A stretch of DNA of 37,393 nucleotides from an uncultured Treponema sp. (GTDB lineage: Bacteria; Spirochaetota; Spirochaetia; Treponematales; Treponemataceae): contig CAMVSS010000007.1 of the NCBI GenBank assembly GCA_947170195.1, positions 1 to 37,393 of the forward strand, given 5' to 3'. The notes beneath the pieces are model-generated. The model made no database searches and was not told where the DNA came from. It saw only the letters and a program-made list of their open reading frames with translations. Both the position numbers and the translations under genes were made by a program. Every line of letters begins with the position of its first letter. Position 1 is the stretch's first letter. Shown one piece after another: positions 1-37,393 of this stretch.

Positions 1-1162
1 CTGAAGGAACTTCGATGTAGTCTTCGAGTTTTTCGTCGAATTTGCCCTGTTTGTTTCCGTTGAAGAAGTAGGTTACGTGTCCATATTTCTGTGTCTCAGA
101 GATTGCGAGCAATTTAACGCCTGTTTTTGTGAGGTACTCGCCCATCGTGCGGTCGATGCTTGGCGGGTTGACGAGGTACTGTGCAGGAACGTGAGCGTCT
201 CCGTCGTATTCCATCATTCCGGCATATTCAACAGCTGGAACTCGTACGCGGTCGAATGGAAGATCGCCGCCTTTCGGTGTTTCGAATGCGCGCGTCATTT
301 CGAGTGCACGGTCACCGCGGAAGTTGAAGTAGATTACTGAGTCTCCGTCTTCGATTGTGCCGACAGCCTTTCCGTCTTTTGCAACTACGAACTCATGCAT
401 GTCCTGGTCGAGAAGGCCCGGAACTTCTGAGCGGTATGTTTCGATTGCTTTTGTAGCTGATTCGAATTTGCGTCCTTCGCCGAGAACGTGAGCCTTCCAA
501 CCACGCTCTACCATAGACCAGTCTGCATTGTAGCGGTCCATTGTCATGTACATTCGTCCGCCGCCGGAAGCAATCTGATAGTCAACTCCTGCAAAGCCTG
601 CGAGGAATTCTTCGAGCGGTGTGATGTAGTTGAGAGCTGATGTCGGGTCAACGTCACGGCCGTCGAGAAGAGCGTGAACGCGGAGGCGTTTTACACCGTC
701 TTTTGAAGCCTGTGTAATCATTGCCTTGAGGTGGTCGATGTGTGAGTGAACGTTTCCGTCAGAAACAAGACCGATGAAGTGCAATGTTGAGTTTTTATCG
801 TTTACGTTCTTAACGAGTTTTTTCCATGTATCGGCAGCGAACATTGAGCCGTTTGCGATTGACTCACCGACAAGTTTTGCGCCCTGTGCGAAAACGCGGC
901 CGCATCCCATTGCGTTGTGACCGACTTCTGAGTTACCCATGTCATCATCAGAAGGAAGACCTACAGCTGTACCGTGAGCCTTGAGCTGTGTGTGAGGGCA
1001 GTTAGCTGTGAACCAGTCGAGGTACTTCATTTTTGAAGCCTTTACAGCATCTCCCTGCTCATATTTTCCATATCCAACGCCGTCCATAATTACGAGAACT
1101 ACCGGGCCGCGACGACCTTTCCAGTTTGGATTTTTTTCCAAAGCATGCATTGTGTCTGCCAT
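1..1162 (-). CDS. gpmI: 2,3-bisphosphoglycerate-independent phosphoglycerate mutase, 3' end missing
   Basis: This gene interconverts 3- and 2-phosphoglycerate in glycolysis, using two metal ions and a serine that is transiently phosphorylated. About 387 codons are visible and the C-terminus lies outside the window. The protein starts MADTMHALEKNPNWKGRRGP, followed by a metal-binding VIMDGVGYG and the nucleophile motif MGNSEVGHNAMGCGRVF with Ser at about residue 78. Further on are DGNVHSHIDHL and HALLDGRDVDP, both characteristic of the family. The NAMGCGRVFAQGAKLV stretch resembles the longer eukaryote-like form of about 550 aa. The start is fixed by AGGAG a few bases upstream of ATG. No stop codon occurs in frame down to base 2, so the gene is simply cut by the window edge. 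Function is confident; subtype is inference. Confidence 0.95.
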   Translation of the reverse strand, partial: MADTMHALEKNPNWKGRRGPVVLVIMDGVGYGKYEQGDAVKASKMKYLDWFTANCPHTQLKAHGTAVGLPSDDDMGNSEVGHNAMGCGRVFAQGAKLVGESIANGSMFAADTWKKLVKNVNDKNSTLHFIGLVSDGNVHSHIDHLKAMITQASKDGVKRLRVHALLDGRDVDPTSALNYITPLEEFLAGFAGVDYQIASGGGRMYMTMDRYNADWSMVERGWKAHVLGEGRKFESATKAIETYRSEVPGLLDQDMHEFVVAKDGKAVGTIEDGDSVIYFNFRGDRALEMTRAFETPKGGDLPFDRVRVPAVEYAGMMEYDGDAHVPAQYLVNPPSIDRTMGEYLTKTGVKLLAISETQKYGHVTYFFNGNKQGKFDEKLEDYIEVPS

Positions 1163-1196
1163 TTATATCTCCTATGATTAACAATTTTTCAAAATC

Positions 1197-1225
1197 ATAC
1201 TACCAATTTTAAGTCAAATGCTCAA
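1197..1225 (-). promoter_or_regulatory. candidate promoter of gpmI
   Basis: On the minus strand TTGAGC (1225-1220) and TAGTAT (1202-1197) are separated by 17 bp, about 35 bp upstream of the gpmI start. Both boxes match the sigma-70 consensus only partly (4 of 6 each), so this is tentative. The rest of the gap between gpmI and the divergent HD-GYP gene is AT-rich and shows no other structure. Confidence 0.3.
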
Positions 1226-1345
1226 CGAGCAAAAAAGCCCGCCCTGATTTTTATTCAACAAGTGCCCGTATCATACTTCATAAAAATCTAAAAACTTGGC
1301 TCTATATTTTTTTGATTTTTGACAATTTCAGTGTTACAATCAGCG

Positions 1346-2719
1346 ATGATGAGAGAAACTGATAAAAAATTCTTCATGAGGAATATTGAGGAAATAAACA
1401 CTGCAATTTTTCATATTCTTTCATATTCAAATATTATTCCCGTCACGACTTTTGTTTTATCAGCTTTCGGAATCTTCAACGTAACCATTCTGTCATCAGC
1501 AAAACTGATTCTTGTCACTTCCATTCTAACTCTGATCGATTTTTTAATCCTGCGCGTAAAGAAAAACGATGTTCTCACAATGTATACAGGTCTTTTTTCC
1601 ACAGAAATCGTCATAGCCTATGCGGGAACGAATGCATTTATCGGAATTTATCTCGGATTCGCATTTGTTCCGTTTCTGGCGAGCTTTTACTATGACAAAA
1701 AGCTGACTATCCAGATTTCCGTAATCAGCTACATCGCAATGCTCCTCTCTCTTTATTTTAAGTATTGCAATCACGCTGAGATTTTTGCCGGAATTAACGT
1801 CGAAGAAAGAACTTTTACAAGCACATACATTCCGATCGCGCTCGGTTTTACGTTCGAATTCATTTTCACCATACTGATTTCATACAAAAATACAACTCGA
1901 ATGCTGAATGTCATTACCGGTTTTATGAATTCAGTGGCAGAAAAGACAAATCTCCTTAAAAACATTCAGGATGCGAACAAGAAAGTTGAATTCAAGAATC
2001 TCGAAATGGAGATAACTCAGTTCAACATAATTCAGTTCGTCGCCGAATGTTTGGGAAGCCACGATCTGTTCACAGGCCGCCACGTCCTGCACACAAAAGA
2101 ATACGTCGTCCTGATTGCAAAGCACATGCAGCAGACGGGAAAATATATTGATATCCTCGATGACAAGACGATAGCCATGTATTCGTCAGCAGCTTTTCTG
2201 CATGATATCGGAAAGCTCCACATTCCTGAGGGAATCCTTAATAAGGTAGGAAAATTCACCGACGACGAATTTGAATTGATGAAGAGCCATCCGGAAGAAG
2301 GCAAAAAGCTTCTGGAATTTCTGCCAAAGATTTCCGACGGAAGATTCAACGAAATCGCAATTCAGATGGCTTACTGCCACCACGAAAAATGGAACGGCTC
2401 GGGATATCCGCGCGGAATCTCAGGGGAAGAAATACCTCTTTGCGCAAGAATAATGTCAGCGGCAGATGTTTTGGACGCCCTAATCAGCCAGCGTCTTTAC
2501 AAGGATCCTATGACGGTCGAAGAAGCGATGAAGGTCTTCGAGAATTCGAAAGGCACTCACTTCGAGCCTTGCATCGCGGAAGCGGTCATCGAATGCAAGA
2601 AAAAAATCAAAAAAATTGATTCGGCTTTCAAGCAGCAGGAGAATGCCGGATACAGCGAAGAACTTGCCTGGTGGTATCGCTACCATAAAATCGACCGAAC
2701 CGAAAACAAAAATCAGTAA
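1346..2719 (+). CDS. membrane HD-GYP domain protein, probable c-di-GMP phosphodiesterase
   Basis: The protein probably degrades cyclic di-GMP. Roughly the first 190 residues are hydrophobic with about five or six membrane segments, like a membrane-embedded sensor. A short coiled stretch (about 195-225) leads to a complete HD-GYP domain: FLHDIGKLHIPEGIL with His286-Asp287, then the HPEEG motif, the HHEKWNGSGYPRG motif near residue 345, and the IMSAADVLDAL helix. All metal-binding signature residues are present, so activity is expected. An in-frame TTG at 1319 would add nine residues, but it has no ribosome binding site. The ATG pair at 1346/1349 is preferred, although no strong Shine-Dalgarno is visible there either. 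The gene diverges from gpmI and converges on the MATE gene. A PilZ gene elsewhere in the window (20230-20601) suggests active c-di-GMP signalling in this organism. Confidence 0.85.
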   Translation: MMRETDKKFFMRNIEEINTAIFHILSYSNIIPVTTFVLSAFGIFNVTILSSAKLILVTSILTLIDFLILRVKKNDVLTMYTGLFSTEIVIAYAGTNAFIGIYLGFAFVPFLASFYYDKKLTIQISVISYIAMLLSLYFKYCNHAEIFAGINVEERTFTSTYIPIALGFTFEFIFTILISYKNTTRMLNVITGFMNSVAEKTNLLKNIQDANKKVEFKNLEMEITQFNIIQFVAECLGSHDLFTGRHVLHTKEYVVLIAKHMQQTGKYIDILDDKTIAMYSSAAFLHDIGKLHIPEGILNKVGKFTDDEFELMKSHPEEGKKLLEFLPKISDGRFNEIAIQMAYCHHEKWNGSGYPRGISGEEIPLCARIMSAADVLDALISQRLYKDPMTVEEAMKVFENSKGTHFEPCIAEAVIECKKKIKKIDSAFKQQENAGYSEELAWWYRYHKIDRTENKNQ

Positions 2720-2721
2720 AT

Positions 2722-2760
2722 GAGGCAGTTTCAAAAGTAACAGACTTCTGAAACTTGCTC
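2722..2760. repeat. R1 dispersed palindromic repeat, copy 1
   Basis: This imperfect palindrome fills most of the 47-bp gap between two converging stop codons. Read on the minus strand it runs GAGCAAGTTTCAGAAGT, then CTGTT as the loop, then ACTTTTGAAACTGCCTCA. Nearly the same 40 bases recur at 14595-14634 and 26986-27027. The stem could act as a bidirectional terminator here, but there is no strong T-run. Confidence 0.75.
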
Positions 2761-2766
2761 AAACAT

Positions 2767-4137
2767 CTACAGGATGGGTTTTCCTCCGGAAAGCATCTTT
2801 ATGAGTTTGTTCCGCGAAGAAAAATATGCCGGAATCAGGAAAGCATCCGCCAGCACCCACGCGAGAGGGCTCGCAAAGCAGACAGCTGCAAATCCGAACA
2901 CAGGTACAAATAGGATTCCGATTGTGGCACGACCGATCAGCTCGAATGCGCCGGCAAATATCGCGAACTTCGAGAATCCCATGCCCTGAATCATAAAGCG
3001 CACGATGTTAACGAGAGCAAGAAGAATGTAGCTCGCTGTGTTGGCAAAAAGATAAATCTTTATGTTGTGGGCAACTTCCACGACAATCTCAGGGGATTCA
3101 TTTCGGTTCATAAAGAAGTAGGCGAAATTCTCTCCAAAGAAATAAAGTCCGATGAATGCAACTATTGAGTAAGCAAATCCAAGGAAACAGCACCAGAAAA
3201 GACCTTCGTTCAGCCTGTCAATCTTTGCGGCTCCAACATTCTGGCCGGCATACGTTGCCATTGTCGTTCCCATTGCGTCAAACGGGGTCGCAAAGAACAT
3301 GGTGATTTTTGAACCTGTGGACATGGCGGCGACATAAATGGAGCCAAGGACGTTTACAGCCGACTGCAGGATAACGCTTCCAACGGCGGTAACAGAATAC
3401 TGCAAGCCCATAGGAACGCCAACTCCGAGCAAAGCGCGCATTTTCTTCGCCTCGACACGGTAATCTTCTTTCCTGAGAATCAGTATGTCAAATTTTGCCC
3501 TCATATAAAAAAAGCACGAAATTCCAGAAACACCCTGCGCAATTACAGTGGCGTAAGCTGCTCCAGGGATTCCTGTTTTCAGGACGCGGATAAAAAACAG
3601 GTCGAGGAAGATGTTCAGCATCGCCGAGATGACAAGAAAGTAAAGCGGCGTCTTGGAATCTCCAACGGACCGGATAATTCCTGCAAGGACGTTGTAGAAA
3701 ATGATTACCGGGATTCCTGCGAAAATTATCACCAGATAAGAATACGCCATATCGAGCACGTCCTGTGGTGTCTGGAGCAAAACCAAAATGTTCCGGCAGA
3801 ACGCGACGGTGAGCGCAGTCAGAACGATTGAGAAAATCACGCAGAGCACGGCGGCGTTGTAAACGAACTTTCTCATTGAAGAAAAATCCTTCGCGCCAAA
3901 ACGCTGGGCAACCGGAATAGAAAATCCGGCGCACAAGCCCATGCAAAATCCGATTATTAAAAAATGGAGGGAGCCTGTAGAGCCTACAGCCGCAAGCGAA
4001 CTTACTCCCAGAAACTGGCCGACGATAACAGTATCAACCAAATTGTAAAATTGCTGGAACAGGTATCCAAAGAACACAGGGACAGCAAAGTTAAAAATAA
4101 TTCGCAGCGGATGACCGCTGGTCAAATCTTTAGTCAT
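2767..4137 (-). CDS. MATE family multidrug/Na+ antiporter
   Basis: This is an integral membrane exporter of the MATE (NorM/DinF-like) family, which expels organic cations or drugs in exchange for Na+ or H+. The 456 residues match the family's usual length and hold about 12 hydrophobic segments. The N-terminus MTKDLTSGHPLRIIFNFAVP and the FQQFYNLVDTVIVGQFLG segment are typical of bacterial members, as is PFDAMGTTMATYAGQNVGA in the second half. The start has AGAAGG six bases upstream. It lies 31 bp after the next gene upstream (the 186-aa protein), so the two may be co-transcribed. The substrate cannot be told from sequence. Confidence 0.92.
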   Translation of the reverse strand: MTKDLTSGHPLRIIFNFAVPVFFGYLFQQFYNLVDTVIVGQFLGVSSLAAVGSTGSLHFLIIGFCMGLCAGFSIPVAQRFGAKDFSSMRKFVYNAAVLCVIFSIVLTALTVAFCRNILVLLQTPQDVLDMAYSYLVIIFAGIPVIIFYNVLAGIIRSVGDSKTPLYFLVISAMLNIFLDLFFIRVLKTGIPGAAYATVIAQGVSGISCFFYMRAKFDILILRKEDYRVEAKKMRALLGVGVPMGLQYSVTAVGSVILQSAVNVLGSIYVAAMSTGSKITMFFATPFDAMGTTMATYAGQNVGAAKIDRLNEGLFWCCFLGFAYSIVAFIGLYFFGENFAYFFMNRNESPEIVVEVAHNIKIYLFANTASYILLALVNIVRFMIQGMGFSKFAIFAGAFELIGRATIGILFVPVFGFAAVCFASPLAWVLADAFLIPAYFSSRNKLIKMLSGGKPIL

Positions 4138-4168
4138 GATTAGCCTTCTTCTTATAGAGTTTAAAAAA

Positions 4169-4729
4169 TCATCCCGCGTAAAAATTGCTTTCGATGATTC
4201 CGATAACTTCCCTCATTTTCTGATCAAACTCGTATTTTTCTCCGGGAAAAAACTTCAAAGCAAATTTTCCGCTCTCAAATTCAACAAATTCAGGGATGAA
4301 TTCTTTTTTATTCTGCTCGAACATAAGCCAGCACAAGAGATAGACAAACTGACCGCCGGACGTATATGAATATTTTTCTGAAAGCGGGGTCGAAATCTCT
4401 ATATGGCGAAGACAAGTCGTGTCGTCAGATTTCTCCGAATTGACATTCGCGACAGCCTCGTAAAGGTTATATGCCTTAAGAAGCAGCTGTTCGTCCGAAT
4501 CAATTGCAAGCGCACGGTTTGAATCCTTTCCAAGCGCCTCAAACGGGGACTTGTAGATCTTGTAAGTTCCGAGCACCGCGCTCTTCATCCGCTCCTCGCG
4601 GTCGTTGATCTGCCCCTGAAGAATAGTATTTTCTGTAGGAGGCAAATTCCTTTCCTGAGCTGCCTGTCCAGAAAATCTGGCAAATTTCTGAGAAAAACTG
4701 CTTATCGCATCAGCAAGATTTTGTGACAT
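4169..4729 (-). CDS. hypothetical protein, 186 aa
   Basis: I do not recognise this protein. It has no signal peptide and no membrane segment. The first 50 residues are polar and helical-looking (MSQNLADAISSFSQKFARFS), and the rest is a mixed alpha/beta sequence. Near the middle is YSYTSGGQFVYLLCWLMFE, followed by an acidic region ending NFYAG. It is probably a small cytoplasmic protein. A weak AGGGAA lies about nine bases upstream of the ATG. Its stop is 31 bp before the MATE start, so it may be the first gene of a two-gene unit. The codon pattern looks like its neighbours and there is no competing frame, so I consider the gene real. Confidence 0.7.
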   Translation of the reverse strand: MSQNLADAISSFSQKFARFSGQAAQERNLPPTENTILQGQINDREERMKSAVLGTYKIYKSPFEALGKDSNRALAIDSDEQLLLKAYNLYEAVANVNSEKSDDTTCLRHIEISTPLSEKYSYTSGGQFVYLLCWLMFEQNKKEFIPEFVEFESGKFALKFFPGEKYEFDQKMREVIGIIESNFYAG

Positions 4730-4833
4730 CTGAAATAATTCCCTGCCTGACTTATTAGGCCTTAAACGCTCTCCGCCGGTACAATTCTCTTATTTTGAAA
4801 AAAAATAGTCTACAATTTCCTATTTTATCACAA

Positions 4834-4839
4834 TATAAT
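4834..4839 (+). promoter_or_regulatory. candidate -10 box for the secreted hydrolase gene
   Basis: A perfect TATAAT lies about 30 bp before the ATG at 4870, which would give a leader of about 24 nt containing the GGAGG. No convincing -35 box lies 16-18 bp upstream (the hexamer there is TACAAT). Confidence 0.35.
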
Positions 4840-4869
4840 GAGTTTAACTTTCATTTTGGAGGAAAATCA

Positions 4870-5829
4870 ATGAAAAAAATAGTTTTTGCTGCACTCGCCG
4901 TACTCGCATGCTCAGCACTGTTTGCGCAGGAAAAAGTATATCTCTGGCCGTCAAAGGTAGGCCCTGGTTCAGAAAAAGTCAAGGTTGAGGAAACCGTAAC
5001 TGAACGAAGCAAACTTCCGAACAACCAGAACCGAGCCATCAGCGGCGTGACACAGCCATATTTCGAAGTATACAAACCGGCGGCAGGCGTAGAAAATACG
5101 CTCCGCTCGCTCCTCATAATTCCAGGCGGCGCATATCAGCGCGTCGTATATGACACGGAAGGTCTCGACTACGTAAAGACTTTCACCGACGCAGGCTACA
5201 CATGCTTCCTGCTCGTGTACCGAACTCCGAACGATCCGCACAAAAATGCCGACACTGTCGCCCTTCAGGATGCACAGCGCGCAATGCGAGTCATAAAATC
5301 ACGGGCATCTGAATTCGGAATCTCTCCGTTCAGAGTCGGTGTAATGGGAAGCTCGGCAGGCGGACATGTTGCCGCAAGCCTCGCCACGAGATTCAACGAG
5401 GAAGTCTACAAGGCTGTCGACGCAGCGGACAAAAACGAAAAGGGTGAATGGAACAGCGCAAAACCTGCATTCCAATTCCTGCTCTACCCTGTAATCACGA
5501 TGCAGGACGCGGGCTGCCACGCAGGAAGCCAGAAAGCTCTCCTCGGCGACAAGGCAAAACCGAAGGACAAGGATGCGGCGAGCTGTGAGCTTCACGTAAC
5601 GGGCGCAACTCCACCTGCATTCATCGTCTGCGCATGTGACGACTCAAGCGTAAAACCGGTCGAAAATTCAATCGCCTACTACAAGGCATTGCGCGAAAAG
5701 AAAGTTGCGACAGAACTTCACATCTTCCCTGAAAGCGGTCACGGCTTCGGAGTCATCGGGGCTTTTGGAACATGCGCACAGTGGCCGACACTCGCAATCA
5801 ACTGGATCAAAACATACATGAGCAACTAA
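4870..5829 (+). CDS. secreted alpha/beta hydrolase (esterase, acetyl xylan esterase-like)
   Basis: This is an exported serine esterase of the alpha/beta-hydrolase fold, in the group often annotated as acetyl xylan esterase or esterase/lipase. Residues 1-20 (MKKIVFAALAVLACSALFAQ) form a signal peptide. VLAC could instead be a relaxed spirochaete lipobox, so a lipoprotein is possible. The oxyanion motif IIPGGAY is near residue 85, the nucleophile GSSAGG has Ser162, and SGHGF near the end holds the catalytic His. An Asp lies in the preceding CDDSS region. ATG at 4870 is chosen over the upstream in-frame start at 4795 because GGAGG precedes it and the signal peptide begins there. The gene is followed 25 bp later by ybaK. 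A role in plant-polymer deacetylation would fit a gut spirochaete but is inference. Confidence 0.85.
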   Translation: MKKIVFAALAVLACSALFAQEKVYLWPSKVGPGSEKVKVEETVTERSKLPNNQNRAISGVTQPYFEVYKPAAGVENTLRSLLIIPGGAYQRVVYDTEGLDYVKTFTDAGYTCFLLVYRTPNDPHKNADTVALQDAQRAMRVIKSRASEFGISPFRVGVMGSSAGGHVAASLATRFNEEVYKAVDAADKNEKGEWNSAKPAFQFLLYPVITMQDAGCHAGSQKALLGDKAKPKDKDAASCELHVTGATPPAFIVCACDDSSVKPVENSIAYYKALREKKVATELHIFPESGHGFGVIGAFGTCAQWPTLAINWIKTYMSN

Positions 5830-5854
5830 GTAACTGCGGATAAGCACTGAAAAA

Positions 5855-6340
5855 ATGAAAAAGACAAACGCAATGCGCATCCTCGACGGACTCAAAATCA
5901 AATACGAGACGCTTTCGTATGATGATAACGGAGAGCACGAGCTGTCAAAGGGAGCTGCTGGAAACATCGCCGAAAAGCTCGGCATAGATCCGGCAGCTTG
6001 CTTCAAGACAATCGTCATGAGGAGCGAAACAAAACAGGTTTTCGTGTTCTGCCAGAGCGCGGAGCACGAGATAAACTTAAAGAAAGCGCGTCAGGCGTGC
6101 GGGGCAAAGGAAATAAATCCGGTAAAGCCGGACGAACTCCTTGCTCTCACCGGCTATGTCCGCGGCGGCTGTTCTCCGCTCGGCATGAAAAAGAAATTCG
6201 ACACGTTCATAGATGAGTCGGCAATGCAGCACGAAAAAATCTACGTGTCTGCGGGAATGCGTGGCGAGCAGATCGTCATCGCACCTCAGGATCTCGTAAA
6301 GGCGTGCAATGCCGTCACCTGCGACCTCGTGCTTGAATAG
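5855..6340 (+). CDS. ybaK: YbaK/EbsC family aminoacyl-tRNA deacylase
   Basis: This is a trans-editing enzyme of the YbaK family, which hydrolyses mischarged Cys-tRNA(Pro) and Cys-tRNA(Cys). Its 161 residues match the usual length of about 155-160. The conserved CFKTIVMR segment carries the family lysine at residue 51. The GYVRGGCSPLGMKKKFDTFI segment is also a strong family signature, as is VSAGMRGEQIVIAP. There is no Shine-Dalgarno close to the ATG. The gene sits 25 bp behind the hydrolase, probably on the same transcript, and ends at a strong terminator. Confidence 0.93.
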   Translation: MKKTNAMRILDGLKIKYETLSYDDNGEHELSKGAAGNIAEKLGIDPAACFKTIVMRSETKQVFVFCQSAEHEINLKKARQACGAKEINPVKPDELLALTGYVRGGCSPLGMKKKFDTFIDESAMQHEKIYVSAGMRGEQIVIAPQDLVKACNAVTCDLVLE

Positions 6341-6357
6341 CATGGATGCAGGGAAAT

Positions 6358-6421
6358 AAAAAAACTCGCCGGCAGAAAGAAGCGTGCTAATGGCACATTC
6401 CGCTTGCCAGCGAGTTTTTTT
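6358..6421. terminator. bidirectional rho-independent terminator
   Basis: A 12-bp outer stem pairs seven A plus CTCGC (6358-6369) with GCGAG plus seven T (6410-6421). Inner pairing of GGCA with TGCC and GTGC with GCAC extends it. It has a T-run in either direction and serves the converging ybaK and the TrpX-like gene. Confidence 0.9.
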
Positions 6422-6460
6422 GTTTTAAATGGATTTTAAATCCGCATTAATCAAAGTTAC

Positions 6461-6488
6461 ATCTAAAAACTTCAGTTTTTAGAATTGC
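6461..6488. repeat. R2-type palindrome, short copy
   Basis: CTAAAAAC, loop TTCA, GTTTTTAG (6463-6482) form a perfect hairpin just past the stop of the TrpX-like gene. The flanks (ATCTAAAAA on the left, TTTTTAGA on the right) match the arms of the R2 repeats at 13597-13640 and 27028-27044. Confidence 0.5.
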
Positions 6489-6493
6489 CGCAA

Positions 6494-7450
6494 TTACAGG
6501 TCAGAAGGAATGTTGATTCCGATGAGTTTTGCAGTCTCTTCGCTGATTGAAAGCTCGCAGTTCTGCAAGTATTCGACAGGCATGTCAGCAGGATTCTTTC
6601 CATCGCGAATAATCTGAACAGCCTGTTTTGCAGTCTGTTTTCCAAGCTCGTAGTAGTTGATTCCGTATGTTGCGAGACCGCCGTTCTTAACCATGCCTTC
6701 CTCACCGCAGATTACAGGAATCTTTGCCTGGTTTGCGACCATGGCGACGTTTGCCATACCAGCCGCGAACATATTGTCCGTAGGAACATAGTATGCATCA
6801 ACTTTTCCGACAAGGCTCTGTGTTACCTGCTGAATCTCGTTTGAGTTTGAAACTGAGCCTTCAACATAAGAGAGTCCGCGTGCGGCACAAGCCTCTTTTG
6901 CAAGAGCAATCTGGAAGATAGAGTTTGCCTCGCTTGAGCAGAACAAAAGTCCAACTTTCTTTGCATTCGGAACAAGCTTAAGAAGAAGGTCGATCTGAGC
7001 CTCGACAGGAGTAAGGTCAGAAGTTCCGGTAACGTTTGTATCAGGTTTTTTATTTGATTTTACGAGTTTTGCAGTCTCCGGGTCTGTTACAGAAGAGAAC
7101 AAAACAGGGATTGTCTTTGTAAGATTAGCAACAGCCTGAGCTGCAGGAGTAGCGATTGCAAAAATAAGATCGTCTTTGTCATTAATCAGTTTGTTTGCGA
7201 TTGTTACGCAGTTTGCAGGCTCACCCTGAGCATTGTGATAATCAATGATGATGTTCTCGCCGTCAACATAGCCTGCCTCAGCCAGACCATCAATAAAGCC
7301 TTTGTAGTTTGCATCAAGAGCAGAGTGCTCAACCAGCTGAACGATACCGATTCGAATCTTGCCGTCCTTTTGTGCAGACTTTCCATTACAGCCTGAAAGC
7401 ATCAGTGCGGCAGCAAAAACTGCGGCAAGCAAAGACATCGTTTTTTTCAT
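6494..7450 (-). CDS. ABC transporter substrate-binding lipoprotein, TrpX-like
   Basis: This is a periplasmic binding lipoprotein of the ABC_sub_bind family (PF04392), whose members include the tryptophan-binding TrpX. It starts MKKTMSLLAAVFAAALMLSG with the lipobox Cys following (LSGC). Mature features include KIRIGIVQLVEHSALDANYK, the FAIATPAAQAVAN core, VTGTSDLTPV and PTDNMFAAG. ATG at 7450 is chosen because AAGGAG precedes it; the longer in-frame start at 7480 would put extra charged residues ahead of the signal peptide. In most genomes this protein is followed by a permease and an ATPase gene, but here the next genes are unrelated, so it is an orphan in this locus. Substrate is inference. 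Confidence 0.88.
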   Translation of the reverse strand: MKKTMSLLAAVFAAALMLSGCNGKSAQKDGKIRIGIVQLVEHSALDANYKGFIDGLAEAGYVDGENIIIDYHNAQGEPANCVTIANKLINDKDDLIFAIATPAAQAVANLTKTIPVLFSSVTDPETAKLVKSNKKPDTNVTGTSDLTPVEAQIDLLLKLVPNAKKVGLLFCSSEANSIFQIALAKEACAARGLSYVEGSVSNSNEIQQVTQSLVGKVDAYYVPTDNMFAAGMANVAMVANQAKIPVICGEEGMVKNGGLATYGINYYELGKQTAKQAVQIIRDGKNPADMPVEYLQNCELSISEETAKLIGINIPSDL

Positions 7451-7480
7451 TTTTATTCTCCTTTTAAACTCAGCGTTCAC

Positions 7481-7516
7481 GCTATCGCGCGACGTTGCAC
7501 GGAGGCAACTGATAGC
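7481..7516 (-). other. GC-rich hairpin leader upstream of the TrpX-like gene
   Basis: Nested inverted repeats GCTATC (7481-7486)/GATAGC (7511-7516) and GTTGC (7494-7498)/GCAAC (7505-7509) form a hairpin about 30 bp upstream of the start at 7450. The stretch is clearly more GC-rich and CpG-rich than the flanks. It could be a transcript leader structure or a fragment of a GC-rich dispersed repeat like that at 37207-37393. I cannot assign a known riboswitch. Confidence 0.35.
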
Positions 7517-7585
7517 GAGCTGCTGCCAACGGCAAGAACTCGGTCGCGATAAAAACTACACGGATGTACTTTTTATCATGCCCCC

Positions 7586-7635
7586 TTTGTAGACTTTCTT
7601 TGTTCTTATTTGTAAGAACAAAGAAAGTCTACAAA
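7586..7635. repeat. perfect 23-bp inverted repeat
   Basis: The left arm 7586-7608 begins TTTGTAGAC and ends TTCTTA. The loop is TTTG, and the right arm 7613-7635 is the exact reverse complement. No T-run follows the stem on either strand, so it does not look like an ordinary terminator. It lies between the stop of the 267-aa membrane gene and the TrpX-like gene. Confidence 0.9.
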
Positions 7636-7697
7636 AAAATGATTTAAAAGACAATAAAAAAAGAAACATGCTTTGTGATTTAGAAGAACTAAAAGCC

Positions 7698-8501
7698 CTA
7701 TTTCCAAGGAAAAATGAAGGAACTCAGCTTTCTTTCTCCAAGGCTCTCCATGTCGTCCGCAAGCAATTCATCCCAAGGGACTTCGCTTCTCTTGTCGCGG
7801 TCGGTCAGAAATTCCGGATGCTCCTCAAGCCAATCATACTTGTACAACCTGAGGCGAAGCGCGTTAGTGCACGAAAGCAAAACTCCGTTAACGCCCGGGA
7901 AGATTCCCACTGTGATAAAAGTAAGAGCGAGAATAAGAACGTTCAGCAAGAAGACCTCGACGGAAAATCCGGCATTATCAAAGAAAATGATGAAAGATTT
8001 TTTGAGGCACTTGATGAATCCGTTGTCGTCCTGCAAAAAATACAGCGGGATAAACCACTGTAGCGCAAGCACGCAGATTATCGCGAACCAGCACAAAAGA
8101 GCCGTTATAATCAGATATAAATATCCGCCGTTCTTTAAATAAAACGAAAGATAGTAGGCTACAGCGACGCGCAGAATGAACATTGCGACAGCAAGAAAAA
8201 GTCCGTAGAGCAGGCCGATCTTCCAAACATATTTGAGCGTGGAAAAATAATTCGAGAACGTCGGGGTCTCAAAATCCGCGAGGGCAGCCGCGTTCGCTCC
8301 CCATGAAAAAACCGAAAGCGTTATTACGGCAAAGCAAAGCGCAACCGTCACATTCGGAAGATACTGATTTACGGCAGATGTGAACTTAACCGCAAAAAAT
8401 GCGCCGATAGTCAGAGCAATCGGAATCAGATTTGAGAGAACGATGAAGAAAAAATTATCCCAACCGTCGCAAAAGTTTTTTTTGAAGAAGAATTTGAACA
8501 T
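7698..8501 (-). CDS. conserved hypothetical membrane protein, 267 aa
   Basis: The function is unknown. The protein has about five or six hydrophobic segments (around residues 18-45, 50-75, 95-120, 130-160, 180-205). A polar C-terminal tail contains RSEVPWDELLADD and ends SSFIFPWK. It resembles the polytopic DUF624-like membrane proteins of Gram-positives and spirochaetes only in outline. Its start codon overlaps the stop codon of fhs (TAATG), so translation is coupled to fhs and the two are on one mRNA. The distinctive short aromatic tail suggests a conserved contact site, but that is inference. Confidence 0.75.
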   Translation of the reverse strand: MFKFFFKKNFCDGWDNFFFIVLSNLIPIALTIGAFFAVKFTSAVNQYLPNVTVALCFAVITLSVFSWGANAAALADFETPTFSNYFSTLKYVWKIGLLYGLFLAVAMFILRVAVAYYLSFYLKNGGYLYLIITALLCWFAIICVLALQWFIPLYFLQDDNGFIKCLKKSFIIFFDNAGFSVEVFLLNVLILALTFITVGIFPGVNGVLLSCTNALRLRLYKYDWLEEHPEFLTDRDKRSEVPWDELLADDMESLGERKLSSFIFPWK

Positions 8502-10186
8502 TAGAACAACCCCGTAATATTTCCATCGTCATCGATGTCGATGTTGAGAGCGGCAGGAAGCTTTGGAAGCCCCGGCATGGTCATAATCTCACCGGCAAGA
8601 GCCACAACAAATTCCGCGCCGCTGTAAAGCTGAACATCGCGGACCGGGAATATATAATCTTTTGGTGCGCCCATGAGCTTCGGATCATGGCTGATTGAAT
8701 TCTGAGTTTTCGCGATGCAGACAGGAAGCTCCTTGTATCCGGCTTCCTCAAAATCCCTGAGCTTTTTGAGCACGTTCGGCGCGAATTCCACGTCCTTAGC
8801 CCTGTAAATAGATTTTGCGATCGTGCGGATTTTATCAGCGAGCGAGATGCTTGATTCGTAGAGGTAGTTGAAATTCGGCTTCTCAGTCTCTGTCACCTCG
8901 ACTACAACCTTCGCAAGCTCACTGGCTCCCTCGCCGCCTTTCTCCCAGCCCTCGCACAGGACAGCCCTTGCGCCTTTTTTCTCGCAAAGCTTTTTGAGCA
9001 AGTCGATTTCCTCTTCGGTATCCGTTATGAACCGGTTGATTGCCACAACGGAAGGAACTCCGAACTTGCTGATGTTCTCGATATGAACGGCAAGATTCTC
9101 AAATCCTTTTTCCAGAGCGGCGATGCTCGGAGTTGAAAGATCTGCCTTTGCCATTCCTCCGTGCATTTTTAGCGCACGAACAGTCGCAACAATCACAACC
9201 ACGTCCGGAGATATTCCTGCGATGCGGCATTTTATGTCCATAAATTTTTCAGCACCGAGATCTGCGGCAAAGCCCGCCTCGGTAACGACATAATCTCCGC
9301 TGGCAAGAGCACAGAGGGTCGCATTTATTGAGTTCGTTCCCTGAGCTATGTTCGCGAAAGGTCCTCCATGAACAAAAACAGGGTTCTTTTCCAGAGTCTG
9401 GACGAGATTCGGTTTGATTGCATCCCTGAGAAGAACCGCGATAGAACCAGTGCATTTAAGCTCCCCGAATTTTACAGGACGCTTATCGAAAGTCTTTCCG
9501 ACTGTGATGTTTCCGATTCTGCGCTTTAAGTCAGAGATTGATTTTGCAAGACAAATTATCGCCATCAGCTCGCTTGCTACCGTAATGCAGAAGTGATCTT
9601 CGCGAGGCATTCCGTCAGCAACGCCGCCGAGACCGACGACAATATTTCGCAGCTCGCGGTCATTCAAATCAACGCAGCGTTTCCAAGTGATTGTGCGAGG
9701 ATCAATATTGAGAGCATTTCCCTGCTTGATATGATTGTCGATCAGAGCCGCTATAAGGTTGTTGGCGATAGAAATTGCGTGGATATCCCCTGTAAAGTGA
9801 AGATTTATGTCTTCCATAGGAACAATCTGAGCGTGGCCGCCACCGCATGCGCCGCCCTTTATGCCAAAGCAAGGACCCAATGACGGTTCACGGAGCGCGA
9901 TTACAGCCTTTTTTCCGATTTTATTGAGTCCGTCTCCCAATCCGATGGAAACAGTTGATTTTCCTTCGCCGGCAGGAGTCGGTGTGACGGCAGTGGTCAG
10001 AATCAATTTTCCGCGCTTTTTAGGATCCGCCGCTTTTTTTTGCAGCTGATTCAGCTCGCGCAAGGTTATCTTTGCCTTATACTTTCCGTAAAGTTCAAGT
10101 GAGTCAACGTCGATTCCGATTTTTTTTGCGACATCCGCAATTGGAATCATTTTGTTCTGTCTTGAAATCTCAATATCAGTCAGCAT
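8501..10186 (-). CDS. fhs: formate--tetrahydrofolate ligase
   Basis: The enzyme makes 10-formyl-tetrahydrofolate from formate, THF and ATP, feeding one-carbon metabolism. It is cytoplasmic and usually a tetramer. The 561 residues match the family length of about 555-560. The ATP loop TPTPAGEGKST is present, followed by REPSLGPCFGIKGG and VPMEDINLHFTGD, all hallmark segments; MPGLPKLPAA lies near the C-terminus. A GGAGG six bases before ATG at 10186 decides the start; a TTG one codon earlier would be too close to it. One variation is GGACGGGHAQ where most homologues have GGAAGGG(Y)AQ. aroA lies 58 bp upstream on the same strand, and the membrane gene downstream is coupled by TAATG. The pathway could link to acetogenic or formate-using metabolism, but no other such gene is present here. 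Confidence 0.96.
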   Translation of the reverse strand: MLTDIEISRQNKMIPIADVAKKIGIDVDSLELYGKYKAKITLRELNQLQKKAADPKKRGKLILTTAVTPTPAGEGKSTVSIGLGDGLNKIGKKAVIALREPSLGPCFGIKGGACGGGHAQIVPMEDINLHFTGDIHAISIANNLIAALIDNHIKQGNALNIDPRTITWKRCVDLNDRELRNIVVGLGGVADGMPREDHFCITVASELMAIICLAKSISDLKRRIGNITVGKTFDKRPVKFGELKCTGSIAVLLRDAIKPNLVQTLEKNPVFVHGGPFANIAQGTNSINATLCALASGDYVVTEAGFAADLGAEKFMDIKCRIAGISPDVVVIVATVRALKMHGGMAKADLSTPSIAALEKGFENLAVHIENISKFGVPSVVAINRFITDTEEEIDLLKKLCEKKGARAVLCEGWEKGGEGASELAKVVVEVTETEKPNFNYLYESSISLADKIRTIAKSIYRAKDVEFAPNVLKKLRDFEEAGYKELPVCIAKTQNSISHDPKLMGAPKDYIFPVRDVQLYSGAEFVVALAGEIMTMPGLPKLPAALNIDIDDDGNITGLF

Positions 10187-10199
10187 CAAGTACCTCCAG

Positions 10200-10238
10200 A
10201 ATCAGCTGATTTTGTTTTTCCGCAATTTTCGTACGAAA
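10200..10238. promoter_or_regulatory. two 12-bp perfect palindromes ahead of fhs
   Basis: AATCAGCTGATT (10200-10211) and TTTCGTACGAAA (10227-10238) are perfect self-complementary 12-mers inside the 58-bp gap between aroA and fhs. They could be operator sites. They are short enough that chance cannot be excluded. Confidence 0.25.
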
Positions 10239-10244
10239 TAAAAT

Positions 10245-11639
10245 TTATTCAACAATTTTGTAATCCGCATTCAGACAATTCATGACATCATAAAAATGAG
10301 GGAAGCTGACCGAGCAGCACTCCGCGTCTTTTACAATCACGCGCTCTCCGTCTGGAAGTCCGAGTCCCAGAACAGCAAGCGACATCGCCATGCGGTGGTC
10401 GTCATAGCTTTCAACGTATCCGCCATGAAGTTTAAAATCCGGATTTTTTGAACCGTCGCTCAAAACAGGAGAGTGACCGAAAATCTTAAGGAAATCTTCG
10501 CCCTCCTCTATGTCTGCCCCGAGCTTTTTCAGTTCGCTTGTAACGACTTTCAACCTGTCGGTTTCTTTTCGCCTGCAAACTGCGGCATCCTCAATGACTA
10601 CGGTTCCCTCGGTAAAGCAAGCGGCAACCGCAAGGGCGCAGATTGCGTCCGGGAAGCCAGAAATCTTTACGTGAAGCTCGCCGCCAGGAAGGTTCTCTGT
10701 TGAAAGTCGTCCTATTCCGTCCCGAGTCTTTTTGCCACCTCGGACGGTGATTGTCTCATTCTCTTTGTTCCAGTCAATTTCGGCACCAATGGACTTGAGG
10801 ATTTCAACGATTGCGTCGTCGCCCTGAGTTCCGCTTCCGTCGATGTTCTTTATTACGACCTCGCTGTCAGAAATTATGCCGGCAACAAGCGGGAAAGCAA
10901 CAGCCTCCCAGTCGCTAGGAATAGTCACATCGAAAGCTTTTATCGGGACGGGACCTTTTACCTGAATATGCTTAAAGTCGTCGGAAATTGTGACCGGAAC
11001 CCCGGCTTTTTCGAGCCATTTTTGCGTCATTGTCAGATAAGGGGTTTCCTTTGGATTTGAAAGCTCGATATTGAGAGTTCCGTCAAGAAGGATTCCTGCT
11101 ATCATCAGCCCGGAGATGTACTGGCTGGAGATTTCTCCGCTCGTGCGTACCGTTCCCGGCTTTATTTTGCCACGCACGATCAGCGGACAACCGTTCACGC
11201 CTGGCCGAGTCGTGTAACTTTCAGCCCCGAGCTGAACAAGCGCGTCAGCAACATGATTTACAGGGCGTTTCTTTATGCTTGCATCGCCGGTGATTACAGA
11301 CGTTCCTTCGAAATTCGCGACAATCGCAGAGATAAAGTAAAGGAGAGTTCCTGAATTTCCGACATCGACGATATCACTTGGAAGATGAATATTTTTGCCA
11401 GCTCCATGAACAATCCATTCAGAACCTGGGACGCCTTCTGTCAGGCCGAGGTCTATCTCAGCTCCGATCAGAGGAACCGCGGCGGCAGTTGAAAGACAAT
11501 CCGCGCTGGGAAGTGGATTCTTGATGCGCGAAACTCCGTCCGCCATGGTTGCGAGAATTAGCGCACGGATTGTGTGAGATTTTGAGCCGGGAACAACGAT
11601 TTCCCCGGAAAGTGATTTTTTAGATGCCGAAATATTCAT
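10245..11639 (-). CDS. aroA: 3-phosphoshikimate 1-carboxyvinyltransferase (EPSP synthase)
   Basis: This cytoplasmic enzyme transfers enolpyruvyl from PEP to shikimate-3-phosphate, the sixth step of the shikimate pathway to chorismate. The N-terminal VPGSKSHTIRALILA matches the conserved substrate loop. VDVGNSGTLLYF, RPVNHVADAL, SSQYISGLMIAG and YDDHRMAMSLAVLGL are the family signatures in order. The 464 residues are slightly longer than the usual 430-450. No Shine-Dalgarno is visible; a TAAAAT lies six bases before the ATG and may be a -10 box for a leaderless mRNA. It diverges from the (p)ppGpp synthetase gene. In the ThrHis-containing KSHT, most bacterial enzymes have KS(I/L)(T/S)(N/H)R, so this belongs to the more divergent class. 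No other shikimate gene is adjacent. Confidence 0.93.
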   Translation of the reverse strand: MNISASKKSLSGEIVVPGSKSHTIRALILATMADGVSRIKNPLPSADCLSTAAAVPLIGAEIDLGLTEGVPGSEWIVHGAGKNIHLPSDIVDVGNSGTLLYFISAIVANFEGTSVITGDASIKKRPVNHVADALVQLGAESYTTRPGVNGCPLIVRGKIKPGTVRTSGEISSQYISGLMIAGILLDGTLNIELSNPKETPYLTMTQKWLEKAGVPVTISDDFKHIQVKGPVPIKAFDVTIPSDWEAVAFPLVAGIISDSEVVIKNIDGSGTQGDDAIVEILKSIGAEIDWNKENETITVRGGKKTRDGIGRLSTENLPGGELHVKISGFPDAICALAVAACFTEGTVVIEDAAVCRRKETDRLKVVTSELKKLGADIEEGEDFLKIFGHSPVLSDGSKNPDFKLHGGYVESYDDHRMAMSLAVLGLGLPDGERVIVKDAECCSVSFPHFYDVMNCLNADYKIVE

Positions 11640-11689
11640 GTCGAGATTTTATCAGAAAAATCATACATATGGAAACATAAAATCATTAA

Positions 11690-11706
11690 AAGCGAGTTTT
11701 TCGATG
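11690..11706 (+). repeat. R2 half copy upstream of the rel gene
   Basis: AAGCGAGTTTTTCGATG here is identical over 17 bases to 28211-28227, which is the right arm of the full R2 repeat at 28189-28232. No left arm is visible here. Confidence 0.5.
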
Positions 11707-11763
11707 CGCGCTATGTGCTTTTCTGATGTTTTTTTGTTATATTTATATAAGGAGAAAATGCGC

Positions 11764-13596
11764 ATGGACTTTGACATTCTTACGAACAATACAGTTTTAG
11801 ATCCAGACGAGCTTGAGAGGGAATTCTTCAGGACTTTCCCCCGCTTTTCCGACGAAGAAAAATCATCTTTTTCATCGGCATGGAAATTCCTTGTCGAAAA
11901 AACCGGAACTCTCTCAAGGAGCTGCGGAACACCTTACATTCTCCACCCGCTGCGTGTCGCTGCCCTTCTTGCGGACAAAAACATGGACATGGAATGCGTC
12001 ATCTGCGGTCTTCTCCACTCAATTTTCGAAATCGAAGGAATCTCTCAGGAAGAAGTTGAGCAGAAATTCGGTCCGACAATAACAAAAATCGTCTACGACA
12101 CCTCAAAAATCACCGGAATGAAGATAAATGCCTCGACAATCCAGCAGGCTGACAATATCCGAAAAATGCTTTTCGCAATGGTTGATGACGTCAGGGTAAT
12201 TCTTGTAAAGCTCGCTGACAGGCTCGACCGCATGCGCAACCTCAAATCAATCGAAGAGAAAAAACAACGGCTCATCTCTGCCGAAGTGCTGGACATCTGG
12301 GCACCGCTCGCTGACAGGCTTGGTATGCAGAACGTAAAGAATGAGCTTGAGGATTTAAGCCTCAAATACTCAAACCCGAACGTTTTCCAGCAGATTAAAG
12401 CTATCGTTGCACAAAAAAAAGATGACAGGGCCTCATACCTGCAAAATGCAGTTTCTTCCATACAAAAGGCGGCGGAAAAGGCAGGGATCAAAGTTTCGAT
12501 TTCAAGCAGGGCAAAGCATTTCTTCTCAATCTACAAAAAAATGCAGAAAAGGAACGTCGAGGCAAGCCAGCTTTATGACCTTCTCGCACTGAGAATAATC
12601 TGCAACACGAACTCGGAATGCTACGCGCTGGTCGGAATCGTTCACGGGCTGTGGAAACCGATGGACGGAAGGTTCAAGGACTACATCGCGATGCCGAAAG
12701 CAAACGGTTATCAGTCGCTCCACACGACAGTCGTATGCGAGGGAAAGCCTCTCGAAATTCAGATAAGAACGCAAAAAATGCACGACATGGCGGAGCACGG
12801 TGTCGCATCGCACTGGCTCTACAAAAAGGGCATGAACCACGACAAGGTTGACGTGAACTCGCTCGAAATATTCAACCAGCTCCAAAAACTCAAGAAGCAG
12901 GATTTGAGCGACGAGAACTTTTTCAGCCGCCTAAAAAACGAGCTTCTGGGGGACGAAATCTACGTATTTACGCCGAAAGGAGACGTAATCCACCTTCCGC
13001 TCGGCTCGAATGCGATCGACTTTGCCTACCACGTGCACAGCGCGGTCGGAGAAAAAATTGTCGGTGCAAAAGCGGACGGAAAGATCATCCCGATTACAAC
13101 TCCGCTTAAAAACACTCAGATTATCGAAATCATAACGAATCCTCAGTCACACCCGACGGAAGCCCAGCTCAAGGTCGCAAAGACTACTAAAGCCCGCCAG
13201 AAAATCCACTCATGGCTGACAGCAAACGACCCGAACTTTGTTGACAAAGCGGCAGAAGCCCAAAGAGCGGCCGACCTTGCCATGCAGAACGACAAAAGCC
13301 GTGCTATTCAGGAAGAAAAGCGCAAGAAAAGAGCATCAAAGAAGGGTGCCGGCGAGATAAAAAATTCAGCGGAAAACCTGACTGGAAAAGTAATTGCGGA
13401 CGGAACAAAAAACATGATCTGCACTTTTGCCGGATGCTGCTCCCCACAGCCCGGAGATCTGATCGTAGGCTATGTCAGCAAGCGTAAGGGCATAATGATT
13501 CACAAGGCAACATGCCTTACCTTCCAGCGAATCTCAAACATAGAAAACCGAATGGTCAATGTCCAGTGGGAAGAGAAAAAAATCAAAGAAAAATAA
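11764..13596 (+). CDS. relA: RelA/SpoT-type (p)ppGpp synthetase with degenerate hydrolase and no ACT domain
   Basis: This is the stringent-response enzyme making (p)ppGpp from ATP and GDP/GTP. The HD-type hydrolase domain (about 45-190) keeps His61, His85, Glu89 and Asp152. However, the HDxxED motif reads HSIFEI, giving Ser86 for Asp and Ile90 for Asp, and LADRLHNMR reads LADRLDRMR. Hydrolysis is therefore probably lost. The synthetase domain looks intact: GRFKDYIAMPKANGYQSLHT with RFKD at 303-306, and EIQIRT with Glu331. The TGS domain starts near 398. A Cys cluster (Cys553, 558, 559 and a later HKATC) forms the conserved-cysteine domain. The protein ends about 610 aa, without the usual ACT domain of 730-750-aa homologues. 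AAGGAG precedes ATG 11758 by 3 nt and ATG 11764 by 9 nt; the latter fits better. A much longer in-frame start at 11638 is rejected. Confidence 0.93.
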   Translation: MDFDILTNNTVLDPDELEREFFRTFPRFSDEEKSSFSSAWKFLVEKTGTLSRSCGTPYILHPLRVAALLADKNMDMECVICGLLHSIFEIEGISQEEVEQKFGPTITKIVYDTSKITGMKINASTIQQADNIRKMLFAMVDDVRVILVKLADRLDRMRNLKSIEEKKQRLISAEVLDIWAPLADRLGMQNVKNELEDLSLKYSNPNVFQQIKAIVAQKKDDRASYLQNAVSSIQKAAEKAGIKVSISSRAKHFFSIYKKMQKRNVEASQLYDLLALRIICNTNSECYALVGIVHGLWKPMDGRFKDYIAMPKANGYQSLHTTVVCEGKPLEIQIRTQKMHDMAEHGVASHWLYKKGMNHDKVDVNSLEIFNQLQKLKKQDLSDENFFSRLKNELLGDEIYVFTPKGDVIHLPLGSNAIDFAYHVHSAVGEKIVGAKADGKIIPITTPLKNTQIIEIITNPQSHPTEAQLKVAKTTKARQKIHSWLTANDPNFVDKAAEAQRAADLAMQNDKSRAIQEEKRKKRASKKGAGEIKNSAENLTGKVIADGTKNMICTFAGCCSPQPGDLIVGYVSKRKGIMIHKATCLTFQRISNIENRMVNVQWEEKKIKEK

Positions 13597-13640
13597 GGGA
13601 ATCTCTAAAAAGTGGAAAACTGGAACTTTTCGAAGTTCCC
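13597..13640. repeat. R2 dispersed palindromic repeat between converging genes
   Basis: The 44 bases exactly fill the gap between two converging stop codons. The arms are GGGAATCTCTAAAAAGT and ACTTTTCGAAGTTCCC, paired at GGGAA/TTCCC and AAAAGT/ACTTTT. It could serve as a bidirectional terminator. The layout resembles 16968-17013 and 28189-28232. Confidence 0.7.
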
Positions 13641-14549
13641 TTAATATGAGAGTTCCACAGAAGTTACGGTTCCTTCTTTTTCGTTGACGGTGAAAAGGCG
13701 GTACTGTCGGCTCATAACCTCTGAACCGGTCAAAAACTCCTTGAAGTTTCCGTAGTCAAACGAATAATTCATGTGTGCATGTCCGCCAAAAAGAGCTTTG
13801 ACATCCCGTTTTGCAAAGATGGAAAGGAGCTTGTTTCTCTCCATTGTGTCCTGCATTGTGAACATGGTCAGACCGCTGCAATACAACGGATAATGCGTCA
13901 TGACAAACTTGTTCTGGGTGTCATTTTTCGTGATCTTTTCAAATGACTCAAGCTGATCTACGCCCAAAGTTCCGTTCGCTGAATCCAAGAAATAATAGGT
14001 AAAGCCTTTTTCAGATGTTGAATCCGCTTTAAAAGAGAAGAAATAGCTCGACGTAAACGGATAGACAAGATGCTTCCACTTTGACCAGCCGTTATTGTAC
14101 AGGTCATGATTTCCAAGAACGGTGTAGATTTTGTAGTCAGGATCCCCGATCTCTTCCTTGGCGATTTTTCGAAGCTCGGAAAGGAACAAATCATACTGAT
14201 AGTATTCGCTCTGATGACCTCCGTCCGCGCTGTCTCCAAGAGAAATTACAAACCGAGGAATGAGTGTTGAATCAGAATTTGAAAGTAAATTTCTGAAAGC
14301 GGCACAGAATTCAATATCGTGGCGCAATTTTTGAGAGCCGAAATGCACGTCAGATATTACAAGCACGCTGTAAGTGCTGGAAATCGCAGGTGTCTGCTGT
14401 GAAAAATCTGGCGGGGGAATGATAGTTAGTTTTGAAGAACGCTCATCAACAGTATCTTCACTGAGCAAGAATTGGTAAAGCCCATAGTTACTGCAGGAAA
14501 AAAGTAAAAATGAAGTCAGGCAGAGAATCCCGGCAATATATTTTTTCAT
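13641..14549 (-). CDS. calcineurin-like metallophosphoesterase lipoprotein
   Basis: This is an exported, lipid-anchored phosphoesterase of the calcineurin-like family. The signal MKKYIAGILCLTSFLLFSC ends in a lipobox Cys at residue 19. The metal-ligand motifs are all present: SDVHF (Asp67, His69), GDSADGG (Asp106), GNHD (Asn147, His148), THYPLY near 215, and GGHAH near 257. The family therefore looks catalytically intact. The substrate (nucleotide, phosphodiester or phosphoprotein) is not deducible. The start has GGAGG about ten bases upstream. It converges on the rel gene and lies alone, with copy 2 of the R1 repeat just upstream. Confidence 0.88.
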   Translation of the reverse strand: MKKYIAGILCLTSFLLFSCSNYGLYQFLLSEDTVDERSSKLTIIPPPDFSQQTPAISSTYSVLVISDVHFGSQKLRHDIEFCAAFRNLLSNSDSTLIPRFVISLGDSADGGHQSEYYQYDLFLSELRKIAKEEIGDPDYKIYTVLGNHDLYNNGWSKWKHLVYPFTSSYFFSFKADSTSEKGFTYYFLDSANGTLGVDQLESFEKITKNDTQNKFVMTHYPLYCSGLTMFTMQDTMERNKLLSIFAKRDVKALFGGHAHMNYSFDYGNFKEFLTGSEVMSRQYRLFTVNEKEGTVTSVELSY

Positions 14550-14594
14550 GAACTGACTCCTCCATAGTTCAAAAAAAGCAAGATTTGTTAATTA

Positions 14595-14634
14595 GAGCAA
14601 GTTTCAAAAGTCGGTTACATTTGAAACTGCCTCA
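14595..14634. repeat. R1 dispersed palindromic repeat, copy 2
   Basis: This copy reads GAGCAAGTTTCAAAAGT, then CGGTT, then ACATTTGAAACTGCCTCA. It differs from copy 1 at only a few bases. It sits between two genes on the same strand, about 45 bp upstream of the phosphoesterase start. Confidence 0.75.
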
Positions 14635-14697
14635 TTATAATCGGCATCAGGAAAAAAAACAATTAACCCCGCGCCGTGCATAGCCGCAACGCCTTTA

Positions 14698-15423
14698 TCA
14701 GAATGTGTATCTTGCCGTCAGCCTGAACTGAAGCGTATTCACATACGGAGCTGTCGTATACTGATCAGAAAAACCGAGCGTGAATTCACCGCCAAAGCGC
14801 AATCCGCCATCAAAATTGTAGGCGGCTCCAAAACAATACCTCGGGGAGATAAAAAGCGCATACCTATAGAAAGAATAAGAACTTCCCGTTAAAGAAAGCT
14901 CGATGCCGTTTTCAAACAGTTTTTCGAATTTTATAGATATGACAGCATTTTTATTCCAGGCGTAGGAGTTGTTTGAAAGCGCATAAACTTTAGCGGCTTT
15001 TATTCCAAGACCATTCTGAAAGGTAAATATAAAATTTTTTTTGGTCTTAAGCTTGTAATTAATCATGGCGAAAGCATCATGTTCGCAGGCGACATCGAAA
15101 AAATCCTGAAAATGATACATTACACCAAATCCAATGCTCAAAGTCCTGGTGTAAAATTTCCATGTTGAGATCGACGGATAAAAATCAGCAGAAAAAGAGG
15201 TATCGAACACATCTTCACAAAACTGGACTCCTAGCAAGCCATTATATTTTTTTCCGTTCACGCCATACTCAATAGAATACAGGGTAGTGTTTCTCTCCGT
15301 TCCGCGGCTGCCCAGGCAGGATATGTCAACCTCAACGAACTGCTCCGGGCGTTCAAACGTAATTGCGGAAATAGAGAAGATTTGAAAAAAAATAAAAACA
15401 ACTGCCAGAAGCCCTTTTTTCAT
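14698..15423 (-). CDS. probable outer-membrane beta-barrel protein, 241 aa
   Basis: I do not recognise a named family. Residues 1-20 (MKKGLLAVVFIFFQIFSISA) form a cleavable signal peptide. The mature part alternates polar and hydrophobic residues with many aromatics, for example SFYRYALFISPRY and FRLTARYTF. It ends in Phe, as many outer-membrane barrels do. A barrel of about eight to ten strands would fit the length. Its start lies only 3 bp after the stop of the U32 gene, so the two are probably co-transcribed. Alternatives are a periplasmic beta-rich protein. Function is not assigned. Confidence 0.65.
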   Translation of the reverse strand: MKKGLLAVVFIFFQIFSISAITFERPEQFVEVDISCLGSRGTERNTTLYSIEYGVNGKKYNGLLGVQFCEDVFDTSFSADFYPSISTWKFYTRTLSIGFGVMYHFQDFFDVACEHDAFAMINYKLKTKKNFIFTFQNGLGIKAAKVYALSNNSYAWNKNAVISIKFEKLFENGIELSLTGSSYSFYRYALFISPRYCFGAAYNFDGGLRFGGEFTLGFSDQYTTAPYVNTLQFRLTARYTF

Positions 15424-15426
15424 GGA

Positions 15427-16941
15427 TTACCGTCCAAAATTTCTAATCTCCCCTTCTTTATAATCAGGATCCTTTATGCGAACCAAAGTTCCGTCCTCGA
15501 CATCAAGTCTGGTATAAATCGCACAATCATGATCCGCATTTACCCAATCGATTTTTTCTCCGGTTTTCGGATTGATGAATTCGTAATCTGCACCGTTCAC
15601 TTTTAAAGACAGGGCAGACGGCGACACGAATTCCAAGCTTTCCCCGGAATCCACTTTATTAAGCGCATTGTATGAATAGAGCTTCCATCCGTCACGCCTT
15701 GTGACAGTCTTTATGATTTTCTCAGGATGCTGCTCAAGGTCGCGCAGCACTGCAGCCTTCGCGTTCGGATGCATTGAGTCGATTTCTTTCTGACGGTCAG
15801 CGACCAGTTTTTCTCCGGCCGAAAGTATTTTTTCAGTCTCTTCCGGTGAATACTGCGCCTCGATTGTTGCCGCGAGGAGATAAGGAGAATCGCTCGCACC
15901 AACAGTAGTTTTGTCCGCGTCGCCACGGTTATAGTAGAAGCCCGTGGTGCTTTCGCGATGCGCGACCTCACCGAGCGAGGCGATGAACGGAGCAGCTTCT
16001 TCCATTGAGATCTTTCCGTCGAGGGCATCGAGAGCCTTTCGGTATGCGCGGGTCACCATTGCGACATAGTACATTGACTTCATGCGTCCCTCAACTTTTA
16101 TAGCGTCAACGCCGGCTTTTTTCATGTCATCGAGGTGGTCGATCATGCACAAATCTTTTGAAGAGAGAATTGCAGTAAAATCTTCTCCCTCAAAGACCGG
16201 GAAAAGCTCGCCCGGACGCTGACGTTCCTGAAGACGGAGAATTCCAGAACCTGCGATTTCCTTTGCCGCAGCAGGAGAAATAACGCCGCCCTCCGCATTC
16301 AAACGCGCAAGCTCCGCTGACAGGGAACGCTCTACGCCGAGGTCATATTCCCAGCGGCATGTGTGTGAGCAAAAACCGCTCTGGGCAGAACGCCCCGTAA
16401 GATACGCGCTCATGAGGCAGCGACCTGAATAAGCGATGCACATTGCTCCGTGTCCGAAACACTCAAGCTCCATGTCAGGGTTCGCGTCCTTTATCTCCCT
16501 AATTTCATCGAGAGACACTTCCCTTCCAAGAACGACGCGCTTAAAGCCCAGGTCGCGGTACATTTTTACAGCTTCCTTGTTCATGCACGAAGCCTGTGTC
16601 GAGAGATGAAGATGCGCGTTAGGGAATTCCTTCTGAAGGATCTTTACCATGCCCAAATCCTGAACGATGAACGCATCAATCGGATAGAGCTTGAAGTAGT
16701 CGAGATTCTTCATGAACATGTCGATGTCGTGATTGTGGAACGCTATGTTGAGCGCACAGAACAGACGTTTATTCGGATACTTTTTTTTCAGTTCGATTAC
16801 GCGCTTATACTCATCCTCGTAAAAATTGTCGGCCTTGATTCTGAGCGAAAAGCGTTTTAAGCCGATGTAAGCGGTATCAGCGCCGTAATTATAAGCATAA
16901 GCAAGTTTGTCAACATTTCCTGCAGGGCAAACTAATTCCAT
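15427..16941 (-). CDS. U32 family peptidase-like protein (tRNA/cofactor hydroxylation type)
   Basis: U32 proteins were named peptidases, but several characterised members (TrhP, UbiU/V, RlhA) carry Fe-S clusters and support hydroxylation of tRNA, quinone or rRNA. The U32 signature is visible: ELECFGHGAMCIAYSGRCLM, then SGFCSHTCRW, giving the conserved Cys set. The N-terminus MELVCPAGNVDKLAYAYNYG is typical, as is VKVEGRMKSMYY in the form IKVEGRMKSMYYVA. An inserted region near 205-245 (LSAELARLNAEGGVISPAAA) separates the two halves. The 504 residues are a usual length with the C-terminal extra domain. A TrhP-like tRNA 5-hydroxyuridine role seems most likely but is inference. GGAG before the ATG supports the start. 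Confidence 0.85.
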   Translation of the reverse strand: MELVCPAGNVDKLAYAYNYGADTAYIGLKRFSLRIKADNFYEDEYKRVIELKKKYPNKRLFCALNIAFHNHDIDMFMKNLDYFKLYPIDAFIVQDLGMVKILQKEFPNAHLHLSTQASCMNKEAVKMYRDLGFKRVVLGREVSLDEIREIKDANPDMELECFGHGAMCIAYSGRCLMSAYLTGRSAQSGFCSHTCRWEYDLGVERSLSAELARLNAEGGVISPAAAKEIAGSGILRLQERQRPGELFPVFEGEDFTAILSSKDLCMIDHLDDMKKAGVDAIKVEGRMKSMYYVAMVTRAYRKALDALDGKISMEEAAPFIASLGEVAHRESTTGFYYNRGDADKTTVGASDSPYLLAATIEAQYSPEETEKILSAGEKLVADRQKEIDSMHPNAKAAVLRDLEQHPEKIIKTVTRRDGWKLYSYNALNKVDSGESLEFVSPSALSLKVNGADYEFINPKTGEKIDWVNADHDCAIYTRLDVEDGTLVRIKDPDYKEGEIRNFGR

Positions 16942-16967
16942 CTCTTTCTCCCTAAAAATAAGCTATT

Positions 16968-17013
16968 GGGCACCTCGAAAAGCTCACCGATTCTTCGATT
17001 TTTCGAAGTCCCC
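16968..17013. repeat. R2 dispersed palindromic repeat between two minus-strand genes
   Basis: The left arm is GGGCACCTCGAAAA and the right arm is TTTTTCGAAGTCCC. A second smaller perfect hairpin CTTCGA-TTTT-TCGAAG lies at 16993-17008 inside it. It sits between the stop of the esterase-like gene and the U32 start. Confidence 0.6.
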
Positions 17014-17026
17014 TGTTGATTGATTT

Positions 17027-18058
17027 TCAAAAACCAGCTGGGTTTTGAACCTGACTTTCTTCATCCGCTGCAAAACTTGATTTTTCAAGGACCAAACCGA
17101 TATCGTAAACACTCTCGTTGCTATGATCCTGATTCGTTATCATCTTTCCGATTTTTTCGACTGCAAGATGAGACTCACTCAAAAATTCATCGGCGAGCTG
17201 AAACATCGGCATCATTCCCTTCCAGACGTCAAGGACACATTCGCAGCCGACATTCTTCAGCATGCTCTGGAAAACCACCGCATCATCATAGAAGAGCTCT
17301 TTTTCTCCCATCTGAATGAACACCGGCGGCAGGTCAAGCAGAAGCTCGCGAGAAGCCTTGAGCGGGGAAATGAGCGGCTTTTTCCAGTTTTCCTGAAAAG
17401 TAAGATGCTCTGAACAAAGCCGTATGGAATCCGCCGTAAAAACATCGTCCGAATTCTTTTTTATTGAAAATTTGTCGCTGTCCTCGCTGAGGTCGAGCCA
17501 TGGGCTGAACAAAATTATCTGCCTTACGACCTTCTTGAAAATCGATTTGAGCGTAAATGCCAGAGCCATCGCAAAAACAGCACCGCTTGTATCAGCCGCG
17601 ATCAGAATCTCAGGTTGTTTTTCTGATTCTGAAGAATCGGAAACAGAAAGCGAAAGAGAAAGTTCAGTGTAAACGGCCTGAAAAACAGACTGTATATCTT
17701 CCAGAGGAGCAGGAAAAGGATGAGCCGGAGCCAGACGGAACTCAGGAACGACGGTTCGGCTGGCAGTAGCATTGGCCAAAGCAGCTGCAAACGCGCGCGT
17801 TGATTTTCGCGAGCCGCCCACAAAAGAACCACCGTGAATATAGATGAGAATTCTGTTCGTTGAATAAATCTCCGGGATGAGGACATCGCACTTAACCTTT
17901 CCGTATTGCTTTTCCGAAAGCTCGACATGGTTTGGAAGAAAAACTGTAGAGAAGATTTTATCCAAACGGTCTCGGAAATTGTATACATCAATCTTTGAAG
18001 TGAAGTTAAGATTTTTCAGTTTTTTGATTGCGCTCTGTCTTTCTCTAAAAGAACTCAT
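17027..18058 (-). CDS. esterase-like alpha/beta-hydrolase with lost catalytic residues
   Basis: This looks like a member of the hormone-sensitive-lipase esterase family (alpha/beta hydrolase fold-3). IYIHGGSFVGGS (His75-Gly76-Gly77) forms the oxyanion hole and FRLAPAHPFPAPLED is the family signature. The active site is degenerate. The nucleophile motif GDSAGG reads ADTSGA (155-160), putting Thr157 at the Ser position. The Asp of GxxDxL is Glu254 (GEKELF), and the His of GMxHxF is Pro284 (GMMPMF). A low-complexity Ser-rich loop (TELSLSLSVSDSSES, about 131-145) precedes it. The protein is therefore probably not a classic esterase. It could be a binding or regulatory pseudoenzyme or have a changed mechanism. 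No Shine-Dalgarno is seen. It diverges from metA across a 73-bp gap with a large inverted repeat. Confidence 0.85.
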   Translation of the reverse strand: MSSFRERQSAIKKLKNLNFTSKIDVYNFRDRLDKIFSTVFLPNHVELSEKQYGKVKCDVLIPEIYSTNRILIYIHGGSFVGGSRKSTRAFAAALANATASRTVVPEFRLAPAHPFPAPLEDIQSVFQAVYTELSLSLSVSDSSESEKQPEILIAADTSGAVFAMALAFTLKSIFKKVVRQIILFSPWLDLSEDSDKFSIKKNSDDVFTADSIRLCSEHLTFQENWKKPLISPLKASRELLLDLPPVFIQMGEKELFYDDAVVFQSMLKNVGCECVLDVWKGMMPMFQLADEFLSESHLAVEKIGKMITNQDHSNESVYDIGLVLEKSSFAADEESQVQNPAGF

Positions 18059-18063
18059 AACGT

Positions 18064-18102
18064 CTTAATATAGTAAATTATGAAAAAATTTGCTATATTA
18101 AG
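18064..18102. promoter_or_regulatory. 16-bp inverted repeat in the metA divergent promoter
   Basis: The arms CTTAATATAGTAAATT (18064-18079) and AATTTGCTATATTAAG (18087-18102) are reverse complements except for one base, with a 7-nt spacer. TATATT in each arm could be the -10 box in each direction. The site is a candidate operator for coordinated control of metA and the esterase-like gene. Confidence 0.5.
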
Positions 18103-18131
18103 AGCCGATTTTATTCATCGAGGAGAAAGCC

Positions 18132-19037
18132 ATGCCAATAAAAATCCAGTCAGACTTGCCTGCAAGAAAAACCCTAGAAAAAGAAAATATCTTCGTGATG
18201 ACGGAAAAACGAGCATCTTCTCAGGATATCCGACCTCTGAAAATCGCGATCGTAAATTTGATGCCGACAAAAGAAGCGACTGAGACACAGCTTCTGCGCC
18301 TTTTGGGAAACACTCCGCTTCAGATTGACATCTCCCTCGTCAGAATGGAAGGGCATGAATCAACCCATGTCAGCTCAGACCACCTCGAGAAATTCTACAT
18401 TTCATCAAGCGAAGTGTTCAAGAACAAATATGACGGAATGATAATCACCGGCGCGCCAGTTGAGCAGATTCCATTTGAGAAAGTCGATTACTGGAACGAA
18501 CTGTGCAAAATCATGGATTACGCAAAGAAAAACGTCTACAGCACGCTGTACATTTGCTGGGGTGCGCAGGCCGGTCTTTACCACAACTATGGCATAGACA
18601 AGCAATCTCTCAACGAAAAACTCTTCGGAGTCTTAAAAAATCATCGAACCGTAACGGCAGACCCGCTCATGAGGGGTTTCGACGACATTTTCCCGGTTCC
18701 GACTTCACGCCACACCACGGTAAAAAAATCGGACATAGAGGCGGTCAAAGACCTCAAGATCCTTGCGGAAAATTCTGACGGTGACATCACGATCTGCAAA
18801 TCGAAGGACAACCGATCAATCTTCATGACCGGTCACCTTGAATATGACACAGACACGCTCGCAAACGAATACTGGCGCGACAAAAACAAGGGTCTGGAGA
18901 TTCATATTCCGCGGAACTACTTTCCGGACGACGACAATACAAAAAAACCTGCGAACACATGGCGCAGCACAGCCCATCTCTTCTACTCGAACTGGCTGAA
19001 CTATTACGTCTATCAGGAAACTCCTTACGAACTGTAA
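18132..19037 (+). CDS. metA: homoserine O-acyltransferase, predicted O-acetyltransferase
   Basis: This enzyme activates homoserine for methionine synthesis. It belongs to the MetA family (glutamine amidotransferase-like fold). The 301-residue length is normal. Catalytic residues align exactly by number with characterised MetA: Cys142 in ICWGAQAG, and His235/Glu237 in TGHLEYD. Residue 111 is Glu (TGAPVEQI). In Bacillus cereus MetA, Glu111 selects acetyl-CoA, whereas Escherichia coli has Gly111 and uses succinyl-CoA. Acetyl transfer is therefore predicted. GAGGAG six bases before ATG decides the start; MPIKIQSDLPA is the family's usual N-terminus. No SAM riboswitch could fit in the 73-bp upstream gap. 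Downstream there is no other methionine gene in the window. Confidence 0.95.
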   Translation: MPIKIQSDLPARKTLEKENIFVMTEKRASSQDIRPLKIAIVNLMPTKEATETQLLRLLGNTPLQIDISLVRMEGHESTHVSSDHLEKFYISSSEVFKNKYDGMIITGAPVEQIPFEKVDYWNELCKIMDYAKKNVYSTLYICWGAQAGLYHNYGIDKQSLNEKLFGVLKNHRTVTADPLMRGFDDIFPVPTSRHTTVKKSDIEAVKDLKILAENSDGDITICKSKDNRSIFMTGHLEYDTDTLANEYWRDKNKGLEIHIPRNYFPDDDNTKKPANTWRSTAHLFYSNWLNYYVYQETPYEL

Positions 19038-19088
19038 GGGCAAAAACAAGCACTTCCGGCCAGCTCTTTTAGCTGACGACCTCCGGTA

Positions 19089-20210
19089 TCAGAGCTTATC
19101 TGCCTGAATCAGTATGGTAAGCTCGTGCTTGTTGTAGTTCAGGTGAACGATTCTTGAATTCTCTATTGCCGCGAAAGTTGCAATCAGATCCCAGTTGATT
19201 TTTCCCTGCATCTTTATTGTACAGATTATGTTTCGCACGCGCTGACTTTTGAGCCAGAGCTGAATCCATTCAAGCAGTCGCTCAGGGTAGCAGATCACAT
19301 CGCTGAAAAGCCAGTCTATTTTCTGCACGCCGAGCGCGGAACAGACTTCCTCCGGCTTCAATGTAAACGCATCGTGAGCACGGAAAATTACATGGCTGTC
19401 GTTCATCAGGGACGGAGCGAGTTCCGCGCGGTCAACGGCGAGCACTTCAGCACCGAGCTGTCTCAAAACCCATGTCCAGCCACCAGGACATGCGCCAGCC
19501 TCGAAGCAGCGGCTTGCCCGGCTTGTCCGGCTTGCCCGGCATCCTGAGCCATCAGCGTTTTCTTCGCCGCCAGAAATTTCCCCATGCGGAAGCTCCTCAC
19601 CGAAAAACGTGTGGAACAGGGTGAGGCTTTCCTGAATCTTGAGGTAGGCGCGGCTCGGAGGATTCTCATGGTCTTCCTCAAACTGAATGCGGCCTGCGGG
19701 AAGCGGACTTGTCGTAAGTGCGCTCGCAATCATCGTGTTCTCGTCGATGAGCGTAAACAGTCCCATCGGGGAATTAGGCACGTTCGCCGGGAATTTTCTG
19801 ACTTTCAGATTTATGTAAGGAAGTTTGTCCTGAATCAGGCTCGCACGCCGGAAAAACTGGTACTGATACGGCGCCCAGTTGCGCTGAATCTGTTTGAGAG
19901 CAGAAGCCGCATCTCCGATGGACTCAAATCGAACCAAAAATGGTTCTAGCATTGTCGTGCTCGCCCAATAAGGCATTGAAGCAGCATCCACGTCAGGATT
20001 GAAATCAGGGGCGTAGAGAAGGTCTCCGAACCAGCCCGAAAGCTCCCCGGAATTTTTTGAACCAGGCGCACAAAAAGCCTTGCCATCGATTGTTGGTGCA
20101 GAAACCACGGAACCGTAATTAAAGCGGTCGGCAAGCTCCGCCTCAAGAAGATTTTTCATTTCTGGGAAAGCAAGAAAAGCCCTTCCCTTTAGTTTTTCGA
20201 TTGTTGCCAA
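19089..20210 (-). CDS. RlmM-like 23S rRNA ribose 2'-O-methyltransferase
   Basis: This is probably an rRNA cytidine 2'-O-methyltransferase of the RlmM/FtsJ class, using S-adenosylmethionine. The N-terminal half is the variable RNA-recognition part. The methyltransferase part begins at SRAYLKIQESL (first catalytic Lys). The SAM loop is FEAGACPGGWTWVL, then VDRAEL, SDVICYP (Asp), TIKMQG (Lys) and NKHELT (Glu). The full K-D-K-E tetrad is therefore present. Just before the SAM loop is an extra stretch of about 30 residues, GEISGGEENADGSG then CRASRTSRASR, encoded partly by 9-bp tandem repeats. The start is TTG at 20210, supported by AAGGA eight bases upstream; the next ATG would remove 17 residues. 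The PilZ gene is 19 bp upstream, so the pair is probably one operon. Confidence 0.85.
   Translation of the reverse strand: MATIEKLKGRAFLAFPEMKNLLEAELADRFNYGSVVSAPTIDGKAFCAPGSKNSGELSGWFGDLLYAPDFNPDVDAASMPYWASTTMLEPFLVRFESIGDAASALKQIQRNWAPYQYQFFRRASLIQDKLPYINLKVRKFPANVPNSPMGLFTLIDENTMIASALTTSPLPAGRIQFEEDHENPPSRAYLKIQESLTLFHTFFGEELPHGEISGGEENADGSGCRASRTSRASRCFEAGACPGGWTWVLRQLGAEVLAVDRAELAPSLMNDSHVIFRAHDAFTLKPEEVCSALGVQKIDWLFSDVICYPERLLEWIQLWLKSQRVRNIICTIKMQGKINWDLIATFAAIENSRIVHLNYNKHELTILIQADKL
19510..19540 (-). repeat. 9-bp tandem repeat within the RlmM-like gene
   Basis: On the plus strand CGGCTTGCC, CGGCTTGTC and CGGCTTGCC follow one another, with a partial fourth unit. They encode Arg-Ala-Ser type triplets in frame, so gain or loss of a unit would not shift the reading frame. 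Confidence 0.8.
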
Positions 20211-20229
20211 TTTGGATTTCCTTTTCGGG

Positions 20230-20601
20230 TTAAACGAACAAAGACTGTGTGTCTTCCTGAGGAATGGTTTCTTCGGCGGTGTCGTTTTTTAGCAGCGATA
20301 TATACGAAGTGAGCTTTGAGGAATCTTTTGACTGAAGGATCGAAAATCCGACCAGGGTCTTTCCGTCCTCTTCCCGAACCCAAGCAGGAGTTACCAATAG
20401 ATTCAGAGATTCAGTATTTTTTCTTGAGAGTCGGAGACGCACTTCGTATTCTTTTTCAAGATCCACTGCTGGCGGAACAGTATATGTCACCTTGCAACCA
20501 GTCAAACTGATATCATCAAGAATACCGCTTACGATACAAAGCTCGTCGCATTCAACGCGTCCGAAATCATCATATCGTTCCTCTCTTCGCATTTCTTTCA
20601 T
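20230..20601 (-). CDS. PilZ domain protein, c-di-GMP receptor candidate
   Basis: This small soluble protein of 123 residues has the PilZ cyclic di-GMP-binding signature. RREERY near the N-terminus supplies the RxxxR motif, and DDISLTGCKV (about 29-38) supplies DxSxxG. The rest is a beta-barrel-like sequence ending in an acidic tail. It probably binds c-di-GMP and works by protein contact, since no output domain is attached. A strong promoter sits only 8 bp before the ATG, and no Shine-Dalgarno is present. A second in-frame ATG three codons later (20592) is possible. It is upstream of the RlmM-like gene on the same strand. Confidence 0.85.
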   Translation of the reverse strand: MKEMRREERYDDFGRVECDELCIVSGILDDISLTGCKVTYTVPPAVDLEKEYEVRLRLSRKNTESLNLLVTPAWVREEDGKTLVGFSILQSKDSSKLTSYISLLKNDTAEETIPQEDTQSLFV

Positions 20602-20609
20602 AGCATATA

Positions 20610-20638
20610 ATTATGAACGATTTCACATGGAGTGTCAA
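20610..20638 (-). promoter_or_regulatory. promoter of the PilZ gene, likely leaderless
   Basis: On the minus strand TTGACA (20638-20633), 17 bp, CATAAT (20615-20610). The -35 is a perfect match and the -10 matches 5 of 6. The start codon at 20601 is only 8 bp past the -10 box, so the transcript would begin within about two bases of the ATG. Confidence 0.6.
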
Positions 20639-20696
20639 AAGGACAACGCAGAACAAACGGCGTTAAAATCAGAAGTTCAGCAAATGCAAGTTTTTT

Positions 20697-23600
20697 CTAG
20701 TTCTTTACGACCATGACTTTTCTCGTCTCGTCGATCTCCGGGCCTACCACGCGGACAAAGTACATTCCTCTGGCAACCGATTTTCCCTTGTTGTTAGTTC
20801 CGTTCCACTGATAGTAGTGCGTTCCCGCGCTGACCCGCCCCTTTGAGAGACGCTTTACGATGTTTCCGTCCAATGTCATCACGTACACGTTCAGGGTTCC
20901 TTCCTTCGGCATGACGACCTCAACGACAGTCTGCTCCTTTACGTTGGAATCAATGACGTTGTTGAGTATGGTGACTCCGCCACGCTGCTGAACTATGTCG
21001 CGAGTCACGAACGACCAGAGATCTGCAAACGAATAATCACCCGCGCCCATGTTCGTTGACGGCATCCAGAGCGCATAGAGCGGGATTCTGTCTGTCGTGG
21101 AGTCTCCGTCGTGGTTTATGGTTATGTAGCCGTTTGAGTCGAGCACAAATCCGCCGGTATTTGCAGAATCACTCTTGAGCGCGAACAGGAACTGATATTC
21201 CTTCTTGTTTCCGAAATGGAACACCGAGTTCGGCATGGTAAAATTCTTGAGCAGAGCAGAACCAGTGACCGCAGATATGTCCGATATGATGCTGAGGGAA
21301 TTCGTATTGTAAGATGTTGAGAGCGAGTCGAGCTTTGAAGGAAGCCAGATTCGCCATGAGAGTCCTGTATGTTTGTTGAACTTGTCGCTTATCCAAGACG
21401 GATTGAGATTGTCCTTGCAGTCAGGGATGACGACAAAAGTCTCACCGTTCTGAGGCGCAAAGTAGCCAGAAGAGTCCGTGCCGCCGACAAACTGAACCTG
21501 GAAGACGATATCGTTTCCGGTTTTCAGAGTTCCTGATTTTCCTGCATCGGCATAAAAATCGTGCACTGAATAACCGTCCGTTTCGGTCGCAGATTTTGTT
21601 CCATAAATTGATTTTTCATTCCAGCCGTCATCGTTAGTCGAGTTAGCATACGCATAAAGGACGTTCACAGCGTTCAGTGCGAAATCACTTATGGCATGGC
21701 AAGCATGGAGCGATATGCTGTTACGGAATTTATCCTGAATCGGAGAGGCATTTTCCGTACCAAAAATATTCGTTACGCTCTCAAGGCCGTCAGAATTGCT
21801 GACCCTGAGCCATGTCGTCTCAATATCCGAAAGCGTTATGTTTCTGTTCAACGTCAAAAGCAGCGCCGTGTATTTTTCCGAGTGAGGACTTGCAAGCGAA
21901 ACCGATTCCACGTAAAGATCAGAGCACACATCGGTTGTATCCTTGTCATCAGAATCAGAAAGAACAAATTCAAGATTTGATTTTATCAGATTCATTACCG
22001 AAGCAAGCTCTGATTCACCGAGATGATTCAGGATAACTCCGCCATGACCAAGAGGTTTCGTAAAGACCATATAAAGTTTGTTCTGAGCTATCGGCGCAAG
22101 GCTCAGCGAGAAAGACGGAGGAGTCACATCAACCGTGTGGAGTTTTTTGACCGATGAGCCTGAATCAACTTCAATCAGTCTGTTTCCGGCGAGATCGGTT
22201 ATATACGAAAGTGACGGGTCATAGGTGACGACAAAAGTTGTCCTCAACGGAAGCGATCCGGAATCCGCCGAATTCAGCGCGAGGTTCAGATAAAGGCCGT
22301 CGTTCTTAGTATTTACAGCAGTTGCGCTGGCTTTCTGAAAGAGTCCGCTTTTTACGTTCTGAGAGATTGAAGGACCGGTGAAAGAGCGCGGAGAAGATTC
22401 AGAAGAATCGAGGCTGTATACATATGTGAATGCAGATATCGCGTCATCAAGACTTGAGCGTCTTATTCCGCCGGAAGTTTTTTCCGCTCCGGTCACGAAA
22501 GGCCTGGCTCCGCCGGCGTTCTCAGGAATATCAAATCCAGAAAGAAGCACTCCGCCTGAACTCCAACCGTTCATAGTTACCCATTTGTAAGAATCTGTCA
22601 GGGAGTAAGCAGGAGTATTGTCAAAAAGATGAAGCTCGACGTTGGCAATCGTCGTTCCCGTGTTAGTAGCGGCCGCACCGATAACTTCATATTGTCGCTC
22701 CGAGCTTGACACGACAGAAGTCCAGTCCCAGCCTGTATCTTCCGTGCCCAAATCGCTGACATAAACGGCAAAGACAGGGTTAGAGCTGTCCCAAGCCCCG
22801 TACAGCCCGGAACTGCTTGTATTGACGGTGCGTGAAAGTGCATGATTTCCGGTCATCGCAGTATCGAGAGTGTTGTTAAGCGAATTACCGTCAGCATCGA
22901 CCGCCAAATCCGTAATCGAATCATTTGCGATGCACGTTATCGCTCCGGACGGTGCAGAAGAATGATTTATGTAGCCGATCCATTTATGAAATGAGCTTGA
23001 ATCATACGATATAGAGCCATCAACATAGCCTGCAACCGAAAGCCTCAGGCGCGAAATCTGATTTGTGTCTGAGGTACCGACAGTCAGAGAAAAATTCCTG
23101 TACAGAGAATGAGGAGATCCGCCTGCACGAGAAAAAGCATCCACATTTCCCGAAGCAAAAGTTGCAAGCCCCGCAACAGTGAACCCTGACGCGTTGTTTG
23201 TTATTTCCCCGAGAGATGATGTTGCCCGCACGTTCTGATCGCCGCCGTCATACAAAAGCGAGCCGATGTTTACCGGTTCAGAATATCTGAATTCGATAAA
23301 ATTGTGGGCATCGTAATATTTCTGGCTGTCCGCAGTTCCGCTGTTTTCGGAATGTAATTCCTGCCCGATGTAAACTCCCGTAAGTACAGGATGACATTTG
23401 TCATAGGTTGATGTGAAAGAAGATTCACTTCCTGTGCCATAGTTTTTTCCCATCGTGTGACCGTATTTTGCAGAAAAAACTCCGACCATCATCGAAAGAT
23501 CCGTCGTGACAGACTGATGATTTCCTTTTCGATCCGTAGAAACTTCATTTCCAGTCTCAGATGCCGTGGCATCCGTGTTCCAAGTCCGGGACGAATCCGA

Positions 23601-26600
23601 AATCTTCAGGTAAAGCTCCATGACGCCGGAAGCAGGAAGCGAAGTCGAGCAATCAGCATCAGCATAGGCACTGCCGAACGGATATGAAGAAGTTCCGTAC
23701 CAGACACCGCCCGACGAAAGCGACGCGATGTTTTCCAGAGTGCGGTTTATCTCGTTGTGTGAATTTTCTACCGGCATCGTGAATTTTACATAAATCACGT
23801 CATCAAAAACCGAGTAAGCCTCTGAGATTTCCGGGAACAAGAACTGAAAGCCAGTCCGCGAGCTTGGAGAACCGTCAGTTCCGACAGTCACAGAAGTATT
23901 TCCGCCTCCGTCAGTCACGTTCTGATTTCCAGAGCCTTTTGCCGCCGAAATATATGCGTATCCGCCCGAAGTCGCGCATGCGACGGTAACGTTCGAAACA
24001 GTGCAGTTAAAAACAGCCGCATAAACTGATTCGCCGCCCCATTGAGTATAGTTTCCGTTTCCAGCTACAGCCCCGCTTGCCGCCGTCTCAGTTCCGTTGA
24101 ATCTGACGGCAGAATCAGCGTTTGCAGGAAGAGTTACGGTCAGGGAAGTCGCGTTCAGATCGGCACCATTCACGTAGAATTTTCCTCCGACCGCGAATTC
24201 TGCGCCGGAAAGCCCGGTAAAACTTGCAGAAGGGGAAGATACGGTTACGGAATCAGCACCGGCAAGAGCAAATCGAGTGTTCGCAGACTGATAGCGCGGA
24301 TCCGTGGCATTGTAATTTGATCCCCAGACAGCAAAAGTCTTTCCGGAAGTGATTTTTCCGCCATTAACATTCAGACCGCCACGAATAAAATAGAAATTCT
24401 CGCTGACTGAAAGATTCGAGCTGAGAGTATATGTTGATCCGCTGTGCAAAAGTGTCAGATTTCCGACGACCGAAATCGGAGAAGAAGATCCGCTGCTCAA
24501 TGCAAAATTTCCGGTCGAAGTGCCTGCTGATGTCGTCACATTGCCGGTATATGTCTGCACCCCGGACGTCGCATAATCAGCCGGATTGAGCGTTATCGAG
24601 CTTGCAGTCGCGCTAAAATTACCTGTGGAAGAAAGTCCCTCAAACGAGATTGTTCCAGTCAGAGCGGATACAGTGCAGTTCGAAGAGCACGAAACCTGCG
24701 CGCCGAACGTTATGTCCCCTCCGGTTGAAGTAATCTGCGGAGCTGCTACCGTTATTGTTCCGCCCGAAAGCGTATAAACCTGATTTCCGCTCGTCGTGAC
24801 AATTCCTCCGAGGGAAATTCCCGCAGCAGAAGTAAAAGTCAGTTCCGTGCCGCTCACCGTGCCGCCGAACGTCATGGTGGAAATGGTGGAAGAAGAATCT
24901 ATATCGGTGACAGAAGAACCAAAGGCAACGTTCCCCGAAATGTCGAGGGAATTTACATTTCCCGTGCAGTTAATTTCTGAGGAAAGAGTCGAGACAAAAT
25001 TACCGAAGCGCGAAGCTGATGCGCCGATTCCTGCCGCAGAAAGATTGCCCGAGCCGCTCATGGTAAGGGTTCCGCTTCCTGAAATCGTTCCAGTCTCAAG
25101 GGATGCCGCAGCCGCAAGGTTCACGCCCACATCATGATCGACAGTCAAAATTGAAATCTGCTCCGCGCCCGAAAAAGAAACGGCTGAATCGGAAGAAAAA
25201 TCAACTTCATAAAATTTGTGGCCGCCGCTGACAGAAGAAGAAGCTCCGGCAAACGTGACTTTGCCGCCCGTAGCAGAAATTCCGCCTGAGGAAGATGCGG
25301 TTATATCTCCGGAAAGGGCAAGATTTCCTGAAGTCTGGCGATATTTTCCTGAGTCAGAAAAATTTAAATTTTCAGCAACCGTCACCGTGCCACCATTCTG
25401 AACGAATTCGCCGGTTCCATTGAGAGAAAAGCTTCCAGAGACGGCAAAAGTTCCATCGCTAACAGAAGCAGATGATGTTCCGCTCATACCAAAAGCATCT
25501 GCGACAGAGATCGAGCCGCCGCCCAGCGAAAGTGCGCCGGTTCCGGACATAGAAAAATCATCCGAAACGGAAAGCGTTCCTGCTGTCACGGAAAGAGTTC
25601 CGCCCGACAAAGATACAGTTCCGCTCGTCAAAGAGCCGCCGTCCACGGAAAGAGTTCCGGCTGACATCGACACGGTTCCGCTCTCCAAAGAACCGCCTGA
25701 TATCGTAAGAGTTCCGCCAGTTATGGAGATGCCGGCCACGGAATCAGTTGGAGAAGTTGTGGATGTCACCTCTGGATAATATTCCAGCGAGCCTGGAATT
25801 AGCACTATGCTGGTTGTAGTCGGAACTGCGCTGCCAGACCAGTTAGCCGTATCAGTCCAATCGGAAGAAGATGCCCCACCGGTCCAAGTAAATCCAAAAA
25901 GCTGTTCCGCAATGCTGTCTCCGCTCGGCAAAGAAATTTTGCCTTGAAAATCACTGAAAGAATCCGTCTGAAGCGTGTAATAAGTCGTAGTCCCAGTGTG
26001 CAAGTTGCCCGACACAGTGAAAGAGCTGGATGAATCTCCAGAAATATAAAATCGAGTATCTGCGGCTGATGAGTTGGCCCAGAGCGTATTTGTTACGTCA
26101 AGCGATGTATTTTCGAGCGTAAGCTTGCAGCTGAGCGCGGCATAAGAATCAAGCGTTCCGACCGTCACCGTGGCATTCGATATTTTCAGATTTCCTGACT
26201 GAGCAGGAGCCGCATCCTGTCCAACATTCATCGTGCCGACAACAAGAGCGGCACCATTCATATCGATCGAAACCAGCGTTGCGTCAGAGTCATTGTACCT
26301 GTTAAGAACGGTAAGCGTTCCGACAGAAATTGCAGATCCGGAAGTATTCGTCACGCTGACAGCATCTGTAGTACTCGTAAAGAACGCACTATCGGCGGAG
26401 CCTGGTATTCCAGACGTACCGGTTCCGTCTTGTGCAGTATTCCAGTTTGAAGAATCGCTCCAGTCACCGCTCGTTCCGCCGACCCAATAATAGGTTGCAG
26501 AAAACGCGCTGAATGGCAGCATAAAAACAAGAAGAGCCGCAGCAATAAAGCTCCGGCTTATATGTGAGAAAATATTCTTTATCGGACAAAAAGAAAAAAT

Positions 26601-26603
26601 CAT
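20697..26603 (-). CDS. giant secreted beta-helix-like protein with C-terminal FlgD-like Ig domain
   Basis: This is a 1968-residue surface or secreted protein of unknown role. Residues 1-35 form a signal peptide ending in AFS, with mature ATYYWVGGTS. Two modules of the type WxGGxSxxWxDxxNW occur at about 40-56 and 240-256. A long Ser/Thr/Gly-rich zone (about 285-900) has repeats such as GGSLTSGTVSLSGGTLSVT, typical of parallel beta-helix folds. The middle (about 1000-1880) has Ig-like pieces, for example VTPPSFSLSLAPIAQNKLY. The last 80 residues are a FlgD-like Ig domain: LNVYVMTLDGNIVKRL, YYQWNGTNNKGKSVARGMYF, ending VMVVKN. No membrane anchor or barrel is present. The start overlaps the upstream 103-aa gene stop (ATGA). 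Similar large proteins occur in treponemes. Binding or adhesion is plausible; no enzyme domain is seen. Confidence 0.85.
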   Translation of the reverse strand: MIFSFCPIKNIFSHISRSFIAAALLVFMLPFSAFSATYYWVGGTSGDWSDSSNWNTAQDGTGTSGIPGSADSAFFTSTTDAVSVTNTSGSAISVGTLTVLNRYNDSDATLVSIDMNGAALVVGTMNVGQDAAPAQSGNLKISNATVTVGTLDSYAALSCKLTLENTSLDVTNTLWANSSAADTRFYISGDSSSSFTVSGNLHTGTTTYYTLQTDSFSDFQGKISLPSGDSIAEQLFGFTWTGGASSSDWTDTANWSGSAVPTTTSIVLIPGSLEYYPEVTSTTSPTDSVAGISITGGTLTISGGSLESGTVSMSAGTLSVDGGSLTSGTVSLSGGTLSVTAGTLSVSDDFSMSGTGALSLGGGSISVADAFGMSGTSSASVSDGTFAVSGSFSLNGTGEFVQNGGTVTVAENLNFSDSGKYRQTSGNLALSGDITASSSGGISATGGKVTFAGASSSVSGGHKFYEVDFSSDSAVSFSGAEQISILTVDHDVGVNLAAAASLETGTISGSGTLTMSGSGNLSAAGIGASASRFGNFVSTLSSEINCTGNVNSLDISGNVAFGSSVTDIDSSSTISTMTFGGTVSGTELTFTSAAGISLGGIVTTSGNQVYTLSGGTITVAAPQITSTGGDITFGAQVSCSSNCTVSALTGTISFEGLSSTGNFSATASSITLNPADYATSGVQTYTGNVTTSAGTSTGNFALSSGSSSPISVVGNLTLLHSGSTYTLSSNLSVSENFYFIRGGLNVNGGKITSGKTFAVWGSNYNATDPRYQSANTRFALAGADSVTVSSPSASFTGLSGAEFAVGGKFYVNGADLNATSLTVTLPANADSAVRFNGTETAASGAVAGNGNYTQWGGESVYAAVFNCTVSNVTVACATSGGYAYISAAKGSGNQNVTDGGGNTSVTVGTDGSPSSRTGFQFLFPEISEAYSVFDDVIYVKFTMPVENSHNEINRTLENIASLSSGGVWYGTSSYPFGSAYADADCSTSLPASGVMELYLKISDSSRTWNTDATASETGNEVSTDRKGNHQSVTTDLSMMVGVFSAKYGHTMGKNYGTGSESSFTSTYDKCHPVLTGVYIGQELHSENSGTADSQKYYDAHNFIEFRYSEPVNIGSLLYDGGDQNVRATSSLGEITNNASGFTVAGLATFASGNVDAFSRAGGSPHSLYRNFSLTVGTSDTNQISRLRLSVAGYVDGSISYDSSSFHKWIGYINHSSAPSGAITCIANDSITDLAVDADGNSLNNTLDTAMTGNHALSRTVNTSSSGLYGAWDSSNPVFAVYVSDLGTEDTGWDWTSVVSSSERQYEVIGAAATNTGTTIANVELHLFDNTPAYSLTDSYKWVTMNGWSSGGVLLSGFDIPENAGGARPFVTGAEKTSGGIRRSSLDDAISAFTYVYSLDSSESSPRSFTGPSISQNVKSGLFQKASATAVNTKNDGLYLNLALNSADSGSLPLRTTFVVTYDPSLSYITDLAGNRLIEVDSGSSVKKLHTVDVTPPSFSLSLAPIAQNKLYMVFTKPLGHGGVILNHLGESELASVMNLIKSNLEFVLSDSDDKDTTDVCSDLYVESVSLASPHSEKYTALLLTLNRNITLSDIETTWLRVSNSDGLESVTNIFGTENASPIQDKFRNSISLHACHAISDFALNAVNVLYAYANSTNDDGWNEKSIYGTKSATETDGYSVHDFYADAGKSGTLKTGNDIVFQVQFVGGTDSSGYFAPQNGETFVVIPDCKDNLNPSWISDKFNKHTGLSWRIWLPSKLDSLSTSYNTNSLSIISDISAVTGSALLKNFTMPNSVFHFGNKKEYQFLFALKSDSANTGGFVLDSNGYITINHDGDSTTDRIPLYALWMPSTNMGAGDYSFADLWSFVTRDIVQQRGGVTILNNVIDSNVKEQTVVEVVMPKEGTLNVYVMTLDGNIVKRLSKGRVSAGTHYYQWNGTNNKGKSVARGMYFVRVVGPEIDETRKVMVVKN
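25560..25740 (-). repeat. tandem repeats within the giant protein gene
   Basis: Units of about 19 to 21 codons are repeated here, encoding GGSLESGTVSMSAGTLSVD and then GGSLTSGTVSLSGGTLSVT, with shorter degenerate units on both sides. The bases AGAGTTCCG and similar recur in each unit. Such repeats favour length variation between strains. Confidence 0.7.
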
Positions 26604-26911
26604 CTTTTGATTATGGCTTTTTCCTGTGGAATCGGATAGCTTTTTGAATTGCCGGACTCATCCATAAATTCGGAAATTCCGTCAATTCTCAAGATAAAAT
26701 CCGATTCTGCGTCATCATGCTTGATCACGATGTCCGCACTTGAGAGAGGAGAGTCCCATTTGATGGTTCCGAAACATTTTACGAATTCCTCATCGCTATA
26801 GCCGAATTTTTTTCCGGCCGTAACATTGATATAAGCGACAGGAGCTTCGAAATTTTTCGTAACTTCACAAACAACATCAAAAATAATCCGACAGATATGA
26901 TTCAAATCCAT
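26600..26911 (-). CDS. hypothetical protein, 103 aa, coupled to the giant protein gene
   Basis: I do not recognise this protein. It is small and soluble with no signal peptide. It begins MDLNHICRIIFDVVCEVTKN and contains FEAPVAYINVTAGKKFGYSD and SADIVIKHDDAESDFILRID. Its stop overlaps the start of the giant gene by ATGA, so the two are translationally coupled. A cytoplasmic helper for making or exporting the giant protein is one possibility, but nothing in the sequence proves it. The upstream DNA is very AT-rich, with no Shine-Dalgarno. The coding bias looks real and no other frame competes. Confidence 0.65.
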   Translation of the reverse strand: MDLNHICRIIFDVVCEVTKNFEAPVAYINVTAGKKFGYSDEEFVKCFGTIKWDSPLSSADIVIKHDDAESDFILRIDGISEFMDESGNSKSYPIPQEKAIIKR

Positions 26912-26985
26912 ACTAAAAATTTCGACAAGAAAAAAAACATCTTTATAAAAAAAAATATTTTTTTATAAAATGCTGATATAATATA

Positions 26986-27027
26986 GAGCAGGTTTCAAAA
27001 GTCTGTTACTTTTGAAACATTGCCTCA
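26986..27027. repeat. R1 dispersed palindromic repeat, copy 3
   Basis: This copy reads GAGCAGGTTTCAAAAGT, then CTGTT, then ACTTTTGAAACATTGCCTCA. It lies between divergent genes, so it cannot be a simple terminator for either. A TATAAT at 26977-26982 sits directly to its left. Confidence 0.75.
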
Positions 27028-27044
27028 GTTTTTAGAGATGTCCT
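27028..27044 (+). repeat. R2 half copy abutting R1 copy 3
   Basis: GTTTTTAGAGATGTCCT is the right arm of an R2-type palindrome and is directly joined to the end of R1 copy 3. The matching left arm (GGACATCTCTAAAAAC in reverse sense) is absent. Confidence 0.4.
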
Positions 27045-27111
27045 AAACAAGCATAAAAAATCCGCCGAAACATAATAAGGATAATTTTCAAGTTTCAATA
27101 GATACCAAAAA

Positions 27112-27136
27112 AACGGAATGTCCGTTCGATTTTTTT
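27112..27136 (+). terminator. small hairpin plus T-run just before the lipoprotein start
   Basis: AACGGA (27112-27117), loop ATG, TCCGTT (27121-27126), then CGA and seven T. It is a weak intrinsic-terminator shape just ahead of the GGGGG ribosome binding site. It could be an attenuator or could end an upstream transcript; a 6-bp stem is marginal. Confidence 0.3.
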
Positions 27137-27148
27137 ACAGGGGGAGAT

Positions 27149-28069
27149 ATGAAACTATCACGAATCATTATAGCCGCACTTCTCACAATATCAGCAGTTC
27201 TATTCACCACATGCAATCTGTTTTATGATGATGACGATGACGACACTTCTGAAATCATAAAAGTCATGCTGTCGGGGCTTTCAAAAGCAACGCAGGATGA
27301 GCTTAAAGAAATAAAAGCCACAACTATCATTGACTCGCTGACCGACTCAACCACAAATACAACCGAAACCTACACGCTGACACGATACGAAAACAACAAG
27401 TGCATTCTTAAAACGACAAGCTCGGCTTCCGGCCTTGAATACACAGTCGAATATCCGGGAACATACGAAGAGGAAGAAAGCAAGAAACAGACTGAAAAAA
27501 CAGGAACCATAACCATCAAGTGGACGACCACGAACAACGACACGGTAACCCAGTCAGGAAAATACGATTATTCGATGAACCTATCAGCAAGCGGCGTAAC
27601 AAAAAAAATCATCTGGAAATACCACCGCGCAAGCTCAATGTACGGAGACAAATCAGGTACGTACACTTTCACAAACAGCACGTCGGCCAGTACAAGCAGC
27701 GGCACCAGTTCTGGTGGCACAACTTCAAGCGGAAGCTCTTCTGGTGGCAGCTCTTCAGGAAGCGGATCTGCCGCGACGCTGTCTTCCACATGGACAGGAA
27801 CTGCAACGGACGGCACTGGAACCACATATGAACTCAAACTGTACAGCGACAATTCCTGCACAATACAAATTGTATCAGGCTCAACTACCATGAATTTTAC
27901 AGGAACTTATACAAACACCAACATTACGACAGCAAACAGTTCCGGAACTATGACTGTTTCCGGAACTTATTCAATAGCATCGTCTGGCACAACTATGACC
28001 CTGAACTACACAATCAGCATGGGAGGAACTCCAAGCTCATCTGGTACCTGCACGCTCACAAAACAGTAA
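27149..28069 (+). CDS. putative surface lipoprotein with Ser/Gly linker
   Basis: The signal MKLSRIIIAALLTISAVLFT is followed by the lipobox Cys (FTTC, residue 22) and then an Asp run of six (YDDDDDDTSE). A domain of about 140 residues is rich in beta-forming and Thr residues. Then come a low-complexity linker (SSGTSSGGTTSSGSSSGGSS) and a second Thr/Ser-rich beta domain with TGTYTNTNITTANSSGTMTV. The two domains look similar in style (GTYxxxxxxGTxTxxxTYS), as in lipocalin-like or META-like extracellular beta domains. I cannot name the family. GGGGGAG precedes the ATG. It diverges from the 103-aa and giant protein pair and may act with them at the surface, but this is inference from proximity only. 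Confidence 0.8.
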   Translation: MKLSRIIIAALLTISAVLFTTCNLFYDDDDDDTSEIIKVMLSGLSKATQDELKEIKATTIIDSLTDSTTNTTETYTLTRYENNKCILKTTSSASGLEYTVEYPGTYEEEESKKQTEKTGTITIKWTTTNNDTVTQSGKYDYSMNLSASGVTKKIIWKYHRASSMYGDKSGTYTFTNSTSASTSSGTSSGGTTSSGSSSGGSSSGSGSAATLSSTWTGTATDGTGTTYELKLYSDNSCTIQIVSGSTTMNFTGTYTNTNITTANSSGTMTVSGTYSIASSGTTMTLNYTISMGGTPSSSGTCTLTKQ

Positions 28070-28071
28070 TT

Positions 28072-28112
28072 GCGCGACTATGCGCGCAACTGCGCGCGCG
28101 TACTCGCACACA
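28072..28112 (+). other. GC/CpG-rich spacer after the lipoprotein stop
   Basis: A short run with repeated GCGCG motifs (TGCGCGACTATGCGCGCAAC and GCGCGCGCG) stands out from the AT-rich surroundings. It may be a decayed copy of a GC-rich repeat. It has no clear stem of its own. Confidence 0.3.
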
Positions 28113-28148
28113 ATGAGCTTCAACAAATCTTAAAGAGTTTCAGACATA

Positions 28149-28182
28149 AAAAAAGCTGTCCTTTATTCAGGACAGCTTTTTT
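28149..28182. terminator. rho-independent terminator of the lipoprotein gene
   Basis: AAAAGCTGTCC pairs with GGACAGCTTTT around the loop TTTATTCA, with A-run and T-run on the two sides so it works in both directions. Confidence 0.92.
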
Positions 28183-28188
28183 ATTATC

Positions 28189-28232
28189 GGGGACTTAGAA
28201 AAATCGCTGGAAGCGAGTTTTTCGATGTGTCC
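28189..28232. repeat. R2 dispersed palindromic repeat between converging genes
   Basis: The arms are GGGGACTTAGAAAAATCGCT and AGCGAGTTTTTCGATGTGTCC around GGA. The central hairpin is TCGCT/AGCGA with A and T runs. It directly abuts the MCP stop codon. Confidence 0.7.
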
Positions 28233-30352
28233 TATACCGTGAACAAATCTATCTGACTTCCGATCTGATCGACCGTATAGTGAACAGAACCAGAAATCTC
28301 ATTCAGGGCCTCGCTCGACTCATTGATTTTTTCCGCGCTGGAAGAAATCTGATGCATGCTTGACTTGATGACATCCGTAGTATCACGAAGCTGATTTATT
28401 TCAGCAAGGATAGCTTTGTTTCCAACAGACATTTCCTGGGAAGCGGCACGAACTTCAGAAGTATTGTCGTTCATAAGCTTAAGAGCCTCGCCGATTTGCT
28501 TTGAACCTTCCTGCTGCTCTTCCATAGCCGCCTTAATCTGCATTACGAGCTGCTGGGTCGTAGAAATGCTGTCAGACACGGCAGCAAATGACTGGCTAGA
28601 TTTCTGGGAAGCGTCAACAACATCATTGATGGAGTTCTGGATTCCCTTAAGCTCGTCACCGATTTTCTTTGACTGGGCAGAAGATGTTTCCGACAATTTT
28701 CGGATTTCGTCCGCTACAACGCTGAATCCGCGTCCGGCCGCACCCGCATGAGCCGCCTCAATGGCAGCGTTCATGGCGAGAAGGTTTGTTTCGCTCGCAA
28801 TTGCCAGAATTGTTTTGTTTGCATCCTGCAAAGCCTTTGACTGCTCGTTTATCTTTTCGATTCGCAGGTTTACGTCCTGCTGCAGGGTGATTCCCTCGTT
28901 TGCTTTCTGGGTCAAACCGTCAAAAGAATCAGCCATGAATCCGACCGAACCGTTTACGCTGTTAATGTTGCCGATCATCTCTTCGACAGCAGCCGACGCC
29001 TGAGAAACTCCGCTGGCCTGGCTTTCAATCATGTGCTCAAGGGATTCGATATTCTTTGAGATTTCTTCTACGGCCGTCGCAGTCTGAGAAACAGATCCAG
29101 CCTGATTCTGCATCTGAAGATCAATCTGAGAAAGGTCCCCGAGGATGGCTTTTATCGCGCCGTTGTTTCCTTCGATTCTCTCCTGCAGGGCAACCCTTAC
29201 GCCCTCAAGAGTTTCTTTAGAATCTTTTACGCCGCTGATTATAGTCCTCAGTTTTTCCATGAAGCGGTTGAATCCATCTCCAAGAGCACCAATTTCGTTG
29301 TTGCTGGTTACTTTGAGAGTTTGTGTCAAATCCGCATTTCCTTCCGCAATCTGATTTATATTGTTGCGGACAGCTTTGAGCGGCTGAACAGCGTAGAACA
29401 TCATGATAGTCGTAAAAATCGCGACCAAAATTCCGATTATGAGCGATGTTATTGAGATAAGGATTCCAAGATTGTTTCCAGATGCCACAATCTGACTGAC
29501 CGGAACGATCAGCATGGCGGTCCACGGTGTGCCCGGTACAGGTGTGTAAGAAGCAAAAGTCCTTACGCCTGAATCATCCACGAAATAATCCTGACCTTTT
29601 TCTCCTTTTATCGCATTAAGAGCAATTTTTGAGAGACCTGAGTATCCGGCTTTGTCGCTGTAAAGCAAATCCATGTATTTTTCATGACCACGAATGTGAG
29701 AAATCAGTACGCCGTCGCTTCCTGCAAGAATCGCCTTTCCGTCCTTGCCAAGGGTAAGCTCGCTGACGATTTTATCTATCTCGTCAAGCTTTACAGCACC
29801 TGCAAAAACACCGATCAGATTTCCGGCAGCATCATAAGCAGGTCGACCGATATAATAGCAGACCGTTCCATCGAGCTGGAAGTCGATATTAGAGACGAAA
29901 GTCGATTTATGGTTCTGCATTATCTCCCGGTAAAAGTTTTTCGAGATGACAGTTCGTGTTGAACCATCGCTTCCGTGACCAACGCCATCAGGAGTACAGA
30001 AAAGAACGTAGTTAAAATACTTGTTCTGGATATCTTTGTGACTCTCGAGCCATGAAATAATCGCATCTATGTTTCCAGTTTTGGTAACATCGTTATCAGA
30101 ATAAATTCTAAGGTCGTTTACAAGAATATCATTCCAACAACCGATTCTTCCGGCATCTTCCTCAATGATTTTCTGGCTAGAAGTAGAATAATCGTTTTGT
30201 GATGATTTTTTGACCCGGTTTACCGTAAGAATTGTCAGCAGGATCAAAAAAAGAATAAGGACTAAAAGGATTCTTCTAGCGAACTGCAGTGCCATCTGTC
30301 CGTACTTTCGTTTCTTGACAGATTCACCTTGCTTTGATTCAAAATCTTCCAT
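28232..30352 (-). CDS. methyl-accepting chemotaxis protein, Cache sensor
   Basis: This is a transmembrane chemoreceptor that controls CheA. From the chosen start the 706 residues run: a short cytoplasmic N-terminus, a first membrane helix (FARRILLVLILFLILLTILT), a periplasmic sensor of double-Cache type with GRPAYDAAGNLIGVFAGAV and SGVRTFASYTPVPGTPWTAM, and a second helix (LGILISITSLIIGILVAIF). A HAMP domain and the long coiled signalling domain follow. The conserved tip reads NLLAMNAAIEAAHAG, then AGRGFSVVADEIRKLSETSS. The Cache domain suggests small-molecule sensing, such as amino or organic acids. ATG at 30352 is preferred over an in-frame TTG at 30439, because the candidate promoter lies between them. 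It diverges from an oligopeptide-binding gene, and the pair could sense and import related nutrients. Confidence 0.93.
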   Translation of the reverse strand: MEDFESKQGESVKKRKYGQMALQFARRILLVLILFLILLTILTVNRVKKSSQNDYSTSSQKIIEEDAGRIGCWNDILVNDLRIYSDNDVTKTGNIDAIISWLESHKDIQNKYFNYVLFCTPDGVGHGSDGSTRTVISKNFYREIMQNHKSTFVSNIDFQLDGTVCYYIGRPAYDAAGNLIGVFAGAVKLDEIDKIVSELTLGKDGKAILAGSDGVLISHIRGHEKYMDLLYSDKAGYSGLSKIALNAIKGEKGQDYFVDDSGVRTFASYTPVPGTPWTAMLIVPVSQIVASGNNLGILISITSLIIGILVAIFTTIMMFYAVQPLKAVRNNINQIAEGNADLTQTLKVTSNNEIGALGDGFNRFMEKLRTIISGVKDSKETLEGVRVALQERIEGNNGAIKAILGDLSQIDLQMQNQAGSVSQTATAVEEISKNIESLEHMIESQASGVSQASAAVEEMIGNINSVNGSVGFMADSFDGLTQKANEGITLQQDVNLRIEKINEQSKALQDANKTILAIASETNLLAMNAAIEAAHAGAAGRGFSVVADEIRKLSETSSAQSKKIGDELKGIQNSINDVVDASQKSSQSFAAVSDSISTTQQLVMQIKAAMEEQQEGSKQIGEALKLMNDNTSEVRAASQEMSVGNKAILAEINQLRDTTDVIKSSMHQISSSAEKINESSEALNEISGSVHYTVDQIGSQIDLFTV

Positions 30353-30398
30353 AAATTCAAACCTCTCTCCTAATAACAATTTACCCACTTGCCCTAGA

Positions 30399-30427
30399 AG
30401 TATATCGCCATGTATAACGCAACTCAA
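30399..30427 (-). promoter_or_regulatory. candidate promoter of the MCP gene
   Basis: On the minus strand TTGAGT (30427-30422), 17 bp, TATACT (30404-30399). Transcription would begin near 30392, giving a leader of about 40 nt that holds GGAGAGAGG. Confidence 0.5.
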
Positions 30428-30468
30428 TATTTTTTTCAATATTTTTTTCTCTGTATAGTAATTTTTTA

Positions 30469-30497
30469 TTGCACAGATTTTGACATGATTCTAAAAT
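30469..30497 (+). promoter_or_regulatory. candidate promoter of the oligopeptide-binding gene
   Basis: TTGCAC (30469-30474), 17 bp, TAAAAT (30492-30497). The start would fall near 30504, with GGGAG in the leader before the ATG at 30535. Confidence 0.5.
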
Positions 30498-30534
30498 TGA
30501 ATTGAGAAACTTAGATATCGGGAGATTTTAAACA

Positions 30535-32190
30535 ATGAAAAAAAGCACTATCATTTCCACCATATCTTTAATGACGGTGGCAATTTTATTTGCTTCCTGC
30601 AAAGAAAAAATTTCAGCAAAGAAAGGACCGCTTCCTGAAAAATCTGTTGCAGGATCAGTTCTGAACATTTCCATAGACAGCGCAATTGATACTCTTGATC
30701 CACAGAAAGCGGTTAATGCAAGCTCCTTCGAGCTGATCGGAGACACAATGGACGGCCTCATGCAGATGGGAGATGACGGTTCAGTTCAGAACGCAATATG
30801 TGAGGAAGAAATTATCAGCCCTGACGGCAAGACATACACTTTCAAGCTCCGAAAAGATGTATATTGGTCGAACGGAGATCCTGTAACAGCCCACGACTTC
30901 GTTTACGGCTGGCAGCGAGCAATCGATCCTGCAACCCAGTCAGATTATGCATTCATGATGAGCGACATCGCCCAAATCAAAAACGCAATCGCAATTCAGG
31001 CTGGTCAAATGGAACCTAACCAGCTCGGAGTTCGCGCAATCGATGACTACACTTTTGAAGTTCAGCTGCAAGTTCCAGTATCATATTTCGAGCAGCTGCT
31101 TTATTTCTGCACTTTCTACCCTGCAAATCAGAAATTCATCGAAAAATGCGGAGAATCCTATGCAACCAGCCCGGAAACATATCTTTCAAACGGAGCATTC
31201 ATGCTCACGCACTATGATCCTAACTCAAAGACAATCGACATGATTAAAAACACCGCATATTACGATGCAAGCAGGGTCAAGCTTGCGGGTCTTCACTACG
31301 AACTTGTATCAAAGACGGAAGAAGGCCTCAATATGTACAAAAACGGCAAGCTCGACCTCTACGTGCTCGAAGGCTCGCAGATTCCTGAATTCTTGCATTC
31401 ATCTGACTTTGCATCCATCGATTCAGGATTCCTCTATTATATTGTGCCGAACCTCCGCAGAAAAGAATTGCAGAACAAAAATCTCCGCATGGCTCTCACA
31501 ATGGCAATCGACAGAAAAGCAGCCGAAAATATTTTGGGAGACGGTTCAAAAGGAGCTTATCAGTGCATTCCGTCTGGATTCTCTTTCAACTCCCGAGGAG
31601 AGGATTTTAACCGTGGCGACACAGAATTTGAAGACGTTTGTACATACAGTCCGAAACTTGCAAAACAGTACTTTGAGAAAGCAAAGGCAGAACTTCACAA
31701 GTCAACGTTCCATTTCAATTTTTTGGTCGCTGACAACGCAGCCCATGTCGCAATCGTCAAACATATGCTGAGCGATATCGAATCAATCCTTCCGGGAGTA
31801 ACATTCTCGCTCACAACAGTTCCTAAAAAGCAAAGACGAAAAACTTTGATGAAGGGAGATTTTGACATCGGCTTGACGAACTGGGGTCCGGACTATGCAG
31901 ATCCTATGACATACATGAGCATGTGGATGACAGGAAACGATAACAACTTCGGCTTGTATTCAGATCCACAGTACGACGCGCTTATCGCTGACTGTCAGGA
32001 AGGCGCCCTCTGTACAAAGCCGGAGGAACGCTGGGAAGCACTCAAAAAAGCGGAGACAATCATCATGCGCGACGCAATCATCTGGCCAGTCTTCCAGCAG
32101 TGCAACGCGGACTTGATCAAACCTAACATCAAGGGAATCGCGTTCCATCCGGTAGCAATCAACCGAATCTACAAGAGCACGACAAAATAA
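30535..32190 (+). CDS. oligopeptide ABC transporter substrate-binding lipoprotein (OppA type)
   Basis: This is a periplasmic or surface-anchored solute-binding protein of family 5 (SBP_bac_5), which delivers peptides to an Opp/Dpp permease. The signal peptide ends ILFASC, with the lipobox Cys at about residue 22. Family landmarks in order are IDTLDPQKAVNASS, the EEIISPDGKTYTFKLRKDV and WSNGDPVTAHDFVYGWQRAI block, LSNGAFMLTHYDP, and later TMAIDRKAAENILG. The 551 residues match OppA. No permease or ATPase gene follows: a terminator lies right after the stop, so the membrane part must be encoded elsewhere. This is common for extra binding lipoproteins in spirochaetes. Peptide specificity is unknown. 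Confidence 0.94.
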   Translation: MKKSTIISTISLMTVAILFASCKEKISAKKGPLPEKSVAGSVLNISIDSAIDTLDPQKAVNASSFELIGDTMDGLMQMGDDGSVQNAICEEEIISPDGKTYTFKLRKDVYWSNGDPVTAHDFVYGWQRAIDPATQSDYAFMMSDIAQIKNAIAIQAGQMEPNQLGVRAIDDYTFEVQLQVPVSYFEQLLYFCTFYPANQKFIEKCGESYATSPETYLSNGAFMLTHYDPNSKTIDMIKNTAYYDASRVKLAGLHYELVSKTEEGLNMYKNGKLDLYVLEGSQIPEFLHSSDFASIDSGFLYYIVPNLRRKELQNKNLRMALTMAIDRKAAENILGDGSKGAYQCIPSGFSFNSRGEDFNRGDTEFEDVCTYSPKLAKQYFEKAKAELHKSTFHFNFLVADNAAHVAIVKHMLSDIESILPGVTFSLTTVPKKQRRKTLMKGDFDIGLTNWGPDYADPMTYMSMWMTGNDNNFGLYSDPQYDALIADCQEGALCTKPEERWEALKKAETIIMRDAIIWPVFQQCNADLIKPNIKGIAFHPVAINRIYKSTTK

Positions 32191-32223
32191 AAATGCAGGC
32201 AACAAAAAATCTGCCAGCAGCAT

Positions 32224-32260
32224 AAAAAAACGCCTTGAAAAGCTTTCAAGGCGTTTTTTT
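32224..32260. terminator. bidirectional rho-independent terminator
   Basis: A perfect 17-bp stem pairs seven A plus CGCCTTGAAA with TTTCAAGGCG plus seven T around an AGC loop. It ends both the peptide-binding gene and the converging SPFH gene. Confidence 0.95.
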
Positions 32261-32271
32261 GTTATCAGAAT

Positions 32272-33156
32272 CTAATTTTTTATGACTTCCTTTATTCCGG
32301 CGGCAAGCCCCGCAATTCCCTGAATCTCAGACGGAATTATGATCTTCGTTGCCTGACCTTCAGAAGCCCGCTCGAACGCTTCGAGAGCGCGCAGCTTAAG
32401 GACAGCCTCATCAGCAGAGGCCTCGCGGAGCATCTTCAAGCCCTGAGCCTTCGCCTGCTGGACTTCCAGAATCGCCTGGGCCTCACCCTGCGCTTTCTGC
32501 ACGGCGGCCTCTTTCTCAGCCTCGGCTTGCAGAATCACAGCCTGCTTTTTACCCTCAGCCTCAAGGATTGCGCTCTGCTTGTGTCCTTCCGCAATCGAAA
32601 TCTGCTCGCGGCGCTCACGTTCAGCGCGCATCTGCTTTTCCATAGCTTCCTGAATCGCTCTCGGCGGGTCGATATTCTTGACTTCAACGCGCGTAACCTT
32701 GATTCCCCACGGATCGGTCGCCTCGTCAAGGATGGCACGCATCTTCGAGTTGATTACATCGCGGCTCGTAAGGGTTTCATCAAGCTCCAGCTCACCGATG
32801 ATGTTTCGGAGAGTCGTTGCGGTAAGGTTCTCAAGCGCATTCATCGGATTCTCTACGCCGTACGTGTAGAGTTTAGGATCGGTAATCTGACAATAGACAA
32901 CCGTATCGATTTGCATAGTTACGTTGTCCTTCGTAATAACCGGCTGCGGCGGAAAATCAAGGACTCGTTCCTTGAGCGACATCGAGTTGGCAACCCTGTC
33001 TAGAAACGGAACTTTTACGTGCATTCCGACATTCCATGTGGAAGAATAAGCACCAAGCCGCTCGATTACATAAGCCCTCGACTGTGGGACAATCCTCACA
33101 TTCGTAAGAATCAAAAGCAGCACGATGAACAAAACCACAATTAAAGCAAAAATCAT
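32272..33156 (-). CDS. SPFH/Band 7 membrane protein (paraslipin, stomatin-like)
   Basis: This is an SPFH-family scaffold that multimerises at the membrane, probably in lipid microdomains. A single N-terminal membrane helix (MIFALIVVLFIVLLLILTNV) leads into the SPFH core: VPQSRAYVIERLGAYSSTW, DFPPQPVITKDNVTMQIDTV, NALENLTATTLRNIIGELEL, and VKNIDPPRAIQEAMEKQM. A long Ala/Glu/Gln-rich coiled coil (about 175-250) carries repeated AEGKKQAVILQAEAEKEAA-type heptads. The C-terminal helix ends AAGIKEVIKN. AAGGAGG precedes the ATG. The neighbouring upstream NfeD gene is the usual partner, and its stop is 15 bp away. A membrane-quality or microdomain role is the family view; substrate is unknown. Confidence 0.95.
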   Translation of the reverse strand: MIFALIVVLFIVLLLILTNVRIVPQSRAYVIERLGAYSSTWNVGMHVKVPFLDRVANSMSLKERVLDFPPQPVITKDNVTMQIDTVVYCQITDPKLYTYGVENPMNALENLTATTLRNIIGELELDETLTSRDVINSKMRAILDEATDPWGIKVTRVEVKNIDPPRAIQEAMEKQMRAERERREQISIAEGHKQSAILEAEGKKQAVILQAEAEKEAAVQKAQGEAQAILEVQQAKAQGLKMLREASADEAVLKLRALEAFERASEGQATKIIIPSEIQGIAGLAAGIKEVIKN

Positions 33157-33171
33157 TTTGAAATATCCTCC

Positions 33172-33618
33172 TTATTTTTTTGCAACTTTTAAAGTATTGC
33201 CGTCAACGCTTTTTACGACACAAACCTCTCCGCGAGAAATTTCAGAACCGTCCTCGCTGACAGCCGCCCAAAAGACTCCGTTCTTCGCCTTGACCTCGCC
33301 CTTTGCAAACGGAGCGATTTTTTTCTCCACGAGAACTTCCTGCCCCTCAAGAGTGTCTATGTTTGTCTTAGTTTTTCCGAGCTTGAGTTTTTTTATCGCG
33401 AAAGGCCGTGTGAAGACGATGAGCGCAATCGTAATGACCAGAAAAATCACGATCTGCCAGCGGATCGGAAGATGCGTCATGCTGAAAAAGACCATCAAAA
33501 GCGCGCTTATGGCAGCCCAAACCGTAGTGAGCGCAAAGGTCACGGCCTCAATCAAAACAGCCAGAACAAAAATAAAAATCCAAAACCAATAAAAATGGGA
33601 AAGAATAAAATCAAACAT
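33172..33618 (-). CDS. nfeD: NfeD-like membrane protein with OB fold
   Basis: This short NfeD protein (148 aa) has about three hydrophobic segments (FWIFIFVLAVLIEAVTFAL, AISALLMVFF and IVIFLVITIALIVFTRPF). A C-terminal OB-fold follows with LEGQEVLVEKKIAPFAKGEV and GSEISRGEVCVVKSVDGNTL. It lacks the ClpP-like protease half, so it is the NfeD1b type. NfeD and SPFH proteins work as pairs, and this gene directly precedes the SPFH gene. There is no clear Shine-Dalgarno; a TAGAAT box lies six bases upstream of the ATG. Confidence 0.9.
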   Translation of the reverse strand: MFDFILSHFYWFWIFIFVLAVLIEAVTFALTTVWAAISALLMVFFSMTHLPIRWQIVIFLVITIALIVFTRPFAIKKLKLGKTKTNIDTLEGQEVLVEKKIAPFAKGEVKAKNGVFWAAVSEDGSEISRGEVCVVKSVDGNTLKVAKK

Positions 33619-33624
33619 ACAGTA

Positions 33625-33652
33625 ATTCTAACACAAAATCCGGGCGTAGCAA
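33625..33652 (-). promoter_or_regulatory. candidate leaderless promoter of nfeD
   Basis: On the minus strand TTGCTA (33652-33647), 16 bp, TAGAAT (33630-33625), then six bases and the ATG. The predicted start of transcription would fall at the A of the ATG. The -35 box is only a partial match. Confidence 0.35.
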
Positions 33653-33706
33653 AAAAAATCAAATTCCCAGCACGGTATTTTTTTATGGCACCTGATGGGA
33701 CAGAAA

Positions 33707-34411
33707 CTAAAGGCCAGTCCGGGCAGGTTCAATTTCCTCCATTAATTTTTCGCTGAAATCTTCTGCCTGACCATCCCAGACTATCTTCCCGTCGGACATC
33801 AGAAGAATTCTGGAGCTGACAGCCTTGGCTTCCTCAATATCGTGCGTAACAAGAATTCCGGTAAAGCCCATTTCAGACTGAAGCCGCGTAATCTCACGAG
33901 CAAGTTTTTTTCGAAGCGGAGCATCCAAAGCCGAAAGCGGCTCGTCAAAAAGCACAAGCTCGGGATTAACGATCAGCGTCCTCGCAAGGGAAACCCGCTG
34001 TGCCTCACCGCCGGAAAGAGTCTCGACATTTCTTTTCTCAAATCCCGAAAGATTGAAAAGCTTCAAAAATTCCTGCGCCCGCTTCCTCGCCTCTTTCTTT
34101 GAAAATCCGGAGCACCGGAGGCCATAGGCAACGTTATCAACAACATTCAGATGGGTAAAAAGAGCATGATTCTGAAAAACCATGCCGATATTTCTTTTTC
34201 CAGGTGCTTCAAAAGTGATGTCCCGTCCGCCAAGAACGATTTTTCCGCCGTTCCCGCTCTCAAGTCCGGCCAAAATTCTCAGCGTGGTGGATTTTCCAGA
34301 TCCGCTCGCGCCCAAAATGGCTGTCATCGAACCTTTTTCGCATTCAAAGCTGACATCAAGATAAAAATCGTCCCAGCATCCACGAATATTCCGTGCAGAA
34401 AAATAGCTCAT
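33707..34411 (-). CDS. thiQ: thiamine ABC transporter ATP-binding protein
   Basis: This is the ATPase of a thiamine (or thiamine-phosphate) importer. All ABC motifs are visible: Walker A GASGSGKST, the Q-loop VFQNHALFTHLNV, the signature LSGGEAQRVSLAR, Walker B LVLFDEPLSALD, and the H-loop VTHD. The 234 residues match ThiQ. ATG at 34411 is preferred, with GGAGGG ahead of it; an in-frame start at 34462 would reach far into thiP. The start overlaps the thiP stop (ATGA). Iron or polyamine importers have similar ATPases, so the thiamine call rests mainly on thiB. Confidence 0.88.
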   Translation of the reverse strand: MSYFSARNIRGCWDDFYLDVSFECEKGSMTAILGASGSGKSTTLRILAGLESGNGGKIVLGGRDITFEAPGKRNIGMVFQNHALFTHLNVVDNVAYGLRCSGFSKKEARKRAQEFLKLFNLSGFEKRNVETLSGGEAQRVSLARTLIVNPELVLFDEPLSALDAPLRKKLAREITRLQSEMGFTGILVTHDIEEAKAVSSRILLMSDGKIVWDGQAEDFSEKLMEEIEPARTGL

Positions 34412-36114
34412 TTCCGCCCTCCATCTTTTATTTTGTTCGAAACAGCAAAAAACGCGGCGCAAATAACCGCCAGAATGATTCCGCAGGCGCAGGCCTCGTG
34501 AAACTTATATCGCCCCGCAAGCCTGTATGTAAAGAGTGACAGCGTATTAAAATCTTTCAGCGAAAGGACGAGGGGCAGAGCCGTATCGCCAGCACTAAAA
34601 GCAAAGCAGAACGTCCACGCACTTATAATTCCCCTCAAGCAATACGGAAAATACAGGAAGAAAACGCTGTCAGATATGCGGCTGGACAAAAGCCTGTCGG
34701 CATCAAAAGTATCGTCGCTGAGTTTTGAAAGCTGGGCATAAATCTGCCGGAAAGCAAACGGCCATATCAGCGAAGTCTGCGCAAGTATCAGATGAATCAC
34801 ATTTCCACGCCGAAAAAGAACCATCAGGCCGAATCCCATAACGACGGAAGAAACCGCCATAGGAAGCATGGGCACAACCTTAAAGAAGCGCGAAGGAGAC
34901 TTTCTCTCCCTGATTTTCAGAAACACCGCGTACACAAAGCCCATGAGAGTCGAAAAAGAAGCGGTCATAAAAGCCGTGGACAAAGTTCCAGACAGGGCAG
35001 GCAAAAACTGCCCGGAAGATACAACTTTCGCAAAGCTCGAAAAAGAAAATCTTCCTCCCAAAAAAGACGAGCCAACACCTGATTTTACACTCGTCGTGCA
35101 GGCATTAAAAACGATTCCCGCCAGAGGAAAAAGAAAAAATACGACCACAAGGAGCGCGGCAAGAGCAAAAAAAAGCGATTCCCACCTGCCGCGAATCTTC
35201 TTAAGCGGAAGCGGAGCCGACAAAAGAGTCTCCGCCCGACTTCCTGCCTTTTTCTCAAGGAACGAATAAGCCCATAAAATCAGCACGGCGATAGAAGTCT
35301 CCACGAGAGCCAGCAAAGAAGCAGCGCGAAAATCCAGAGAGGAGCGCGCAGCTTGATAAATCTGAACTTCGAGAGTAGTTCCGCCAACGCTTCCAAAAAG
35401 AAGCACGATCATGAAGGAAAAAAAACAGTACAAAAAAACCGGGATCGAACTCGATATGATCGACGGCAAAAGCTGATAAAACGTGACAGTAGCAAAAATG
35501 CGCCCTTCTCCAGCTCCCAAAAGCCGCGCGCTGTCAGCCTGATTCTGAGGAAGCCTCGCCCAGCTCTCCGCAACAGTCGCCATTATCAATGGAAAATTAT
35601 AAAAGCCCTGGGCGATTATTATCCCGGCAAACGAATACAAAAAAGTCAGGAACCTTTTATCGCTGGAAAACAGAGCCATCAGGAATCTGTTTGCGATACC
35701 AGACATTCCGAAAAACGTCACATAGCCCAAAGCCATTATCAAAGTCGGGAGGCAAAGCGGAACAGAAGAAAGGGAAAGCAAAAATGACCGCCCGAAAAAC
35801 CTTCTTCTTGCAACAAAAAAAGCTGCCGGAAGTCCGATCGCAAGAGCAATCAAGAGCGACATGGCAGCCTGAAAAATCGTAAAAAGCGCAATCCGGGCAA
35901 CAAAAACCACTCCGAAAACATTGTCAGAAAACTCACCCGCTGCATCGCTTCCGTTCAGCACAAGTCCGCCGCCCGAAAACGAAATCGGCAGGGAAAAAGC
36001 CGGAGAAAACGAAGCCAGAAGCACAAAAACCGTACCAAGAACCACAAGAGCAAAAAACAAGAGAGAAAAAAAGCAGGCAGCACCTCTGGCAGATTTTCCA
36101 ACAGAAAAATTCAT
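34408..36114 (-). CDS. thiP: thiamine ABC transporter permease, two fused permease domains
   Basis: This is the membrane channel of the importer. It has 568 residues and about 12 membrane segments, made of two BPD_transp_1 halves joined by a charged linker near 310. Each half holds an EAA-like loop, for example ARLPQNQADSARLLGAGEG in the first half and AQLSKLSDDTFDADRLLSSR in the second. Fused two-domain permeases of this type occur in ThiP and in FbpB/AfuB-like iron importers. It follows thiB by 24 bp and overlaps thiQ by ATGA, so the three genes form one operon. The first ATG has only a weak GAAAG upstream. Confidence 0.88.
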   Translation of the reverse strand: MNFSVGKSARGAACFFSLLFFALVVLGTVFVLLASFSPAFSLPISFSGGGLVLNGSDAAGEFSDNVFGVVFVARIALFTIFQAAMSLLIALAIGLPAAFFVARRRFFGRSFLLSLSSVPLCLPTLIMALGYVTFFGMSGIANRFLMALFSSDKRFLTFLYSFAGIIIAQGFYNFPLIMATVAESWARLPQNQADSARLLGAGEGRIFATVTFYQLLPSIISSSIPVFLYCFFSFMIVLLFGSVGGTTLEVQIYQAARSSLDFRAASLLALVETSIAVLILWAYSFLEKKAGSRAETLLSAPLPLKKIRGRWESLFFALAALLVVVFFLFPLAGIVFNACTTSVKSGVGSSFLGGRFSFSSFAKVVSSGQFLPALSGTLSTAFMTASFSTLMGFVYAVFLKIRERKSPSRFFKVVPMLPMAVSSVVMGFGLMVLFRRGNVIHLILAQTSLIWPFAFRQIYAQLSKLSDDTFDADRLLSSRISDSVFFLYFPYCLRGIISAWTFCFAFSAGDTALPLVLSLKDFNTLSLFTYRLAGRYKFHEACACGIILAVICAAFFAVSNKIKDGGRK

Positions 36115-36138
36115 TCGCTTTCGTCCATTAAGAAAATC

Positions 36139-37161
36139 TTACTGGGCAAGAATCGCCATAACCTTTTTTACGGCAGCCTCAACCTTCTCAGGATCAGCAT
36201 CGACAGTCTTTACAGGAACAGGAGCTGCTTTCTGGTAACAGTCAGGGAGAGAGACATTTTTGTTGACAGGATACATCCACTGTGTAAGCGGAAGAGTATT
36301 CTGAGCTTCCTCCGAAATCAAAAAATCAAGGAACAGCTTTCCGCCCTTCGCGTTTGGAGCACCACGAACAAGACCCGCGCCCTCAATCTGCATGACATGA
36401 CCTTCATCAAAAATCAGGGTTTTATAGGTATAGTCATTTTCAAATTCCGCATGATAGGCAGGACTCGTCGTATAGCTGATTACAAGAGGAGCCTCGTTGT
36501 TTGTAAAAAGACCGTATCCGGCACTCCAGCCAGAAGCGACAGTCAGGATATTAGGTTTCAAAGCGCGCCAAAAATCAAGATACTTGTCACCAAAGATACC
36601 AACAGTCCATGCCAAAAATCCAAGGCCAGGCGTACTTGTGCGCGGATCCATAAGGATCAGACTTTTTTCGTATTTGCTGTTCGTCAAATCTCTCAGAGAT
36701 CTCGGCGGCTGGACATTTGATTTCGAATTGTAGATTATCGCAAAGTGGCTCCAATCATACGGAGTCAGATACCAGCCATCGGTAAAGCCAGACAGGAAAG
36801 GCTGGATGATTTCAGAATCTGCATTTTTCGGCTTGTACTGCACAAAAACATTCTCGGAAATCGCTTTTTTAGCGAGATGATTGTCAATTCCCAAAAGGAT
36901 ATCAGCGGAAGGCTTGTCGTTCTCAAGGACAGCACGGCTCAAAATCTGCCCCGCGTCGCCACAGTCAACAAATTCAACCTCAAGCCCCGTCTTTTCCTTA
37001 AAAAGAGAAGCAATCTTCGGTCCAGGTCCCCACTCACCCATAAAACTGTCATAAGTGTAAACCACGACCTTGCTCTGCCTATCGGAAGCATTTTCTTTGC
37101 AACCGAAAACTAAAAAACAGAAAACTAAAAAACTAAAAAAACGGATAAAACTTTTTTTCAT
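36139..37161 (-). CDS. thiB: thiamine-binding lipoprotein of the ThiB/TbpA type
   Basis: This periplasmic binding protein is homologous to E. coli ThiB (TbpA). The marker segment VYTYDSFMGEWGPGPKIASL closely matches the ThiB YTYDSF...WGPGP motif, followed by ADILLGIDNHLAKKA. Later come DPRTSTPGLGFLAW and GWSAGYGLFTNNEAPLVISY. The signal peptide ends LVFGC, a lipobox Cys, so this version is membrane-anchored. ATG at 37161 is used; the longer in-frame frame up to 37311 reads through a GC-rich repeat and is judged spurious. There is no Shine-Dalgarno, and the -10 box is only 10 bp before the ATG. It is the first gene of thiBPQ. No thiamine-pyrophosphate riboswitch signature was seen upstream. 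Confidence 0.92.
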   Translation of the reverse strand: MKKSFIRFFSFLVFCFLVFGCKENASDRQSKVVVYTYDSFMGEWGPGPKIASLFKEKTGLEVEFVDCGDAGQILSRAVLENDKPSADILLGIDNHLAKKAISENVFVQYKPKNADSEIIQPFLSGFTDGWYLTPYDWSHFAIIYNSKSNVQPPRSLRDLTNSKYEKSLILMDPRTSTPGLGFLAWTVGIFGDKYLDFWRALKPNILTVASGWSAGYGLFTNNEAPLVISYTTSPAYHAEFENDYTYKTLIFDEGHVMQIEGAGLVRGAPNAKGGKLFLDFLISEEAQNTLPLTQWMYPVNKNVSLPDCYQKAAPVPVKTVDADPEKVEAAVKKVMAILAQ

Positions 37162-37171
37162 ATTAAAAGGG

Positions 37172-37200
37172 AGTATATCGAATGTGATTTTATGTTTCAA
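37172..37200 (-). promoter_or_regulatory. promoter of thiB, likely nearly leaderless
   Basis: On the minus strand TTGAAA (37200-37195), 17 bp, TATACT (37177-37172). Both boxes match the sigma-70 consensus at 5 of 6. The ATG at 37161 lies 10 bp beyond, so the expected leader is only about 2-4 nt. Confidence 0.55.
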
Positions 37201-37206
37201 GAAATT

Positions 37207-37393
37207 TTTTAAAGATAAAGGGCGTGCCCCTCCGCTTCGCTCCGGGTCGCTACGTCCGAGGCTTGCTGCGCGCGGTACTTCGTACTGACCGCAAGCGGTC
37301 ACCCCTACCATCGCTCACGCATAGCTCCGAACGAGAGTCGCCTACAAACTTGTCTCACAAGTTTGTTCGCCTGTGGCGACCGGCTCCCTACCA
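37207..37393. repeat. GC-rich hairpin-laden repeat region at the window end
   Basis: This is a CpG-rich stretch with several small palindromes: GGGC-GT-GCCC near its left end, GTAC-TTC-GTAC and TGACCGC-AA-GCGGTCA near 37270-37292, AAACTTGT-CTC-ACAAGTTT, and outer GTCGCC/GGCGAC. Its composition differs sharply from the AT-rich flank. It is probably a dispersed intergenic repeat, since similar GC-rich strings occur in some treponemes from memory. It contains no convincing gene. Its minus strand gives a spurious N-terminal extension to thiB. Confidence 0.5.

Follow-up and report, generated by a model that had tools for sequence, protein, structure and literature searches.

Long RSH enzymes outside the beta- and gamma-proteobacteria are generally taken as bifunctional, both making and degrading (p)ppGpp. 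The window analyzed here, a stretch of 37,393 nucleotides from an uncultured Treponema sp., carries a long RSH (Rel) gene whose two hydrolase motifs had been read as broken in the initial annotation. This raises the question of whether the enzyme can still degrade the alarmone and, if it does not, which other protein would do so.

The Rel gene and its hydrolase site

The gene lies in an open frame spanning 11638–13596 on the forward strand (Table 1). Alignments to homologues begin at residues 1–13 of the protein as read from 11764, which supports a length of 610 residues. Pfam recognizes HD_4, RelA_SpoT and TGS domains, in that order, and no ACT domain. The protein scores 581.5 bits against the NCBIfam model TIGR00691 (spoT_relA; cut-off 499.2) and is best aligned to B. 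subtilis Rel (6yxa, E 9e-126). Its cysteine pair is found at residues 558–559, followed by about 52 residues as compared with about 128 in class relatives having ACT, and the C-terminus lies 26 residues past the last cysteine of the zinc finger. The early stop after the cysteine cluster at about 610 residues, the lack of ACT and the intact GRFKD motif and Glu331 of the synthetase, all noted in the initial annotation, were thus borne out. Its suggestion of trimmed regulation holds for the lost ACT domain and not for the TGS and zinc-finger (ZFD) residues contacting tRNA and ribosome, which are kept.

Table 1. Positions of the features discussed. Coordinates without a prefix are those of the window; the others carry their locus handle.
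Feature	Coordinates	Strand	Remarks
Long RSH (Rel) gene	11764..13596	+	610 aa; likely start ATG 11764
HD_4 domain, putative pseudo-hydrolase	11878..12327	+	Fold kept according to the model
HSIFEI replacing HDxxED	12016..12033	+	D78 to S86, D82 to I90; H77 and E81 retained
LADRLDRMR replacing LADRLHNMR	12211..12237	+	H147 to D155, N148 to R156
RelA_SpoT synthetase domain	12505..12831	+	Active-site residues intact
GRFKD, RxKD motif of the Rel/SpoT class	12667..12681	+	Residues 302–306
Catalytic Glu331 (EIQIRT)	12754..12756	+	Intact
TGS domain	12958..13137	+	His425 (B. subtilis H420, recognition of tRNA 3' end) retained
Zinc-finger (ZFD, CC) domain core	13435..13515	+	CC...H...C retained
HD_5 (HD-GYP-like) protein	1319-2719	+	Possible cyclic-di-GMP phosphodiesterase; HD not of the RSH type
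1968-aa protein	20697-26603	-	Only a C-terminal FlgD Ig-like domain seen by Pfam; possibly a large surface protein
ActSpo2-type SAH	G000:C22:19247-19882		Directly downstream of valS
SAS with TPR repeats	L003:1354-2604		
RelQ-like SAS	L002:1390-2106		

Residues of the hydrolase site are numbered as in RelSeq. Both HD motifs of Rel align without gaps to the solved Rel enzymes of B. subtilis, M. tuberculosis and S. aureus, which confirms the motif readings given in Table 1 and rules out that the ligands are merely offset or misaligned. The positions D78 (Ser86), D82 (Ile90), H147 (Asp155), N148 (Arg156) and T151 (Asn159) are changed; R44 (Arg52), E81 (Glu89) and the metal ligands H53, H77 and D144 (His61, His85 and Asp152) are kept. 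In RelSeq the metal is bound by H53, H77 and D144, D78 shifts toward it upon substrate binding, the D78A substitution abolishes hydrolysis, and N148 touches the base and the 3'-phosphate; the nucleotide contacts described for this enzyme, N148, K45, S46 and T151, are all substituted in the treponeme protein (PMC13299517). Catalysis by the known route of hydrolysis is thus predicted to be very unlikely. Since the three metal ligands survive, the domain may bind metal or nucleotide or have weak activity. That the altered domain still hydrolyzes (p)ppGpp, by means of the surviving His/His/Asp metal site and a substitute residue for D78, appears highly improbable: H53, H77 and D144 are retained in most copies of the family and E81 in the source protein, but the loss of D78 alone suffices to kill hydrolysis in RelSeq (PMC13299517). 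Also missing are D82 and N148, the residue that binds the base, and among relatives there is free variation at positions 78 and 82, unlike in a redesigned active site.

Distribution of the altered site and selection on the HD domain

A set of 123 Rel sequences from Treponemataceae (family f1) was read along with an outgroup of 48 class members outside Treponematales, representing about 25 families. The hydrolase site is intact in none of the 123 and in 48 of 48 sequences of the outgroup. Within the family D78 is lost in 118 sequences and N148 in all 123; position 147 is Asp in 121 and position 148 Arg or Lys in 115, and the metal ligands H53, H77 and D144 are present in 120, 112 and 115 sequences, respectively. 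The HD change is therefore old and family-wide and not particular to the source genome; because not one of the family copies has an intact site, a one-off mutation or sequencing error is ruled out. In the other families of the order the site is altered in all Rel of f2 (n = 14) and f38 (n = 13), intact in the single f37 sequence and intact in 3 of 6 from f39. Tails long enough for ACT occur in f2, f37, f38 and f39, and not in f1. Across about 150 copies with an altered HD site the synthetase residues show little or no variation; where aligned, the TGS histidine is found in 151/151 and the CC of the ZFD in 146/146.

The HD domain has diverged faster than the synthetase in the lineages concerned. 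The ratio of HD to synthetase (SYNTH) distances is 1.95 in Treponemataceae as against 0.88 in class relatives with an intact site; it is 1.45 in f38, 1.18 in f2 and about 2 on the altered f39 branch, and the control ratio of TGS to SYNTH distances is 0.75 in both Treponemataceae and outgroup. Since the all-pairs version of dN/dS was saturated, near and independent pairs were used: 15 such pairs from Treponemataceae gave 0.071 for HD and 0.034 for SYNTH, and six pairs with an intact site gave 0.034 and 0.042, respectively. Constraint on the HD domain is relaxed about twofold and selection is still purifying, in agreement with a pseudo-enzyme that acts structurally or as a switch, as the inactive HD domain of E. 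coli RelA does (PMC8012599). A model of Rel built from 24 relatives (pLDDT 72.5, above 80 over most of the first 110 residues) matches the catalytic halves of Rel enzymes at Z 30–33 and SAHs, the small hydrolases, at Z 17–18.

These data bear on two further readings. Rel could be a relic on its way out, the work being done by small synthetases (SAS) as in T. denticola, and outright loss of Rel in the T. denticola group and several SAH-keeping f39 genera, together with a RelQ-like SAS and a TPR-repeat SAS in the genome, would agree with this; but the synthetase dN/dS of 0.034 over the 15 independent family pairs and the near absence of lost catalytic synthetase residues in about 150 copies make it extremely unlikely. 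The other reading, a variant of the preferred one, takes the pseudo-HD as a sensor that would bind (p)ppGpp or another nucleotide uncut and thereby set synthetase activity. It is consistent with the purifying selection that persists after loss of catalysis and with the near fixation of Asp147 and Arg/Lys148, but we regard it as unlikely, as the replacement of N148, K45, S46 and T151 makes nucleotide binding in the known mode unlikely.

The probable partner hydrolase and the likely order of events

A synthesis-only Rel, as proposed initially, calls for a separate hydrolase in the genome or for some other limit on alarmone levels, and a hydrolase was found. The assembly of the source genome, about 80% complete, contains one further RSH-type HD protein, a SAH of 212 residues with His52, HDCIED and ADRISN. 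It is a stand-alone HD protein of the ~200-residue class with HDxxED and ADRxxN intact, its nearest solved relative is 7p1y (E 9.5e-76), titled Td ActSpo2-type SAH, and its catalytic columns are invariant in 59/59 sequences. The T. denticola protein, Tde-SAH, is a Mn2+-dependent 3'-pyrophosphohydrolase that hydrolyzes (p)ppGpp, and its activity is abolished by D74A, the equivalent of RelSeq D78 (PMC10434055). The same ~80% complete assembly contains a single long RSH, with no SpoT paralogue found, and two further synthetases, a Tde-SAS/DsRel-like SAS with TPR repeats and a RelQ-like SAS.

SAH was detected in 181 of 195 Treponemataceae genomes, one of them matched weakly, and in almost every genome of four Treponematales families; the rest of the class gave weak matches only, mostly to the HD domain of Rel itself. 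SAH is thus particular to Treponematales. In 57 of 63 SAH loci the gene follows the valS match at a distance of 3–150 bases and in the same orientation, and this placement directly behind valS recurs across four families of the order (L005:151-2022, G000:C22); SAH and valyl-tRNA synthetase may be expressed together. No Rfam match was obtained around valS-SAH. One f2 genome encodes, besides the usual SAH, a second and more divergent SAH-like HD protein of 235 residues (G303:C9:20635-21144).

About 12 genomes with an altered HD site lack SAH even by profile search (the g3 subgroup, G131, G140 and others), and no other convincing HD_4 protein was found in the ten that were re-searched. In eleven of the 12 genomes tested valS is missing as well, and in the remaining one, G327, the valS gene extends up to the end of its contig. 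As valS is an essential gene, these cases are read mostly as assembly gaps, with real loss possible in some, and are not counted as counter-examples. Five related g3 genomes (G044, G051, G058, G072 and G083) miss both valS and SAH, which may point to a gap that recurs in assembly or to an unusual region. Only in two genomes is valS present without SAH: G020, a T. pallidum-like genome of 1.1 Mb in which no long Rel was found, and G288 of f37, where no SAH follows valS and the HD site of Rel is intact.

The order of events was addressed by a Rel tree built from the SYNTH and TGS columns with the HD domain left out. On this tree the HD state has to change three times, each time inside the SAH-bearing clade; holding f1, f2 and f38 together is favoured and leaves two losses, and a single loss in the whole order is not formally rejected (AU test, p 0.33). 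In f39, which retains intact copies, the altered copies nest among the intact ones. The losses are confined to 11.6% of the branch length available for the death of an intact site (three losses, P 0.0015; two losses, P 0.013; these values were computed after the pattern had been seen and are indicative only). The HD site decayed two to three times, only in SAH-carrying lineages. Three f39 genomes hold an intact Rel together with SAH, so SAH probably came first; the sequence was probably gain of SAH behind valS, decay of the HD site and then loss of ACT in Treponemataceae. Rel was probably lost altogether from the T. denticola group and from several f39 genera, and SAH was lost as well from the T. 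pallidum-like genome of 1.1 Mb. The f39 genomes in question (G290, G293, G307, G310, G322, G325 and G328) have no long Rel above the cut-off and keep SAH, an independent loss resembling that of T. denticola.

A probable division of synthesis and degradation

Taken together, we consider it very probable (about 0.88) that Rel is a ribosome-gated, synthesis-only long RSH with degradation outsourced to the valS-linked SAH. Rel would still read uncharged tRNA on the stalled ribosome through its TGS and ZFD, and its RxKD synthetase would then make (p)ppGpp. The HD domain, presumably unable to hydrolyze (p)ppGpp, would persist as a pseudo-domain whose structural or regulatory part is to hold or switch the synthetase, as in E. 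coli RelA, and SAH would degrade the product in trans, balancing both Rel and the genome's two small synthetases. The absence of hydrolysis by Rel, its gating by the ribosome and the role of SAH as main hydrolase in vivo are deduced from sequence, and the initial proposal of a Rel-class enzyme turned synthetase-only is supported at this level. B. subtilis Rel or E. coli RelA without ACT is toxic through misregulated activation on ribosomes (PMC7058999), so a natural Rel without ACT would need compensation, for which SAH is the obvious candidate counterweight. A more speculative extension would have Treponematales splitting the activities of Rel by gaining SAH behind valS and Treponemataceae rebuilding the pseudo-HD around Asp147 and a basic residue 148, which may take the place of the catalytic metal and keep the domain locked; loss of ACT would then give a Rel strongly activated by the ribosome, its output being restrained by SAH co-expressed with valS, tying alarmone removal to a tRNA-charging gene. 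As a whole this chain is conceivable but rather doubtful.

The protein is homologous over its full length, in sequence and fold, to bifunctional Rel[HS] (B. subtilis 6yxa, RelSeq 1vj7), sharing RxKD, TGS and ZFD, but it has lost the HD catalytic residues and ACT. It resembles RelA of beta/gamma-proteobacteria (RelA[hS]) in its maintained pseudo-hydrolase, predicted active synthetase, ribosome- and tRNA-reading domains and presumed degradation by another protein. Unlike RelA it has RxKD (GRFKD) rather than EXDD and no ACT, it is paired with a small hydrolase from a different RSH subfamily and not with the paralogue SpoT, and it arose separately, in spirochaetes; the treponeme Rel is thus predicted to work like RelA without being a member of that group. 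The Tde-SAS/Tde-SAH pair of T. denticola comprises the same SAH family (ActSpo2) and a similar TPR-repeat SAS (PMC10434055), but no long RSH exists there, whereas here SAH would also serve a synthesis-only long Rel. Some RshC proteins of Bacilli likewise have no ACT (Atkinson 2011, PMC3153485), although they belong to another lineage and the likeness concerns the absence of ACT. Spirochaete Rel have been listed as bifunctional, T. denticola apart (Atkinson 2011, PMC3153485), and long RSHs were noted in most other Treponema, with T. denticola contrasted as having no bifunctional one (PMC10434055). In the open papers searched, we found no report of an inactive HD domain in treponeme Rel or of a Rel/SAH split in Treponema.

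Throughout the family and in most of Treponematales, Rel thus appears to be synthesis-only and to be accompanied by a separate hydrolase, a split that parallels RelA/SpoT and was reached through gain of SAH instead of rel duplication. The treponeme Rel provides a second evolutionary test of why an inactive hydrolase domain is kept, and a natural long RSH without ACT that would be expected to be toxic from experience with B. subtilis. SAH is predicted to be conditionally essential in these bacteria.
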